A stretch of 64,000 nt of DNA from Clostridia bacterium (GTDB taxonomy: Bacteria; Bacillota; Clostridia; Christensenellales; SZUA-584). Below the pieces are notes generated by a model, which did not search any database, was not told the DNA's origin, and worked only from the letters and a program-made list of their open reading frames with translations. Position 1 is the first letter of the stretch. Each line of letters begins with the position of its first letter. Made by a program: the position numbers and the translations under genes. Below are positions 1 to 64,000 of the stretch, in pieces. The stretch is from the NCBI GenBank assembly GCA_018648645.1, contig JABGQS010000006.1, positions 1 to 64,000 of the forward strand, read 5' to 3'.

Positions 1-18
1 TTTATTTTAACCGAGGTT

Positions 19-38
19 GAGCTCTTTGGCTCTTTTTT
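19..38 (+). terminator. Weak terminator-like hairpin of an upstream gene
   Basis: A short GAGC/GCTC hairpin is followed by a run of six T. It would end a transcript entering from the left, probably an earlier pilus gene. The stem is only four to five pairs, so the call is weak. The rest of positions 1-125 is the AT-rich leader of the first pilin gene, with AGGGAG at 111-116 as its ribosome site. Confidence 0.35.
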
Positions 39-125
39 ATTTGAATTCCCTTTTTACACCATTATACGGACTTTATCATATGTAGCATCAAACAAAAATC
101 TATATAATAAAGGGAGAATAAAAAA

Positions 126-473
126 ATGATGAAAATGTTTAGAAAGAACAAAAAAGGTTTCACGCTGATCGAGCTTATCGTTGTTATCGCGATTCTCGGA
201 ATACTTGCAGCAATCGCTATCCCAAGCTTTATCGGAATAACTGATGCAGCTGACGAGAGAGTTGACCTGACAAACGCCAGAGCAATGTGTACTGCAATTA
301 ACTCTTACAACGCTTTGAACCCGGACGCTAAGATTACTGACAAGTCACTTGCAGCAGCAGCAGCAGCTGATCTATGGCCGGTGGGTGTTGACAATGAAGC
401 AGAATGTCTTGCTTTGATCACAATTAGTGCAGACGGATTTGCTACGGTAACAGGTGTTGTGGTAACTACATAG
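126..473 (+). CDS. pilA: Type IV major prepilin (PilA-like)
   Basis: Likely main subunit of a type IV pilus, cleaved by the prepilin peptidase encoded next. The 115-residue product has a short basic leader ending at Gly11, then the signature FTLIELIVVIAILGILAAIA, with Glu16 (mature position +5) intact. The hydrophobic stretch at about 12-33 is both membrane anchor and pilus-core helix. The short C-terminal domain has an alanine run (near residues 77-84) and two cysteines (in AMC and EAEC) that could form a disulfide. ATG ATG lies after AGGGAG; the first ATG has the better spacing. A strong hairpin terminator follows the gene, consistent with a highly expressed pilin transcribed partly on its own. 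A ComGC-like pseudopilin is the alternative, but PilM/N/O downstream favour a pilus. Confidence 0.9.
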   Translation: MMKMFRKNKKGFTLIELIVVIAILGILAAIAIPSFIGITDAADERVDLTNARAMCTAINSYNALNPDAKITDKSLAAAAAADLWPVGVDNEAECLALITISADGFATVTGVVVTT

Positions 474-510
474 TTATCTAAACACAAAACTAAAAGTAAG
501 TGATTAGTTA

Positions 511-546
511 AATGAGCGGGAGATTATTTCTCTCGCTCATTTTCTG
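511..546 (+). terminator. Terminator after the pilin gene
   Basis: A 13-pair stem, AATGAGCGGGAGA against TCTCTCGCTCATT with one G-U wobble, is followed by TTTTC. It lies 38 bases past the pilin stop and before the prepilin peptidase gene. It probably lets the pilin be made in excess over the downstream assembly proteins. Confidence 0.7.
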
Positions 547-646
547 TGTCTGCTCGATGAATATGCTAGTTTCCAAAGTATAATAAATGTTTAAAACCCG
601 CCAATGTGTTTATATATATTTTGACAAAAACTTTAAGGAATAAAGA

Positions 647-1429
647 ATGAATATTGTGATAATGGTTTTGATATTTTTAGCGGGTATAGTGATTGGCAGT
701 TTTCTTAATGTGTGTATCTATCGTATACCAAAAGAGGAGTCGATAGCGAAAAACGGATCAGCCTGCATGAGCTGCGGCGCTAAGCTGACGTTGATTGATT
801 TAATACCTGTTTTCAGCTATTTGGTACTGCGCGGTAAATGTCGTCATTGCAAAACAAGGTTCTCTGCACAGTACCCTATCATAGAAGCGATAACAGGAGT
901 ATTATTTTTACTGTTATACTTAAAATTTGGTTTAAACTATGTTATAATAATCTACGCTGCGCTGATTGCGATACTTATCGTAATTACGTTGATTGACTAT
1001 AGACACATGATTATACCGAATGGATTGATAATAGCGGGTCTTGTCGTTGGTGTAGCGCAGCTTATCGCCGCGATATTCACAACAGGCATATTTGAAAACT
1101 GGCTCGTTTATGTAATTGGATTTTTTGCCGGCGGCCTTCCCCTATTGCTCATCGCATTGTTTACAACATTCGTACTCAAAAAAGAAGCAATTGGCGGAGG
1201 CGACATCAAATTGATGGCGTTTGCCGGATTGATATTAGGATGGAAGCTGTTGATACCGGCGTTTTTTATCGGTATCGTGGTTGGAGCTATAGTCAGCGTT
1301 GTGCTGATGGCGACCAAAAAGAAAAAGCGCGGAGACGAAATACCATTTGGTCCATTTTTGTGTTTTGGGATCTTAGTCAGTATATTCTTTGGACAAGAAA
1401 TTTTCAATTGGTATTTGGGGATGTTTTAA
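647..1429 (+). CDS. pilD: Prepilin peptidase (A24 family, PilD-like)
   Basis: Membrane aspartyl protease that removes the leader of prepilins and, in the full-length type, methylates the new N-terminus. The 260-residue protein starts with a membrane helix containing GSFLNVCIYR. It then has a cytoplasmic loop with two cysteine pairs (C40xxC43 and C65xxC68), which marks the bifunctional peptidase/methyltransferase type. Both catalytic aspartates are visible, in LIDYRHMIIPN and in GGGDIKLM (the family GxGD motif). About seven further hydrophobic segments follow. It sits between the major pilin and the minor pilins, its substrates. AAGGA precedes the ATG. Confidence 0.95.
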   Translation: MNIVIMVLIFLAGIVIGSFLNVCIYRIPKEESIAKNGSACMSCGAKLTLIDLIPVFSYLVLRGKCRHCKTRFSAQYPIIEAITGVLFLLLYLKFGLNYVIIIYAALIAILIVITLIDYRHMIIPNGLIIAGLVVGVAQLIAAIFTTGIFENWLVYVIGFFAGGLPLLLIALFTTFVLKKEAIGGGDIKLMAFAGLILGWKLLIPAFFIGIVVGAIVSVVLMATKKKKRGDEIPFGPFLCFGILVSIFFGQEIFNWYLGMF

Positions 1430-1430
1430 G

Positions 1431-2174
1431 ATGAAGAAGAAAATTTTTAACAAACGCGGATTTGGCTTATTGGAAACGGTGATTGCAATTGCAATTCTGG
1501 CCGCTATTGCGCTGCCGCTTTTGAATATATTTGTGCAGTCTGCTCAGGTTGATGAATTGGCTATAGGCGTTTTGAATGCAAATTACATATCGCAGGACTA
1601 TACTGAGAAACTCGATACTATGACGTACAGCGAGGTGTTGGCAGACGTGCCTTACCGCCGTCAGATAGACAGCTACTACTTAACGGCTGTCATTAAGCCA
1701 TATGGAGCGGCCGGAGACGCCGCCGGCAACCAGATTGATTATGCGCATGTGATTATTTTTGATGATAATACCATGCTTGCCGTAATGCCGGATGGACAGT
1801 CACTCACGTACTCTAGTGTACCTTCGACCATGACCTTCTCCTCTACCGGATTTTCGTACTCATTTATTGGAGGAGCAAGCGCATTGACAGGTACTTTAGA
1901 TTACGGTAACTGCGTTGTTTCGATTAACTCCATGAGCCAAACCAGCGAAGTTACTATGAGTGTTACGCTTGGCAGCTCGTTTAAAGCGATGTTGTACTGT
2001 CCATCGTACTATACCGACAACTATACGTTTACCGGTGACAGCGAAGTGATTGAGAACCTTTTGACTTCTGAAAAGTCATTGATTCATGTGACGACGTATG
2101 TGTATGATGATGCATTCTCGAGCGAAGTAGTGGCTAGCCTTGAAAGCTATGTGTCGCTGATGAATTGGGAGTAG
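1431..2174 (+). CDS. Minor prepilin-like protein (PilV-like)
   Basis: A 247-residue protein with an N-terminal prepilin signal: basic leader ending in Gly, then FGLLETVIAIAILAAIALPL with Glu at mature position +5. The rest is a soluble domain rich in Ser, Thr and Tyr. The ATG at 1431 lies one base after the preceding stop codon and is chosen over an upstream in-frame codon at 1389, which would put 14 extra residues before the leader and overlap the peptidase gene. Tight packing with the next gene (4-base gap) indicates one operon. Expected to be a minor pilin at the tip or in the initiation complex; no specific subfamily is recognised beyond the signal. Confidence 0.8.
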   Translation: MKKKIFNKRGFGLLETVIAIAILAAIALPLLNIFVQSAQVDELAIGVLNANYISQDYTEKLDTMTYSEVLADVPYRRQIDSYYLTAVIKPYGAAGDAAGNQIDYAHVIIFDDNTMLAVMPDGQSLTYSSVPSTMTFSSTGFSYSFIGGASALTGTLDYGNCVVSINSMSQTSEVTMSVTLGSSFKAMLYCPSYYTDNYTFTGDSEVIENLLTSEKSLIHVTTYVYDDAFSSEVVASLESYVSLMNWE

Positions 2175-2178
2175 CGCT

Positions 2179-2580
2179 ATGAAAAGAAGAAGAGGATTTA
2201 CGTTAATAGAAGTCATTATCACTCTTGCTGTTTTAGGCGCTGTAGGTATGTTGGTGTATACACTTTTTGGGCAAGGATTTAGTCTATATGCCGAGGAAGC
2301 GAATTCTGCGGAAAAACAAACTGAAATGCGGCTCGTTCTGTCTGAGATAACGAACAAAGCCAGAGTGACTGATGAGGCTTCAATAAGCTATTCGAGCGGG
2401 CAGTTGACAGTTGATGACTATGTGTATGCGCTGAACGGAAACAGGGTGATTAGGAACAGTACAGAGCTTGCAACGGACATTACAATATTCGATGTAAGTA
2501 TTGTTGACGGGTTGCTGGAAATTAGGATTGTGAACACCGAGGGTGACGAGATCACGACATCGCTGTTTTTATCGAATTAG
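2179..2580 (+). CDS. Minor prepilin-like protein (PilW/GspJ-like signal)
   Basis: A 133-residue protein with a very short leader, MKRRRG, before FTLIEVIITLAVLGAVGMLV; Glu at +5 is present. The C-terminal part has alternating beta-strand-like segments (SGQLTVDDYVYALNG, DGLLEIRIVNTEGD), typical of minor pseudopilins. It follows the PilV-like gene after four bases. It is likely to be assembled with the neighbouring minor pilins as a priming complex. Confidence 0.8.
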   Translation: MKRRRGFTLIEVIITLAVLGAVGMLVYTLFGQGFSLYAEEANSAEKQTEMRLVLSEITNKARVTDEASISYSSGQLTVDDYVYALNGNRVIRNSTELATDITIFDVSIVDGLLEIRIVNTEGDEITTSLFLSN

Positions 2581-2682
2581 TAATCAATTATGATTAGCAT
2601 ATTAAAGATAGAATAATGATTAGTATTTGCAAGATTACATGTGACCTACGCTAAATAAATAAGTGTAGTGAGGTGAAAGATG

Positions 2683-4161
2683 ATGAGAAACATTAATAAA
2701 CTTTTGAAATCTAAGAAAGGCTCAACGATACTAACCGTTGTTATTGTTATGGTTGTGCTCGTTTTACTTGGGCAAGCGATTACGATGCTGACTCTTGGTA
2801 CTTTGAGGAGCAATGTTGCAGATTCGTCCAATAACGAGGCGTATTATGCTGCAGAGTCGGGTATCAACAGCGCAATCGACCAGTTGAAGCTGGAGGTTGT
2901 GTCGTACTACAAGGCTATGGGCGAAGCTTCCTCAAGCGAATTTAACGTGCTTTTTGGCTCTTTTGCAACCAATATTAACACAAATGCGCAAACTATGTTT
3001 GTCGAGCCTACATTAGTTAGCGGGTCGACCAGCACAACTTTTTATGTGGGTGGTTACGATTCGGTAAATGATGTATGTGAGTTTAACATTCAGTGCATTT
3101 CTATGACACCGGACGAGGCGCAGTATCAAGTGAATGCGACCGTTTATGTAAAGAAGATTGATATAAGCGTAACGGGCGGAAGCCTTTCAGTGCCTGACAA
3201 TGCTGCATTGGTTGTCGGCGGTGAGCTGGACCTTGATTACGACAGCGGAATTGGTATTAACGGTGGAGATGTATATGTAGGCTCGATATCGTTTGAGTCG
3301 ACAAAAAAGAATAAGGTACCTTATAGCATTTCCGGAGGAGATTTGTACATTGATCCTAGTGTTGGCGCTTCGTTGGAAGACCCTTATGTTTTCCCTTCAT
3401 ACAGCGATCCCAGTATGAGTTCTCCAAACTTTGTTGCAACTACAGATACAACGATTAACTGGGCGAATGTACCGCCCTCCCCCGTGGCAATTACTACTCT
3501 GCCCGGTGTGCAGTTGACTCTAGACTGCGATATTGATAGCGGCGTGATACATGGCAAAGGCGATGTTATTGTTACGAGCGGGTCGTATGATGCTGACTTG
3601 TATGTGGACGGAAATTTGACTCTGGGCAGCTGCGATTTTAACGGTGATATATACGTTAGAGGCAATTTTAACGGTCAGAATGCAGTTATCAGAGGTAATC
3701 TAATTGTTGACGGGAACATAACATGGAGCAGCGGATATAGCGTGGGCGACATTCAAGCAGGCGGATTTGTTGATATCAGAGATGCATCCAGCGTGTGTAG
3801 TATTGCGGCTGTTAGCGATATCTACATTGAAAGCGTCGGAATTAGTGCGGGATTGATATATTCTTCGGGAAATATTACAATCGGTGACTGCGCTGTCAGT
3901 GCTGTTCTGTACTCATACGGAGATTTAGTTATTACCGGCGGAATGTATGTTGAGGGCGCAATTTTTGCAAAAGAGGACTTCTACTTCCAAAACCCGGGTC
4001 CTTATATGAATATGGGATATGATCCGGAATTTGTGAAGAGTATTATTGATGAAGCGAATATAAACTTATTTGGTGGCGGTGGCGGCGGTGGTACGCAGCC
4101 TACGCTTGACGCGAGCATCTTTGTGTCGCAAGAAATTACGCCCGTAGGGCGAGTAAACTAA
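2683..4161 (+). CDS. PilX-like pilus protein with beta-solenoid-like body
   Basis: About 492 residues. The N-terminus (KKGSTILTVVIVMVVLVLL) resembles the PilX N-terminal prepilin-like domain, but the +5 position is Thr instead of Glu. The following segment (NNEAYYAAESGINSAIDQL) is typical of PilX-type proteins. Residues of about 150-450 form a ladder of short repeats with Gly-Asp turns (SGDLYID, ADLYVDGNLTLG, GDIYVRGNF, RGNLIVDGNITW, SSGNITIG, YGDLVITGG), as expected of a right-handed beta-helix such as bactofilins. Seven consecutive glycines stand near the C-terminus. Start: ATG ATG at 2680/2683; the second lies 6 bases after AGGTGA and is preferred. Likely a surface or tip component of the pilus; the function of the solenoid is inferred. 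Confidence 0.75.
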   Translation: MRNINKLLKSKKGSTILTVVIVMVVLVLLGQAITMLTLGTLRSNVADSSNNEAYYAAESGINSAIDQLKLEVVSYYKAMGEASSSEFNVLFGSFATNINTNAQTMFVEPTLVSGSTSTTFYVGGYDSVNDVCEFNIQCISMTPDEAQYQVNATVYVKKIDISVTGGSLSVPDNAALVVGGELDLDYDSGIGINGGDVYVGSISFESTKKNKVPYSISGGDLYIDPSVGASLEDPYVFPSYSDPSMSSPNFVATTDTTINWANVPPSPVAITTLPGVQLTLDCDIDSGVIHGKGDVIVTSGSYDADLYVDGNLTLGSCDFNGDIYVRGNFNGQNAVIRGNLIVDGNITWSSGYSVGDIQAGGFVDIRDASSVCSIAAVSDIYIESVGISAGLIYSSGNITIGDCAVSAVLYSYGDLVITGGMYVEGAIFAKEDFYFQNPGPYMNMGYDPEFVKSIIDEANINLFGGGGGGGTQPTLDASIFVSQEITPVGRVN

Positions 4162-4171
4162 GGAGAGACCT

Positions 4172-5218
4172 ATGCCTATTAAACAAGTACCGGCTATCGC
4201 GATTGACATTGGGCACTCGTATTTGAAAATTATCCAAACGGGTTCTAATGGACAGATTAATAAGTTTGTTGTGCACAAAATGCCGGAAGGATGTGTTGAT
4301 GATCTTAATATATCGTCTGAGGAAACTTTGATTGAGTCTTTAAAGAAGGCAAAAAAGGAGTCTCGTTTGCCTAGCAGCAAGTGCATTCTTGTACTAAGCG
4401 GCAGTGACATTATCGCAAGACATTTTACGCTTCCAAAGCTTGATGAGGAGGATTTGTATCAAAACATCCTTCATGAAATGTCCGGTTATCTGCCTGTTGA
4501 TCCCGAGAAATATTACGTGGATTACAAGATTGCGGAAACTGTTGAAGAGGATGGCGTTCAAATGTATAAGGTGCTTGTTACGAGTGCCAGCAAGCGCATC
4601 ATCAATGGATATAAAAAAGCTATGAAGGCAGCTGGATTTGCTCCTAAGATTGTTGATACAAGTGAAAATGCATGCGAAAAGCTTTTGCGGTATAATAATC
4701 AGGTGAACCCTGAATTTTCTATTGAAGGTGGCGTGTGCTTCCTTGATTTTGGCACAAAGTATACACGTGCGAATCTTTATAATAACGGTTTGTATTATGT
4801 TAGCAACGATTTGAAGAGATCAAGCCAAAGTATAACCGAAGTAATAGCGAAAGTTGCCGGCAAGGATATACTTACCTCTGAAACATTAAAGAGAAAGAAT
4901 GACTATTTGTCCGGCACACACGAGAATGAAGAGCTTAGCAAAGCCATTAAATATGAGATTGATTCCCTCGTGTTTGAAGTTTCAAGGGTATTTGATTATT
5001 TTAGAAATCGTACTAAAAATACGATAAACACGATTTATTTATCGGGCGGCGGCAGCTTGCTTCAAGGACTGCAGCCATACCTCGAGCAGCATATAGGCAT
5101 CCCTGTGCAGTATGCTTCCGGATTGATTAGCCGTGACAATGTTAAGAAGAATGTTGACACTACAGGGTTTGGAATATTGCTTAATGCGTATGCAGCCACG
5201 TATAGGGAGGAATTATGA
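4172..5218 (+). CDS. pilM: Type IV pilus assembly protein PilM
   Basis: Cytoplasmic actin-fold ATPase-like protein that binds the N-terminus of PilN and ties the pilus inner platform to the motor. The 348-residue product begins with VPAIAIDIGHSYLKI, a phosphate-1 motif of the FtsA/MreB/PilM fold. The second half holds GGVCFLDFGTKYTRANLY (phosphate 2) and NTIYLSGGGSLLQGL (adenosine motif). The length matches the family. AGGAGAG precedes the ATG. The stop overlaps the start of the PilN gene by 4 bases, so the two are translationally coupled. Confidence 0.93.
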   Translation: MPIKQVPAIAIDIGHSYLKIIQTGSNGQINKFVVHKMPEGCVDDLNISSEETLIESLKKAKKESRLPSSKCILVLSGSDIIARHFTLPKLDEEDLYQNILHEMSGYLPVDPEKYYVDYKIAETVEEDGVQMYKVLVTSASKRIINGYKKAMKAAGFAPKIVDTSENACEKLLRYNNQVNPEFSIEGGVCFLDFGTKYTRANLYNNGLYYVSNDLKRSSQSITEVIAKVAGKDILTSETLKRKNDYLSGTHENEELSKAIKYEIDSLVFEVSRVFDYFRNRTKNTINTIYLSGGGSLLQGLQPYLEQHIGIPVQYASGLISRDNVKKNVDTTGFGILLNAYAATYREEL

Positions 5219-5871
5219 TTAAAAACGATATTAATCTAGTATTTAAACGAAAAACTAAACAGTACTCCCCCAAGAGTCTTGCGATAACCATTGTGGCTGT
5301 TACAGTTATCGGAGTCGGTGTGTTTTTTGGGATTACACTGCCGACAAAAAATTTAGCTGCGACCAAGAAGGCTGTTACAAATTTGGAGAATGAAATTGCG
5401 CAGTATTCTGCACTGGCGATGTCCTCGGGAGAAACTGATGAGATGAGTGAGGTTCCTGCCGATTTGACGCTGGAGACAGTTTTGATTATAAAGTCGGAGA
5501 AATTGTCATCGCTAAATGAGCAGCTTGATGGCTTAAAGCTTATTTCGACGGCGGAATCAAATGCACTTGCGTATATATATGCGATTGAGGAGTCTATTCC
5601 GGGAGAAATTAATATAGGCAACTTGATTATGAACGGGCAAACCCTGGAGATTATCGGTATATCGTATGATGATACTTCTCTGGCAACATTTTGTTTGCGC
5701 CTTAGAGAGACCGGAATGTTCACTGATGTCTTTGTATCGACTAGTATGGTTCGGTTCCCGGGTGAGAAATCCGCGATTTTTACGATTTCAGCAGAATTGA
5801 TAGAGTCGCTTGATGCTATGCCTGTGCCGCAAGATGAAAGCGTCGCTGCAGATAATGGAGGTAACCAATGA
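5215..5871 (+). CDS. pilN: Type IV pilus assembly protein PilN-like
   Basis: A 218-residue bitopic membrane protein. The cytoplasmic N-terminus has INLVFKRK, equivalent to the INLLP-type PilM-binding motif. A membrane helix follows at about 24-45, then a coiled-coil segment (TKKAVTNLENEIAQ and EKLSSLNEQLDGLK) and a ferredoxin-like PilN domain. It starts inside the pilM stop and ends 4 bases into pilO, so pilM-N-O form a coupled unit. The sequence is divergent, but position, topology and motif support the call. Confidence 0.85.
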   Translation: MIKNDINLVFKRKTKQYSPKSLAITIVAVTVIGVGVFFGITLPTKNLAATKKAVTNLENEIAQYSALAMSSGETDEMSEVPADLTLETVLIIKSEKLSSLNEQLDGLKLISTAESNALAYIYAIEESIPGEINIGNLIMNGQTLEIIGISYDDTSLATFCLRLRETGMFTDVFVSTSMVRFPGEKSAIFTISAELIESLDAMPVPQDESVAADNGGNQ

Positions 5872-6632
5872 AAATATCTAAACGAGAAAGAACTTTAATT
5901 TTTATTGTGTTGATTCTAGCTGCTGTAGGCGCGTATTATCTGTTGTTCCTCAAGCCGTATATGACAGAAATAAACGAGCTTAATATTGAGAAAGCGAATA
6001 GCGAAATCCAAGTTGAGACATATGCCCAGCTTAAAACGAATGTGGATGCATTGGACGTTCAAATTGAAGAGAAGGAAGCTGAAATCATCGAGTATAGCAA
6101 GAATATTTCGACCGGATTTGATCAGCCCCCGGTGTTGGTGTACTTAGAAGATACGGTTGGGATGTATGCACAAAAGAAAATGTTTGTATTTGGTATGGCT
6201 GATTATATGGGACAAATGACTATCAGTCCGGTAATTATTACGATGGTTACTACGTATGATGGGCTTACGGGATTTATCGATGAAGTAACTCAAAATGATT
6301 ATATTGTAAATGTAACTCAAATTGAGGCACGAATTGTTGAACAGGCTGCTGATCCGGATGAGCAGGTTGGCGAGGAAGCTGTAGAGGAAGCGCCGATAGA
6401 TGCCGGTGATGATGGAGAGGCCGATGATGCGGCCGAGCCTGTAATGCAAGAAGTTACACCGGAGGTTATAGAGTACATCAGTGAAGGGATTGAGCTTGTA
6501 GCAAACTCTGATCAGCTGTTGGAAGTATCAATTACATTGGAAATTTATACAATGGCCGGCGATGTTCCGAGTGACACAGTTTACATATTCGACAACAATG
6601 ATTATATCTATGGCGGAGACATATTCTATTAA
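5868..6632 (+). CDS. pilO: Type IV pilus assembly protein PilO-like
   Basis: A 254-residue bitopic membrane protein: short basic N-terminus, one membrane helix at about 10-28, a coiled coil (NELNIEKANSEIQ to EEKEAEIIEY) and a C-terminal ferredoxin-like domain. It partners PilN in the inner-membrane ring. An acidic insertion at about residues 158-200, rich in Glu, Asp and Ala, separates two halves of the periphery domain and is not typical of PilO. It is the last gene of the pilus operon here; no PilP or PilQ secretin follows, as expected for a single-membrane cell. The stop is one base from that of the opposing WYL regulator, without an obvious terminator between. Confidence 0.8.
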   Translation: MKISKRERTLIFIVLILAAVGAYYLLFLKPYMTEINELNIEKANSEIQVETYAQLKTNVDALDVQIEEKEAEIIEYSKNISTGFDQPPVLVYLEDTVGMYAQKKMFVFGMADYMGQMTISPVIITMVTTYDGLTGFIDEVTQNDYIVNVTQIEARIVEQAADPDEQVGEEAVEEAPIDAGDDGEADDAAEPVMQEVTPEVIEYISEGIELVANSDQLLEVSITLEIYTMAGDVPSDTVYIFDNNDYIYGGDIFY

Positions 6633-6633
6633 A

Positions 6634-7635
6634 CTAATCGCTGTAGACGCCGGCGAGATTGCTGAGCATATCTTTAATCTCGCTGCGCAGACTGTTTGGT
6701 GACAGAACTTCAATATTGTCGCCAAACAGAGTAATCCAAGATAGAAAACCGGGGCTGACGCGAACCTTCGTTGAGATGGTGAACCAGCCCTTTTTTATTT
6801 CGCTGACATCGACATCCAGCCCGAACCTGTCGAAAACGGCGGTGGCCAGTGATTCGTGGAATCGAATACGAACGTTTTTTGACTGACCGCCGAACATGTT
6901 AAACAAAGTTTTGTGATACTCATCGTAATCAAGATAGTTCTTGTATTCGGAAACCTCTTTTATCTCCCTGGCGCTCGCGTCCAGAACCTCGATTTTAGTC
7001 ATGCGATCAATGCGAAAATGGGAGAGATTATCGTATTTATCTATATTGCATATCAAATAGTACGCATCTTCGAACCACATTAACGAGTATGGCGAGGCAA
7101 AATACCTAGCGCCTTCTTTTCTTATACGCTGGGTTTTATCGGGCAGATACTCAAAGTATAAAAACGAAATACGTTTGCTGTTGTTTTTGGCTGTAACAAT
7201 CTTGTCAATGTTATAGTAAACTTCATCATTCTTTGTTTTTTGCGTGCGTGCAAGTTCAATTCTTTGGCGGAATATTGACGCTTGACGATTACTGAACAGC
7301 CCCGAAATTTTATCGAGAAGCTCTGAGCTTTTTTTCTGCGTTACGAACTTTGCTGCGCAGACAGCGCTTGCAAAAATTTCGGCCTCTGCCTGCTCAAAAA
7401 TATTCTCGTTCAAAAAGTAGGCAATCTCACCTTCTATCGGAACTTTGATGACATCGTAGTTTAGATCGCGCAGCAGCGCAATGTCTGCGTATATTGATTT
7501 TCTCTCTGCGTCGATGTTGAATTTCTTTAAATGAGCAAGGATTTGCACCATGGTTTTAGGGTTTTGCTCGTCCGTTTCGGTTTGCAAAAACTTTAGCAGC
7601 AGTAGCAATTTCGCGCGTTTAGGATATGTTTGCAA
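6634..7635 (-). CDS. WYL-domain transcriptional regulator
   Basis: Predicted DNA-binding repressor or activator with an N-terminal winged helix-turn-helix (about 5-65; NIDAERKSIYADIALLRDL is the recognition region) and a WYL sensor domain (about 125-205; the motif appears as AYYLIC), then a WCX-like C-terminal domain. Such proteins sense small ligands or nucleic acids. Start: the longest reading frame uses GTG at 7668 without a ribosome site. A TTG at 7635 is preceded by AAGGGGAG at 7643-7650 at ideal spacing and gives the N-terminus MQTYPKRAKLLLLLKFLQ, usual for this family, so it is preferred (333 residues). Divergent from the downstream sugar isomerase-like gene, a possible target. Confidence 0.85.
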   Translation of the reverse strand: MQTYPKRAKLLLLLKFLQTETDEQNPKTMVQILAHLKKFNIDAERKSIYADIALLRDLNYDVIKVPIEGEIAYFLNENIFEQAEAEIFASAVCAAKFVTQKKSSELLDKISGLFSNRQASIFRQRIELARTQKTKNDEVYYNIDKIVTAKNNSKRISFLYFEYLPDKTQRIRKEGARYFASPYSLMWFEDAYYLICNIDKYDNLSHFRIDRMTKIEVLDASAREIKEVSEYKNYLDYDEYHKTLFNMFGGQSKNVRIRFHESLATAVFDRFGLDVDVSEIKKGWFTISTKVRVSPGFLSWITLFGDNIEVLSPNSLRSEIKDMLSNLAGVYSD

Positions 7636-7721
7636 TGGTCTTCTCCCCTTTTGAATAATATTTGACACACAGCGTACTATACTTCATAATTATACCATAC
7701 ATTTTTTAAGGAGAATTTTCA

Positions 7722-7814
7722 ATGGAAAACTACGAAAGTGCGAAAATTAACAAGTGGAGTTTACTTTTGGCAGCTAATATTTCTGCTATGCCGACAATCG
7801 GGAGTGGGTATTAG
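7722..7814 (+). CDS. Putative 30-residue peptide upstream of the isomerase-like gene
   Basis: AAGGAG stands 7 bases before an ATG that opens a 30-codon frame (begins MENYESAKINKW, ends PTIGSGY) and stops at TAG, one base before the ATG of the next gene. The ribosome site is better than that of the downstream gene. It may be a small protein, a coupling leader, or the remnant of a former start. No homolog is recognised and the translation is inferred only from the ribosome site and spacing. Confidence 0.4.
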   Translation: MENYESAKINKWSLLLAANISAMPTIGSGY

Positions 7815-7815
7815 T

Positions 7816-8628
7816 ATGATTACAGGGATGTCTACAGCTTGCTTTTTTCCTGATCTTTATATTGAACAGGCAGTCAAACAGATGGGCAAAATGGGTATAG
7901 ATAATATTGAAGTTTTTTTTAGTACGCTTTCTGAGTATAAACCGGAATTCATTAAGGAATTTAAAAAGAGAGTTGACGACAGCGCAGCGAGCGTATACTC
8001 TGTGCATCCGCTGTCGCTTCAGTTTGAGCCGCAGCTGTTTAGCAGCCATAAACGCAGCAGACGCGACAGCCTTGATATATATGAGCAAGTGCTGCAAGCG
8101 GGTGCACAGCTTGGCGCTAAGTTGTATGTGATGCACGGCCCTGCGCATGTGAAACGTGCATGTCCGTTGAACTTGAACTATGAGTATGTTGCGCATCGCG
8201 TTAATCCGCTGGCGCAAATGGCAAAAAGCTATGGGATTAAACTGTCTTGGGAGAATGTACATTGGTGTTGGTATGCGCAGCCCGATTTTTCAAGAAAACT
8301 TGAGCCGTTCCTGGACACAGATAATTTATATTATACACTTGATATTAAGCAAGCGGCGCAAGCGGGGTTTGACCCTGTGTTGTTCGTGAATCAGATGGGA
8401 AACAGGCTCGCTAATGTGCACGTGTGTGATTACTCTGTAACGCAGGAAGCGGGTATCGTTCCAATGCTGCCTTTTCGAGGCGAGATGGATTTTGATGCAC
8501 TCAGGAGTGCTCTTGCTAAGAATTCGTTCGATGATGCTATCATGCTTGAAGTGTATAGCAGCAACTACAAGGATTACGATGAGCTTAGGCAAACTTACAG
8601 CGAAGTTAGTGATTATTTTATTGTGTGA
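7816..8628 (+). CDS. Sugar phosphate isomerase/epimerase-like TIM-barrel protein
   Basis: A 270-residue protein of the xylose-isomerase-like TIM-barrel (AP endonuclease 2) superfamily, which isomerises or epimerises sugars and polyols with a divalent metal. Barrel strands carry candidate metal ligands: NIEVFFSTL, MHGPAH, LSWENVHWCW, YTLDIKQA, NVHVCDY and IMLEVYSSN. The ATG at 7816 fits the family N-terminus (MITGMSTACFFPDLYIEQA) with GGGAGTG 10 bases upstream. The frame is open further up to 7738 but that extension looks non-coding. It is divergent from a WYL regulator. The exact substrate cannot be read from the sequence. Confidence 0.85.
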   Translation: MITGMSTACFFPDLYIEQAVKQMGKMGIDNIEVFFSTLSEYKPEFIKEFKKRVDDSAASVYSVHPLSLQFEPQLFSSHKRSRRDSLDIYEQVLQAGAQLGAKLYVMHGPAHVKRACPLNLNYEYVAHRVNPLAQMAKSYGIKLSWENVHWCWYAQPDFSRKLEPFLDTDNLYYTLDIKQAAQAGFDPVLFVNQMGNRLANVHVCDYSVTQEAGIVPMLPFRGEMDFDALRSALAKNSFDDAIMLEVYSSNYKDYDELRQTYSEVSDYFIV

Positions 8629-8823
8629 TGTATGGCGATATTGGGGACTTAGATGTGGCGCTTTAATCTACTTATTGTCTGTTGAGATTTTTATCTGAGC
8701 GCGCAAATACAACAGAGCACAGCAACAATTTACTATGTAAAATTTTAGATTTGTGGTATACTATTTTAAAAGTTTTGAAGTTGAAGATGATTTGCAAGAC
8801 AAATAACGTTTAGGAGACAACAA

Positions 8824-9981
8824 ATGATTTTTGGAACAAGAGAAGCGCGAGCTGCACTGGGAAAGTTTACGAGCGACAAGTGCGCTGCGTGCAAAAAAAG
8901 CAACGAGTATGTGTTTTACAGAGTTACCAAGTATATTGTAGTGCTTTTTATGAACTTGATACCGATTGGCAATTCGTACGAGTGCGAATGTATTAAATGT
9001 GACGATAATCTTCCGATTGATAAGAAAGCAGGCAGAAAGCTCGCCAAGCAGAAATTCGGTGTTGAGAACAGCAACCAAAACTTTGTTATATTTTTTAAAC
9101 TTTTTGTTGTTGCACTTATTATTGCAGCAGCCATAGTCCTGCCGCTGATTTTTGTGAAACCACCGATATCGCCGCAGGTGCTGAAAGATTTGATTGACGA
9201 GGACGGTCAGTACACTATTTTGAACAAAGACGCTGATATGGTTGGAATATTAACAATAATAGACGGCATGAAGCAGCTGGAGTTTTATGACGATATCAGC
9301 AAGTATAAGAGCGAGACAGGTAAAGTTTTTACGCAGCATAAAAAATACGAGGAAGTTTTCACTGTAGACGGTTCTCATTTGGTCCCGATTGCAGACGATT
9401 TTGGAGGTCTTGTTGATGAGAATCTTATAAAGGTTCAAAGATACTATTATGATATTGCGAATAGTACTTATGGATATTATGTGGGCGTTGAGGACTTGAG
9501 TGCTATTGTTTATACCGATGTGAAGGCAGTTTATCCTATCACTGTGTATAACTCGCCCGAGGATATTGCCAACTATAAACTTATTGTTTTCAACGAGGAC
9601 GGCAGAGAAATTTATGCACGTTTTGAGTTGATTGCTGACGGTACTGAAGTTTTGAGCGACATTCGTGTAATTGAAAAAGCTGATGGACTTGATATTAGCG
9701 AAACACTTTACATAGCAATCGCCAACAGCACGGATATCACCTTTTTTGGTGCGGTAAACTCGGACAGTAGCGCAAATGAGTTTGTCGAGTTCATAATGAA
9801 CAATTCGCTGCAAATTGGTTATATGGAAACTTATACTTATTATAGCGGAACAAATGTAATTACGGGGATCGAGACTACAGTTTTTGATAATGCAGGAAAC
9901 GCTTCTGTAAGCAGTGTAAATTATACACTCATTAAGAAGGATGGATATTATATTTTGCAGGAAATAACTCCCTCAGCGTAA
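8824..9981 (+). CDS. Zinc-ribbon membrane protein with large external domain, function unknown
   Basis: A 385-residue protein. Residues 20-60 hold CAACKKS and CECIKCDD cysteine pairs around YVVLFMNLIPIGNSY, like the short zinc-ribbon domains found at the N-terminus of Clostridial membrane proteins. One membrane helix lies at about 91-115 (LFVVALIIAAAIVLPLIFV). The rest (about 270 residues) is probably outside the cell and rich in beta strands, with internally similar segments around the YYxxxxS motifs. AGGAGA lies before the ATG. It stands alone between an isomerase-like gene and HU and has its own terminator. Function is not recognised. Confidence 0.75.
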   Translation: MIFGTREARAALGKFTSDKCAACKKSNEYVFYRVTKYIVVLFMNLIPIGNSYECECIKCDDNLPIDKKAGRKLAKQKFGVENSNQNFVIFFKLFVVALIIAAAIVLPLIFVKPPISPQVLKDLIDEDGQYTILNKDADMVGILTIIDGMKQLEFYDDISKYKSETGKVFTQHKKYEEVFTVDGSHLVPIADDFGGLVDENLIKVQRYYYDIANSTYGYYVGVEDLSAIVYTDVKAVYPITVYNSPEDIANYKLIVFNEDGREIYARFELIADGTEVLSDIRVIEKADGLDISETLYIAIANSTDITFFGAVNSDSSANEFVEFIMNNSLQIGYMETYTYYSGTNVITGIETTVFDNAGNASVSSVNYTLIKKDGYYILQEITPSA

Positions 9982-10015
9982 TTGTTACAGCACGTTATAT
10001 AGCAAAAAAATAAAT

Positions 10016-10048
10016 AGAGCTGCCGAGTATAATTGGCAGTTCTTTTTT
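10016..10048 (+). terminator. Terminator of the zinc-ribbon membrane protein gene
   Basis: AGAGCTGCC pairs with GGCAGTTCT around a 10-base loop (one wobble) and is followed by seven T. It lies 35 bases after the stop codon. Confidence 0.75.
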
Positions 10049-10149
10049 AATGAAAGCTGCTATTTCGCAACGATAAAATGATTTTGTGATTTCTATACGT
10101 TAAATTCAAGTAAATTATTCTTTTTTTTAACGAAATTGTACGCTTATTG

Positions 10150-10178
10150 TTGAATTGTTTGCAATAAAAGTGTATAAT
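10150..10178 (+). promoter_or_regulatory. Promoter of the HU gene
   Basis: A housekeeping-type promoter is visible: TTGAAT, a 17-base spacer, then a perfect TATAAT at 10173-10178. It lies about 78 bases upstream of the HU start in a strongly AT-rich region. Confidence 0.65.
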
Positions 10179-10255
10179 TTTATAGTGGTTTGTAGATAAA
10201 TATTATGTATAGACGCAGATGCACACGACTACCGAAAAAAACTTAGGAGGTTTTT

Positions 10256-10528
10256 ATGAATAAGACACAATTTATTGAAGCAATTGCACAAAAGGCTGAT
10301 GTATCAAAACAGGATGCAGAGAAATTTTTGGCTGCGTTCTCCGGTGTTATTACTGAAACGCTGTCCGGTGGAGACAAGGTTCAGTGGGCCGGATTTGGAA
10401 CTTTTGAGCTTAGATTCAGAGCAGCAAGAAAAGGCGTTAATCCTGCAACAGGCGAAAAAATTGACATCGCTGCATCAAATTCACCTGCGTTTAAGGCAGG
10501 TAAGGCGTTTAAAGACAGCTTTAAGTAG
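10256..10528 (+). CDS. hup: HU-family DNA-binding protein
   Basis: Small nucleoid protein that binds and bends DNA as a dimer. The 90-residue product shows the canonical layout: MNKTQFIEAIAQKADVSK helix-turn-helix body, GFGTFELR strand turn, and the DNA-contacting arm with RKGVNPATGEKIDI and the conserved proline. The length is that of standard bacterial HU. AGGAGG stands ahead of the ATG. Single gene with its own promoter and terminator. Confidence 0.97.
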   Translation: MNKTQFIEAIAQKADVSKQDAEKFLAAFSGVITETLSGGDKVQWAGFGTFELRFRAARKGVNPATGEKIDIAASNSPAFKAGKAFKDSFK

Positions 10529-10559
10529 TTTTTAAGCGGCAATAGAATCTGTACAAATG

Positions 10560-10597
10560 AAAGTACGCGGATTGCTAATTCGTGTACTTTTTTTGTA
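10560..10597 (+). terminator. Terminator of the HU gene
   Basis: AAAGTACGCGGAT pairs with ATTCGTGTACTTT (two wobbles) and is followed by TTTT. It lies about 30 bases after the HU stop. Confidence 0.75.
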
Positions 10598-10721
10598 TAT
10601 ATAAAACTTTTATACGGAATAGTACTTACTATTAAAGCTGATACAATAATGTGTTAGAAATTGTAGAGAGGTTTCGTATGAAATTGGCTAATTAACAGCA
10701 TTCGCATTAAATATGATGTGT

Positions 10722-10785
10722 TATAATAGATTTGCAACCAATAGTTGCGCAAATTACTACTACTTTTGGTAGTGCAACCAAAGCT
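10722..10785 (+). promoter_or_regulatory. Promoter and operator-like repeats before the XRE regulator
   Basis: TATAAT stands at 10722-10727. Just downstream, over the expected transcription start, lies the perfect inverted repeat GCAAC-CAATA-GTTGC (10734-10748), overlapping the palindrome TTGCGCAA. GCAACCAA occurs again at 10774-10781, 40 bases on, and ACTAC/GTAGT between them can form a hairpin. This looks like an autoregulatory operator for the downstream regulator, but no binding data exist. A very short ORF (MKLAN) with a GAGAGG site at 10678 precedes it. Nothing else is seen in 10598-10827. Confidence 0.45.
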
Positions 10786-10827
10786 ATTATTGTATGATTT
10801 ACTTAAGAAAATTTGTGGAGGAAGATT

Positions 10828-11259
10828 ATGAACGTAGAAATTGCTAATAAGCTGGTTATAATGAGAAAACGCAGCGGATTGTCTCAGGAGGCGCTTGCAG
10901 AAAAAATCGGGGTCAGCCGACAGGCGGTCAGCAAATGGGAAAGGGCGGAATCGTCGCCCGATACGGATAATTTGATTGCGCTGTCTAAGCTCTATAATGT
11001 TTCGCTTGACGATATGCTCAGCTCAAACGATGAGCGCAATGAGAAGGTTTATGAAGGCGAGGTGCGCGATGAGAGCGAAGGCGAGAGTAAGGCGTCGCTG
11101 ATTAAGATGATCCCCTACCCCATCATTGTCACTATGATTTACTTGTTTATCGGAATTGTTTGGGATCTGTGGCACCCGGGCTGGCTGCTGTTTCTGACGA
11201 TCCCGATATGGGGCGCTGTTGTAGCGTACATTTCTAAGAGGGGGCGTAAGAGAGACTAA
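10828..11259 (+). CDS. XRE-family transcriptional regulator with membrane segments
   Basis: A 143-residue protein. Residues of about 5-60 form a Cro/CI-type helix-turn-helix (LVIMRKRSGLSQEALAEKIG, then SRQAVSKWERAES), the form common in Clostridia. After a charged linker the C-terminal 50 residues contain two hydrophobic segments (YPIIVTMIYLFIGIVWDLW and LLFLTIPIWGAVVAYI), so it is a membrane-attached regulator. The start at 10828 follows GGAGGAAG; the frame extends upstream to 10813 but that would place the ribosome site inside the gene. Alone in its operon; target genes are not evident. Confidence 0.88.
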   Translation: MNVEIANKLVIMRKRSGLSQEALAEKIGVSRQAVSKWERAESSPDTDNLIALSKLYNVSLDDMLSSNDERNEKVYEGEVRDESEGESKASLIKMIPYPIIVTMIYLFIGIVWDLWHPGWLLFLTIPIWGAVVAYISKRGRKRD

Positions 11260-11274
11260 TTATTATACGAAGGC

Positions 11275-11310
11275 AAAAAAACGACATCTTATTCGAGATG
11301 TCGTTTTTTT
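11275..11310. terminator. Bidirectional terminator between XRE regulator and FTR gene
   Basis: Perfect 9-pair stem ACGACATCT / AGATGTCGT with a 6-base loop, flanked by seven A on the left and seven T on the right. It serves both convergent genes. Confidence 0.9.
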
Positions 11311-11322
11311 ATTATAGATAAC

Positions 11323-11811
11323 TTACATGAATTTTGCGAATCGCTCTGCCGTAGCTTTGCAAATGGGACACACGCGCGGCGGGTTGTTGTTTGCACAGAG
11401 GTATCCGCATACGCTGCAACGATATACCGGGAACTCGAGTGCGGCTGTGGTCTCCCCCGCTTTTTGCGGTGGTTGCTTACGCTCTTGCAGCGGCGGTCTG
11501 CGTTCGGGGACCTGTTTTTGTGACTGCGCATCCGATTCGCTTGCAATGTAGAGCCCGCAGTAACACGCGCCGTATTCAGCGAGGTCGTCATCGCGATATA
11601 CACAAGGGCAAACTATGTCCAAGTTGTCGTCCACAGAGCCTTTATACAGCCTGCACGGACAGCTTTCTGCGCCGTAGCGTTCTTGATTGGCGACAAGCCC
11701 TTCTGTGAGTGCTTCAACGATTTCATCGTCGGTATTTAGCAGGTACCCGCCTTTAGCGGCATCTTGTCTCAGCTTAGTCAAGCGAGGTTTCACTTTGTTG
11801 TCTTTTGGCAT
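11323..11811 (-). CDS. ftrB: Ferredoxin:thioredoxin reductase catalytic subunit fused to rubredoxin-like domain
   Basis: A 162-residue redox protein in two parts. Residues 1-90 match the FTR catalytic (beta) chain, which uses a [4Fe-4S] cluster beside a disulfide to reduce thioredoxin-like partners. The cysteine pattern is CPC, 14 residues, CPC, 12 residues, CYC, so all six functional cysteines are present; the last motif is CYC where plant enzymes have CHC. A proline/glutamine-rich linker leads to a C-terminal rubredoxin-like domain (CSVCGYLC and RVCPICKA). Three bases separate it from the upstream glutaredoxin gene, a likely partner. No FTR variable (alpha) subunit is present. Family membership is clear; the electron route is inferred. 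Confidence 0.88.
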   Translation of the reverse strand: MPKDNKVKPRLTKLRQDAAKGGYLLNTDDEIVEALTEGLVANQERYGAESCPCRLYKGSVDDNLDIVCPCVYRDDDLAEYGACYCGLYIASESDAQSQKQVPERRPPLQERKQPPQKAGETTAALEFPVYRCSVCGYLCANNNPPRVCPICKATAERFAKFM

Positions 11812-11814
11812 ATG

Positions 11815-12099
11815 CTATCCTTTTATAAGTTTTTTAAGTTCAGATTTATCGTATCCTATGATGCAGTCTTTTTCGCCGATTGCTACTAAAGGATATGACT
11901 CTTCCTCAGCGTATTTTAGCTGCTCCTGCAGGCATAACTCAACGTCTTCATCTGAGAGTTTGTCGACATAGACATACGAGTATGCAACGTTATTGTTGTC
12001 CAAGAATTGCATGGTTTTTTTGCACCAAACGCAAGTGCTGAGAGCAAATACCCGTATATTCCCATAATCTGTTCCTTCTACTTTTGTGAATTCTATCAT
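11815..12099 (-). CDS. Glutaredoxin-like protein
   Basis: A 94-residue thioredoxin-fold protein with the dithiol site CVWC in VFALSTCVWCKKTMQFL at about residues 19-27, and the cis-proline region SYPLVAIG at about 68-75. It probably accepts electrons from the FTR encoded 3 bases downstream and reduces protein disulfides. AAAGGA precedes the ATG. The promoter upstream drives both genes. Glutathione dependence is doubtful in this kind of anaerobe, so a thioredoxin-like role is more likely. Confidence 0.88.
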   Translation of the reverse strand: MIEFTKVEGTDYGNIRVFALSTCVWCKKTMQFLDNNNVAYSYVYVDKLSDEDVELCLQEQLKYAEEESYPLVAIGEKDCIIGYDKSELKKLIKG

Positions 12100-12147
12100 A
12101 GCAATTGTTCCTTTCTATCGCTCTGTGACATCTAGTGTTCTTTAGTT

Positions 12148-12175
12148 ATTATAACATATTTATTATAATTGTGAA
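12148..12175 (-). promoter_or_regulatory. Promoter of the glutaredoxin-FTR operon
   Basis: On the minus strand TTCACA, a 16-base spacer, and a perfect TATAAT (12148-12153) stand about 50 bases before the glutaredoxin start. Upstream to 12282 the sequence is AT-rich intergenic. Confidence 0.6.
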
Positions 12176-12282
12176 AACTAATATGGTGAATTATTTGTGA
12201 ATATTCGACATTTATGTGTACGGCATGAATTTGATGTGTTATTGTAAATTAACTTTAGAGAAGAAACTGAGAGGAGACTGGG

Positions 12283-13206
12283 ATGATTAAAGAATGGAAC
12301 GTGGGACAAATAGGCGATTTAAAAGGAAAAGTGTTTGTCGTGACGGGCGGCAACAGCGGAATTGGATACGAAGCGGTTAAGATATTTGCGGCCAAAGGGG
12401 CGAAAGTTGTTATGGCGTGCAGGTCGCTCGAAAGAGCCGATGCTGCTTTAGCGAAGATTATAGATGAGCAAGAGAGTGCGGATGTTGTGACGATGGAGCT
12501 TGACTTGGCGAGCATGGAGTCGGTTAGGGCGTTTGCGGAGGTGTTTATTTCGAAGTATAAACGGCTGGACGTATTGATGAATAACGCTGGACTTATGGTG
12601 CCGCCGTATGGCATTACAGAGGACGGATTTGAGCAGCAGCTTGGTGTGAACCACATTGGACATTTTGCGCTGACGGGGCTGTTGTTTGATGTGATTAAGG
12701 CGACACCGAAAGCGCGTATTGTGAACATAAGCAGCAACGCGCATAAGTTTGGCGGAATGCGATTTGACAACATGATGTTTGAGAATGGCAAAGGGTATCG
12801 ACCGATGAAAGCTTACGCGCAGTCGAAGATAGCCAATTTGCTGTTTACATATGAGCTGCAAAGAAAAGTGGATGATGCCGGGCTTGATGTTATGGTTTTG
12901 GCTGCTCACCCGGGCGCAAGCGCTACGAACCTTAGTCGTCACATGGAAAAGAACGCTGTTACCAAGTTCTTTGGCAAGTTTGCTGCATCGATAATGCAAG
13001 GTGCTTATGAAGGTACATTACCCGGCGTGAGAGCGTCCCTTGACGTTGAAGCGGTTGGAGGCACGTATTACGGTCCGGGCGGCAGAGGCGGCATGAAGGG
13101 CAAACCTGTGATCGTGGAGTCTAACAAAGCGTCGCACAGCGAGCCTGACGCGAAGAGGCTGTGGACGATATCTCAGGAGCTGACAGGAGTTACTTTTAAC
13201 ATTTGA
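12283..13206 (+). CDS. Short-chain dehydrogenase/reductase (retinol dehydrogenase-like)
   Basis: NAD(P)-dependent oxidoreductase of 307 residues. The Rossmann glycine motif is VTGGNSGIGYEA (about 20-31), the NNAG motif follows at about 100, the serine in NISSNAHKF and the catalytic YAQSK (Tyr-x3-Lys) are present. The overall pattern (PPYGITEDGFEQQLGVNHIGHF, PGAS) matches the WW-oxidoreductase/retinol-dehydrogenase-like branch of SDRs. AGAGGAGA precedes the ATG. Substrate unknown. It is followed by a hairpin and a flavodoxin-like gene. Confidence 0.9.
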   Translation: MIKEWNVGQIGDLKGKVFVVTGGNSGIGYEAVKIFAAKGAKVVMACRSLERADAALAKIIDEQESADVVTMELDLASMESVRAFAEVFISKYKRLDVLMNNAGLMVPPYGITEDGFEQQLGVNHIGHFALTGLLFDVIKATPKARIVNISSNAHKFGGMRFDNMMFENGKGYRPMKAYAQSKIANLLFTYELQRKVDDAGLDVMVLAAHPGASATNLSRHMEKNAVTKFFGKFAASIMQGAYEGTLPGVRASLDVEAVGGTYYGPGGRGGMKGKPVIVESNKASHSEPDAKRLWTISQELTGVTFNI

Positions 13207-13226
13207 AAGTAGTGTAATGAGCAATG

Positions 13227-13259
13227 CAAGGAAAACGGTGTTTGCCATCGTTTTCCTTG
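13227..13259 (+). terminator. Hairpin after the SDR gene
   Basis: CAAGGAAAACGGTG pairs with CATCGTTTTCCTTG (14 pairs, one wobble) around a short loop. It is not followed by a T run, so it may act as a stabilising or pause structure rather than a classic terminator. Confidence 0.5.
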
Positions 13260-13317
13260 TAATAATAGCGTTGTAGTAATATAGAGATAACGATATATAA
13301 AAGGGCGAGGTGAGCGA

Positions 13318-13965
13318 ATGGCGATCGTAGGCATAAGCGGAAGTCCGATAAACGGCGGCAACACGGACAGAATGATCCAAGCGATACTAGATAAAAGCGG
13401 CAAGCAAAACACTTTTGTTGATTTGAGCAAGCTGAAGTTTTTTCCGTGCAGAGGGTGCGCGCATCTTTGTGCGACCACGGCGATGTGCGGACAGAAGGAT
13501 GAGCTTCTCCCCTACCTTAAAAAAATTAGAGATGCGGATGCGCTTGTGATTGGCAGCCCTCGACATCATGGAAATATGACTGCGTGGATGATCAGCTTTT
13601 TCTCGCGGATGTGGTGCTTTTTGCATGAGAGCAACACGCTGAAGGGCAAGCCTGTGATTTTTGTGTCTGTTGGCATAAGGGAAAACGAGGTTGGTCGGGA
13701 AACGTTTCGCGCGTCTATGGTCAAAGAGCACGAGTTTAATGTGCTTGGCGACTATCACTATATGACGTTTAATCCGCCTTGTATGAAATGTGGCAAGGGC
13801 GACACATGCAGACACCCGCGGGGCGGGCTTTGGAATCTGCTTGACAAGGACGAGCAGGCGATACGCAATTTTGAGATTACACCTGATAAGTTTACTGCTT
13901 GGGAGGATGATGAGGAAGCTGTGCGGGAGGTTGAGAAGTTGGGAAGTCTGTTGAGGGAGTTTTGA
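13318..13965 (+). CDS. Flavodoxin-fold NAD(P)H-dependent FMN oxidoreductase with cysteine clusters
   Basis: A 215-residue protein. The N-terminus GISGSPINGGNTDRM is the FMN-phosphate loop of the NADPH-dependent FMN reductase/iron-sulfur flavoprotein group, and ALVIGSPRHHGNMTAWM is the second FMN loop. It carries a compact cysteine motif (CRGCAHLCATTAMC, CX2CX3CX5C) at the place where iron-sulfur flavoproteins bind a [4Fe-4S] cluster, and a second set (CMKCGKGDTC) near the C-terminus. GAGGTGA stands before the ATG. Likely an anaerobic electron-transfer or oxygen-detoxifying flavoprotein; the cluster is inferred from cysteine spacing only. Confidence 0.85.
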   Translation: MAIVGISGSPINGGNTDRMIQAILDKSGKQNTFVDLSKLKFFPCRGCAHLCATTAMCGQKDELLPYLKKIRDADALVIGSPRHHGNMTAWMISFFSRMWCFLHESNTLKGKPVIFVSVGIRENEVGRETFRASMVKEHEFNVLGDYHYMTFNPPCMKCGKGDTCRHPRGGLWNLLDKDEQAIRNFEITPDKFTAWEDDEEAVREVEKLGSLLREF

Positions 13966-14308
13966 TTCGTCACTAACAATTGTTCTGATATTGACCTTTA
14001 TTAGTTAATGCATAATATGTGTATTTTTTTAACATGCTTATAAAAAATCTTTCTAACAATACATTCATAAACAGCACAATGAAAAACAAATAAATTAGGA
14101 CGGAAATACAAAGGCAAAAAGAAGAAGCTAATAATACAATTAATAACCATATTACGGTGCATAACAGAGCGTATAACGTTATATAAACGTCTGATTTATA
14201 AAACATTTTATTGTGGCTAGGTTGCTCACTCTAAAGAAGCTTTTCTTTATCAGTCAACTCATTCTTAACTGCAAAGTTATTGTCACTAGATTTTTTTATT
14301 AGTGTACA
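13966..14308. other. AT-rich intergenic stretch without a convincing gene
   Basis: This 343-base interval lies between convergent genes. It contains a minus-strand frame (13973-14206, 77 residues, very hydrophobic) without a ribosome site, which is more likely chance in AT-rich sequence than a gene. No clear terminator was found. Confidence 0.5.
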
Positions 14309-14887
14309 TCATATATTATGTTTTTTTAATTGCGTGTTAATCATACTTTCTGGAATATCAGAGTTGTCAATATCATAGAAAGCCGGTTTGTAGCTAAGTT
14401 GTCTATTTAAGAAATCCATACCAGTATTCGCATATAATTCACTAGTATTTTCACTAGTTCTGAATGTTATTGAACCATTCTCGTTGTTCCCTTTGATGTG
14501 ATTTACTCCGGAAATATTTCTAAAATACAGGTACTTCGTTTTAGGTCGACTTCCGCTAAATATTTCAAAAATTCGTTTACAAGTTATCGCGTACATAGTT
14601 CGTTTCTTTTTATATACTTTGTAAAAGAAACGACCAATCGTAATATATAATCCAACAATGACGAATGGTATGGATCCTAATACAAAGACAAAAGACATAT
14701 AGGGCAATGAAATCGATTTGACAAGAAAGAAAAAAGCAAACCCTACCCAAAGCAGACTAAAGGGTATGAAAAAAATATCGAATTTCGTAAAGAATTCTCT
14801 AGGGTTCGGTTGACCTCTCCAAAGCAACTCCTCATCTTTAACAAGCTCCTTTATCAACATTTGTTCGAACTCTCGATAATCTGCCAT
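14309..14887 (-). CDS. Membrane protein with bacterial PH-like domain
   Basis: A 192-residue protein. The N-terminus has DEELLWRGQPNP, as in many bPH-domain membrane proteins, followed by two membrane helices (about 38-58 and 65-88). The C-terminal part (YAITCKRIFEIF, ISGVNHIKGNNENGSITF) resembles a bacterial pleckstrin-homology domain strand pattern. AAGGAGA precedes the ATG. Function unknown; such proteins are thought to scaffold at the membrane. It stands alone between an AT-rich spacer and a repeat region. Confidence 0.7.
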   Translation of the reverse strand: MADYREFEQMLIKELVKDEELLWRGQPNPREFFTKFDIFFIPFSLLWVGFAFFFLVKSISLPYMSFVFVLGSIPFVIVGLYITIGRFFYKVYKKKRTMYAITCKRIFEIFSGSRPKTKYLYFRNISGVNHIKGNNENGSITFRTSENTSELYANTGMDFLNRQLSYKPAFYDIDNSDIPESMINTQLKKHNI

Positions 14888-15080
14888 GTATTCTCCTTGT
14901 ATTTCAATAATTATCGTTATAGTAACATAGTATTAAATTCACATCAATATAAAAATTTCATATCGCTTACTCTGCTCCCTGCGGTCGCGACACGGCGGGC
15001 TGGCTCACCTTCATCTGCCGCATAAAACACACGAAGTGTGCGGCGGTGAGTGAGTGTTCAAGTCCGCAGTATTATATATC

Positions 15081-15118
15081 AGAAATAGCACAGTCCCAAA
15101 AGGGACTATACTATTTCT
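15081..15118 (-). terminator. Terminator-like hairpin in repeat copy A
   Basis: AGAAATAG / CTATTTCT outer arms and AGTCCC-AAAA-GGGACT inner arms form one long stem. Its place relative to the tRNA 3' fragment is the same as that of the true tRNA-Leu terminator in copy B. Confidence 0.6.
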
Positions 15119-15138
15119 GGTACCGAAGACCGGACTTG
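15119..15138 (-). pseudogene. tRNA-Leu 3'-end fragment (20 bases with CCA complement)
   Basis: These 20 bases are identical to 15271-15290, the acceptor and T-arm end of the functional tRNA-Leu(UAA) gene, and lie 152 bases from it. The T at 15270 that supplies the final A of the encoded CCA is also matched at 15118. The rest of the tRNA is missing. Such short 3'-end duplications are typical of integration or duplication at tRNA genes. Confidence 0.75.
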
Positions 15139-15290
15139 CTCCGCTCCCTATGGTCGCTATCACGGCGGGCTGACTCACCTTCATCTGCCGCTGGCAGCGG
15201 TGAGTCAGCGTTCAAGTCCGCAGTATCTCATATCAAAAAAGAGCACCCCATAAATGGGATACTCTTTTTTGGTACCGAAGACCGGACTTG
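15139..15290. repeat. Palindromic GC-rich repeat unit, copy B
   Basis: Second copy of the unit: CACGGCGGGCTG at 15161, perfect outer arms CTGACTCACC/GGTGAGTCAG with an inner CTGCC-GCT-GGCAG hairpin, GTTCAAGTCCGCAGTAT, a terminator hairpin (15235-15270) and the tRNA-Leu 3' end. CGGACTTG at 15131 and CAAGTCCG at 15213 form terminal inverted repeats that mimic the T-arm of the tRNA. Copy B lacks the CACAC/GTGTG hairpin of copy A. Confidence 0.75.
15235..15270 (-). terminator. Terminator of the tRNA cluster
   Basis: AAAAAAGAG / CTCTTTTTT arms with a CCC/GGG inner stem. On the minus strand it directly follows the CCA end of tRNA-Leu(UAA), with a T run at its end. Confidence 0.75.
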
Positions 15291-15356
15291 AACCGGTACG
15301 CTCCGAAGAGCACAGGATTTTAAGTCCTGGGTGTCTGCCAATTCCACCACTTCGGC
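15270..15356 (-). tRNA. tRNA-Leu (UAA)
   Basis: Class II tRNA of 87 bases with encoded CCA. The acceptor stem GCCGAAG pairs with CTTCGGT, the anticodon stem-loop is CAGGA-CTTAAAA-TCCTG giving anticodon UAA, there is a long variable arm, and the T-loop is GGTTCAAGTCC. It is the last of four tRNA genes transcribed leftward. Its 3' end is duplicated in the flanking repeat. Confidence 0.97.
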
Positions 15357-15402
15357 TTAAAATAGATACGGACTTTCAATTATGAAAGCCCGAATTTAAC
15401 TT

Positions 15403-15477
15403 TGGAGGCGCCACCCGGATTTGAACCGGGGCGTGAGGATTTTGCAGACCCTTGCCTTACCACTTGGCTATGGCGCC
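15403..15477 (-). tRNA. tRNA-Cys (GCA)
   Basis: 75 bases with encoded CCA. Acceptor GGCGCCA/TGGCGCC, discriminator U (usual for tRNA-Cys), anticodon stem-loop AGGGT-CTGCAAA-ATCCT giving GCA, and T-arm CCCGGTTCAAATCCGGG. Confidence 0.97.
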
Positions 15478-15562
15478 ATAACTTTATAAAGCAGTCGCTC
15501 ATAAACCTCTGCCCGCTATTGCTTTGTCAATACTGTTGATGTGCTGCGTTTGGTAGAAATTT

Positions 15563-15637
15563 TGGAGCGGAAGACGAGATTCGAACTCGCGACATCGACC
15601 TTGGCAAGGTCGCACTCTACCACTGAGTCACTCCCGC
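15563..15637 (-). tRNA. tRNA-Gly (GCC)
   Basis: 75 bases with encoded CCA. Acceptor GCGGGAG/CTTCCGC, discriminator U, anticodon stem-loop CGACC-TTGCCAA-GGTCG giving GCC, T-arm GCGAGTTCGAATCTCGT. Confidence 0.97.
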
Positions 15638-15642
15638 TTATT

Positions 15643-15727
15643 TGGTGCGGGCGAGAGGACTCGAACCTCCACACCCTAGGGCACTAGATCCTAAATCTAG
15701 CGCGTCTGCCAATTCCGCCACGCCCGC
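15643..15727 (-). tRNA. tRNA-Leu (UAG)
   Basis: Class II tRNA of 85 bases with encoded CCA. Acceptor GCGGGCG/CGCCCGC, anticodon stem-loop CTAGA-TTTAGGA-TCTAG giving UAG, long variable arm, T-arm GGAGGTTCGAGTCCTCT. It is the first gene of the tRNA operon, 43 bases after the promoter. Confidence 0.97.
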
Positions 15728-15770
15728 ACACAAGGCCAAACGCAACGTTTGTTAAATTTGGCACTTTGGT

Positions 15771-15799
15771 ATTCTAACACCTAGTTAGGCATTAGTCAA
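15771..15799 (-). promoter_or_regulatory. Promoter of the four-gene tRNA operon
   Basis: On the minus strand TTGACT (15794-15799), a 17-base spacer and TAGAAT (15771-15776) form a near-consensus vegetative promoter directly upstream of tRNA-Leu(UAG). Confidence 0.75.
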
Positions 15800-15813
15800 T
15801 ATCATATTTCGCT

Positions 15814-16305
15814 CTACCCACAGCATTTCTTATACTTCTTACCGCTGCCGCACGGACACGGAGAATTCCTGCCGATTTTAGTGGACACCGCCTGCTTGTC
15901 GGTGCGCCATTGAGTGCGAATTTGCGTTTTTTGCTCTTCGCTCAAAATATCGTCCCACTCGTCAAGAGTATACAACCACTTTGCTTTAGCCTCAAGCATA
16001 TTGTAATACAGTTTCTCAAAATCCAGCCGCAGTGAAACCTTGCTGCCCTCTTTTAGCTTGTCGAGATCAACCTCTTTATCAAGGCTGGTGTTGATACCGT
16101 CCATAAACCCGGTAAACACCACGCTGCTCATCTCAAACTCTGCTGCAATCGCAGAGAGCTTATCCTCATAAAAGTCCTGCTTCCTGGTGAGTATCTTCTT
16201 GTACGCCTGAGTCTCAATCTCAAAATACTCGTCCCAAAACGCTTGATTCTCCTCGGGCGCTCTTTCCGCCTCGGCAATGCCGTTCCATTGACTGTATAAA
16301 CTCAT
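15814..16305 (-). CDS. SEC-C zinc-motif protein
   Basis: A 163-residue cytoplasmic protein. The last 20 residues are a SEC-C metal-binding motif ([18 protein letters not shown]), the same zinc module that ends SecA. The preceding 140 residues are helical and acidic and resemble uncharacterised SEC-C proteins of Clostridia. It starts 16 bases downstream of the isocitrate dehydrogenase gene's stop, with GGGGGAAG before the ATG, so the two are probably co-transcribed. Role unknown; SEC-C motifs often mediate ribosome or SecB-type contacts. Confidence 0.85.
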
Positions 16306-16321
16306 AACTTCCCCCTAAACG

Positions 16322-17527
16322 CTACGCGTCAAGACGTTTCTTAATCTCTTTAACGAACATTTCCGTGGTCAGCTTTTCTTTCTTATCAAGCTCGCTCAGC
16401 ATCACCAAATCGCCGGTCATGAAACCGTCTTCGATCGTTTCGATAGACGTCTTTTCCAGCTTGGTCGCAAACGCAGCCAGCTCATCGTTACCGTCCAGCT
16501 CTGCGCGCTTTTTGAGTGCGCCCGTCCATGCAAACAGCGTCGCCATACAGTTCGTAGACGTCTGCTCGCCTTTCAGGTGCTTATAATAATGACGCGTAAC
16601 CGTACCATGCGCCGCTTCGTACTCGTAGTATCCTTCTGGTGACACCAGAACGGACGTCATCATAGCAAGGCTGCCATAAGCCGTCGCAACCATATCGCTC
16701 ATCACGTCGCCGTCATAGTTCATACATGCCCATATAAACCCGCCGTTGCTTCTGATAACCCTGGCAACCGCGTCGTCAATCAACGTGTAGAAATACTCGA
16801 TTCCTGCTTTCTCGAACTTGGCTTTATACTTCGTGTCAAATATCTCTTGGAAAATATCCTTAAAGCTGTGGTGATACTGCTTGCTGATAGTATCCTTAGT
16901 CGCAAACCAAAGCTCCTGCTTTGTATCCAGCGCAAAGTTGAAGCACGCTTCTGCAAAACTCTCAATCGACTTTGTCGTGTTAAACATACCGCGCACAACG
17001 CCGCCCTTCTCATCAAACTGCGCTATTTGCTGTCTTTCCACTGTGCCGTCAGGAAGTGTAATCACAAGCTCTGCAGTCCCCTCGCCGTCAACCTCACACT
17101 CCTGCGCGTTATAAATGTCGCCAAACGCGTGCCTTGCAATCGTGATAGGCAGCTCCCAAGTTTTCACCGCAGGCTTAATCCCGTTCACCAATATAGGCGT
17201 TCTAAACACGGTACCGTCAAGAATCTCACGAATTGTACCGTTCGGGCTTTTCCACATCTTCTTGAGGTCGTACTCTTCCACTCTCTGCGCGTTCGGCGTA
17301 ATCGTAGCGCACTTAACGCCAACACCATACTTCTTAATCGCCTCTGCAGAAGCTACAGTTACGCTGTCGTCCGTCTTGTCACGCTCAGTAAGCCCAAGGT
17401 CATAATACTCTGTGTTGAGCTCAATATACGGTTCTAAAAGATAATCCTTGATCATCTTCCAGATAATCCTCGTCATTTCGTCGCCGTCCATCTCAACCAA
17501 TGGCACCGGCATTTTAATCTTAGTCAT
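16322..17527 (-). CDS. icd: NADP-dependent isocitrate dehydrogenase
   Basis: Converts isocitrate to 2-oxoglutarate and CO2 with NADP+, giving the carbon skeleton for glutamate. The 401-residue protein belongs to the dimeric eukaryotic-type subfamily: PVVEMDGDEMTR-like start (PVPLVEMDGDEMTRIIW), KCATITPNAQRVEEY, SPNGTIREILDGTVFR (substrate serine and arginines), the metal-binding region ACMNYDGDVMSD and AAHGTVTRHYYKHLKGE, where the NADP-binding residues lie. AAAGGAGAT stands before the ATG. With no other citric-acid-cycle genes nearby, a role in glutamate supply is likely. The 200 bases upstream hold no further gene. Confidence 0.96.
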   Translation of the reverse strand: MTKIKMPVPLVEMDGDEMTRIIWKMIKDYLLEPYIELNTEYYDLGLTERDKTDDSVTVASAEAIKKYGVGVKCATITPNAQRVEEYDLKKMWKSPNGTIREILDGTVFRTPILVNGIKPAVKTWELPITIARHAFGDIYNAQECEVDGEGTAELVITLPDGTVERQQIAQFDEKGGVVRGMFNTTKSIESFAEACFNFALDTKQELWFATKDTISKQYHHSFKDIFQEIFDTKYKAKFEKAGIEYFYTLIDDAVARVIRSNGGFIWACMNYDGDVMSDMVATAYGSLAMMTSVLVSPEGYYEYEAAHGTVTRHYYKHLKGEQTSTNCMATLFAWTGALKKRAELDGNDELAAFATKLEKTSIETIEDGFMTGDLVMLSELDKKEKLTTEMFVKEIKKRLDA

Positions 17528-17728
17528 TAATATCTCCTTTTAGCATTTCAAATCTCACTAAGTTATTCGTTTTCTTAGCATACTCGATATATTTTATAGC
17601 ATTGTGGAACAAAAAACAAGGCAAATCGCCATTTTTAACGCATTTATACGCTTATTTTGGACATACAAACCAAGGCGGTATGCTTTTAAACACAAACGCC
17701 ATGGCTCTATAGTAAAACAAATCATACG

Positions 17729-20194
17729 TTACGAATAAAACTTATCGAAATAATCCTCAATACCATACGCCTTTATCAGCGCCTCTATCGTCGAGGGTCC
17801 CGCAACGCCGTCCGCATCAAGCCCCTTCGCCTCCTGAAACTTTTTAAGCTCATCCTTCGTTCCCACTCCAAAATAGCTGTCAGCAATCACATCGTAACCA
17901 AGCTGGTTCAGCATAAACTGAATCCGGTAAACTCGATCTTCGGGATAGCAGCCCATTCGCGGCCATTTAAACGTGCGCTCAAACATCCTCGGTGGTATCT
18001 TGTCGGTGTTACTCCGCCCCGAGTACCGATGCGTATAAAAACTGTGCCCGCCAATCTGCACATAAAACTTATGGCTGCCCCAATCGATTCCGTGCGTACC
18101 GCTCGATTTAAAGTAATACACATTTTGCGGTACAACCCAAACTTGTCTGTCCAGCACCAACCGCGCAGCATACTTGCTTGCAGAGCCCGGAACCGTATTC
18201 GGGTTATAGCCGCTAAACTGATGCGAAGCCGTAATGACTGCCGTCATAGAATTCCCAAAATACGACCTGTTCAATACACGGTTCATCACGACATTACCTA
18301 CCGCGACCTTGCCGTCAAGGCTCTCGCCCCGCGCTTCGCCGTGAATCAACTGTGCAAGCATATATATATCGTTTTCTGTATACTTGTAGTAATTGCTCGA
18401 GTACCCGACCTCGTTGTAATACAGACTCGCATCTACCATACAATCCTCTACCATCGAGTCAATATTAAATGTTCTGTGCGTCTGATCGGGAGGTGTCGTA
18501 ATAACCGGAGTTAGCGTAACCACATCTTCCGGGTCTACTGTCGGTGCCATCGTTACTTGCGTAGGCGTACTCGTTACGACTGGCTCGTTTACAGCAATAG
18601 CAGCGCTTTCCGCTTCAGGCGTTTCGTCTGCAGCTTTGCCAAACGGCACAAAAATAACCACCATCAATATCGCGATTACCAATGCACCCGAGGTAGCATA
18701 TATCGCGATACGCCGAACCTTTTTGCGTTTGCCGCCACTTTTCTTTTCGCCTTGTGCGTATGCGAGCGCTTGTGCCTCCGATTTCCTACCGGGCAATATC
18801 CTTTTCACCTTCGCGATAATTCCGGCGAAAAACCCGCTCGACTGCATCTCAAGACGCTTTACCTTCAGACGAGGTTTCTTCTCTAACGGGTTCTTGTCAT
18901 ACATTTTCCGTGTCGATAAGCTATCTCTCTTCTCGCTTTTGCGCTCACCCAGCTTGATTATATTTTTCTGCTTTTTCGGTTTAGTACTTGTGCCGGGTAC
19001 ATCCACGTTCTCTTGCTTTTCAACAATCGGTTCCGGCTTCTCATTCGTCTCCGTCTCGCCAAGATAATCGTTGCTCTTATCAGCTTTTCTGCCTCTAGAT
19101 TCCTTCGTTTTCTCGGCTCCATCAGCATTTTCTCTGCGTCCGGCAAATAAGAACCCCAGCAGTCCGCCCTTCTTTTTCACATCCTGTTCATCAATATCCT
19201 CAGGCTCCACGCCGGCAGTCTCTTGCTTAATATCTTCCTCCGCTTTGCCTGCTTCCTTCGCAGCCAAACGTTCTTCTTTTATTAATCGACGCGCTTCGCG
19301 TTTATCTTCCTTGCTCGGCTTTACTGCTGCATCATTATCCTTCGCGTCCTGCGCCAAAGCATCTGCACGCTCCTGCTCCGCCGCAATCCGCTCCTCTTCT
19401 TCAAAAGCACGCTCTTCTTCCTCAAACGCCTGCTCTTCCGCCAAAATACGTGCACGTTTCGCCTCTTGCCGCGCTTTGCGTTTCTCTCCCCTGCTAGGCT
19501 TTACAGTTACCTCATTATCCTCTGCATCCTGTGCCAAAGCATCTGCACGCTCCTGCTCCGCTGCAGTTCGCTTCTCTTCTTCCAACGCGCGCTCTTCTTC
19601 CTCAAACGCCTGCTCTTCCGCCAAAATGCGTGCCTGTTTTGCCTTCTTACGCGCTTCGCGTTTTTCTCCCCTCCCGGGCTTTACAGTTGCTTCATTTTCC
19701 TTCGCGTCCTGTGCCAAAGCCTCTGTTTTCTCCTGCTCCGCTGCAATCCGCTCCTCTTCTTCTGCGATAAATGCTGCTTCCTCCGCTAAAAACGCTGCTT
19801 CCTCTGCCTCAATGCGCGCTTCCCGCTTTTCTGCTCGCAGCTGCTTCTTGGTCTTCGTCTCCGGCTCAACCTCATTCGCGTTAGCATCTGAGTTCTTTTC
19901 GCTATGCACGATATCGTCAGTAAAAAAGCTGTTGTTACGCTTATTTGCAGACACCTTTGTTTTTGGCGCTTTCGTTTTGCTTGTCCTGGCAGACTTCTTC
20001 TTCATATCCTCAGCAAAAAAGCTGTTGTTATTAGCTTCTTCTGGATGACTGGGTGTTTCGTTATCAACCGACAGAAAATCTTCGCTGCCGCTTTTCCTTC
20101 CACCAAAAATAGAAGCCCGCTTATTTTTAACCGGCTTCGTGGTGTTGCTTTTCGTCTCTTTTTTCAATTTGTCTATACCCGGTTTTCCCGCCAA
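17729..20194 (-). CDS. Membrane-anchored SleB-type cell wall hydrolase with long repeat-rich cytoplasmic region
   Basis: About 821 residues. The N-terminal half (to about residue 500) is highly charged, rich in Ala, Glu, Lys and Arg, and contains three near-identical 60-residue coiled-coil repeats (AEEQAFEEEERA, AAEQERADALAQDA). One membrane helix (about 520-545, AIYATSGALVIAILMVVIFV) follows a basic patch. The external part has a SleB/Hydrolase_2 domain with the catalytic glutamate in LIHGEARGESLDGKVAVGNV and a final peptidoglycan-binding domain (IQFMLNQLGYDV, DGVAGPSTIEALIKAYG). SleB enzymes are lytic transglycosylases acting on peptidoglycan. Start: a GTG at 20260 is excluded because the promoter lies inside that extension; TTG at 20194, with AGGGAGAG at 20202-20209, is preferred. 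Confidence 0.88.
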   Translation of the reverse strand: MAGKPGIDKLKKETKSNTTKPVKNKRASIFGGRKSGSEDFLSVDNETPSHPEEANNNSFFAEDMKKKSARTSKTKAPKTKVSANKRNNSFFTDDIVHSEKNSDANANEVEPETKTKKQLRAEKREARIEAEEAAFLAEEAAFIAEEEERIAAEQEKTEALAQDAKENEATVKPGRGEKREARKKAKQARILAEEQAFEEEERALEEEKRTAAEQERADALAQDAEDNEVTVKPSRGEKRKARQEAKRARILAEEQAFEEEERAFEEEERIAAEQERADALAQDAKDNDAAVKPSKEDKREARRLIKEERLAAKEAGKAEEDIKQETAGVEPEDIDEQDVKKKGGLLGFLFAGRRENADGAEKTKESRGRKADKSNDYLGETETNEKPEPIVEKQENVDVPGTSTKPKKQKNIIKLGERKSEKRDSLSTRKMYDKNPLEKKPRLKVKRLEMQSSGFFAGIIAKVKRILPGRKSEAQALAYAQGEKKSGGKRKKVRRIAIYATSGALVIAILMVVIFVPFGKAADETPEAESAAIAVNEPVVTSTPTQVTMAPTVDPEDVVTLTPVITTPPDQTHRTFNIDSMVEDCMVDASLYYNEVGYSSNYYKYTENDIYMLAQLIHGEARGESLDGKVAVGNVVMNRVLNRSYFGNSMTAVITASHQFSGYNPNTVPGSASKYAARLVLDRQVWVVPQNVYYFKSSGTHGIDWGSHKFYVQIGGHSFYTHRYSGRSNTDKIPPRMFERTFKWPRMGCYPEDRVYRIQFMLNQLGYDVIADSYFGVGTKDELKKFQEAKGLDADGVAGPSTIEALIKAYGIEDYFDKFYS

Positions 20195-20241
20195 TGTTTT
20201 TCTCTCCCTGTGCTCCAAACCCAAATCATCGGAGTATCCCA

Positions 20242-20270
20242 ATAATACCGCATCGACCACTCAAAGTCAA
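20242..20270 (-). promoter_or_regulatory. Promoter of the SleB-type hydrolase gene
   Basis: Minus-strand TTGACT (20265-20270), 17-base spacer, TATTAT (20242-20247). Transcription would begin near 20235, downstream of the most upstream possible start codon, which supports the TTG start at 20194. Confidence 0.65.
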
Positions 20271-20319
20271 TGCGTCTGTAACACATCCGTAATACGTGCA
20301 CGCGCCTTTTATACGTCAG

Positions 20320-20799
20320 TTACAACCTTGCTTTCACCTGCTCGTTTGCGCTTTGCTTGCTAGCCGGCTTCTTCTTGCTGCCACCGGTAAAGCTGACCGC
20401 ACTCGCGGTTTTGGCACCTTTTGCTTCAATATCCTTAACCATTCTCTTAGCGCCGCTAATCGGTTTACCGTTCGTTTTGCCGCCCTGAACGGTAAAAAAC
20501 ACAATCTGCTTACCTTCTATCTGCGCTTTGTCAAAAAACATATTTACCGCAGGAACCGCTTTTCCGCCCCAAACAGGTGTCCCGGCATAAATCTTGTCAT
20601 AGTCCACCATATCATCAGCAAAATCGTTAGTCAGCTCGCTCCTTTTACCGCTCATCGCGCCCCATGCTGCTGACATAAAACCTTTGATCGGCGTAACCTC
20701 TTTCAGCTCATATACATCTGCGTCAAACTTGTCTGCAATCGCCTGCGCAAATACCTTTGTGCTGCCGTCCCTGCTATAAAATACGACTGCCTGTTTCAT
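20320..20799 (-). CDS. Flavodoxin-like protein
   Basis: A 159-residue flavodoxin-fold protein. The FMN-phosphate loop is VVFYSRDGSTKVFAQAIA (about 4-21) and the aromatic loop region is YAGTPVWGGKAVPAVNMF (about 75-92). It probably carries electrons or reduces quinone-like substrates. The C-terminus ends in a basic tail rich in Lys, Ser and Ala. The start at 20799 follows GGAGGG; the in-frame ATG at 20814 overlaps that ribosome site and is not used. It lies 117 bases downstream of atpC and may be the last gene of that transcript. Confidence 0.88.
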   Translation of the reverse strand: MKQAVVFYSRDGSTKVFAQAIADKFDADVYELKEVTPIKGFMSAAWGAMSGKRSELTNDFADDMVDYDKIYAGTPVWGGKAVPAVNMFFDKAQIEGKQIVFFTVQGGKTNGKPISGAKRMVKDIEAKGAKTASAVSFTGGSKKKPASKQSANEQVKARL

Positions 20800-20916
20800 A
20801 ATCAAACCCTCCATCGTTTATAATCCAGCCTTATAATAGAAAAGCGTCACGCATATTGGCAACACTTATCTTTACTATACATCCCTGCTTCAAACAAAAG
20901 CATACCGTACACGCCA

Positions 20917-21333
20917 TTACTCCAAGTTGCGGTTTCGTCGCCCTACCCTTAGGCGCACCATCGCACGTGCCAGCGCAATCTGGTTCTGCATATATTCTTG
21001 ATGGCTTTTCTTCTGTCGCAGTTGCTCTTCTGCTCGCTCTCTTGCTTCCTGCGCTCGCCGCAAATCAATCTCCTCGGGCCACTCTACAGCCTGCGAGAAT
21101 ATTATCGTCTCGTCGGGGCGCACTTCGACAAACCCGTCTGTCGTGGTGCACTGTTTCCATTCGCCGTCAATCTGCAGCTTCATGTCGCCAACAACAATCG
21201 TTGCCACCATTGGCTCGTGCATCTTCTGTATGCTCATGTAACCATCCGACGTCGGTATAATGACGCTTTGCACCTCGCCGCGGAAAAATATCCGCTCGGG
21301 CGTGATGATTTCTAGTGTATATTTCTCCGGCAT
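20917..21333 (-). CDS. atpC: ATP synthase epsilon subunit
   Basis: Central-stalk subunit of F1 that couples rotor and catalytic head and can inhibit ATP hydrolysis. The 138-residue product has the N-terminal beta-sandwich (LEIITPERIFFRGEVQSVIIPTSDG split over two strands, GFVEVRPDETIIF) and a C-terminal two-helix region (RRAQEARERAEEQLRQ). Usual length. It begins 11 bases after the atpD stop and is the final atp gene. Confidence 0.95.
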   Translation of the reverse strand: MPEKYTLEIITPERIFFRGEVQSVIIPTSDGYMSIQKMHEPMVATIVVGDMKLQIDGEWKQCTTTDGFVEVRPDETIIFSQAVEWPEEIDLRRAQEARERAEEQLRQKKSHQEYMQNQIALARAMVRLRVGRRNRNLE

Positions 21334-21344
21334 ACTTAACCTCT

Positions 21345-22751
<1,407 letters not shown>

Positions 22752-22774
22752 TTATCTCTCCCAAATTCGCTTTG

Positions 22775-23638
22775 CTATGATAAGGTCTCAAGTGCACCTA
22801 TAATTTCAGAAATCTCGTTTGTAATCGAGCTCTGCCTCGCCCTGTTATATTTCTTAGTCAGATCGTCAATCATGTCCTCTGCGTTGTTTGTCGCGTTCTC
22901 CATCGCCGCCATTCGCGCACAATGCTCACTGGCATAGCTTTGCACCAAACATCCGTAAACCAGTCCAACGATGTACTGCGGCACCAATATGTCAAACACC
23001 TCTTTTGGCGATGGATGATAGTTCATCTCTGCCGTGTACTGCGTTTCCACATCGATATCAGCAAAGTTGCTGCTGGACAGCGGTAGCAGCTTTAACAACT
23101 TAGGCTCTTGCTTCAATACAGAGTGGAACTGCGTGTACGCCACATACACCTCGTCCATCAAACCGTTGTCATACAGCTCCAAAATATCGTTAGTGATGTT
23201 TCGCGCGTTGTACAGCGAAGGGTTCTGCGACACATGAAGAAACTCGACGTCAATCATGTACCCTCTACGCTCAAAATACGCCCGCGCTTCCTGCCCGACT
23301 GTCAGTATGTACTTTTCCTCGCTTGCAGCCATGCTTTTCTCTGCAAACTCGAGTATCCTGTGGTTATACCCGCCGCATAGCCCTTTGTCTGCCGCAATGG
23401 TGATAAAGGCCGCCCGCCCGTTCTCGCTTTCGCCGATGTACGGATGGTCCACTTCGCTCGTATGCGCAAATATATCCTTCAGCGCGCTCTGAACACGCTC
23501 AAAATGAACGTGGTTGCTCTCATACTTGTTAATCGCCTTCTTCATTTTGGACGTAGAAATAAGATGCATCGCGCGTGTAATCTGCTCTGTATCTGTTATT
23601 GAGCGTATACTATGTTTGATATCTCCAATGCTTGGCAT
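22775..23638 (-). CDS. atpG: ATP synthase gamma subunit
   Basis: Rotor shaft of F1. The 287-residue protein has the N-terminal helix (IKHSIRSITDTEQITRAMHL, ISTSKMKKA) and the conserved C-terminal helix (ARMAAMENATNNAEDMIDDL, with KYNRARQSSITNEISEI), the antiparallel coiled coil that turns inside the alpha-beta ring. The GLCGGYN motif is present. Its start is 86 bases after the atpA stop, a slightly wider gap than elsewhere in the operon. Confidence 0.96.
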   Translation of the reverse strand: MPSIGDIKHSIRSITDTEQITRAMHLISTSKMKKAINKYESNHVHFERVQSALKDIFAHTSEVDHPYIGESENGRAAFITIAADKGLCGGYNHRILEFAEKSMAASEEKYILTVGQEARAYFERRGYMIDVEFLHVSQNPSLYNARNITNDILELYDNGLMDEVYVAYTQFHSVLKQEPKLLKLLPLSSSNFADIDVETQYTAEMNYHPSPKEVFDILVPQYIVGLVYGCLVQSYASEHCARMAAMENATNNAEDMIDDLTKKYNRARQSSITNEISEIIGALETLS

Positions 23639-23724
23639 TAATTACATCCGTTCCTTTCGTCTACAACGCATATATCATACATTCCTATCGTTTATCCACA
23701 AAGGTTAATCTGAATAAAAAGGAC

Positions 23725-25539
23725 TTAGTCCTCATCCTCGTCTTCAAGCTTAATTCCGTGCGCTCTGCAATACGATACAACGTAAGCCTCCGCCGCTTTA
23801 CGCAGCTTAGTTTTTGCGCCGTCCTGCAAATCGCCCGTTCTGTTAATGCTGATTCGCACGTCAGGATAGTTTGTATCCACATGGTTCAAATAACCGCTGT
23901 TAAAATCCTTCACGTTCTTCATCGGTATCTTGACCAGATGCTTATTTACTGCAATAAATAAAAGTATTACCTGACTCGCCATCGGAAGCAGCGAATACTG
24001 CGCCTGCTTTAACGACTCGGTCAGCTTAGCGCCTTGGTCAAGCGTTTCCTGCGTTGCTTTATCTAGGTCTGACGCAAACTGTGCAAACACTGCCAATTCT
24101 CTGTACTGCGCGAGGTCAAGCCGCAATCTGCCTGCAACTTTGCGCATCGCTTTTGTCTGCGCTCTGCCGCCTACTCGCGACACAGACAGCCCAACGTTTA
24201 CGCCCGGTCTGATGCCTGCGTTAAACAGCTCTGCTTCCAAATATATCTGCCCGTCGGTTATGGATATGACGTTGGTCGGTATATACGCTGATATATCGCC
24301 CGACATCGTTTCAATAATCGGCAGCGCGGTCAAAGAACCTCCGCCGTTCTCGTCGCTCAGCTTAGCCGCGCGCTCTAATAGCCTGCTGTGCAAATAAAAC
24401 ACGTCACCCGGATACGCTTCTCTGCCCGGCGGTCGTCGCAGCAGTAATGACATCGTGCGATACGCGACAGCGTGCTTGCTTAAATCGTCATACACCACCA
24501 GCGCGTCCTTACCCTCCAGCATAAACTCTTCCGCAACGGCACATCCCGCATACGGCGCAATGTATTGCATCGAAGCCGTGTCGCTGCCTGTCGATGCCAC
24601 AATCGCTGTGTACTCCAGCGCGCCTTCCTCCTCGAGCGTCTGCATAATCGACGCGATGGTCGACGCTTTCTGCCCAATAGCCACATACACGCAATACACG
24701 TTGTTGCCTTTTTGGTTCAATATCGTATCAATGGCGATCGCCGTTTTGCCCGTTTGGCGGTCCCCGATAATAAGCTCTCTTTGCCCTTTGCCGATAGGAA
24801 TCATGCTGTCGATAAACATAATGCCCGTCTCCAGTGGATTCTGCACGGCTTGGCGGTCAATAATGCTCGGCGCTTCCGATTCAATCCTGCGATACTTTAC
24901 TGCGTGCAGCTTGCCTTTGCCGTCCAGCGGCACTCCAAGCGGGCTTATGACCCGCCCTAAAACCTGCTCGCCCACCGGCACCTGCACAACCGTGCCAGTG
25001 TTGCGCACTGTGCTGCCTTCCGACACGTCAATCGCGTTGTTCAGCAAAACCGCACCGATGCTCTCATTAGACAAGTTCATAACGATACCGTACGCATTGT
25101 TATCGAACTCCAGCAACTCACCGTATTTGCAGCCTTCCAGCCCCTCCACGTGCACTATGCCGTCGCCCGAGCTCGTAACTGTCCCGATTTCCGTTACGTC
25201 TATTGTTCCCGTATACTCCTTGATACGGTCTTTCGTGACTTTGCCAAAGTTCTCAGAGTCGAAATCGACTTCAAAATCGCCCTCTTCAAACGCGTCGCTG
25301 CGATACGGTACGTCCTCGCTGTCCACGATAAAGTTTTTCAGCTTTCCGAGATGACTGCGTATGCTTCTGTCGTACACCTTGTTTCCAATCACGACAACAA
25401 AGCCGCCAAGCAGCTCAGGTGAAATCTCGACCGTAAACTTGATGTCTGCTCCAATCAGCGACTCAAAGCCTTTACGGATAGATTGTATTGTTAGTTCGTC
25501 AAGCGCAACCGCCGACTTTAGTTTGCCTTCGATAGCCAA
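23725..25539 (-). CDS. atpA: ATP synthase alpha subunit with N-terminal delta-subunit domain fusion
   Basis: 604 residues, about 100 more than a normal alpha subunit. Residues of about 105-604 are a complete alpha subunit: [20 protein letters not shown], Walker [26 protein letters not shown] and [19 protein letters not shown]. Residues of about 5-72 instead match the C-terminal domain of the delta/OSCP subunit: [20 protein letters not shown] and [15 protein letters not shown]. An acidic linker joins them. The gene follows atpF after two bases, exactly where atpH (delta) normally lies, and no separate delta gene exists in the operon. So the delta N-terminal six-helix domain is missing and its C-terminal domain has become part of alpha. 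The reading is direct; the mechanical consequence is inferred. Confidence 0.95.
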
Positions 25540-25541
25540 TC

Positions 25542-26021
25542 TTAACCCACCCTCTCAAAGAACTCGTCAATAATCTTGCGGTTGTCGTCAAGCGAAACTT
25601 CGCGCTCCAGCACCTTTTCCGCAATCTGTATCGCCATGTCGGCAATTTCGGTCTTCATATCTAGGCGCGCCTGCACCTTCTCGGCCTCAATCTCTTTCTT
25701 AGCACGGATAACCAAATCTCTCGCGTGCTCTTTGCTGTTGTCCAGCACCTCTCGCGCGTGGTCTCTTGCCATCTCGTTGCTGTTGGTGATAATCGACGCC
25801 GCTTCGTTGCTCGCCTCGTCCATCATAAACTCATACTCTTTTTTCTTTTGTATAAGGTCTTTATCGCGCAGGTCAAGCTCGTCTACCTTGTCGGCAAACG
25901 TATGCTCACGCTTTTTGATGAACTTCATCACCGGTTTAAAAAGAAGCAGCCGCAATATTACGAACAATACGATCACGTTTAACACATGAATCCCTACTTC
26001 AATCCAATTAATCTCAATCAT
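25542..26021 (-). CDS. atpF: ATP synthase b subunit
   Basis: Peripheral-stalk subunit of 159 residues: one N-terminal membrane helix (about 8-28, [19 protein letters not shown]) followed by a long charged coiled coil with many Ala, Glu, Lys and Arg. The C-terminal segment ([20 protein letters not shown]) is the region that normally contacts delta and fits the family. It ends two bases before the delta-alpha fusion gene. Confidence 0.95.
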
Positions 26022-26066
26022 TTTTAGCTCCTTTTGCTTTTACAATATCCGTTAAGCAACCGTCAA

Positions 26067-26291
26067 TTAAAACTTGCCAATCATCAATATCGCAATAACA
26101 AAGCCGTAAATCGCTGTCGTCTCTGCAAACGCAAGCCCAATCAACAACACCTGGTTAATTTTGCCGCTTGCCTCGGGCTGGCGTGCCACCGCTTCTGTTG
26201 CGCGGCTTGTCGCAATACCCATACCGATGCCCGCTCCAAGTCCGGTGAAAACTGCGATACCAACTCCAATTGCTACCAATGCACTATTCAT
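26067..26291 (-). CDS. atpE: ATP synthase c subunit
   Basis: Rotor-ring proteolipid of 74 residues: two membrane helices joined by the polar loop ARQPEA (residues 36-41). The ion-binding glutamate is Glu57 in AFAETTAIYG. Thr58, Thr59 and Tyr62 resemble the sodium-binding signature, but the helix-1 glutamine of sodium types (Q32 in Ilyobacter) is Met24 here, so proton coupling is more likely. The first helix is glycine-rich (GLGAGIGMGIA), as needed for tight ring packing. Confidence 0.96.
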   Translation of the reverse strand: MNSALVAIGVGIAVFTGLGAGIGMGIATSRATEAVARQPEASGKINQVLLIGLAFAETTAIYGFVIAILMIGKF

Positions 26292-26327
26292 TTTCTATAC
26301 CTCCGTGTTAAATTTAATCTTTTTTTA

Positions 26328-27116
26328 TTACGCGCTTATTTGTTTTTGTTCCTGCTCGCTCTGCTCCAGTTTCTTTTTCTTCTTAGATTTAAATATCTTC
26401 TTTGCACCATACGACGTTGTTTCTTCCATAAACGAAAGCGTCAGTATCAAGAATATATACGTTTGTATTCCTACATGGAACAAGTTAAAATATATCGATA
26501 CGATCCCGGGTAATCCAAACTGCAGATACACTTCGCTGTACAGCAAATTCATAACGACAAGCCCTGCAAACATGTTGCCGAACAGACGAAAAGCCATCGA
26601 CACCGGTATGACGGCGTGCGTAACAATATTTATCGGCAGCATAAAAGCCTTTGGTTTAACAAACCATCTAAGCCGTCCAATGACACCCGTTTTCCATATT
26701 CCAAATGCGTTGATTAAAATGAATGACATTCCTGCAAGTGCAATCGTAAAGTTTAGATCGGTCGCGGGCGCACGAACGCCGAAAAGCTCGACCAGGCTGG
26801 TGCAGAATATCATAATTGCAACAGTGAATATATACGCTGCAAACAGAGACCCGCTTTTGCCGAGTGTCGATTTCGCAAACTTCTCAAAAAATCCGACAAT
26901 CATCTCGAGTACGTTCTGCAAGCCTTTTGGTACTGTCTTAAATCTCTTAACTATGAATATACGCACAACGAGCGCAAACAATATGATAATCAACATTACA
27001 ACCCAAGCCGCTACGATTGTTTCGCTGATCTCTAAACCAAAAAAGTTAATCTTATGAGGTGTGACGGTAAGCTCTTCACTCGCTAGTCCTACTCTTGTCA
27101 ATAAGTTCTCAGTCAA
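26328..27116 (-). CDS. atpB: ATP synthase a subunit
   Basis: Stator channel subunit of Fo, 262 residues with five to six membrane helices. The essential arginine lies in SMAFRLFGNMFAGLVV. A second conserved block is VRAPATDLNFTIALA. The C-terminal helix (IQTYIFLILTLSFMEE) is followed by a lysine/glutamine-rich tail. It overlaps the preceding small gene by 8 bases, a sign of translational coupling. Confidence 0.96.
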   Translation of the reverse strand: MTENLLTRVGLASEELTVTPHKINFFGLEISETIVAAWVVMLIIILFALVVRIFIVKRFKTVPKGLQNVLEMIVGFFEKFAKSTLGKSGSLFAAYIFTVAIMIFCTSLVELFGVRAPATDLNFTIALAGMSFILINAFGIWKTGVIGRLRWFVKPKAFMLPINIVTHAVIPVSMAFRLFGNMFAGLVVMNLLYSEVYLQFGLPGIVSIYFNLFHVGIQTYIFLILTLSFMEETTSYGAKKIFKSKKKKKLEQSEQEQKQISA

Positions 27117-27399
27117 CGTGATTTTCCTCTCTGTCGCTCTTCTTACGTCTTAATACAAGGATTATAGATGCGGTAATCAGTCCAATTAGTATGCCGCCTG
27201 CCGCCCATATCAAATGCGCCAAAGACACTGTGGAAAGCAAGTAAAGCACAAGCACTATCGCTGCCATTTTTATAAGCAAAAGAGCCGCGCCCAAAAGCTT
27301 GAACCCCGTTTTTCCATCGCCCATTATCATGCCGCCGATTTTGTTTAATGCGAACACTTGAGCAGCCCCAATTGCAATACCAATAAATAATCCCCACAT
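27109..27399 (-). CDS. atpI: ATP synthase-associated small membrane protein (AtpI-like)
   Basis: A 96-residue protein with three to four membrane helices and a charged C-terminus (RRKKSDREENHVD). It is placed directly before and overlapping atpB, the usual spot for AtpI/AtpZ, which helps assemble the c-ring or handle Mg2+. Sequence likeness is weak, so the name rests mostly on position and topology. A good ribosome site is not seen; the predicted promoter ends only a few bases from the ATG. Confidence 0.65.
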   Translation of the reverse strand: MWGLFIGIAIGAAQVFALNKIGGMIMGDGKTGFKLLGAALLLIKMAAIVLVLYLLSTVSLAHLIWAAGGILIGLITASIILVLRRKKSDREENHVD

Positions 27400-27407
27400 A
27401 ACATATA

Positions 27408-27436
27408 ATTATAATCAATATTGCTCAAAAATACAA
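27408..27436 (-). promoter_or_regulatory. Possible promoter of the atp operon
   Basis: Minus-strand TTGTAT (weak), 17-base spacer and perfect TATAAT (27408-27413) lie between the acyltransferase gene stop and atpI. The -10 box is 8 bases from the atpI ATG, so a transcript from here would have almost no leader. The gene may also be read from further upstream. Confidence 0.4.
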
Positions 27437-28434
27437 GTGGAACGCTGTATAAACTTCTCATTCAAAGCATTATAATGCGATTTTCTTTTATTACCTTCAA
27501 TTTTCTGTGGCGGGACTCCTCGGTGCACAATTTGTGTAAACTCTGCAATATCCATACGCTTTCTGGAATTGCCTTTGTTATTCCATGTCGCGAACGAATC
27601 CACAACCTGCATTTTGTTAAGCACAGATAATGTATCAAAGCTCTCAAGAAAACCGGCAACGTCAACTATGCGTGCCATGCCGTACGGCGTTGCAGAATCG
27701 TCCTTTGCAGGCACGCTGTATTGTACTTCCTTAAACTCCAGTGCCAAATGCTCTGCCAATCTGCGTGCTTTCTCTTTGCTTTCAAACACCGTTTCGACCA
27801 CTTCTGCAACTTCGCCCCCGCCATAATACATCATATAAGCGCTCGGTTTATTGTCTTCTATCAAGACGACCGCTTTGCCCCCATCGCTAAAAAGCTCGCT
27901 CAAGCGGTTCTCCCACTGCCTAACGGTCCGAACCGCATATCCGTCGCACTTCGCCATCATGCTCCTATACATAGGAACCAGCTTACTTCGCTCGCTTACC
28001 TCTACTACGCTGCCGCTGCTCTGCTTGCCAACCTTCACTACCTTATTGTTCACATAGCTGTATGTAGCCCATCCCAGCCGCTCATAAAAACTGTGCTTAA
28101 ACGGATACAGATGCGTTATAAAAATACCGCGTTGTCTCATCAAACTAAGCGACTCGTAAAGCAATTGCCGCATATAGCCGTTATTGCGCTTGCTCTCTGC
28201 CGTTGCCGCGCCCGCAATATATGCAGACTTTATCACATTTGCCTGCACGCGTATTTTACACGGCAGCATGTGCACAACGCTGGCAAGACCATCGTCAAAC
28301 AAACCAAGCGAGTTGCCTATTGAGATTTTGTTTTTAAAATATGTGTCGATAAATTCATCTGAATCATCAAAGGAGCTTTTCCATAGCGCTTTCGCCTCAT
28401 CAATGTCGTTATTATCAAGCAGCCTTATATCCAT
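27415..28434 (-). CDS. GNAT-family N-acetyltransferase (Eis-like)
   Basis: A 339-residue protein with an N-terminal GNAT domain: acetyl-CoA loop region AESKRNNGYMRQLLYESL (about 77-95, R-x-x-G/N-x-G/Y variant) and HLYPFKHSFYERLGW, the strand-helix that ends the fold. The long C-terminal part resembles the second GNAT-like and sterol-carrier domains of Eis-type enzymes, which acetylate amines on several substrates. It starts two bases after the stop of the DUF2156 gene upstream. Substrate unknown. Confidence 0.8.
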   Translation of the reverse strand: MDIRLLDNNDIDEAKALWKSSFDDSDEFIDTYFKNKISIGNSLGLFDDGLASVVHMLPCKIRVQANVIKSAYIAGAATAESKRNNGYMRQLLYESLSLMRQRGIFITHLYPFKHSFYERLGWATYSYVNNKVVKVGKQSSGSVVEVSERSKLVPMYRSMMAKCDGYAVRTVRQWENRLSELFSDGGKAVVLIEDNKPSAYMMYYGGGEVAEVVETVFESKEKARRLAEHLALEFKEVQYSVPAKDDSATPYGMARIVDVAGFLESFDTLSVLNKMQVVDSFATWNNKGNSRKRMDIAEFTQIVHRGVPPQKIEGNKRKSHYNALNEKFIQRSTCIFEQY

Positions 28435-28436
28435 AT

Positions 28437-29330
28437 CTATTTCCTCACACAGTCAAATTTCTCTACCAAGAATATTGGGTTATACGACATCTTCGCTCTT
28501 CTCATTCCTTCGATGCCCATATCCTCTTCGCGATTAACATACTCCATGTCCATCCACTCGTTGCGCACAAACTCTCGGTTTATCAACGGGAACGCGCCCT
28601 GCAAATCCGGGTTCGCTTTCTCGATATGGATAACCGCCATATTGTCCCCGTGCTGCTCGCCAATCGAGAACGCTTCCATTTTCCCGTCCACAATAAGCAG
28701 CCCGCACTTGAGCCCCAGCGCATCAATATTTTTCAGCGCCTCTTTGGTAACAAACAGCTCATCGCTAAAATCGTCGTTCATACCGCCCTTGCTTTCAATC
28801 CAGCTTTCCTGCAGCGCGACACAGCGCTCATAATACTCGTCGGTATAAGCTCGATACTCAAAGGCATGACTCATAATCAGCTTGTTGATGTGATTGCGTT
28901 TTGCGCTATACTTTTTGCCGACCAGATTCGCCAAATCCTCGCTCTTATATACATACTCATAGTTGGGTCTGTCTTCCGTAAAAACAAACTCATCCGCCAT
29001 TTGCAGCTCAATCTGCTGTTTGATTTGCACTGTCACGCCCTTGAACCGCAGCGGTTTGTCATAAACGCTCCTCATGTACTTTTCGCACCTCAACACCGGC
29101 GCTGTTATGTCCGCTTCCGTATCTTTCAAAAAAGGCGGCAGCATGAACGACGGATAAACACCGTTCTCCATCAGCACATACAACGCTCCCTCGTCAAAAG
29201 CTATCTTGATGTGCCACGATTTTCTCCACAAATACATGTTGCCGAAACACGCCTCCACATTGCTGTATCCGCGCGCAAACTGCTCAAATGCCGCCTTTTC
29301 ACCAATCTCAATATCCCTAAATTCCAGCAT
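28437..29330 (-). CDS. DUF2156 / MprF-C-like acyltransferase-fold protein
   Basis: A 297-residue protein with the double GNAT-like fold of DUF2156 (related to the lysyl-phosphatidylglycerol synthase catalytic domain). Recognisable strings are FGNMYLWRKSW, KYSAKRNHINKLI, GGMNDDFSDE and KANPDLQGAFPLINREF, with NREEDMGIEGMRRAKMSYNP in the last fifth (invariant in this group). An ATG at 29330 follows AGAGG; a TTG three bases upstream is less likely. It forms an operon with the Eis-like gene ahead of the ATP synthase genes. Transfer of an aminoacyl group to a lipid or peptide is possible but not shown. Confidence 0.82.
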   Translation of the reverse strand: MLEFRDIEIGEKAAFEQFARGYSNVEACFGNMYLWRKSWHIKIAFDEGALYVLMENGVYPSFMLPPFLKDTEADITAPVLRCEKYMRSVYDKPLRFKGVTVQIKQQIELQMADEFVFTEDRPNYEYVYKSEDLANLVGKKYSAKRNHINKLIMSHAFEYRAYTDEYYERCVALQESWIESKGGMNDDFSDELFVTKEALKNIDALGLKCGLLIVDGKMEAFSIGEQHGDNMAVIHIEKANPDLQGAFPLINREFVRNEWMDMEYVNREEDMGIEGMRRAKMSYNPIFLVEKFDCVRK

Positions 29331-29501
29331 CAATACCTCTTTCCATAAACGTATTATATACCAATTCGATTTTTTTTGAAATATTTATTATTCTTGCTCG
29401 CCATTTCTTGCAATCTACTGCATTTTATTATATTCTTATACTAACTTTTACCCGGCAAATACGAATAAATTCATACTTTTTTAGCAGCAAAGGAGTGCAG
29501 T

Positions 29502-30689
29502 ATGCAAAGCGGAGTGACATTTTCGAAAGGATTTACCGCAGACGGCGTGGCATGCGGAATCAAGAACAACAGCGACAACGACTTAGCGGTAATAATTTGC
29601 GAAAAGGGCGCTAAAGCAGCGGGCGTTTTTACGCAAAACGTAATCAAGGGTCACTCGCTCAAATTAAGTCGGCAAAACATACAAAACGGCATTGCAAAAG
29701 CTGTCGTAATCAACTCGGGGAACGCCAACGCGTGCTTGGCAGAGCGCGGCGATGCAGACGCATTAAAGTTTGCTCAATTAAGCGCAGACGCGTTTGGTTG
29801 CAACCCTGCTGAAGTGCTGCCCGCTTCCACAGGCGTAATCGGCAAACCGCTTCCTTTGAACCTCATTTCAGCAGGTCTATCCAAAATTTCTCCAACCATA
29901 GACGGCGGACTCGCCGCTGCACAAGCGATTATGACGACCGACACAAAACCAAAGCAGGCCGAAGTCGGCTTTCTGCTCGGCGGCAAGCAAGTTCACATAG
30001 GCGGCATGGCAAAGGGCAGCGGCATGGTTCATCCAAACATGGCAACCATGATTTCCGTAATTACAACAGATGCCAACATTTCGACACAGACACTCAAGCT
30101 AGCGCTCAAAACCGTTTGCGAGGTTTCGTTCAACCGAATCAGCATAGATGGCGACACCAGCGTGTGCGATGAGGTTCTGCTTTTGTCCTCGTGCATGGCA
30201 GACAACGAGTATATAAAACCGGCAACATTCCAATTTTCAATCTTTGTCGACGCGCTAAAAGTTGTGTGCATTCGGCTCGCCAAAATGCTTGCGGCAGACG
30301 GCGAAGGCGCAACAAAGCTTATCACGGTCAAAGTTTCGGGCACCAAAACGAACGACGACGCACACAAGATTGCAAGCGCAATCACAAAGTCGCCGCTGTG
30401 CAAAACCGCGGCGTTTGGCAACGATGCCAACTGGGGTAGAATCATCACCGCGGTCGGCTATTCGGGCGCGTCATTCGACCCGCTGACTGTCGATATTTTC
30501 ATCGGCGACCTGCAAGTTTGCAAAAACGGCGGCGGGCTGCCTTTCAGCGAAGCTAAAGCATTGAATATACTTAAAAAGAAGGAAGTTGTCTACACAATTA
30601 ATGTCGGCAGCGGCAAAGGCAGCGACACCATGTACACCTGCGACTTTTCGCACGACTACATCAGCATCAACGCTGATTATCGAACATAG
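29502..30689 (+). CDS. argJ: Ornithine acetyltransferase / N-acetylglutamate synthase
   Basis: Arginine biosynthesis enzyme that moves the acetyl group from N-acetylornithine to glutamate; bifunctional types also use acetyl-CoA. The 395-residue precursor is autocleaved before a threonine: the motif GMVHPNMATM places the cleavage between Ala181 and Thr182. NSGNANAC, TGVIGKPLP and GDTSVCDEVLLLSS are all conserved, and the C-terminus ends ISINADYRT. AAAGGAG precedes the ATG. No other arg gene is near, so argJ stands apart from its pathway here; arginine repressor sites were not seen. Confidence 0.95.
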   Translation: MQSGVTFSKGFTADGVACGIKNNSDNDLAVIICEKGAKAAGVFTQNVIKGHSLKLSRQNIQNGIAKAVVINSGNANACLAERGDADALKFAQLSADAFGCNPAEVLPASTGVIGKPLPLNLISAGLSKISPTIDGGLAAAQAIMTTDTKPKQAEVGFLLGGKQVHIGGMAKGSGMVHPNMATMISVITTDANISTQTLKLALKTVCEVSFNRISIDGDTSVCDEVLLLSSCMADNEYIKPATFQFSIFVDALKVVCIRLAKMLAADGEGATKLITVKVSGTKTNDDAHKIASAITKSPLCKTAAFGNDANWGRIITAVGYSGASFDPLTVDIFIGDLQVCKNGGGLPFSEAKALNILKKKEVVYTINVGSGKGSDTMYTCDFSHDYISINADYRT

Positions 30690-30700
30690 GAGGATTCATT

Positions 30701-31159
30701 ATGGGTTCAACAAAAAAGCTGCGGTTCGAAACCGCTGACGAAGCGGCCATGCATTTCGCAAAAGCGTACACACTGGCTTCCCAAGCGAGCGGCAACGAGC
30801 ACGGCGCAGTCATCTACCAAAAACGCTGTTCCAAGAAATTCAAGCTCGGCAAAGTGCACATCGGCAACGCAGGTCACGTGCTGCGCATGTTTTTCAAGTC
30901 TTTTGGCGTCAAGCTCATTTTCATAAAGGTCGCCGGAACAATTCACTCACACCCGCGTGCATACAAAACGATACCGCCCAACAACTATTGCTGCGGCTTC
31001 TCGTATTACGACCGTTTCCTGCCGGGCATCCGCTACCTCTGCGCACCCAACGGCGTCCTCTACAAAAGCATAAAAAAAGCCCCCAACACCATCGTAATGC
31101 GCGGTCTATCAAGCTTTGGCGTGCAAGTGCCCGACAACGAGATTTTTGTAAACCATTAA
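30701..31159 (+). CDS. JAMM/DUF4329-like protein of unknown role
   Basis: A 152-residue protein. It shows the elements of a JAB/JAMM metal site: an early acidic residue in GNEHGAVIY, then TIHSHP (His-Ser-His), then SYYD (Ser-x2-Asp) about 15 residues later, followed by YLCAPNGVLYK. The pattern is like DUF4329 domains, seen at the C-terminus of secreted toxins and as free proteins. No signal peptide is seen. GGAGGATT precedes the ATG, 11 bases after argJ, so the two are co-transcribed. A protease or isopeptidase activity is an inference from the motif. Confidence 0.6.
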   Translation: MGSTKKLRFETADEAAMHFAKAYTLASQASGNEHGAVIYQKRCSKKFKLGKVHIGNAGHVLRMFFKSFGVKLIFIKVAGTIHSHPRAYKTIPPNNYCCGFSYYDRFLPGIRYLCAPNGVLYKSIKKAPNTIVMRGLSSFGVQVPDNEIFVNH

Positions 31160-31186
31160 CGATAATTTGTTGAAAATCAATATAGC

Positions 31187-31224
31187 AAAGCGGAACGGCT
31201 AATTTACAGCTGCTCCGCTTTTAT
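31187..31224. terminator. Bidirectional terminator after the DUF4329-like gene
   Basis: AAAGCGGA / TCCGCTTT arms with an inner GCT/AGC pairing, followed by TTTAT. It lies between convergent genes. Confidence 0.6.
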
Positions 31225-31238
31225 ATGTCTCGTTTTCC

Positions 31239-31979
31239 CTATATCACTTTTGACAAAAAGTCTCTCAACCTCGCGTGCTCAGGGTTGCTAAAGAACTCTT
31301 TTGGCGGAGCTTCCTCGATGAACTTGCCTTCGTCCATGAAAATAACGCGCGTGCCGACCTCTCGTGCAAACCCCATCTCGTGTGTCACCACAACCATCGT
31401 CATACCGCCCTTAGCGAGGTCCTTCATAACGTCTAGCACCTCGCCCACCGTCTCTGGGTCAAGCGCGCTCGTCGGCTCGTCAAACAGCATTACATCGGGG
31501 TCCATGCACAGCGCCCGCACGATAGCAATACGCTGCTTCTGCCCGCCCGACAGCTTGCTCGGATAGCTGTCCGCTTTCTCGGCTAGTCCAACTCGCTCCA
31601 GCAAAATCATTGCCCTTTTTTCAGCATCTTCCTTGCTCATTTTCAACAGTTTAATCGGTGCAAGCGTCATATTGTCGAGCACATTCTTGTGATGAAACAA
31701 ATTGAAGTGCTGGAATACCATACCCATCTTCTGCCGGTGCAGGTTGATATCGTTTTTTGGATTGGTGATGTCCACACCCTCAAAGAAAACCTTGCCGCCA
31801 GTCGGCTGCTCAAGCAGGTTAAGGCACCGCAAAAACGTCGATTTCCCGCTCCCCGAAGGACCGATTACGACAACCACTTCGCCTTTTTTGATTTCTGTGT
31901 CTACGCCATCCAGCGCATGCACATCGCCAAAATACTTTTGCAGCTCCTGTGTTTTTATTATTACATCGTTAGTGGTCAC
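31239..31979 (-). CDS. glnQ: Polar amino acid ABC transporter ATP-binding protein
   Basis: A 246-residue ABC ATPase that drives amino acid uptake. Walker A is [15 protein letters not shown], the Q-loop is [11 protein letters not shown], the signature [11 protein letters not shown], Walker [14 protein letters not shown] and the H-loop VVVTHEM. These and the FFSNPEH C-terminus are typical of the GlnQ/HisP type. It overlaps the permease gene by 11 bases. Substrate (glutamine, cystine or other) is not determined. Confidence 0.96.
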
Positions 31980-32670
31980 TTCGTCTCAGCCTCCTCTCCA
32001 ATATGCTCACACCCTTAGACATAATCATTACAATGATCAGGTAGATAATCGCTGCTGCAATCAACGGCATAAACGGGTCAAATGTACGTCCGCGGATTAT
32101 ATCCGCTCCTTTTGTCAGGTCCTGAAGCGCAATGTATCCGACAATTGCCGTTTCCTTCAGCAGAACAATCAGCTCATTGGCAAGAGGCGGAACAGAGTTC
32201 TTAAACGCCTGCGGCATTATAATGTTCGTCATGGTCTGTGTATAGTTGAATCCGAGACTTCTGCCGGCCTCAAACTGACCTTTATCCACCGACATAATGC
32301 CCGCCCGAAATATCTCGGCAACATACGCGCCGGAGTTTACACCAAAAGCGATAATGGCAACGATTCTCTTATCAATAGTGACCGCCCCAAAGATAACAAA
32401 ATATATGATTAGCAACTGAAGCATAATAGGCGTGCCGCGAATTACCGTAAGGTAAACCTTACAAATCGCATTGGCAATTTTCATTCGTCCTGTTTTGTCA
32501 TGCGTAGATCGTATTATGGATACGACGAAACCGATCGCAGTACCCAAAACGACAGCGCACACAGTTACCAACAGCGTTACACCGAGTCCGTCCAGCATAT
32601 ACCGCCATCTGTCCTCCGCGATGAAGTTATGTATAAACCTGCCAACTATATCAGCCCACCATTCAGCCAT
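31969..32670 (-). CDS. Polar amino acid ABC transporter permease
   Basis: A 233-residue inner-membrane permease of the His/Glu/Gln/Arg-opine type with five membrane helices. It shows the EAA-like loop ([20 protein letters not shown]) and the N-terminal [15 protein letters not shown]. The ATG at 32670 lies 9 bases after GGGAG; an ATG at 32679 touches that site and is less likely. One permease serves as a homodimer here. A terminator upstream separates it from the binding-protein gene. Confidence 0.94.
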
Positions 32671-32714
32671 AAAAGCCATCTCCCTTGTTTTAGGTATTAT
32701 AGCACATATACCGC

Positions 32715-32745
32715 AAAAAAGGGCTACCGGTTTGGCAGCCCTTTC
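32715..32745 (-). terminator. Attenuating terminator between binding protein and permease genes
   Basis: On the minus strand GGGCTGCC pairs with GGTAGCCC (one wobble), within AAAGGGCT/AGCCCTTT arms, followed by six T. It probably reduces expression of permease and ATPase relative to the binding protein. Confidence 0.7.
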
Positions 32746-32765
32746 GCATTGCTTTACTACTTAAT

Positions 32766-33608
32766 CTATTCAGCGCTGATGTACTTGTCAATAATCTCTT
32801 GCAGTTTGCCGGATTCCTTAAGGTCTGTTAATGCTGCATTAACTTTTTCAAGAAGATCCTCATTATCTTTAGCGATTGCAGCCGCATACTCTTCAATCAC
32901 ATATTCGGTCTCAAGAATTACGAGTCCTTCGTTTTGGGATACAAACACCTTTGCAGGCTCGTTGTCAATAACAACCGCGTCAACCTTGCCCTGCATCAAT
33001 GCCAAAACTGCATCTACACCCTTGTTATAGCGCTCGATCTCTGCCAAACCATCGTCGATATAATCCCAAGTGATATACAGGTCGCCCGTTGTGCTTCCCT
33101 GCACGCCGATTGTCTTTCCTTCAAGGTCGTCGGCAGACATAATGTCGCTGTCCTCCGATACAATGATAACCTGCTTGCCGGTCGCATAGCTGTCCGAGAA
33201 GTTGATGCTCTTCAAGCGGTCTTCTGTAACCGTCATGCCTGCTAGCCCGATGTCCGCTTTGCCGCTTTGCACAGCAGCAATAATCGAGTCAAAAGCCATG
33301 TCCTCAATGACGAGTTCCATGCCAAGCTTTTCTGCAATAGCCGCTGCAATTTCTGCATCGATACCGACAATCTCGCCACCTTCGTGATACTCATACGGAG
33401 GGAACTCTGCGTTTGTTGCCATAACGAGAGTCATCACTTCCTCATCCGGTTCAATCGCCTCTTCAATTGCGTCGCCTGCTTCTTCGACTGCGTTGCCTAC
33501 TTCCTCAACAACATCTGCTATTGCGTCTTCTACAACATTTTTCGCGCATGCTGCAAACAGCGCAAACACCATAACAACTGCCAATAATACTAATAATACT
33601 TTTTTCAT
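32766..33608 (-). CDS. Amino acid ABC transporter substrate-binding lipoprotein
   Basis: A 280-residue extracytoplasmic binding protein of the SBP_bac_3 family. The N-terminus is a lipoprotein signal (MKKVLLVLLAVVMVFALFAAC; Cys21 is the lipid-attached residue). A stretch rich in Ala, Glu and Val (about 25-52) links the anchor to the binding domain, which contains FPPYEYHEGGEIVGIDAEIA, AGMTVTEDRLKSINFSDSYA and GSTTGDLYI. The start at 33608 follows AAGGAG; upstream extension is excluded. Gene order binding protein, permease, ATPase is typical. Confidence 0.95.
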   Translation of the reverse strand: MKKVLLVLLAVVMVFALFAACAKNVVEDAIADVVEEVGNAVEEAGDAIEEAIEPDEEVMTLVMATNAEFPPYEYHEGGEIVGIDAEIAAAIAEKLGMELVIEDMAFDSIIAAVQSGKADIGLAGMTVTEDRLKSINFSDSYATGKQVIIVSEDSDIMSADDLEGKTIGVQGSTTGDLYITWDYIDDGLAEIERYNKGVDAVLALMQGKVDAVVIDNEPAKVFVSQNEGLVILETEYVIEEYAAAIAKDNEDLLEKVNAALTDLKESGKLQEIIDKYISAE

Positions 33609-33642
33609 GTCAATTTTCTCCTTAAATTTTGAATATTTATAG

Positions 33643-33671
33643 ATTATAGCATGTTTCAATGTATAATGCAA
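33643..33671 (-). promoter_or_regulatory. Promoter of the amino acid ABC operon
   Basis: Minus-strand TTGCAT, 17-base spacer, perfect TATAAT (33643-33648), about 35 bases before the binding-protein start. Confidence 0.6.
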
Positions 33672-33742
33672 CTATTTACGGCAAATTACTTGTATATTTA
33701 TTCATATTTTCGAACTTTGTAATGTTGTACGGCTTCGTAGAT

Positions 33743-34432
33743 CTACAAAACCGAGTTGCCGTTTTCCGAAATGTCAATCTCGTCTGAAACAAACTTCTGC
33801 GTCTTGCGTCGTAAACCGTGCCGTCCTGCCAAAATCGTGGAGCCGCCCGTTGCAAAAATCTGTACCACCGCCCCAATAATAGCGACGGAAATTGCGATAC
33901 CCGTTACCATCGCAGAGTCCTTACTAAGAAATCCCGACATTTTTGAAACCAAGTCACTAAACCCGCTGATTTCCAGCGAGCTTCCAAAAATGAAAAACAG
34001 CGTTATAAATACTGCCATACAGCCGCCAAGCAAAGACGTAGCAATAATAACGCCTATGCGCCGATACACAAAGCTTACAAGCCCAATAATGAGGCATATT
34101 GTAGCTGCAACGGGATAGAAAAACGGCAGCTCACCCAGCCCAAACGCAACCGCAAAAAACAATAAAGCAAGCGCGCTGCCACACACACCTACAAAGAAGC
34201 TGGCAAGTTTTTTTAGTATAAACAGAATAACGTATAAAGCAACAGCACAACACACAACAAATATCCATTTGTCGAGACCGCCTGTCGTATAAAAGTCTAT
34301 CAAAAAAACGTACATCAAACCGGTGATAACCGCAACGCCGCATATCGGCAGCACTACGCGCGCCAGTCTATATCCAAAAAAACAATAAATCAAAGCAATC
34401 AAAATTACAATGATCCCCACACCAATTACCAT
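33743..34432 (-). CDS. Multi-pass membrane protein, DUF4203-like (paralog 1)
   Basis: A 229-residue protein with about seven membrane helices and a short charged C-terminal tail (RRKTQKFVSDEIDISENG). It is clearly a paralog of the gene just upstream (same size, same helix pattern; IYCFFGYRL here and IFCFFGNKW there). Glycine-rich helix motifs recall the DUF4203/TMEM198-like family. The gene follows its paralog by 27 bases. Function unknown. Confidence 0.7.
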   Translation of the reverse strand: MVIGVGIIVILIALIYCFFGYRLARVVLPICGVAVITGLMYVFLIDFYTTGGLDKWIFVVCCAVALYVILFILKKLASFFVGVCGSALALLFFAVAFGLGELPFFYPVAATICLIIGLVSFVYRRIGVIIATSLLGGCMAVFITLFFIFGSSLEISGFSDLVSKMSGFLSKDSAMVTGIAISVAIIGAVVQIFATGGSTILAGRHGLRRKTQKFVSDEIDISENGNSVL

Positions 34433-34459
34433 TTGAGTGATTCCCCGTTCTATGTAATA

Positions 34460-35077
34460 TTACGTCCTCTTCTTTTTACTTGTCACCATAAGCTGCACAA
34501 CAATACCGGCAACAAACAACACTACCAGCGCTATCAAGTAGACAATAGACGTATACATTGTGCCAACCGCTTCCACATTCCCGTACGATATCAACGTTTC
34601 TGCCTTGATTCCGTAGATAATCGAAAACAGCGCAGTCGACAGCATAGATGCGCCTATAAACGCCGTGAAAATGGACACGAAAATCCTTCGTTTGTTAAGC
34701 GTCAAGGACCCCAGAATAATGCCGACAATAATTACCGGTATGTAAATGTACCATTCGTATATATTCAGCCCGAACGCGTCCACAATCAGCAGGCTCAGAA
34801 GTACTCCTGCGCCAAACCCCAGAAAGAACAACCCGGCATAAAGAAGCAGCACAAACAACAGCGCAATCACGATTCCGGCGCCGAGGCTAATCAGCAGCAC
34901 TTCAAGACCGCCAAGCGACGTAAACATGGGCAACAGCGTGTTCACCAATAAGAATCCAAGGATGAATCCGTATACAGCCAATATAATTTTTAGCCACTTG
35001 TTACCGAAGAAACAAAATATAACGCCAAAAATAATATACACAACGAGCGCAATGATCGCAAGTACTTGATTGTCCAT
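34460..35077 (-). CDS. Multi-pass membrane protein, DUF4203-like (paralog 2)
   Basis: A 205-residue protein with about seven membrane helices (IIFGVIFCFFGNKWLKIILA, YGFILGFLLV, YAGLFFLGFGAGVLLSLLIV). The C-terminus is basic (SKKKRT). GGAGG lies 7 bases before the ATG. Together with paralog 1 it forms a two-gene operon, perhaps a heteromeric membrane complex. No catalytic motif is visible. Confidence 0.72.
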   Translation of the reverse strand: MDNQVLAIIALVVYIIFGVIFCFFGNKWLKIILAVYGFILGFLLVNTLLPMFTSLGGLEVLLISLGAGIVIALLFVLLLYAGLFFLGFGAGVLLSLLIVDAFGLNIYEWYIYIPVIIVGIILGSLTLNKRRIFVSIFTAFIGASMLSTALFSIIYGIKAETLISYGNVEAVGTMYTSIVYLIALVVLFVAGIVVQLMVTSKKKRT

Positions 35078-35312
35078 ATCATACCTCCAACTTTTTTTCT
35101 ATTGTATCACAAATTGCGCAATAATTCATGTGTTTTTGGTTACACTTTGCTAAATTCTCTATTAATAAAACCGACACCCAACACTTAACATATAGTGCAA
35201 TACCGTATTGTGCATCAACAATTTGTACGTTCTGTAAAGCTTTGTGTTTTACAATTGCATAAACATCGCGCGTGCTGTAATATGAACGTAGACTATGAAA
35301 GGAGCTACGCTT

Positions 35313-35687
35313 ATGATCTCAATAACCGAAGTGGAAGCAATGCTTGAGCAAGCTGCCGAGAAAATACCGCAAGAACTCTACCGCGATCTCAACGGCGGCA
35401 TCATTTTGCTGCCCGAAGCAAAGCTGCACCCGGGCAACATCGCAAACGACCTCTACATCCTCGGCGAATATCACCGCAGCCGCGCCATGGGCAGATACAT
35501 CGCTATCTATTACGGCTCTTTCGAGAAAGCCTCCGCGCACCTTTCTAACAAACAGCTAAAGAAAAAGCTCGAGCACACGCTCAAGCATGAGTTCACCCAC
35601 CACATCGAATCTCTCGCCGGCGAGCGCGACCTCGAAATCGAGGACGAGCGCAACATCGCGAGATATTTGCGGCGGCATAGGCGATAG
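35313..35687 (+). CDS. Small zincin-like metallopeptidase
   Basis: A 124-residue protein of the metallopeptidase (MMP) group found in Clostridia. The motif HEFTHHIES at about residues 91-99 contains the zinc HExxH, and the conserved glycine-acid tail GERDLEIEDE follows. The N-terminus (ITEVEAMLEQAAEKIPQEL) and LGEYHRSRAMGRYIAIYYGS fit the family. The start at 35313 follows AAAGGAG; the in-frame ATG at 35295 precedes that site and is rejected. Cytoplasmic, no signal peptide. Substrate unknown. The 236 bases upstream show only AT-rich leader sequence. Confidence 0.85.
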   Translation: MISITEVEAMLEQAAEKIPQELYRDLNGGIILLPEAKLHPGNIANDLYILGEYHRSRAMGRYIAIYYGSFEKASAHLSNKQLKKKLEHTLKHEFTHHIESLAGERDLEIEDERNIARYLRRHRR

Positions 35688-35751
35688 GAAGTAGTTACGC
35701 TTCTCGCGCATTGTCATGTATAATTCGCTTGCATGCCTTTCCAATCTCATC

Positions 35752-37182
35752 TTACACGTGTTTTATCGCAGTGTGTCCTGAAACTTCCGAGTCCACAGTA
35801 ACTAAATCTTCAACGCACAGCTTGTGCACATCGTCGTACCCTGCCAGTCGCGCAAACGTTTTCAGCTCGTTTCGTGTCACTTCGAGATAGTTCGCAACGC
35901 GCATCGCGCTGTTGTCTTCGTTCAGCCGTTCTCTCAGCTCCTCGTCCTGCGTGGCGCATCCCACCGGGCATTTGCCTGTGTCGCACACTCTGTACTGCTG
36001 ACAAGCCGCCGCCATCATCGCAGCTGACCCAATCGCTATAGCGTCCGCTCCGCATGCCAGCGCTTTTGCGAAATCGGATGACACTCGCAATCCGCCCGTT
36101 ATCACCAAATCTAAATCAAGGTTATTCTCGTCCAAAAACGCTCGCGCCCTGCACAGCGCAAATATCGTCGGTATCGTGGTCGCGTCTTTAACGACCTTCG
36201 GGCTTGCACCCGTTCCGCCGGCGCGTCCGTCTATCGTCACAAAATCGGGCCCGGCAAACGCAACAATTTCGAGGTCATCTTCAATATGCCCCGCAGCAAT
36301 TTTAACCCCAATCGGTCTGCCTTTCGATCGCTCACGAAGCTCGTCCACCAGCTTCTTCAAATCGTTTTTATCTGCAATGTCAGGAAACTTGCACGGACTG
36401 ATGATGTCTTCGCCCAGCGGTTTATTCCTTATCGCGGCAATTTCTTCAGTCACTTTTTCTCCCGGCAGATGTCCACCCATCCCTGGCTTTGTGCCCTGCC
36501 CCACCTTAATCTCAATCGCGTCTGCGTTTTTAAGGTTCTCATCCGTCACGCTGTATTTGTTGGGCACATACTCAAATATATACTTATACGCCGCGTCCAT
36601 TGACTCGGGCAATATGCCGCCTTCTCCGCTGCACATCGCCGTCTTGGCTTCTGCCGAGCCTCTTGACAACGACAGCTTAAGCTCTTTGCTCAACGCGCCA
36701 AACGACATGTGCGTGATATAAACCGGGTGCTCTATCACCATCGGCTTTGCCGCGTTCTTGCCGATTACAGTCGTCGTGTTCACCTCGTCGTGCTCCTCCA
36801 GCGGCAGCCTGCTCAGCTGCGCACCGAGTATATACACATCCGCCCAAGACACGTGCGGCAGCTTGCTGCGCATCGGCTCAATCACCGACTTGCCCGATAT
36901 TGCCATCTCGTGTATCACGTCCATGTGCGGCTCAATATCGTCATTGCGCCGCTCAAACCCACTCGGGTACTCGAGCTCAGCGCGCTCTACTTTGCGCATA
37001 GTCTTCCGCTTCGGCTTTGGCGTCTCCTGCGTCTCCTGCGCCGTTTCCTCTTCCATCGGCTTAAAATATATCTTGGCAGCGCCGCATATAGGGCACTTCC
37101 ACCCTTCGCTCAGCTCACTGAACGCCACGCCTTCCGCCGCTTCGTCATACACATATCCGCAAACTCCGCATTCATATCTCAT
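35752..37182 (-). CDS. Rubredoxin-glutamate synthase domain fusion protein
   Basis: A 476-residue protein in two parts. Residues 1-45 form a rubredoxin domain (YECGVCGYVYDE and WKCPICGAAK). After a charged linker (about 45-65) comes the FMN-binding glutamate synthase domain 2 (GltB-like): ITHMSFGALSKELKLSLSRG, GQGTKPGMGGHLPGEK, DFVTIDGRAGGTGASP and the Fe-S cysteines in CDTGKCPVGCATQ. It lacks the glutaminase and GXGXG domains of full GltB, like archaeal-type enzymes. The rubredoxin part probably feeds electrons to FMN. It lies 12 bases downstream of a rubrerythrin gene. Glutamate synthesis or another 2-oxoglutarate or amide reduction is inferred. Confidence 0.88.
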   Translation of the reverse strand: MRYECGVCGYVYDEAAEGVAFSELSEGWKCPICGAAKIYFKPMEEETAQETQETPKPKRKTMRKVERAELEYPSGFERRNDDIEPHMDVIHEMAISGKSVIEPMRSKLPHVSWADVYILGAQLSRLPLEEHDEVNTTTVIGKNAAKPMVIEHPVYITHMSFGALSKELKLSLSRGSAEAKTAMCSGEGGILPESMDAAYKYIFEYVPNKYSVTDENLKNADAIEIKVGQGTKPGMGGHLPGEKVTEEIAAIRNKPLGEDIISPCKFPDIADKNDLKKLVDELRERSKGRPIGVKIAAGHIEDDLEIVAFAGPDFVTIDGRAGGTGASPKVVKDATTIPTIFALCRARAFLDENNLDLDLVITGGLRVSSDFAKALACGADAIAIGSAAMMAAACQQYRVCDTGKCPVGCATQDEELRERLNEDNSAMRVANYLEVTRNELKTFARLAGYDDVHKLCVEDLVTVDSEVSGHTAIKHV

Positions 37183-37194
37183 ATATCTGCCCCC

Positions 37195-37716
37195 CTACAA
37201 TGTGAAGTCTTCGGGAATATACCGGTTCTTGCTGCTTTGGCACGCAGGGCACTTGTTGGGCGGCTCCTTGCCGTCAATCACATACCCGCACACACAGCAC
37301 TTCCACGCGATCGGCTCTTCCCTCTCATACAAACTGTCCCGCTCCAGCAAATCAGCCAGCTTCTCCAACCGCTCTCTGTGCCGTGCTTCAATCTTCGCAA
37401 TGCGCGCGAATATTCGCGCCGTGTCCAGCTCTCCGTCGCCCATCGCTTGCTCGCTTAGCTTTGGATACATGTGCTCACTCTCCGCCGTCTCGTCCACAAT
37501 CGCGGTCTCGAGATTCTCCTGAACGCTGCCAATAAGCCCAAGTATGCGCATAAACTCCCTGAAATGCGACAGCTCATTATCCGCCGTCTCCTTCAGCACG
37601 TTCGCCAAATAGTGCAGCCCTTGCTCCTTCGCAATCTCCGCAAACACCTCGTACCGGCACCGCGCAAACGCTTCGTTTCTCATCGCACTGACAATATCAT
37701 TCCGATCAAGCAGCAT
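37195..37716 (-). CDS. rbr: Rubrerythrin
   Basis: Non-haem diiron peroxidase that protects anaerobes from peroxide. The 173-residue protein has the four-helix diiron domain (ligands in RYEVFAEIAKEQG, ADNELSHFREF, ETAESEHMYPK, KIEARHRERLE) and a C-terminal rubredoxin domain (WKCCVCGYVIDG, KCPACQSSKNRY). GGAGG stands before the ATG. It forms an operon with the rubredoxin-GltB fusion downstream, so both may share the same electron donor. Confidence 0.94.
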   Translation of the reverse strand: MLLDRNDIVSAMRNEAFARCRYEVFAEIAKEQGLHYLANVLKETADNELSHFREFMRILGLIGSVQENLETAIVDETAESEHMYPKLSEQAMGDGELDTARIFARIAKIEARHRERLEKLADLLERDSLYEREEPIAWKCCVCGYVIDGKEPPNKCPACQSSKNRYIPEDFTL

Positions 37717-37890
37717 AACTAGCCCTCCTTGTGTTGGTATGGGGTTATTGTATCATAAAGTGGAAAATCAAGCACGTGAAATATGCGAATGCTAGACACT
37801 TTCTCACACCAAAACACCCCTTGACAATCGCCCTCCACAGGTGTATATATTAGGTGAAATATCAGTATACTAAATAAAGGAGGCGTTAAA

Positions 37891-38070
37891 ATGATCTGTT
37901 GTTCTGACTGTGGTGAAGTTTTCGAGTCAAGACGAGTAGAAGACATTGTGCAGGTGTTCGACGAGCACAAAAACACGTGGGTTACGGCATGCCCCAACTG
38001 CGGAAGTGATGAGTTATTCGAAGAAAATTTTGATGTGTTCGACCAAGAGGATACCGGTTCAGACAGATAA
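37891..38070 (+). CDS. Small zinc-ribbon protein (59 residues)
   Basis: A short gene with an excellent ribosome site (AAAGGAGG) and its own terminator. The 59-residue product has cysteine pairs CCSDCGE (residues 3-7) and CPNCGS (residues 34-37), enough for one zinc ribbon, between acidic segments; the C-terminus is acidic (EENFDVFDQEDTGSD). It is divergent from rubrerythrin and convergent with the iron alcohol dehydrogenase. No known family is recognised; a nucleic-acid or protein-binding adaptor is possible. Confidence 0.75.
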   Translation: MICCSDCGEVFESRRVEDIVQVFDEHKNTWVTACPNCGSDELFEENFDVFDQEDTGSDR

Positions 38071-38082
38071 CGGACAACCAAT

Positions 38083-38119
38083 AAATGCACCCGCCGGCGC
38101 TGTCTGTGGGTGCATTTTT
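38083..38119 (+). terminator. Terminator after the small zinc-ribbon gene
   Basis: AAATGCACCC pairs perfectly with GGGTGCATTT, followed by TTC. It lies 12 bases after the stop and may also act on the converging alcohol dehydrogenase transcript. Confidence 0.85.
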
Positions 38120-38148
38120 CTTGCGCTTTTATACCGCGCGCCGCTTTG

Positions 38149-39300
38149 CTACAATATTTTCGTAATAAACTCTGCGCACTGCTCATTATTTATATCGACA
38201 GGGTTCTTGCTCATCGAAGAGCCCATTGACGCAGCTGCCAGCTCGTCTATCATATCGACGGTTACGCCCAGCTCACCCAGCCTGCCCGGCATTTTCAGAT
38301 GCTTACATAGCGCGCCTATCTCATACGCAGCATACATAGACGCTGTTTTGTCGTCCGCGTCACTGCACCCCATCGCCTTGCCGATTTGCGCATACTTGCC
38401 TACCCCATGGTTAATGTTATATCGCATCACATGCGGCAAAAGCATTCCGCAGGCAATTCCGTGCCTAACTCCCAGCACAGCGCCCAGCCCCGCGCCAATC
38501 CCGTGCGCAGCCCCAAGCCCCGCGTTGGCAAGACACATGCCGCTCACCATGCTGGCCATCGCCATCGTCTCTCGCGCGTCCATATCGCTTCCGTCGTCAT
38601 ACGCGCGTTTCAGCGCATCTACCGCCCTCGGTATATGGTATATGCTCATCGCGTCACAAAACGCGTTCGCGCCCTTTGCGGTATAGCTCTCAACCAGCTG
38701 GCATATCGCGTCAATGCCCGATGCCGCCGTCACGTCCTGCGGCATTCCTATCGTAAGCTCGGGGTCAACCAGCGCAATGTTCGCTATCAACCGCTCGTCA
38801 CGCATACTCTTCTTAAACTTCATCTCGCGCGACATTATCACAGCGTTCTTTGTCACCTCGGTACCCGTGCCCGATGTCGTCGGCACTGCGATAAACGGCA
38901 GCGGGTCTTTATCAATCTTCGCACCCGTTCCCACACCCTCCAAATAATCGCGCACGCCTCCGCCATTTGCGATAACACCGGCAGCAGCCTTTGCCGTGTC
39001 CATCACGCTTCCGCCGCCGATGCCGATAACCGCATCCACGCCCGCGCCTCGTCCTGCCCGCACAGCCGCATCCACAACCTTCGGTGTCGGCTCGCTGCTT
39101 ACACCGTCAAAATGCGTCACTTGCTTGCCTACCGCTTCCAGCCCATCGGTCAGCCTACTCAGCACGCCCGACTTCTGAGCTGAACTCGCGCCCGTGACCA
39201 CGAGAAAATGCGTCCCCAGCCCTTCGCATAGCTTCGGCAGCCTATTTATCTCGCCACGCCCAAACACGATTTTTCCCGCTGTATAGAACTCGAAACTCAT
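38149..39300 (-). CDS. Iron-containing alcohol dehydrogenase
   Basis: Group III NAD(P)-dependent alcohol dehydrogenase of 383 residues that interconverts alcohols and aldehydes. It has the dinucleotide motif GIGGGSVMDTAKAAAG, the threonine segment PTTSGTGTEVTKNAV and the metal ligand histidines in GAAHGIGAGLG and VRHGIACG. The ATG at 39300 starts one base after the stop of the upstream fusion gene and follows GGGGAG, so translation is coupled; the frame extends upstream only into that gene. Substrate unknown. Confidence 0.94.
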   Translation of the reverse strand: MSFEFYTAGKIVFGRGEINRLPKLCEGLGTHFLVVTGASSAQKSGVLSRLTDGLEAVGKQVTHFDGVSSEPTPKVVDAAVRAGRGAGVDAVIGIGGGSVMDTAKAAAGVIANGGGVRDYLEGVGTGAKIDKDPLPFIAVPTTSGTGTEVTKNAVIMSREMKFKKSMRDERLIANIALVDPELTIGMPQDVTAASGIDAICQLVESYTAKGANAFCDAMSIYHIPRAVDALKRAYDDGSDMDARETMAMASMVSGMCLANAGLGAAHGIGAGLGAVLGVRHGIACGMLLPHVMRYNINHGVGKYAQIGKAMGCSDADDKTASMYAAYEIGALCKHLKMPGRLGELGVTVDMIDELAAASMGSSMSKNPVDINNEQCAEFITKIL

Positions 39301-39301
39301 A

Positions 39302-40954
39302 TTAACACTCCCCATGCTGCATATCCACAAGCTGCGGTGCACTCACGCTCAGTCCTGTCTGCTCACAGCACTTCTCGGTGAACTCGCCGTCATTATTGCC
39401 GCTGCTCGCGTGCCCCACAATTATAAACGGCGTCGGCTCTGCACCGTGGCTCCCGTTGTCGCTAAACGTAAAGTGGTCAGATGCAATCACGCCGCAGTAC
39501 TCAACATTAAGCGCATCAAGCTCGCTAAAGAACGGACCCACAAAATACTCATCAATGTCACTCAACGCCTGCGCCTTCTCGCGCGGCATCAGCTCGTGCG
39601 ACAAATCATCCGGCTTCTGAATGTGTATATACGCGTAGTCATAATCCTTAACTGCCGCAATCGCATTATCTTTCTTATCCTTTAGGAATTGCACGAAACC
39701 GTTCGACTCGTCTGTCACTTTGCTGTCCATTCCCGAAAGCGCCGCTATGCCGCGCATCAATATAGTCTCGCCCAGCACAATCCGCTTTTGCTTGCTCGGC
39801 TCGCCAAAGCTCGGCGCATACGACGCACCCCAAAACCATATCGCGTTCGCCCTCGTTTCGTTGTCCTCGCTTAATACATCATACGCTTTTCGCATCATGC
39901 CGTAAAACTCGCCGATTGCGCCTTCTCCCTTAGCGTAGTCGCCTGCCCTGCGCCCGATGATTTCATGCGATGGTATAAACTTTAGCTGCTCTGCCAAATC
40001 CGCCGCGCCTTTCACCACGAGTATATTTCTAAAAGCACCCGTATGAATCAGCCGCGCCTTGTCACCAAACACCTGCTCATTCAGCCTCGCTGTCAACTGT
40101 GCCGCCTCATGCGTTTTAATTCCATGCGCGCTGTAGCTGCTCATCACGCTGTCGTCGAAATTCTCGCCCTCAAGCGTCACAAAATTGCACCGTATATAAA
40201 GGTCGCCCTCATTAACAGGAATTCCCGCGCCCGCAGCCTCGATAACACCTCTGCCTTTATAAACCATCGCCGGGTCATACCCAAGTATGCTCATGTTAGC
40301 AACCGCGCTGCCCGCCTCCATACCATCGGGTATCGTTTTCACAACGCCCGCCCTGCCCTTAGCATACAGCGTATCCAAATAAGGCGTGCTCGCCGCTTCC
40401 ATCGGTGTCTTTCCGTTCAGCGCCGCCTGCGCCCTGTCCGCCATTCCGTCAATCAAAATCGTAAATTGCTTCATTCGCTTCTCCTTATGCTCAAATGTCT
40501 TGTTCATGTTGTATATATCCAAACCTTCAAACTCGGTAATTTCCCCTTGCTTCACATAACCCATCTTTTCATAAAATTCTGCGGAATAAACAGCCGCGTG
40601 TATCTCGATTGACCTGCCACCGTTGATCTTTGCCCATTGCTCAAACTTGCTGACCAGCTTTGCACCGATGCCCTCGCCTTGATGCTTTGGGTCAACAGCC
40701 AATGTGCGCAGCCGCTCGATGCTGCCGCGCAGAAAACCGACTATCTTCCCCTGCTCTTCAAACACATAAAAGAACTCAGCCGTGCCAAGCGACTCATACA
40801 GCGCCTGCTCACTGTGTGTCCTCGTATCAAAGACGTCCAACAGCACCGCCAGCCCCGGCTGCTCATAATATCCTACGGCGTCGTTTCTCTCAAACGCGCA
40901 CCTCGCGATATTCGCAACCTCAATCGTGTCCTTCTTTTCAAACTCTCTTACCAA
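39302..40954 (-). CDS. GNAT acetyltransferase fused to archaeal-type phosphoglycerate mutase
   Basis: About 550 residues. The first 160 form a GNAT domain (TLAVDPKHQGEGIGAKLV is the acetyl-CoA loop, EFYEKMGYVKQG its end). From Met at 40474 the next 390 residues are a complete cofactor-independent phosphoglycerate mutase of the archaeal (aPGM) type: FTILIDGMADRAQ, EAGSAVANMSILGYDP with the nucleophile serine, and SDHFTFSDNGSHG. That Met has its own ribosome site (AAGGAG, 6-base gap), so a free mutase may also be made. Start of the fusion: TTG at 40954 just after the DUF362 stop, or TTG at 40987; neither is certain. Some bacterial aPGM homologs act as homoserine kinases. Confidence 0.85.
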   Translation of the reverse strand: MVREFEKKDTIEVANIARCAFERNDAVGYYEQPGLAVLLDVFDTRTHSEQALYESLGTAEFFYVFEEQGKIVGFLRGSIERLRTLAVDPKHQGEGIGAKLVSKFEQWAKINGGRSIEIHAAVYSAEFYEKMGYVKQGEITEFEGLDIYNMNKTFEHKEKRMKQFTILIDGMADRAQAALNGKTPMEAASTPYLDTLYAKGRAGVVKTIPDGMEAGSAVANMSILGYDPAMVYKGRGVIEAAGAGIPVNEGDLYIRCNFVTLEGENFDDSVMSSYSAHGIKTHEAAQLTARLNEQVFGDKARLIHTGAFRNILVVKGAADLAEQLKFIPSHEIIGRRAGDYAKGEGAIGEFYGMMRKAYDVLSEDNETRANAIWFWGASYAPSFGEPSKQKRIVLGETILMRGIAALSGMDSKVTDESNGFVQFLKDKKDNAIAAVKDYDYAYIHIQKPDDLSHELMPREKAQALSDIDEYFVGPFFSELDALNVEYCGVIASDHFTFSDNGSHGAEPTPFIIVGHASSGNNDGEFTEKCCEQTGLSVSAPQLVDMQHGEC

Positions 40955-40961
40955 TTTGCCA

Positions 40962-42017
40962 CTACGCCTTCCCCAAATGCTTTTCAATATCTTCTATACT
41001 CGGCGGACAGCCTTCCACGTAATCGTCAAAATCTTTTGTGCAGTCGCCGCACCCAAACTCGCCCGTCATTTCGCGGAACCCCTGCCCGATGCGAACCTGC
41101 TTGTCCGCACCCGTGCTTATCATCGCGCTGACTAAATTACTGTAACACGCACTGCACGCGCTGTCTTGTCTTATCAGTGCTTTCGCCTTCTCCAACTCGC
41201 CGTTGCGCACAACCTGCACGTTTTTCTGCTCGCTATTTATGTGCACAATCTGCGCACTGTGCAGATCGCTGCTCCCCACGCCAATCTCCGCCGCAATTTT
41301 CAAATATCCAACATCACTTACACAGTACCCAAGCATTTTAGCGGCGTAAGTGTCCAAAAGTACGCTGTCGCTTCCCGCAATCATGGTATTCAGCGCAGTC
41401 GGATTGCCACCTTCCTCAAACGTTGTGTCGGTGCACGTACCGTCCGCAATCGTGAAATCCGCGCAAATCATCTTATTCAAATACGCAATTGGTTTACTGA
41501 GCCCCAGCGCGTGAAACCTTCTCTTTTCCTTGTCCGATATCAAACCCTTCATGTTTTTCAAAGCGCACGTCACCTTCGTTTGGCAATGTCCCTTAATCAA
41601 CGGCAGGTTTATAATATAGTCGGTCTCAAGCGCGCGCTTACTCACGTCCACCTTAAGCCCATCGTATTCGCACTCCACCATATCGTCCTTCTTGACGTCC
41701 ACCAGCTCAACGCCATATTTCTTAGCGAGGTCGTTATAGCCGCACACCTTGAACGCTCTCGCCGTACCCTCGCCCACCCACGAGCTTTCGATAATAGACA
41801 CATTACGCCGTCCGCGCTCAAACAAATACTCAATCACAGCCGCACAGATATCAGGGTTGGTTGTCGCACCGCTTTGGAACGTTTTTGCCACAACAAGGTT
41901 CGGCTTTAGCGCAACGCTGTCGTTCTCGCCGATGTACTGCTCAATTTCTATCTGCTCCAGCAACTGACGCGTCATCTGCCCTGCATCTTGCCCGTTTGCA
42001 ACGTACAACCTGCACAT
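40962..42017 (-). CDS. DUF362 iron-sulfur protein
   Basis: About 351 residues of the DUF362 family, usually found as ferredoxin-linked proteins. Motifs include VALKPNLVVAK, PDICAAVIEYLFERG, INLPLIKGHCQTKVTCALKN (family hallmark) and MKGLISDKEKRRFHALG. The C-terminal quarter carries cysteines CSACYSNL and GCGDCTKDFDDYVEGCPP that could bind an Fe-S cluster. An ATG at 42017 follows AAGGGA and fits the short leader expected from the promoter; an ATG at 42035 has no ribosome site. First gene of the DUF362, GNAT-aPGM, alcohol dehydrogenase operon. Function unknown. Confidence 0.85.
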   Translation of the reverse strand: MCRLYVANGQDAGQMTRQLLEQIEIEQYIGENDSVALKPNLVVAKTFQSGATTNPDICAAVIEYLFERGRRNVSIIESSWVGEGTARAFKVCGYNDLAKKYGVELVDVKKDDMVECEYDGLKVDVSKRALETDYIINLPLIKGHCQTKVTCALKNMKGLISDKEKRRFHALGLSKPIAYLNKMICADFTIADGTCTDTTFEEGGNPTALNTMIAGSDSVLLDTYAAKMLGYCVSDVGYLKIAAEIGVGSSDLHSAQIVHINSEQKNVQVVRNGELEKAKALIRQDSACSACYSNLVSAMISTGADKQVRIGQGFREMTGEFGCGDCTKDFDDYVEGCPPSIEDIEKHLGKA

Positions 42018-42048
42018 TCGCTCATATCCCTTCATTGTTTATTTGCTT

Positions 42049-42076
42049 ATTATAACACGCCTTACCTGCTTTGTAA
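42049..42076 (-). promoter_or_regulatory. Promoter of the DUF362 operon
   Basis: Minus-strand TTACAA (42071-42076), 16-base spacer, perfect TATAAT (42049-42054). Transcription would start about 20 bases before the preferred ATG at 42017. Confidence 0.55.
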
Positions 42077-42080
42077 CAAT

Positions 42081-42104
42081 AAAAAAGCCCAAACGGGCTT
42101 TTAA
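42081..42104 (-). terminator. Terminator of the sugar-binding lipoprotein gene
   Basis: AAAAGCCC-GTTT-GGGCTTTT with further T on the minus strand, 32 bases after the lipoprotein stop. Confidence 0.85.
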
Positions 42105-42135
42105 TATTTCGTTATATAATGTACACGTTTTACAA

Positions 42136-43161
42136 TTATCCTCCGAGGGTCTGCGCATAAATGTTGCCGTCTACAAAATACCTCGAAGCGTCCGATTGCT
42201 GTGCAGCTTCAATCCTCAGCTCAAGATATGGCGGCGGTTCATACGTTTCGTTCTTAATAAACCTGTCTGCTATATACACAGTTTCCTTCGCCAGCTCCGC
42301 GGGACCAAAGAATATCGCCGAGTGCACAGTGCCCGAAGCAGCCGCTTCGATAATGTCCATGTCCCCGCCAAACACGACCAGCGTAATGCCGCCGCCGTTC
42401 TCCTCTATAGCGCGAATGGCACCCAAGCCGAGTGTGTCGCTCTGTGCAAATATAAACCCAATTTCCTCGTTTGCAATTGCTCTGTTTGCCGCCTCATATG
42501 CTTTCTGCTCGTCGTCGCCGCAATACTCTTCGGCAATCAGCGAAACGTCCTTATCGGTATTGATCTCTTCCATAAACCCATCGGTCATCAGCTGCATAGA
42601 AAAGCTGTCATAGTCGCCTTTGATCAACATGCACCCAACGCCGCTTTTGCCAAACAGCTCTACAGCATCTCGTCCCGCGCTCTTGCCAATACCCAAAAAG
42701 TCGGGCGTAATCAGCGTGCTCACAAGACCGTTAATCGAATCGATTATGTTAATCACAGGGATTTGTTGCGTCTCACATTCTGCCAATACCGCCTCAAGCA
42801 AGTCCACGTCCACAGCGTCTATCACAACAATATCAACACCTGTCGAAATCATGGTATACAGCTGCTGTATTTGTTCCTCTGCGCTTAGTGCTACCTTAAT
42901 GTCCGCTTCGTAATTAAGCGCATTGCACTCAGCCGTCATGTCCAGTATCAGTTGGTCATAAAACGCGCCTTCGCCAGCCAAGCTAATCCCAATCTTATTT
43001 TGCTCAGCTACTTCGGCAATGTTGGCCGCCGGTATCGGCTGCTCAATTTCGATTGCCGTTGGAGTGCCAAGCGATTCCACTTCCTCAGATTCATTAGGTC
43101 CGCACGCTGCTAACGTAAATATCATTATTATGACAAGAATTGTCGCAAGTAGTTTTTTCAT
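42136..43161 (-). CDS. Sugar ABC transporter substrate-binding lipoprotein (LacI/ribose-type)
   Basis: A 341-residue lipoprotein: signal MKKLLATILVIIMIFTLAAC with Cys20 as lipid site, a Ser/Glu/Pro-rich linker, then a periplasmic-binding-protein-like I domain as in ribose or autoinducer-2 binding proteins (GISLAGEGAFYDQLILDM, VDIVVIDAVDVDLL, IFAQSDTLGLGAIRAIEENG). GGAGG stands before the ATG. Neither permease nor ATPase genes are adjacent, and a terminator follows, so it is an orphan binding protein or chemosensory/uptake partner. Ligand unknown. Confidence 0.88.
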   Translation of the reverse strand: MKKLLATILVIIMIFTLAACGPNESEEVESLGTPTAIEIEQPIPAANIAEVAEQNKIGISLAGEGAFYDQLILDMTAECNALNYEADIKVALSAEEQIQQLYTMISTGVDIVVIDAVDVDLLEAVLAECETQQIPVINIIDSINGLVSTLITPDFLGIGKSAGRDAVELFGKSGVGCMLIKGDYDSFSMQLMTDGFMEEINTDKDVSLIAEEYCGDDEQKAYEAANRAIANEEIGFIFAQSDTLGLGAIRAIEENGGGITLVVFGGDMDIIEAAASGTVHSAIFFGPAELAKETVYIADRFIKNETYEPPPYLELRIEAAQQSDASRYFVDGNIYAQTLGG

Positions 43162-43214
43162 TTAATCCTCCGATGTTTTCTTATGCGAAAAATATTATAC
43201 CACGTTTAGCGGCG

Positions 43215-43267
43215 AAAAAAAAGCGCAACATAGACAAACTATCCTTGTTTTGCGAATCGCGCTTGTT
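43215..43267 (-). terminator. Terminator of the sirtuin gene
   Basis: On the minus strand AAGCGC pairs with GCGCTT, with an inner GATAG/CTATG stem, followed by eight T. It lies 11 bases after the sirtuin stop. Confidence 0.6.
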
Positions 43268-43276
43268 TAAAATTCG

Positions 43277-44008
43277 TTATCTCTGCACCGCAACTGCAAT
43301 TTTACCGAGAGTCTTGCCAATCGGCTCGCCTATAACAAGCTTCGCCGCGTCGTCGAGCGTTGTCGCGTCCTTATTTATCAAAACCAGCTTATCGCCGTTA
43401 TAATAGTTCACCAACCCGGCTGCCGGATACACCACCAGCGACGTGCCTCCAACAATCAGCACATCCGCATCTGCCATGTGCTTTATCGCACTTTGCATCA
43501 CCGCTTCATCCAGCGCTTCTTCATACATCACAACGTCGGGTTTTATCACTCCGTCGCACACGCACCTCGGCACGCCCTCGCTGCTCATCATGTAATCCGC
43601 ATCATAGAACCTGCCGCACTCCATACAATGGTTTCTGTGCACAGACCCGTGCAGCTCAATCACGTTTCGACTCCCCGCCGCTTGGTGCAGCCCATCAATG
43701 TTCTGCGTAATCACCGCACTCAGCTTGCCTGCCTGCTCCAGCTCACTTAGCTTATAATGCGCAGCGTTTGGCAATATCCCCTGCACAAGCAGCTTTTCTT
43801 TATAGAATGAATAGAACTCATCTGTATGCGCGTCAAAAAAGCTCCTGCTCAGCATTTTCTCGGGCGGATACTTGAATTTCTGCGCATACAACCCGTCCGC
43901 GCTGCGAAAGTCCTTAAGTCCGCTCTCCGTAGACACGCCCGCACCGCCAAAAAACACAATGCGCCTGCCGGCATTAATTATATTTTGTAGTTTCTCGATA
44001 TTAGTCAT
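43277..44008 (-). CDS. cobB: NAD-dependent protein deacylase (Sir2 family)
   Basis: Removes acyl groups from lysine using NAD+. The 243-residue protein has GGAGVSTESGLKDFRS, TQNIDGLHQAAG, the catalytic histidine in IELHGSVH, zinc cysteines CMECGRF and CVCDG, and GTSLVVYPAAGL. The ATG at 44008 follows GGTGAG; an in-frame GTG at 44017 lies in that site. Downstream of DegV with a 60-base gap and a weak hairpin between. Confidence 0.94.
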   Translation of the reverse strand: MTNIEKLQNIINAGRRIVFFGGAGVSTESGLKDFRSADGLYAQKFKYPPEKMLSRSFFDAHTDEFYSFYKEKLLVQGILPNAAHYKLSELEQAGKLSAVITQNIDGLHQAAGSRNVIELHGSVHRNHCMECGRFYDADYMMSSEGVPRCVCDGVIKPDVVMYEEALDEAVMQSAIKHMADADVLIVGGTSLVVYPAAGLVNYYNGDKLVLINKDATTLDDAAKLVIGEPIGKTLGKIAVAVQR

Positions 44009-44029
44009 TGCTCTCACCCAATATACACA

Positions 44030-44056
44030 AAGAGGCCGAGCTGCCCCGACCTCCGC
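44030..44056 (-). terminator. Weak hairpin after degV
   Basis: GAGGTCG pairs with CGGCCTC (one wobble) on the minus strand, followed by TTTG. It may end part of the DegV transcript before the sirtuin gene. Confidence 0.45.
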
Positions 44057-44068
44057 TTCAAACTATTT

Positions 44069-44944
44069 CTACGACTCCATCGCCTTGCCCATAAACACCA
44101 CCGACAACGCGCCGGGTCCGGTGTGGCACCCAATCACAGGACCGATGTCCATGATTTCCACGCCCTTGCAGTCCACCGCGTCCTCTATCATCGCTTTGAG
44201 CTTCTTCGCGTTTTCCATATCGGCTGCATGCATAAGATATATCGTCTGCTCCTGCGAATTCTCGATGTTCTTTTCTATTGTGTCCAGCAGAAACCTGTGC
44301 ACGTTTTTGCGCCCTTTCACCTTGTCCGCCGCCACAATCTTGCCCTCGTTGTTCAGCTTTAGAATCGGCTTCACGCCAAGTATCGTCCCGACCATCGCAG
44401 CCGCTCCCGACACCCTGCCTCCTCTTTTGAGAAAGTTCAAGTCGTCCACCGAGAACCAAGCGTGCGCTAACAGTTTATTAGCTTCCACCCAATCTTTTAT
44501 CTCGTCAAGCCCAGCGCCCGCGTCCTTCATCTCCTGCGCTTTCATGACCAGCACACCCGCGCCCATCGATATCCGCATCGTGTCCACCAGCTCTATGCGC
44601 GCTTTTGGATACTCCTCCAGCACCGACTCTCTAGCCATCTCGCACATGCTGTAATGCGCCGACAGCTGCGACGAAAACGACAACTGCAGCACGTCCTTCT
44701 TATCCTTCACTATCTCTCTGAAAAAGTCTGCAATGTCCGCCGGCGACCTCGTCGAAGTGCTCGCTTTCGCGCCCTCACCAATCTTCTTATAAAACCCCTC
44801 ATAGTCGGTCGTTTTCCCAAGGTCAAACAGCTTCTCTTCGCCGTCCACCGTATACGGCATCAAAAACACCGGCATCCCCGTCTTCTCCGCAAACTGATAA
44901 GGAATCTCCGTGTCCGAATCTGTGGCAATCACAAAATCTCTCAT
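44069..44944 (-). CDS. DegV-family fatty acid-binding protein
   Basis: A 291-residue protein that binds a fatty acid and passes it to fatty acid kinase. Motifs include IATDSDTEIPYQFAEKTG, STSTRSPADIADFF, LVDTMRISMGAG and LNFLKRGGRVSGAAAMVG, all typical of DegV, plus a C-terminal GPVIGCHTGPGALSVVFMG. GGAGGAGAG precedes the ATG. It probably shares a transcript with the aminotransferase upstream. Confidence 0.94.
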   Translation of the reverse strand: MRDFVIATDSDTEIPYQFAEKTGMPVFLMPYTVDGEEKLFDLGKTTDYEGFYKKIGEGAKASTSTRSPADIADFFREIVKDKKDVLQLSFSSQLSAHYSMCEMARESVLEEYPKARIELVDTMRISMGAGVLVMKAQEMKDAGAGLDEIKDWVEANKLLAHAWFSVDDLNFLKRGGRVSGAAAMVGTILGVKPILKLNNEGKIVAADKVKGRKNVHRFLLDTIEKNIENSQEQTIYLMHAADMENAKKLKAMIEDAVDCKGVEIMDIGPVIGCHTGPGALSVVFMGKAMES

Positions 44945-44975
44945 AGCTCTCCTCCAAAGTTATACTCTGCGCTTC

Positions 44976-46259
44976 CTACTTGCCCTTCAGCGCGTCCTCA
45001 ATACTCACAATATTGATGCACAGACACAGCGTTTTCATCGCCAAACTCAACGCATCATTTCCAGTAAACGTCGGCGCGATTCTGATGTTGCTGTCCCTCG
45101 GGTCATCGCCGTAAGGGAACGTAACACCGGCGGGCGTAATCATTATACCGGCGTCCTTCATCATACCCACAACCTTTTTCGCCGAACCGTATTTCACATC
45201 CAAGCTGATAAAATATCCGCCCTTTGGCTTAATCCATTCCGCAAGCTCACTCTTGCCAACTCGCTCTGTTAAAATATCGTCCACGATATCGAACTTCGTG
45301 CCGATTACTTGCGCGTGCTTTTTCATATGCGCGTAAACTCCGTCCGTGTTCTTAAAGAATCGCACGTGTCGCAGCTGATTCAGCTTGTCGCTGCCAATCG
45401 TCTGGAACTTCATGTGGCTTTTCGCGTGTGCAATATTCGCCTCGCTCGCCGCCAATATCGCAATCCCGCTTCCTGCAAAAGAGACTTTGGATGTCGAGCC
45501 AAACATATAAACCATATCGGCATTGCCCGCTTTTTTGCATTCGTCAAGCAGACTTAAAAGCTCAACTCTCTCATAAAGGTCGTGCACCGCATACGCGTTA
45601 TCCCAGAACACTCTAAAGTCTTTAGCCGCAGGTTTCAGAGCAGCAATCGCCCTCACAACTTCGTCCGAGTAAACCACTCCGGTTGGGTTAGAGAACTTTG
45701 GCACACACCACATCCCCTTCACCGACTCGTCCGACTCAACTATCTTTCGCACAGCGTCCATATCGGGTCCGTTCTCGTCCATGCCGACCGGTATCATCTT
45801 TATCCCAAGCTCCTCGCACAAATGAAAATGTCTGTCATAACCGGGGCTTGGGCACACAAACTTAACTTCGCCCTGCTCTCCCCAAGGCTTGGCGTCTTCA
45901 GAAACACCAAACAAAATAGCTCGTATCATGGCGTCATACATCATGCCAAGGCTAGAGTTGCCTCCGATAACAATCTCACTTTTTGCCACATCAAACAGCT
46001 GCGAAAACAATTCCTTTGCTTCTTCAATTCCGTCAATGATGCCATAGTTCCTGCAATCAAATCCGTTCTGCGCATTCAGCGAACTTTTGCTACTGAGTGT
46101 GTCCATCATGCCAACAGACAAATCCAGCTGCTCCTTGCAAGGCTTGCCTCTCGATATATCAAGAGAATGCCCCTCATTTTTAAAGACCTCGTACTCACTC
46201 AACAATGCTGTTAGCTGACCGTTTAACTCATCCTTACTTTTCTGCGCATATGCGTTCAT
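44976..46259 (-). CDS. Class I aminotransferase (aspartate aminotransferase-like)
   Basis: PLP-dependent transaminase of 427 residues. SLDISRGKPCKEQLDLSVGM matches the start of a distinct aspartate/alanine aminotransferase-like group (Asp_aminotransf). CPSPGYDRHF, KFSNPTGVVYSDE and the PLP lysine in MFGSTSKVSFAGSGIAI are present; the arginine in SNIRIAPTF binds the substrate carboxylate. AAGGAG lies before the ATG. Located upstream of degV with 31 bases between. Exact amino acid pair unknown. Confidence 0.9.
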   Translation of the reverse strand: MNAYAQKSKDELNGQLTALLSEYEVFKNEGHSLDISRGKPCKEQLDLSVGMMDTLSSKSSLNAQNGFDCRNYGIIDGIEEAKELFSQLFDVAKSEIVIGGNSSLGMMYDAMIRAILFGVSEDAKPWGEQGEVKFVCPSPGYDRHFHLCEELGIKMIPVGMDENGPDMDAVRKIVESDESVKGMWCVPKFSNPTGVVYSDEVVRAIAALKPAAKDFRVFWDNAYAVHDLYERVELLSLLDECKKAGNADMVYMFGSTSKVSFAGSGIAILAASEANIAHAKSHMKFQTIGSDKLNQLRHVRFFKNTDGVYAHMKKHAQVIGTKFDIVDDILTERVGKSELAEWIKPKGGYFISLDVKYGSAKKVVGMMKDAGIMITPAGVTFPYGDDPRDSNIRIAPTFTGNDALSLAMKTLCLCINIVSIEDALKGK

Positions 46260-46379
46260 TCCGTAAACTCCTTAAAATATATTTATTTCATTATTATCAA
46301 AATAGCATTATAATCATACCACTCACCGCATCCTTTAGTCTACGGCTTTTGTCATAACGTTCGTGTTCGGTTCGTTGCA

Positions 46380-47840
46380 TTATCTCTCGTCCGCGTTCCT
46401 CACCAGCTGCGCAAAGAACTCCACGCCCTCGCTCAGCGACTCGACACCCATGCGCTCATTAACCGCGTGTATAGTACTCAAATCCTGCATGACCGATCTG
46501 AACGGCTGGAACAAAAACACACCGTCCGATATGTCCGAGTAAAACTTCGAGTCGGTCGCCGCTACCATCAAATACGGCGCAACCACAAACTCGCCAAACA
46601 TCTGCTCAACCGTTCGCGCAATCGTTGCAAAGCCTTCGCTGTCCGTGTCAGACACACGCGACGCAGCAAATGCCTTTATCTCCTCCACAATCACGTCATC
46701 GTTGCCTATCACCTTCCTGATGTGATCCAACACGCCCTGTACTGTGTCGTCGGGCGATATGCGGCAGTTGATGACCGCCTCTGCCTTTTCTGCCAACACA
46801 TTGGTCGCTGTCGAGCCGGCCAGCATCGTCGGCGCCATAGTAGTTCGCACCATCGCCGCGCCATTGCTGCCTGCCGCCAGTCCTATCAGCAGCAGCGGTC
46901 TGAACAGCCACATATTGCTGACAATCACGTTAAGCGGAAACTTCATATATCCGCCGACGCAGTCCAGCATGTGCTTCATCGCCTCGTTCAGCGTCGGTTT
47001 CATTTGGTGCTTTTCGATCGCGACAATCGCGCGACATAGCGTTCCCACCGCAGTTTGCTTTGGCGGCCTGCTTGCGTGCCCGCCTTTGCTGGCCACGCTC
47101 AGTCGTATATCGGCATACCCCTTTTCGCATATCCCAATCGCCGCAACATCAGCGTTCACACTTAGCATCGTGCCGTCCATCAGCACACCGCCCTCGTCAA
47201 TCACAAACTCGAAACTTTCGCCGCGCTTTTTCAGCACTTCCACGCACTTTTGCGCACCTAGCGTGCCCATCGACTCTTCGTCGTGCCCAAGCGCAATATA
47301 CACATCACGCTGCGGCGCAAATCCGTCACTGATAAGTTTTTCTACGGCTTCCATCACAGCGGTCAAATGCCCTTTCATATCAAGAGCGCCTCTGCCCCAA
47401 ACATACCCGTCTGCAATCGCTCCGCTAAACGCGTCGTGCTCCCAGTCGCCCGCAGTCCGCTCGTCCACCGGCACAACGTCCATATGCGCCATCATCAAAA
47501 ACGGCTTTTTCTGGCTGCCGCTGCCCGTCCACTTGTATATCAGGCTGTACTCGTTGACAACCTCGCGGCCAAGCGTCTTGTGCACCAGCGGATACGTCTT
47601 CTCGAGGTACTTGTGCAGCCCCAAAAACGCTTCCTTATCAAACCCGTCCATGCTGCTCGCTGTCAACGTTTTTAGCTGTATCATCCCCGAAAGATGCTTC
47701 GCTATCTTATCGCGCTCAAGGTCGCTCTCAAACTTTGCAACGCCCTCTTTGCGTTTGCTCGGCTTCTTAATCCACGTGTTCAGTGCGATAATCGCGACGA
47801 GTACCGCCAGCGCTCCCAATATCGAGTACAATACTATCAT
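46380..47840 (-). CDS. M20-family metallopeptidase with N-terminal membrane anchor
   Basis: A 486-residue amidohydrolase or carboxypeptidase. An N-terminal membrane helix (VLYSILGALAVLVAIIALN) is followed by the M20 fold: metal ligands in MMAHMDVVPVD, WGRGALDMKGHLTAV and ALGHDEESMGTLGAQ, and the lid domain with KGGHASRPPKQTAVG. The layout matches PM20D1/carboxypeptidase S-type enzymes, which split or form N-acyl amino acids or small peptides. The second ATG (47840) has the better spacing from GGAG. It closes an operon with two membrane proteins upstream, suggesting it processes what they transport. Confidence 0.9.
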   Translation of the reverse strand: MIVLYSILGALAVLVAIIALNTWIKKPSKRKEGVAKFESDLERDKIAKHLSGMIQLKTLTASSMDGFDKEAFLGLHKYLEKTYPLVHKTLGREVVNEYSLIYKWTGSGSQKKPFLMMAHMDVVPVDERTAGDWEHDAFSGAIADGYVWGRGALDMKGHLTAVMEAVEKLISDGFAPQRDVYIALGHDEESMGTLGAQKCVEVLKKRGESFEFVIDEGGVLMDGTMLSVNADVAAIGICEKGYADIRLSVASKGGHASRPPKQTAVGTLCRAIVAIEKHQMKPTLNEAMKHMLDCVGGYMKFPLNVIVSNMWLFRPLLLIGLAAGSNGAAMVRTTMAPTMLAGSTATNVLAEKAEAVINCRISPDDTVQGVLDHIRKVIGNDDVIVEEIKAFAASRVSDTDSEGFATIARTVEQMFGEFVVAPYLMVAATDSKFYSDISDGVFLFQPFRSVMQDLSTIHAVNERMGVESLSEGVEFFAQLVRNADER

Positions 47841-47849
47841 CATTCTCTC

Positions 47850-48542
47850 CTATATCTTCTCTTTGTTAAACAGGAACCGTGCAATCAATACACTGATAAC
47901 GCTCATCACAGGTATCAGTATTCCCGCTATCGCATACGTCGCAGGAATCAGCAAGAACACGACAATCATCAATATCATCGGTATCACAGCAATCTTCCAA
48001 CTCTTTGCGAGGAACACCACTCCAAGCGCGCCAAACAGCGCCGGTATAACATACCCGCTGCCAAGGTCAAACACTTCGCGCAGCAGCTCACTGTTGTTAA
48101 TCCAGTTTGTAATCGGCACAACGAACAACAGCGCGATTATCAGCACAATCGTCGTCACAATGCTGCTGACAGCAACAGCGATAGTCGATAGCACTTCGCC
48201 CTCCTCCGTCTCTGCGCTCACGCCCGCTTTGTCCATCGCGACTTTCGCCGCAGGCACTTTCATGTTCAGCAGGTTTCCAGTCACGAATGCGAGGTACGTG
48301 CCGCCGCTTCCCAGCATCGGCGAATAGTTAAATATCTCGATCAGTCCGACCGCCCAGTACATCGGCACCACAGCAATCACTCCTTTAAAAAACGAGCTCC
48401 ACTCGGGCATAACGCCGTATATTAAACCAAACCCAAGAGGCACGGCTACAATAAGCAGCATCGCGAACAATGTCCATATGCGTCCAATTCGGTGCGTCGC
48501 TTGCTTGTATTCACTCAACATCAATCCTTGTTTTTTACTCAT
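47850..48542 (-). CDS. Multi-pass membrane protein, partner of DUF5058 protein
   Basis: A 230-residue protein with about six membrane helices and a conserved-looking loop (NYSPMLGSGGTYLAFVTGNL, NMKVPAAKVAMDKAGVSAET). It carries no nucleotide-binding motif. The start at 48542 follows GGGGGTG; a GTG at 48551 in that site is less likely. It is sandwiched between the DUF5058 gene (12-base gap) and the M20 peptidase (9-base gap). Probably one half of a two-component transporter; that is an inference from gene pairing. Confidence 0.75.
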   Translation of the reverse strand: MSKKQGLMLSEYKQATHRIGRIWTLFAMLLIVAVPLGFGLIYGVMPEWSSFFKGVIAVVPMYWAVGLIEIFNYSPMLGSGGTYLAFVTGNLLNMKVPAAKVAMDKAGVSAETEEGEVLSTIAVAVSSIVTTIVLIIALLFVVPITNWINNSELLREVFDLGSGYVIPALFGALGVVFLAKSWKIAVIPMILMIVVFLLIPATYAIAGILIPVMSVISVLIARFLFNKEKI

Positions 48543-48554
48543 AGCGCACACCCC

Positions 48555-49313
48555 CTAAAACCAGCCGTGGTAAACCACGGACATGGCAATCGCGCCCACC
48601 ATAGACACAGGCAGCGCAAAGTTCTCCAGCCACTTCGCTTTCGTCGCTTTGATGACCAAACCAAACACCGCCATCAAAACAGCCCCGGTCACCAGCGTTA
48701 AAAGCTGCGCTTGACCGTTCATAATGATTTGCTGTGCTGCAAGATTGCCAAACGCTGCGATGCCTTTAGCGATAAACTGCCCGCCCATCACAGCGATAAT
48801 ACCCATAAACAGCGCATCAATGAGTATCTTGCTCCACCTTGGATTTTTCTCGCCTATCTCTTGAATTTTCTTTTGATAGCGCTTGAGGCCAAAAATGTTG
48901 AATATAGGCCCGATAATGATACCGAGCGTCATCACCCACATTGCGCCCGCAAACACATTTATCGGCATTGTGCCAAGCGCCTCTTTGGAAATGTCGGCTG
49001 CCGCGGCCACTTGCCCCGCCGCAAATATCTCATAGCTCATCGACCCAATAACCGACAACCGTATCCACGAGAACGCCGCGCCCATCGTCGCCGCCAGTGC
49101 AATCATTGACAGCGCAATCGGCACACTCGGTACAATCGAAAACGTTGCGCTGCTGATAGCCGCCTTTTTCATAACCTTTACGTCAAGCCCAATCGCCTTC
49201 CCCCTGCGCACCGCACGCACCAGAAAAACAACAGATTGCGTCAACACAAACAGCGCGATAATGCCGCCCATGATGTACAAAAATGCACCACTTTTAAAAT
49301 CCAAGTTTTTCAC
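48555..49313 (-). CDS. DUF5058-family membrane protein
   Basis: A 252-residue protein with about six membrane helices. Recognisable blocks are FLVRAVRRGKAIGLDVKVMK, SVPIALSMIALAATMGAAFS, WIRLSVIGSMSYEIFAAG and AMWVMTLGIIIGPIFNIFGL, as in the uncharacterised DUF5058 family of Clostridia. It is the first gene of the membrane pair and peptidase operon. No function is known for the family; transport of amino acid or peptide substrates is an inference from the M20 neighbour. Confidence 0.8.
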   Translation of the reverse strand: MKNLDFKSGAFLYIMGGIIALFVLTQSVVFLVRAVRRGKAIGLDVKVMKKAAISSATFSIVPSVPIALSMIALAATMGAAFSWIRLSVIGSMSYEIFAAGQVAAAADISKEALGTMPINVFAGAMWVMTLGIIIGPIFNIFGLKRYQKKIQEIGEKNPRWSKILIDALFMGIIAVMGGQFIAKGIAAFGNLAAQQIIMNGQAQLLTLVTGAVLMAVFGLVIKATKAKWLENFALPVSMVGAIAMSVVYHGWF

Positions 49314-49481
49314 CCCTTAATATTAGTAATAATGATTCAATGATATTGCGCTTATTATAACATATAAGAACTTCGTTGCAACACAGATGCCCCCAATGTA
49401 ACACGAATGTTATAATTTATTGCATAAAGCTGTATTCTGCCATCAATATCTGATATACTATCCTCACAAACAGGAGGGTCC

Positions 49482-50411
49482 ATGGCAGAATTTGTACACA
49501 TACTACTAAACATATCCCTACCAATAATTCTGCTGATTGCAGTCGGTTTCGGGTTCCAGAAAATCTTCAAAACGGACGTACGCACCTTCGTCAAGCTGCA
49601 GGTTTATCTCGTCATCCCTGTCATGGTTTTCATCAAACTCTATTCGTCGCAATTCTCGGCGGATCTGCTGTACACGGTCGTTCCGTACATGCTGATTCTG
49701 ATGGTCGTTCTGTTCGGTATCAGCCAACTGCTAAGCGTCATCTTCCGCTTTGACAGGCCCCGGCGCAAAGCCATGGGCAACGCTTTCATGCTAATCAACA
49801 CGGGCAACTACGGTATTCCTCTAATCGAGCTTACCTTTCCGGGCAACCCAATCGCATTCGCTTCTCAAATCATCATGATTGTTGTCCAAAACATAATCAC
49901 GGGCACGTTCTGTGTATATCAAGCCAGCAGCGGTAAATCGACATCGAAGCAGGCACTTCTCAACATCGTAAAAATGCCAATTCTCTATGCAATTGTGCTG
50001 GGAATACTCCTGCGCACGTTCTCCGTGCCGATCCCAAAAACATTCTTGATTCCAATGAACTATATTTATCAAGCGTTTGTCGCTATCGCGCTCATCACAC
50101 TCGGCATCAAGCTTGCCGAAGTAAAATCACTCAAAGGAATCAAACACGTTATCATCTCTACAGTCATCAAAATGCTGCTTGCGCCCGTCATCGGCTTTGG
50201 CATCGTGCAAATGCTCGGTGTTACAGGCATCCTCGCCCAAGCGCTTATCATCGGCATATCAACCCCTACCGCCGTCACAGCCGCCATTATTGCCAAAGAG
50301 TTTGACAACGAGGCCGACTTCACCGCGCAGTTCGTGCTCGCCACCACCGTTTTCTGCACGTTCACGCTGCCGTTCGTCATATACTTCGTGCCAAAGCTGC
50401 TGCCCGCATAA
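49482..50411 (+). CDS. AEC-family transporter (auxin efflux carrier-like)
   Basis: A 309-residue secondary transporter with eight to ten membrane helices in two inverted halves. Typical strings are QVYLVIPVMVFIKLY, NTGNYGIPLIELTFPGNPIA and the second-half LGIKLAEVKSLKG and STPTAVTAAIIAKEFDNEAD. Members export or import organic anions such as malate or amino acids. AGGAGG precedes the ATG. It is transcribed divergently from the DUF5058 operon and has its own terminator. Substrate unknown. Confidence 0.92.
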   Translation: MAEFVHILLNISLPIILLIAVGFGFQKIFKTDVRTFVKLQVYLVIPVMVFIKLYSSQFSADLLYTVVPYMLILMVVLFGISQLLSVIFRFDRPRRKAMGNAFMLINTGNYGIPLIELTFPGNPIAFASQIIMIVVQNIITGTFCVYQASSGKSTSKQALLNIVKMPILYAIVLGILLRTFSVPIPKTFLIPMNYIYQAFVAIALITLGIKLAEVKSLKGIKHVIISTVIKMLLAPVIGFGIVQMLGVTGILAQALIIGISTPTAVTAAIIAKEFDNEADFTAQFVLATTVFCTFTLPFVIYFVPKLLPA

Positions 50412-50445
50412 AAAAAGCTGCCGCGTTTTGCGACAGCTCATTTCA
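50411..50445. terminator. Bidirectional terminator between AEC transporter and flavin reductase
   Basis: AGCTGCCGC / GCGACAGCT arms with a GTTTT loop, preceded by seven A and followed by CATTT. On the minus strand it ends in a T run. Confidence 0.75.
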
Positions 50446-50463
50446 TACTCTCATTTGCATTTA

Positions 50464-50964
50464 TTATTCCACAATATACGCAGACACCACTTCGCCATAA
50501 AACATGGTGTGCATATCGCGCTCGGGATACATCTTGTTCAATATCGCCGCCGGAATCGCGTTCTCGTCCTGCATTTGCTTATAGATTACTTTACACTCCA
50601 GCGTCAGCGGCAGCTCCTTTATCGCAGGCACATCAACCACCCTGCCGTCCACCGTTGTCAGCTTCATGTCCGCAATCTTGTCGGTGTCTCGTCCGCTTTT
50701 CTTGCCGCAATATGCGATCACTTTATTTCGCTTATCCATCGGTATATTAATCGTAAACTCTCCGCTTTCCAGCATGTCGTGTGTATACCTGCTTTGCCGC
50801 ACCAGCGCCGTGAAAATCAGCTTGTTCCACTCGATACCAATCGCTCCCCACGCAATCGACATAGTGTTGACTTTGCCGTCCTTTTGTGTCGTTAACAGCA
50901 CGCCGGTTTTCAGCCCCTTCATAATCTCATTCATGTACTCATACGCATCAATTTCTTTATACAT
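50464..50964 (-). CDS. Flavin reductase-like FMN-binding protein
   Basis: A 166-residue protein of the flavin reductase-like split-barrel family (FMN-binding). It includes GVLLTTQKDGKVNTMSIAWG, the FMN-facing strand, and ESGEFTINIP, as usual in Clostridial members annotated as flavin reductase or flavoredoxin. The start at 50964 follows AAAGGAGAG. The gene overlaps the upstream MBL-fold gene by 8 bases, a coupling that hints at a joint role such as a split flavodiiron-type redox pair, but that is speculative. Confidence 0.88.
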   Translation of the reverse strand: MYKEIDAYEYMNEIMKGLKTGVLLTTQKDGKVNTMSIAWGAIGIEWNKLIFTALVRQSRYTHDMLESGEFTINIPMDKRNKVIAYCGKKSGRDTDKIADMKLTTVDGRVVDVPAIKELPLTLECKVIYKQMQDENAIPAAILNKMYPERDMHTMFYGEVVSAYIVE

Positions 50965-51646
50965 TTTTACTCTCCTTTTTACTATTGCTTTTATATCTCT
51001 CATCGCGCTTCCTGCGCAAATACTCCACACTCAACCGCCGCCCATGCCCGGGATAAATATACTTTGCACCGCTTTCTATTATCGCTCCCCACGCCGCTTC
51101 GATATCCTCTTCAAAGTCCGCAAACCACGGATAAACAACGTGCGCAATGCCAAACACCACATCGCCGACAAATATATGCTCGTCGATTCTGTACCCAACG
51201 CTGCCCACAGAATGCGCACCCAGCGGTATCGCCTCAATCAGCTCGCTGCCAATCTCCAGCGATGTATGCGCCTCAATCAAAACGACATCGCCCTTAACCG
51301 GCGTATAGTGCTCAATGTGCTTAGGGTCCACATCATGCCCGGCGTTGCCAATCATCCGCCAAAACGCGTTGGTTCCCCTCGGCACGTCCGTGTGCCCGCA
51401 TTTGAGACACTCCGCCTCTGCCGCACCCACAACAACCTTCGCGCCCGTCGCAGCTCGTATTTGCTCCGTGGCGCCGGTGTGGTCATAGTGCGTGTGCGTC
51501 ATCAGAATATACTGCAAATCGATATCGAGCTTATCAAGTTTCCTTTTCATCAACTTTGACTGCGCTTTCAGCCCCGCGTCAATCAGCACGCCCCTGCCGT
51601 CCTCATAAGCAATCCAAGCCGTCCCTTTCAGCCTTTTGATTACCAT
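50957..51646 (-). CDS. MBL-fold metallo-hydrolase
   Basis: A 229-residue metallo-beta-lactamase-fold protein. The metal motif is MTHTHYDHTGA (HxHxDH), with later ligands in AHSVGSVGY, FVGDVVFG and YPGHGRRLS. Members include glyoxalase II-like thioester hydrolases. The start at 51646 is preceded by AAGGCGG and excludes a non-family N-terminal extension. It overlaps the flavin reductase-like gene. Substrate unknown. Confidence 0.9.
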   Translation of the reverse strand: MVIKRLKGTAWIAYEDGRGVLIDAGLKAQSKLMKRKLDKLDIDLQYILMTHTHYDHTGATEQIRAATGAKVVVGAAEAECLKCGHTDVPRGTNAFWRMIGNAGHDVDPKHIEHYTPVKGDVVLIEAHTSLEIGSELIEAIPLGAHSVGSVGYRIDEHIFVGDVVFGIAHVVYPWFADFEEDIEAAWGAIIESGAKYIYPGHGRRLSVEYLRRKRDERYKSNSKKESKNV

Positions 51647-51777
51647 AATTCCGCACCGCCTTTGCTCGATTATCTTTATGTATATATTACCATATTCCGC
51701 GCCCAAAGTATATGTCAATACCGCGACAAAATATAATTATCTTGAACAAATGCCGCGCGTTCTATATAATCAAAGCC

Positions 51778-52479
51778 ATGAAGAAAATTATGACATTGTG
51801 CACAATAACGCTGCTAATCATCGGACTCGCGCTATGCGCATCGTGCGCGCCGCCGCTGTCCGCGCAGGAGAGCTCGCAAGAGTCCGCGACCTATGAGCGC
51901 ATATACGCGTCCGAGCCGCAGCCAACTGGCAAAGTAAAGGAACTGCTCGACTTTCTCGACACGTGCGTGGGCGGTCAATACATCTACGGCGCCCAAGGTC
52001 ATAAAATAACCCCCGATTACCTCGCGAGCTCCTACGCCATATACGAAAACTACTTCAGTCACGGGCGCTATGAATACTTTGCGGACATCGCAGAGTCGTG
52101 CGAATCGGGCGGCTACGCCTTCCCCGTAAGCTACGCGTGGGATTGCAGCGGTCTGTGGTGGTACGCAGCCAACAAGCTGAATTTCTACGGCGAGCCAACC
52201 GACATGACGGCAAACGGCACATACCACACCATCTGCACCCCCATCACCAAAGACGAACTGCGCCCCGGCGATCTCGTCTTCCTGCGCGATCCAACGGGCA
52301 AAATCAGCCACATGGGCATCGTCGGCAGCGCCGGCTACATCTACGAAGCTGCCAGCGGCTTTGTCGGCGTCGTCAAAAAACGCACCATCGACAACCGCGT
52401 CTACGACGACATCATACGCGGCAAAGTAATCCGATACCCAGCGTGGAACGTGTTCGGACGACCAAAGATATTTGAGTAA
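51778..52479 (+). CDS. NlpC/P60 (C40) family cell-wall lipoprotein
   Basis: A 233-residue predicted lipoprotein peptidase acting on peptidoglycan stem peptides. The signal (MKKIMTLCTITLLIIGLAL) leads to CASC, giving the lipid cysteine. The catalytic cysteine is in YAWDCSGLWWYAANK, the histidine in KISHMGIVGSAGY. An insertion before the catalytic cysteine (about residues 70-115) is larger than in the minimal domain. The start at 51778 is chosen because the upstream in-frame extension precedes the lipoprotein signal; the ribosome site is weak. Stands alone. Confidence 0.85.
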   Translation: MKKIMTLCTITLLIIGLALCASCAPPLSAQESSQESATYERIYASEPQPTGKVKELLDFLDTCVGGQYIYGAQGHKITPDYLASSYAIYENYFSHGRYEYFADIAESCESGGYAFPVSYAWDCSGLWWYAANKLNFYGEPTDMTANGTYHTICTPITKDELRPGDLVFLRDPTGKISHMGIVGSAGYIYEAASGFVGVVKKRTIDNRVYDDIIRGKVIRYPAWNVFGRPKIFE

Positions 52480-52609
52480 TATGAAAATATACTCAATACC
52501 TGATTTTTTTCTGTTGTATTTTGGAATCTATATTTTTAGTTCTTAATTTCGTTATTTATATTTTTACTATTTCACATTAGTTTTTAAAAATACAAACTTA
52601 CCTTTTGTC

Positions 52610-53308
52610 TTAAAATTTACTCAGAAAGATTCTACCTTCTTTTTCAGAAATCAATCTAGAATGCTTCGGGCCTCTTAAACTTGATTTTATCAAAAAAGTC
52701 ATTAAAAACTTTATAGTTTCATTACTAAGTCCATTTTCACAGTATATTTGTTTTATTAATTCAATTGCCTCATCCATATTTTTGTTATCGCTTGAAGCTA
52801 AGTAGAGGCGAAAATCTTTTATGATTTCCATGACTTTAATATGTTCTTTATATGAGCCGTCCTTTTGCATCATTTTTTCAATAAGTCGTAGTTGATCTTT
52901 CTCAAGATTATTATTCAACCACTCCAAATGATCTTCTTCAATACTCTCCTTTACAGCTGTGCTCAATGCAAAAGAGTCTTTCTTCTTGAGCCTTTTCAAC
53001 AATCTTCTTGCTGTTTCGAGCTCTTCTATTTGCTCATCAATAAATTGCAATTTGACATCAATCAAAGGTGTCAAATTAATAAAATCACTATCTAAGTTTT
53101 CTTTAATTTCTTTGAGAGTGAGACCAATAATTTTTAAGCTTTGTATCATGTTCAATTTTTCCATGTCAGAATCGTCGTAATGCCAATATCCATTCTCATC
53201 AACAAATGAGGGCTCGAGTAAACCAAGTTTATTATAATGTCGTAGTGTTTTCTTTGTGATGGAGCATTTAATCGCAAACTCTTTTGAGGAGTATATTCTT
53301 GTTTTCAT
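52610..53308 (-). CDS. MerR-family transcriptional regulator
   Basis: A 232-residue one-component regulator. The N-terminal winged helix (FAIKCSITKKTLRHYNKLGL, then ENGYWHYDDSDMEKL) is followed by a dimerisation coiled coil (about 75-115) and an unrecognised effector domain (about 120-232), lacking the cysteine pattern of metal-binding MerR proteins. Upstream lies a minus-strand promoter with a 19-base spacer, typical of MerR-controlled promoters, and the divergent EFR1 gene has a matching one. Target is probably itself and the EFR1 gene. Confidence 0.9.
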   Translation of the reverse strand: MKTRIYSSKEFAIKCSITKKTLRHYNKLGLLEPSFVDENGYWHYDDSDMEKLNMIQSLKIIGLTLKEIKENLDSDFINLTPLIDVKLQFIDEQIEELETARRLLKRLKKKDSFALSTAVKESIEEDHLEWLNNNLEKDQLRLIEKMMQKDGSYKEHIKVMEIIKDFRLYLASSDNKNMDEAIELIKQIYCENGLSNETIKFLMTFLIKSSLRGPKHSRLISEKEGRIFLSKF

Positions 53309-53334
53309 ATGAACTCACCCTCTCATTTCAATTT

Positions 53335-53365
53335 ATTATACCCCAAGACCCATGGTCACAGTCAA
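53335..53365 (-). promoter_or_regulatory. merR-type promoter with 19-base spacer (autoregulation)
   Basis: Minus-strand TTGACT (53360-53365), 19-base spacer, perfect TATAAT (53335-53340). The spacer contains GACCATGGGTC, an imperfect palindrome around CCATGG. Spacers of 19-20 bases are the hallmark of MerR-activated promoters. Confidence 0.7.
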
Positions 53366-53411
53366 GCAATTAATCCTATGGGTATACTATTGTACTTTAT
53401 AAATATAGTTA

Positions 53412-53442
53412 TTGACTTCGCCCTAAGGTCATAGATTACATT
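53412..53442 (+). promoter_or_regulatory. merR-type promoter with 19-base spacer (EFR1 gene)
   Basis: TTGACT (53412-53417), 19-base spacer, TACATT (53437-53442). The spacer has CCCTAAGGTC, at the same place as ACCATGGGTC in the divergent merR promoter, with a TGAC/GTCA imperfect palindrome. About 40 bases before the EFR1 start. Confidence 0.65.
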
Positions 53443-53481
53443 ATAAGTATAACGACTTTACAAAGACTTTAGGAGATAATT

Positions 53482-54279
53482 ATGAATAACTATATTTTTT
53501 ATTTTAGTGGTACTGGAAATTCTTTGAGCATCGCAAAACAGATTTGTGCAAGAACGCAGAATACTGAACTGATTAGCATTACCAATCAAATTGAATCGGG
53601 GTATGAAATTGAAGATGCAGATACTATTGGCTTCGTCTTGCCAGTGTATCTATTTGGTGCACCTTTGATTGCCGAAGAATTTATTAAGAAACTTAAAATC
53701 AAACGTCACAAATACCTTTATGTACTGTTTGTGCATGGCGGAGCACCATACTCGGCTGTGAACAATTTCAAAAGTAAGTTAAATGACGCTGGACTAAAAG
53801 TTGATGCCGGATTTGAAATTGTGTCACCGGATAACTACATCGCAGGGAATAATCCACCTAATATTGAGGAGGCTAGAGATATTTTATCCAAATCAAAAGA
53901 GGAGTTGAATAAGGTTATCGAAGAGATGAAAAATAGGGAAAATTCCTTTCCGAAGATTTCGCTCCGGAAAAATCTTTTTGGAACCCTTATGCGCCCATCA
54001 TTTAAGGGTATTGCATCAAAAGCAGCACAAAAGTTCATTACTACAAATGATTGCAATGCATGTGGGACATGTGTGAAACTCTGCCCACGAGGAATAATAT
54101 CTATTAACGAGAACAATAGACCTGAATGGATTGGAAGCAATTGTGAAATGTGTTTCTCCTGCATAAACCTTTGTCCAAAAAAAGCGATTGAAATTGGTAA
54201 AAAGACGGAGGGAAGAAATCGTTATAAGAACCCAGAAGTCACAATAACTGAATTGACAGTTCGGAAAAATGAGCCATAA
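53482..54279 (+). CDS. EFR1-family flavodoxin/ferredoxin fusion protein
   Basis: A 265-residue electron carrier of the EFR1 type: N-terminal flavodoxin fold with FMN loop YFSGTGNSLSIAKQI (about 7-21) and a C-terminal double [4Fe-4S] ferredoxin (CNACGTCVKLCP and CEMCFSCINLCP). The gene is AT-richer than most neighbours, as is the merR gene, so this pair may be a later arrival. AGGAGAT precedes the ATG. Probably induced by the divergent MerR regulator. The substrate is unknown. Confidence 0.9.
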   Translation: MNNYIFYFSGTGNSLSIAKQICARTQNTELISITNQIESGYEIEDADTIGFVLPVYLFGAPLIAEEFIKKLKIKRHKYLYVLFVHGGAPYSAVNNFKSKLNDAGLKVDAGFEIVSPDNYIAGNNPPNIEEARDILSKSKEELNKVIEEMKNRENSFPKISLRKNLFGTLMRPSFKGIASKAAQKFITTNDCNACGTCVKLCPRGIISINENNRPEWIGSNCEMCFSCINLCPKKAIEIGKKTEGRNRYKNPEVTITELTVRKNEP

Positions 54280-54472
54280 GTTAGAATGAGATTATTATAT
54301 GCTATCTGCTTTACGCATTATTATGTAATGGTTCTATTATCTTTGTCTTGTTTGATATCAAATTCTCCTGTTTAATATGCATTGTTTGTAATCATAACAA
54401 TCTCCATTCTTTAAAGATGATCTCCTAAAAGCATTGCTTTTTATAAAATAAGGAATAGCGAGTAATACATAA

Positions 54473-54510
54473 GAAGAACCTCAAAAACAATTCTGTTATT
54501 GAGGTTCTTC
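54473..54510. terminator. Bidirectional terminator between EFR1 and groEL
   Basis: A perfect 12-pair stem GAAGAACCTCAA / TTGAGGTTCTTC with a 14-base loop lies between two convergent genes. The rest of 54280-54544 is AT-rich and empty. Confidence 0.75.
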
Positions 54511-54544
54511 TCTATAAATAAATGTTTGAAGCTAATTTAGTAGT

Positions 54545-56565
<2,021 letters not shown>

Positions 56566-56573
56566 CAACAATA

Positions 56574-56602
56574 AATATAAACGATTCCGCAACTATTGGC
56601 AA
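56574..56602 (-). promoter_or_regulatory. Promoter of groESL
   Basis: Minus-strand TTGCCA (56597-56602), 17-base spacer, TATATT (56574-56579), directly upstream of CIRCE. The remaining intergenic stretch to 56798 is AT-rich with no further gene. Confidence 0.75.
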
Positions 56603-56798
56603 ACCCCACTAACTGCTATATCGCCATTCATATCGCGCTCATTCTAATATATCGGCTATTTTCTTCCACAATCTCCTCAAATCTCCGTTATTCGCGTCTT
56701 TACGCACATATCAGCAATATTTTCATATTAACAGCAGGACTTTACTATATCGCGCCGAAGTTTATCATAAATTACACAATCAGAAGGAGTATTTTAGG

Positions 56799-57248
56799 AT
56801 GGATAAATGGGATAAGCGTTTCATGGATTTAACGAACACAATCGCACAATGGTCAAGCTGCTATCAGCCTAACCGCAACATCGGTGCCGTCATCGTCAAA
56901 AACAAACGCATCCTAACCACCGGATACAACGGCGCCCCCGCCGGCATCAAAAGCTGCAAGGAAAAAGGCGAGTGCATGCGTCGCAAACTAAACATTCCCT
57001 CCGGCACCCGGCACGAGCTGTGCTTTGCTATCCACGCAGAGCAAAACGCCATCATCCAAGCAGCAAAGCTCGGCGTAAGTATACAGGACGCCACTCTCTA
57101 CTGCACTCACCAGCCCTGCGTCATCTGCTCCAAGATGATAGTAAACTCGGGCATCAGCAAAGTCATATACGAAAAACCCTACCCCGACGACTTCTCCAGC
57201 CAAATTTTCGAAGAAGCCGGCGTAGAACTCGTTCAGTTTGTGTACTAA
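56799..57248 (+). CDS. Deoxycytidylate deaminase (ComEB-like)
   Basis: Zinc enzyme that converts dCMP to dUMP for thymidylate synthesis. The 149-residue protein has the zinc motifs CFAIHAEQNAI (HAE) and HQPCVICSKMIVNSG (PCxxC), and the extra Cys/His near SCKEKGECMRR typical of dCMP deaminases. ATG after AAGGAG and TAGG. Confidence 0.94.
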   Translation: MDKWDKRFMDLTNTIAQWSSCYQPNRNIGAVIVKNKRILTTGYNGAPAGIKSCKEKGECMRRKLNIPSGTRHELCFAIHAEQNAIIQAAKLGVSIQDATLYCTHQPCVICSKMIVNSGISKVIYEKPYPDDFSSQIFEEAGVELVQFVY

Positions 57249-57289
57249 AGTCAGCTTCGCTTTTCAAAATATAACCACGAGGTAGATAA

Positions 57290-57523
57290 ATGAGTAAGCC
57301 AGATTCCGATAAAAACTTTTATAATCATACACCAATGGGTTTCAACCCAAAGTATAATAAAGGCCCGGAATACAAACCGGGCGGCGGTGTATTTGGTTTA
57401 TTCATAACCGCAGCCATTATTCTTGTAATTGTGCTTGTTATATTCCTGATTAGTTACGATGGCAATATTACGGGCAACGACCAGATAGAGACTCAGGAAA
57501 GTACTCAGGAATCAGTTGATTAA
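57290..57523 (+). CDS. Small single-pass membrane protein, unknown
   Basis: A 77-residue protein: hydrophilic N-terminus with Pro, Tyr and Lys (NHTPMGFNPKYNKGPEYKP), one membrane helix at about 35-55 and an acidic, Gln/Ser-rich tail. GAGG precedes the ATG. Located after dCMP deaminase and before another membrane protein; no family recognised. Confidence 0.65.
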   Translation: MSKPDSDKNFYNHTPMGFNPKYNKGPEYKPGGGVFGLFITAAIILVIVLVIFLISYDGNITGNDQIETQESTQESVD

Positions 57524-57546
57524 ACTATTTATATGGGAGTTTGTAT

Positions 57547-58041
57547 TTGAAGAAATTTTTATTGGCAACATTTATTGTGGGAGTAGTAATATATTTATTA
57601 AACTTTCAGGGTTTTAATTTTTTCATAATGGTAATATTTATAGTTTTGCTTTCCATTACTATGTTTACTTTAATTTACGTAAATCTATTAGAGGACCCAG
57701 AAAAACAAAAAGCGAGGCATGCAAGATTTAGGGGGATATCGCAAAACGCTGATAATTGGTCTTATAATTATGCAAAGAAAAGTTTACCTGTCTTAATTAT
57801 ATTCGCTTTATTGGGCTTTATTTATTTTTTTGTATCAAGAATGCTAGAGAAAGTGAATGGAGGGTTGTTTGCTTATGCTCGATTTACATTTATAGTGGGA
57901 ATAATTCTATTTGTAACAATGACAACAATCCTTACTATTAGTCTTGTAAAAAAGAAACAACCTTTTGCAAGTGAGAATATAAGAAGAAATGCCTATATGT
58001 TTTTAAATGTGATTGTGAGTTTGATGCTAATTGCAAAATAA
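57547..58041 (+). CDS. Four-helix membrane protein, unknown
   Basis: A 164-residue protein with four membrane helices and basic loops (KQKARHARFRG). The start is TTG at 57547, 7 bases after GGGAG; a TTG at 57541 is too close to that site. It follows the small membrane protein by 23 bases. AT-rich codon usage. Function not recognised. Confidence 0.65.
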   Translation: MKKFLLATFIVGVVIYLLNFQGFNFFIMVIFIVLLSITMFTLIYVNLLEDPEKQKARHARFRGISQNADNWSYNYAKKSLPVLIIFALLGFIYFFVSRMLEKVNGGLFAYARFTFIVGIILFVTMTTILTISLVKKKQPFASENIRRNAYMFLNVIVSLMLIAK

Positions 58042-58218
58042 GAACGTCCTATTTTGATAAACTCATCTGATATGCGTACATATTTTCGAAATACACCCCA
58101 TTTTTGCAAACTTCATATTGAAAACTCCCGCAATATAAAGTATAATAGAAGATGATATGCAATTACTAACATACTACATTTTGTATATTTTTTGTGAGGA
58201 CAACTTTTAGGGGGTACT

Positions 58219-60186
58219 ATGGCAAAAAAGTATAGTGCCGGCGATATACAGGTGCTCGAAGGGCTAGACGCAGTGCGCAAACGCCCGGGTATGTACATCG
58301 GATCGACCGGTCAAAAAGGGCTTCATCATCTGCTTTGGGAGGTCGTGGACAACGCGGTCGACGAGGCAGCAAACGGTTTTGCAGACAAAATCGACGTTAC
58401 CATCCACGCCGACAATTCGGTGACGGTTGTGGACAACGGCAGAGGCATTCCCGTTGGGCTTCATCCCGAGCTAAAGGTGTCGGGTGTCGAGGTCGTCTTC
58501 ACCCAGCTGCACGCAGGTGGCAAATTCAACAACGATTCCTACACATATTCGGGCGGACTTCACGGCGTTGGCGCGTCGGTTGTTAACGCGCTCTCACGCT
58601 GGCTTACCGTTCAAGTTTGCACCAACGGCAAACTATACGAGCAGAACTTCAAAAGCTATATGAGCAAAGGCAAGATAGAAAGCGGACGCAGAGTCGCAAA
58701 ATTGGCCGAAATCGGTCGCTGCAAAAATCGCGGCACCACCGTCACCTATATGCCGGATGATCGCGTTTTCGAAACGCTGTCACTCAGCTTCGACACAGTG
58801 TCGTCGCATCTGCGCATCATCTCGTTTCTCACCAAAGGTGTTATCATCACGCTCACAGACGAGCGCACCAAAAAAGACGACAAACCAAAAACAGCAGTGT
58901 TCGACTACTCAGGCGGCATTGTCGATTTTGTGCAATACCTTAATGAGGAGAAAACCGTGCTGCACAAAAAGCCTATCAGCTTCGGCGGCGAAAAAGGCGA
59001 CGTCAAGGTGCAGATCGCCATGCAGTACAACGACACATACAACGACAATATATTGAGTTTCGTCAACAACATCGAGACGGCAGACGGCGGCACCCACGTT
59101 TCTGGTTTCAAATCCGCCCACACCAAAGTAATGAACGAATACGCGCGCCAAACAGGGCTGCTCAAAGAGAAAGACAGCAACCTCGCAGGTGACGATTATA
59201 GAGAAGGCATGAGCGCTGTCATCAACATCAAAATGAAAGATGCCCAGTTCGAAGGTCAAACTAAAGGCAAGCTCGGCAACACCGAAGTAAGGACCATTGT
59301 TGAAGCCATCGTGCTGGAAAAGCTCGCGCTGTTCCTTGCCGACCTCAACAACACAGCCATCGCGGGCGAGATCGTCGGCAAAGCAATCAAAGCCGCTCAA
59401 GCACGTAGCGCCGCGACCAAAGCAAAGAAGCTGGAGCGCCAGCGCAGCAAGCTGGAAGGCGCGCCGCTTGTGGGCAAGCTAAGCAGCTGCACAGGCAAAA
59501 AAGCGGTCCAGAACGAGCTGTTCATCGTCGAGGGCGACAGCGCCGGCGGCAGTGCCAAGCAAGGCAGAGACCGCCGCTTCCAAGCGATACTGCCGCTTCG
59601 TGGCAAACCGCTCAATGTCGAAAAGCGCAGGCTCGACCAAGTCATACAAAACGAGGAGTTTCGCTCCATCATCACAGCGCTCGGCACAGGCTTTGACGGC
59701 GACTTTGTGGAAAGCGCACTCAAATACCATAAAATCATCATCCTCGCCGACGCAGACGACGATGGCGCACACATCCGCGCTATTCTGCTAACGTTCTTCT
59801 ACCGCTATTTCAAAGACTTGCTGACCGCGGGTCATATATACATCGGACGCCCCCCGCTCTACCGCGTGCACAAAGGCAAAAAGTCACGCTATGCGTACAG
59901 CGAAGCGGATTTGCGTGCAGCGCAGGAAGAGTTCGGCAAGGACGCCAACATACAGCGCTACAAGGGTTTAGGGGAAATGAACCCAGATCAGCTTTGGGAG
60001 ACCACGATGGACCCAAGTAACCGCCAGCTTTTCCAAGTGGTGCTGGACGACCAAGCCGAAGCAGAGCGTCTCGTCACCATACTGATGGGCGACAAACCCG
60101 AGCCCAGGAAACTCTACATATCCGAGCACGCCAACTTCAACAAGGAAGACAGCTTTTACAAAGAGAAGGTGAAGACGAATGGCTAA
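58219..60186 (+). CDS. parE: Type IIA DNA topoisomerase subunit B (ParE/GyrB-like)
   Basis: ATPase subunit of a type IIA topoisomerase, 655 residues. GHKL ATP site: [14 protein letters not shown] (Asn ligand), [12 protein letters not shown] and [22 protein letters not shown] motifs: [20 protein letters not shown] and [18 protein letters not shown]. The C-terminal [20 protein letters not shown] is conserved. Neither dnaA nor recF is adjacent, as would be expected of the main gyrB locus, so ParE is favoured; the partner's GyrA box keeps gyrase possible. It overlaps the A subunit gene by 8 bases. Confidence 0.93.
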
Positions 60187-62608
60187 ACGAAAAAAAGATG
60201 AAATTATCAACAACGAAGTAGTTACGCCAATTTCGCTCGGCGACGTAATGCACGACTCCATGCTTCCCTTCGCCGAATACGTCATCATGGACAGGGCGCT
60301 GCCGCGCGTTGAAGACGGTCTAAAGCCTGTGCAGCGCCGCATACTCTACACCATGATGGAGCTTAGCCTATTGCCCGAGAAGCCACACAGAAAATCGGCC
60401 AGAATCGTCGGCGACGCTCTTGGCAAATACCACCCGCACGGCGACAAATCGGTCTATGACGCGATGGTGCGTATGGCGCAAAGCTTTGTGATGCGCGCGC
60501 CTCTCGTTTCGGGTCATGGCAACTTTGGCAGCATGGACGGCGACACCGCTGCAGCCATGCGATACACCGAAGCGCGCCTGTCCCCTATCGCGATGGAACT
60601 GCTCGCACACATCCACAAAGACACCGTGCGCTTTAGCTTCAACTTTGACGACACACTGAAAGAGCCGGACATGCTTCCGGCGCGATATCCCAATCTGCTG
60701 GTAAACGGCGCAAGCGGCATCGCAGTCGGTCTCGCGACCAACATCCCTCCGCACAACCTCGTCGAAGTCATCGACGGCGTTGTCGCGCGCATCAAAAATC
60801 CAACAATATCGCTGGACGAGATTATGCAGATTATCAAGGGTCCCGACTTCCCGACAGGCGGATATTTGCTCAATATGGAGCAGCTTCGCCAAGCGTACGA
60901 GACAGGTCGCGGCAAAGTTGCCGTGCGTGCCAAGGCCACCATCGAAAAAGGCACAAACGGCAAAACGCTAATCGTCATTAACGAGATAGCGTACCAAATC
61001 AACAAAGCAGCTATGCTTCGCAAAATCCTGCTGGTTACCGAAACCAGAAAAGACATGTTCGCAGGCATAGCAGACATCCGAGACGAGTCCGACCGCACCG
61101 GCATACGTGCTGTTATCGAAGTGCGAAAAGGCTTCGACACGCAGGATATACTAACCTGCTTATACAAATACTCCGACATGCAAGTCACGTTTGGCATCAA
61201 CATGGTCTGCATTGCCGACGGTCAACCAAAACAATTGTCATTGATGCAAATGATAGACTATTACATCGCGTTCCAAAAAGACGTGGTAACACGCCGTACG
61301 CGTTTCGATCTCGAAAAAGCCCGGCGTCGCGAGCACATTCTCGCCGGGCTGATGATCTCAGTACAAAACATAGACGAAGTAATCAAAATTATTCGCGGAA
61401 GCGAATCGCCCAAGGTAGCCAAAGCAAAGCTGATAGAGCGTTTTAAGCTTTCCGACGTGCAGGCACAAGCGATTCTAGACATGCGGCTCGCCCGTCTAAC
61501 CGAGCTCGAAATCGATTCGCTCCAAAAAGAGTACGCATTTATACAAGAGACAATCAAGCGCCTCGAGGCAATTCTCAAATCAAACGCCATGCTATTGAAA
61601 GTCATCGTGCACGAGCTAACCGAAATCCGAGACAAGTACGGAGACCCGCGCCGAACAAAGGTGCTCGACACCAACCACGAAATCGAGATCAACGAAGCCG
61701 ACTACAAAACTGTCGAGGGCTACGCTATCCTGCTTTCGCCCGACGGTTTCCTAAAGCGCATCAACGAAAAAACGTACCAGAAATCGGCGCTGACAAACGG
61801 CGATTCACCCAAGCAGGTCATTACGTCCGCCAGCGACATGCGCGTCCAGATTTTCACAAGTCTTGGTAACATGTACACGCTTAACTGCACTGACTTGCCG
61901 GACGCGAAACCAAAGGACAAGGGCAAACCGCTGTCCGCTCTCATGGCAGGCATCAACGCCAAAGAGCAAATTGTCGGGCTGTTCAGCTTCTCTGACTACA
62001 AGGGTGGCGACATCGTTTTCGCAACCAAAAACGGTCTGATTAAACGCAGTAAGCTTAGCGATTACGACGTGCGCAACAAAAAAATCGCCGCGTGCGGGCT
62101 CACAAAAGACGACAGCATAGTCTCGGTCAACCTCATCTCGAACAAATCCGACTGGCTGGTCTTAAGCTCGGCCGGCATGGCTGTTCGCTTCTCAAGTGAC
62201 GATGTCTCGTGCATGGGCAGAGCCGCAAAGGGTGTCAAAAGCATCTCACTGCCACAGGGCGACACCGTTGTCATGGCTTGCCCCATTGCAGAGCGCGATG
62301 ACGTTATGATACTCACCGAGCTTGGGTACACAAAGCGTAGCAAGGTCTCGCAGTTCGAAATTCAGCGGCGTGGCGGCAAGGGCGTTAGAGCAATCACTCT
62401 GCAAAAAAACGGCGCCACCGGCACGCGCGTTGCGGCAGCGCTTACAATCTCGACTCCATCAGACATCATCGTTTCACTAAACTCGGGTCAGCACTTCACT
62501 GTTTCATCAGGCAAAATCGCCTGCACCGGCCGCGCATCCAAAGGCACGCCGGCTGTGCTCGCGGTAATGGGCGACTTTGTAAAGGACGTTTACATATCGT
62601 CGCTATGA
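60179..62608 (+). CDS. parC: Type IIA DNA topoisomerase subunit A (ParC/GyrA-like) with GyrA box
   Basis: Breakage-reunion subunit, 809 residues. [17 protein letters not shown], the active-site tyrosine Tyr129 in [14 protein letters not shown], and [19 protein letters not shown] are conserved. The C-terminal beta-pinwheel includes [11 protein letters not shown], a match to the GyrA box needed for DNA wrapping and negative supercoiling. In the quinolone-resistance segment [10 protein letters not shown] the residue equivalent to GyrA Ser83 is Lys90. By N-terminal type the protein resembles Clostridial topoisomerase IV A subunits, so naming is uncertain between parC and gyrA. Confidence 0.92.
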
Positions 62609-62680
62609 TAGATTGATTAACCAAGGGTTCAGTTTAATTGTTCGTTTGGTCAGCAAAATAATAATGGGGAGGTATTTGTT

Positions 62681-63001
62681 ATGGTCGAGTTCAATAAACC
62701 AAGTAGAAATTGGCAGGAAGTCAGCGACTTAATTTACAACATGTTTATAGCGGAGCATTACGCACTGGAGGAAGGCACAAAAATTGACGGTATATACGGC
62801 ATCGGCAACGCGGCAGGTCGCTTTTGGGGCGGCGGTTTCGTAACGCGCAACAAATTCTCTATCAAAATCTTCACCACTCCGGACGATGGTACGCTCATTC
62901 ACTTCGACAAAGCAATGTCGGGCATGGGCGGTGGTATCATGGGAATGGCTAAAATGAACAAGGAGTTTGATCGCGTAAAGCTAATTCTGCAGAACCTATA
63001 G
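62681..63001 (+). CDS. Small conserved-looking protein of unknown function
   Basis: A 106-residue soluble protein: SRNWQEVSDLIYNMFIAEHY at the start, then IYGIGNAAGRFWGGGFVTRN and a glycine/methionine-rich end (SGMGGGIMGMAKMNKEF). GGGGAGG precedes the ATG. It lies alone after the topoisomerase genes. No family is recognised; the glycine-rich turns may form a small ligand-binding fold. Confidence 0.7.
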   Translation: MVEFNKPSRNWQEVSDLIYNMFIAEHYALEEGTKIDGIYGIGNAAGRFWGGGFVTRNKFSIKIFTTPDDGTLIHFDKAMSGMGGGIMGMAKMNKEFDRVKLILQNL

Positions 63002-63020
63002 CCTACACAGAAAACGACAT

Positions 63021-63062
63021 CTAAAAAGCAGCTATGAGCGTTTGCCCAAAGCTGCTTTTATT
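63021..63062. terminator. Bidirectional terminator between small protein and malic enzyme
   Basis: AAAAGCAGCT / AGCTGCTTTT perfect 10-pair stem with a 16-base loop, flanked by A and T runs, between convergent genes. Confidence 0.85.
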
Positions 63063-63110
63063 TACCTAATATCGCCCTTTCCGGCAAAAGGCAACGGTCG
63101 CTTACAGACT

Positions 63111-64000
63111 TTATATCCTCGCGACTCCCGATTCCCGTGCCGCCTGCGCAACCGCTTTTGCAACCGCGCCACCAACTCGTGGGTCAAACGGTGCAGGTAT
63201 CACGTACTCAGGTTTCAGCTCGTCGTCCGATACGAGGTTCGCAATCGCATAAGCCGCAGCAATTTTCATGTCGTCGTTTATATCGCTCGCCCTCACATCA
63301 AACGTGCCGCGGAAAATTCCCGGGAACGCCAACACATTGTTGATTTGATTATCAAAATCGCTTCTTCCTGTGCCCACAACGCTTGCGCCCGCTTTTAGTG
63401 CCAGGTCAGGCATAATCTCGGGTGTCGGGTTGCTCATCGCAAATATAATCGGGTCGGGGTTCATAGACTTAACCATTTCCTCGGTAACAATTCCTGGTGC
63501 AGAAACACCGATGAAAACGTCGCTGCCCGCGATTACATCCTCCAAAGAGCCTTTTTTAATCTCCCTGTTAGAGATCTTCGACATCTGCTGCTTAAACGGG
63601 TTCATGCCTTCTCTTCCTTCATACAACGCGCCTTTGCTGTCGCAGAGTATCACGTTTCTAAGCCCCATGCTCATCAGCAATTCCGTTACCGCAACACCTG
63701 CCGCACCCGCGCCCGCCACAACAACTTCTTGTGTCTTCAGGTCTCTGCCCGTCAGCTTCATCGCGTTTATCATCGCCGCCGCCGTCACAACAGCAGTGCC
63801 GTGCTGGTCGTCATGGAATATCGGTATATCACACCGCTCTTTCAGCTTTTTCTCTATCTCGAAACACCTCGGTGCTGCAATATCTTCAAGGTTAATTCCC
63901 CCAAAGCTGCCGGATATCTGATACACCGTCTCGACGATGTCGTCAACTTCCTTGCTCTGCACACAAAGTGGAAACGCGTCCACGTCGCCAAACTCCTTAA
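63111..64000 (-). CDS. NAD(P)-dependent malic enzyme, 3' part (gene runs off the right edge)
   Basis: C-terminal 296 codons of a malate dehydrogenase (oxaloacetate-decarboxylating), which makes pyruvate, CO2 and NAD(P)H from malate. The frame is still open at the window edge (KEFGDVDAFPLCV). Seen are NLEDIAAPRCFEIE, the metal site IPIFHDDQHGTAVV, the Rossmann loop VVVAGAGAAGVAVTELL, and FAMSNPTPEIMPD. The missing N-terminal 90-110 residues would lie beyond 64000. With the Clostridial size (about 390-410 residues) it is the short bacterial type. Confidence 0.94.
   Translation of the reverse strand, partial: KEFGDVDAFPLCVQSKEVDDIVETVYQISGSFGGINLEDIAAPRCFEIEKKLKERCDIPIFHDDQHGTAVVTAAAMINAMKLTGRDLKTQEVVVAGAGAAGVAVTELLMSMGLRNVILCDSKGALYEGREGMNPFKQQMSKISNREIKKGSLEDVIAGSDVFIGVSAPGIVTEEMVKSMNPDPIIFAMSNPTPEIMPDLALKAGASVVGTGRSDFDNQINNVLAFPGIFRGTFDVRASDINDDMKIAAAYAIANLVSDDELKPEYVIPAPFDPRVGGAVAKAVAQAARESGVARI

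Follow-up and report, generated by a model that had tools for sequence, protein, structure and literature searches.

Behind the tRNA-Leu(UAA) gene in the window, the 64,000-nt stretch of a Clostridia bacterium contig (JABGQS010000006.1) analysed here, lie two palindromic units that carry copies of the tRNA's own 3' end. What are these units, and how did tRNA sequence come to form their ends? The original prediction took them for a small mobile palindromic element, or a duplication-prone att site, that uses the tRNA T-arm as its end sequence. We find a covarying family, structured on the tRNA strand and tied to the 3' ends of tRNA and tmRNA genes, whose arms follow the host tRNA and whose sites are occupied in some genomes and empty in others. 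We therefore regard the feature, with a probability of about 0.6, as two tandem members of a non-coding family of tRNA-linked repeats that arose by insertion with duplication of the tRNA 3' half. On our best reading, the family is a clostridial branch of protein-free repeats, like the tRNA-linked repeats (TLRs) of E. coli, that insert at tRNA T-loops.

Anatomy of the two-unit array

The host tRNA-Leu(UAA) gene (15270-15356, minus strand) is intact according to ARAGORN and Rfam RF00005 and is the final gene of a four-tRNA cluster, Leu(UAG)-Gly-Cys-Leu(UAA). The array downstream of it (14970-15274) comprises one intact and one decayed unit, and its meaningful strand is the minus, i.e. the tRNA strand, which corrects the orientation in which it was first read. 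In that direction, the order is tRNA, terminator, inverted T-arm, core, tRNA 3' half, terminator, inverted T-arm and core. Unit 1, with all its parts on the minus strand, begins with a palindromic, terminator-like hairpin with an A-tract and a T-tract (15231-15274; inverted repeat I2), which constitutes its spacer X. This is followed by the left arm CGGACTTG (15213-15220; from the sequence and the R1 model described below), an inverted T-arm copy that provides the 5' strand of helix P1 and after which AAC stands on the tRNA strand. Next come the P2 hairpin GCTGACTCACC...GGTGAGTCAGC (15169-15209; from the sequence and folds), the conserved junction CCGCCGTGATA (15158-15168; family consensus CCGGCGTGATA in alignment A1), and the P3 hairpin with tandem G.A mismatches, GC-GA-CC-ATA-GG-GA-GC (15143-15157; from the sequence and alignment). 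A GGAG (15139-15142) precedes the right arm (15118-15138), which directly repeats the 3' half of tRNA-Leu over 21 nt, C56 through CCA, is identical to 15270-15290 and contributes its first 8 nt as the 3' strand of P1.

The R1 match to unit 1 spans 15132-15219, and this is the only unit of the array that scores with the model. Unit 2, on the same strand, has the duplicated terminator hairpin as its spacer (15077-15122; inverted repeat I1), the same inverted T-arm copy CGGACTTG (15059-15066; from the sequence and the inverted repeat) and a decayed core (14970-15058). In the latter P2 is present, P3 lies at 14974-14988, the junction reads GTGTCGC in place of GTGATAGC, and the right arm was lost near 14963-14969. 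The array has two occurrences each of CACGGCGGGCTG (at 15161 and 14991) and GTTCAAGTCCGCAGTAT (at 15056 and 15210; chance expectation 0.19 at 3 mismatches). The region folds far better than shuffled sequences on both strands (z = -8.3 and -8.5). The window units (~150-170 bp) contain no integrase, their longest ORFs, of 71 and 81 aa, spanning the hairpins and the tRNA copy.

All parts named in the original prediction were recovered, namely the repeats, the CTCACC/GGTGAG arms, the two terminator hairpins and the copy of the tRNA 3' end. There are indeed two units, but in place of fixed lengths of 168 and 152 bases we find repeat spacings of 152-170 bp that vary with the part compared, and the distal unit is decayed. 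Likewise, of the tRNA 3' ends attributed to both units, one is a displaced 21-nt copy while the other is the end of the real tRNA-Leu.

A family sited at tRNA and tmRNA 3' ends

The same unit recurs both in its own genome and in other genera. An exact-pattern scan covering 84,980 species recovered about 50 true loci from Clostridia, Peptococcaceae, Desulfosporosinus, Lutispora, Gracilibacter and others, about a third of the matches being due to chance and coming mostly from GC-rich genomes without the structure. For about 45 pattern hits, a tRNA or tmRNA gene lies at most ~240 nt upstream, in all cases on the same strand. The covariance model R1, built from 29 pattern loci and yielding rough E-values, detected 14 units at E<0.01 in the own genome, distributed over several tRNA loci. 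It further identified 11 carriers among the 391 genomes of a class-level sample and 11 among the 398 of a phylum-level sample, some of them single-contig assemblies; these samples hold one genome per species, and many loci come from metagenome bins. Most of the loci found in the class and phylum by R1 alone again adjoin a tRNA or tmRNA. Units typically lie ~60-230 nt downstream of it and almost always on its strand, so that the siting at tRNA 3' ends that had been envisaged holds virtually always, once tmRNA is included.

In the own genome, related units occur behind tRNA-Leu(CAA), tRNA-Leu(CAG), tRNA-Arg(ACG) and tRNA-Gly(CCC), with weaker relatives behind tRNA-Gln(CUG) and tRNA-Tyr; tandem arrays reach four units, at tRNA-Arg(ACG). 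A unit lies behind tmRNA at three loci (L092, L178 and L279), of which L178 is recognized as tmRNA by its 3' end alone, with no ARAGORN call. Several loci away from any tRNA appear to be arrays severed by a contig end or an intervening insertion. Two orphan arrays of the own genome, L005 (C1:930-1290) and L167 (C20:2719-2869), adjoin a tRNA-Ser acceptor remnant, TTTCTCCGCCA; an integrated element may have separated them from their tRNA. An Rfam search of the window and relatives returned nothing but tRNAs above threshold, the viral contigs, phages and plasmids searched had no match to the family, and our search of open-licence papers found no earlier description of it in clostridia.

A three-hairpin structure on the tRNA strand

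On the tRNA strand, the general order of a unit is terminator or spacer, inverted T-arm copy, P2, GGCGTGATA, P3, GGAG and the direct copy from C56 to CCA. On the evidence of the alignment, each unit is a three-hairpin structure with P2 and P3 set in a junction that is closed by P1, and P1 itself consists of the inverted and direct copies of the T-arm and acceptor 3' strand of the adjacent tRNA. The covariation score is 0.396, against 0.133 for shuffled alignments and at most 0.120 for slid controls, and 86 double-changed cells are seen versus 25.8 in shuffles. Two-sided changes occur at 13 of the 18 pairs, with P1, P2 and P3 all covarying. Pairs 3 and 4 of P3 are tandem G.A in about 12-13 of the 29 sequences; the others mostly have A-T, G-C or C-G at these positions. 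The tandem G.A is stable on the tRNA-sense strand only, which is also the better-folding strand for 44 of 53 elements; thus, the structured molecule is tRNA-sense RNA or tRNA-sense single-stranded DNA.

Three other identities were considered and rejected. The R-box motif of integron attC is absent. A hammerhead-like ribozyme has a similar junction order, but its catalytic CUGAUGA/GAAA bases are lacking in a comparison by eye with the consensus. A self-targeting guide RNA would lead to cleavage of a tRNA of the host itself.

The arms follow the host tRNA

In 37 elements the position of the left arm was fixed independently of the tRNA. In 27 of them the 7-mer of this arm is that of the element's own tRNA, as against 7.1 expected and a maximum of 16 in 20,000 shuffles, a significance that is overstated because related elements are not independent. 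The right 7-mer agrees in 32 of the 37, and the full 21-nt direct copy is exact in 21 (31 of 46 in a set pre-selected for near-matching left arms). Left-arm matches are mostly confined to 7-10 nt and could partly stem from compensatory mutation rather than copying. The ends of the units accordingly do copy the tRNA T-arm, as proposed originally, but they vary by host tRNA and are not a fixed end sequence.

In one MAG, the cores at Ser(TGA) and Ser(GGA) are 94.7% identical while their arms differ, and in another genome Arg(ACG), Pro(CGG) and Leu(TAG) carry near-identical cores with different arms. Core identity averages 0.725 between different tRNAs within one genome (reaching 0.947), 0.671 between genomes at the same tRNA and 0.606 for all other pairs, and some same-tRNA copies in related genomes, with identities of 0.93-0.97, are clearly inherited. 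Therefore, both intragenomic spread and vertical inheritance occur. In genome G807 the tRNA genes do not encode CCA and the unit copies likewise lack it, which identifies the gene or primary transcript as the template and contradicts retro-copying from the mature tRNA.

Occupied and empty sites

Comparison of genomes uncovered an occupied/empty polymorphism at the same tRNA. In Desulfosporosinus, the site between tRNA-Ser(TGA) and tRNA-Arg(TCG) is occupied in three genomes (G443, G448 and G449) and empty in five (G442 and G444-G447), in which a short spacer separates the two tRNAs. This spacer matches the flank to the right of the displaced tRNA 3' half at the occupied sites; hence, the extra DNA amounts to a new tRNA 3' half, spacer and core placed exactly before C56. 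Similarly, in one genus with genomes of 0.8-1.2 Mb, the occupancy of Leu(TAA), of Leu(AAG) and of Ser(GGA) differs from species to species. Target duplications extend from C56 to 0-20 nt past CCA (L086, L136 and L175). The 'empty' sites can also be explained by precise deletion between direct repeats, and the direction of change is not proven by them.

Relationship to known repeats and integrative elements

The closest known kind, which the original prediction did not name, is the TLRs. Knowledge of them in E. coli dates back to 1978, and they include the RtT RNA (Rfam RF00391) of the tyrT operon. E. coli has 22 such repeats at ten loci, which directly follow a tRNA or 5S rRNA gene, number one to five per locus and share 18-19 bp of 3' identity with the upstream tRNA or rRNA (PMC8144298). 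They were described as having had no known function; rrA, rrB and rrF are conserved, transcribed, processed and bind Hfq and CsrA (PMC8144298). The clostridial units are likewise found downstream of a tRNA or tmRNA on the same strand, their 3' end copies that of the upstream tRNA (exactly, over 21 nt, in the window), and they occur in several copies per locus and at several loci per genome (14 R1 hits, with up to four in tandem).

Outside the published definition of TLRs, both groups have in common an inverted arm, a multi-hairpin junction and a tandem-GA hairpin. The E. coli units start with a tRNA-matching inverted copy (tyrV GGGGAAGGAT, 10 nt; argV GGGAGGAT, 8 nt; with one mismatch at argZ and argQ). 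At tyrT/tyrV and argV this arm follows the repeat's own tRNA and closes a multi-hairpin junction, and the tandem-GA hairpin precedes the right arm. In contrast, the clostridial copy starts at C56 and is longer, at 21 nt versus 18-19 nt, the E. coli units lack the GGCGTGATA...GGAG junction, and rrA, rrB and rrF are conserved within Enterobacterales whereas the clostridial family is patchy. R1 had no match in the E. coli tyrT region, and RF00391 had none in the window and relatives, as against four in the E. coli tyrT control region. Given the same architecture but models that do not cross-match, we class the family with the TLR kind and not as RtT.

Comparable differences separate the units from other elements. 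Like REP/BIME sequences and MITEs, they are short, non-coding, palindromic, multicopy and variably present; however, those have fixed ends with no tie to tRNA, whereas the clostridial ends are copied from the host tRNA, and the Y1 transposase (RAYT/TnpA) that partners REPs is missing from several clostridial carriers. Integrative elements at tRNA T-loops similarly produce direct repeats of the tRNA 3' half and keep the tRNA functional, but exceed the clostridial units by thousands of bases; the latter are gene-free, about 85-150 nt long, and have a structured core and an inverted T-arm copy.

It is a speculative thought, and quite unlikely to hold, that a single protein-free class, structured as RNA or single-stranded DNA, embraces the clostridial family and the TLRs of E. 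coli as branches, its members inserting at tRNA (and 5S) 3' ends, rebuilding the gene they enter and copying its sequence into both of their arms; the E. coli copies would be old and partly domesticated. With its arms matched to many kinds of tRNA and tmRNA, a second, sequence-unrelated family in Bacillota makes the phenomenon more general than a peculiarity of E. coli and opens to direct testing how host tRNA sequence gets into a repeat. It also accounts for many partial tRNA copies and adds an RNA family missing from Rfam.

Mechanism and alternative explanations

As a mechanistic model, we tentatively propose one that will more likely than not prove wrong in its particulars. A core copy would insert into the T-loop of a tRNA gene, directly ahead of C56, and the 3' half of the tRNA would be duplicated (21 nt, with 0-20 nt of flank). 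The tRNA would thereby stay whole, its old 3' half being displaced downstream. The direct copies inherent in this anatomy would allow recombination that yields tandem arrays or removes a unit cleanly. The T-loop sequence GTTCRANYC is near-universal among tRNAs. The likeliest driver would be strand transfer or template switching of a structured single strand at the T-loop, and we favor this driver since it could exploit this homology, would copy local tRNA sequence into both arms and would need no dedicated protein.

Four rival explanations were considered. The tandem arrangement of the two window units is what a one-off local duplication with chance hairpins would produce, but homologous cores elsewhere in the genome and across the phylum refute it, and its probability is negligible. 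It is also improbable, if less so, that a dedicated trans-acting enzyme (a reverse transcriptase, single-strand transposase or RNA-guided nuclease) moves a non-autonomous core with the tRNA as guide or primer. Such an enzyme would account for the long target duplications with a precise end at C56 and a variable other end (L086, L136 and L175), and the host-derived arms beside a structured RNA resemble a guide and scaffold. Nevertheless, none of RVT_1, Y1_Tnp and TnpB is common to all carriers: RVT_1 is missing in seven, including near-complete genomes of 0.8-1.2 Mb, Y1_Tnp in G000 and six others, and TnpB in most. More generally, no partner enzyme or mobility intermediate was seen in the genomes analysed, and the autonomous partner once sought for the element did not materialize.

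That the units are debris of tyrosine-recombinase islands, whose repeated integration and excision at the T-loop sublocation left tandem 3' ends with element ends, appears very improbable. Integration at tRNAs likewise gives direct repeats from T-loop to CCA, partial tRNA copies remain where islands have entered tRNA genes (PMC9897764), and the own-genome arrays on C1 and C20 look split from a tRNA-Ser acceptor end. Against this, the structured core is shared across orders with compensatory changes, the units lack an integrase, an inverted T-arm copy is unexpected for attL/attR, and viral contigs, phages and plasmids are without a match; the duplication-prone att site of the original prediction is not supported either, no att-type island having been found. 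More serious is the prospect of a host-selected RNA, a trailer cut from the pre-tRNA transcript with an sRNA or tRNA-processing role such as has been proposed for rrB of E. coli, whose copies are multiplied by ordinary duplication. Strong covariation with invariant junction bases and the constant sense orientation agree with it, as do units L067, L086 and L126, which are embedded in tRNA operons with no terminator and, from this position, must presumably be transcribed. By analogy, the processing of E. coli rrA, rrB and rrF and their binding of Hfq and CsrA (PMC8144298) suggest function over selfishness for such repeats. Yet the family is patchy (about 3% of genomes), varies in presence within a genus, has no tRNA preference and includes decayed, truncated and orphan copies (window unit 2, L205 and the arrays on C1 and C20), making this explanation unlikely though far from negligible. 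Insertion with duplication of the tRNA 3' half remains our preferred reading, and the original idea of a mobile element is partly supported, recurrence across genera and empty sites being consistent with it.

Other repeats at tRNA and intergenic loci

Further repeats occur at some of these loci and elsewhere. In L213, at tRNA-Leu(AAG), P3 bears a ~200-nt insert of another palindromic repeat, which is also found downstream in L207. L210 and L211, both at tRNA-Leu(AAG), together with L206 and L223, contain other tRNA-linked repeats, some copying from the D-loop instead of the T-loop. The D-loop type consists of an inverted D-arm CTGCCATTCCGCCAC, a 40-nt hairpin and then the tRNA from D-loop to CCA, and a GCACTATCGGGGTCCC...GAGCGATAGTGC type occurs among the same loci. 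In the own genome, L046 at tRNA-Arg(CCG) and L044 at tRNA-Met carry a second family that ends in ...CTCCCGTCTTCGAATCC plus the tRNA 3' half and is without the GTGATAGC core, while tandem acceptor-end copies and a hairpin, GTGTGCCAGCAGCGTGACGCTGCACCC, lie downstream of tRNA-Arg(CCT) at L028. Six Desulfosporosinus loci (L060, L074, L093, L110, L121 and L131) are larger intergenic repeats, often in tandem, with the ends GCGTGATAGCG...GAGCGGAGCAA, whose terminal inverted repeats are unrelated to tRNA; L060 and L121 have weak R1 scores (E 0.1-0.2).
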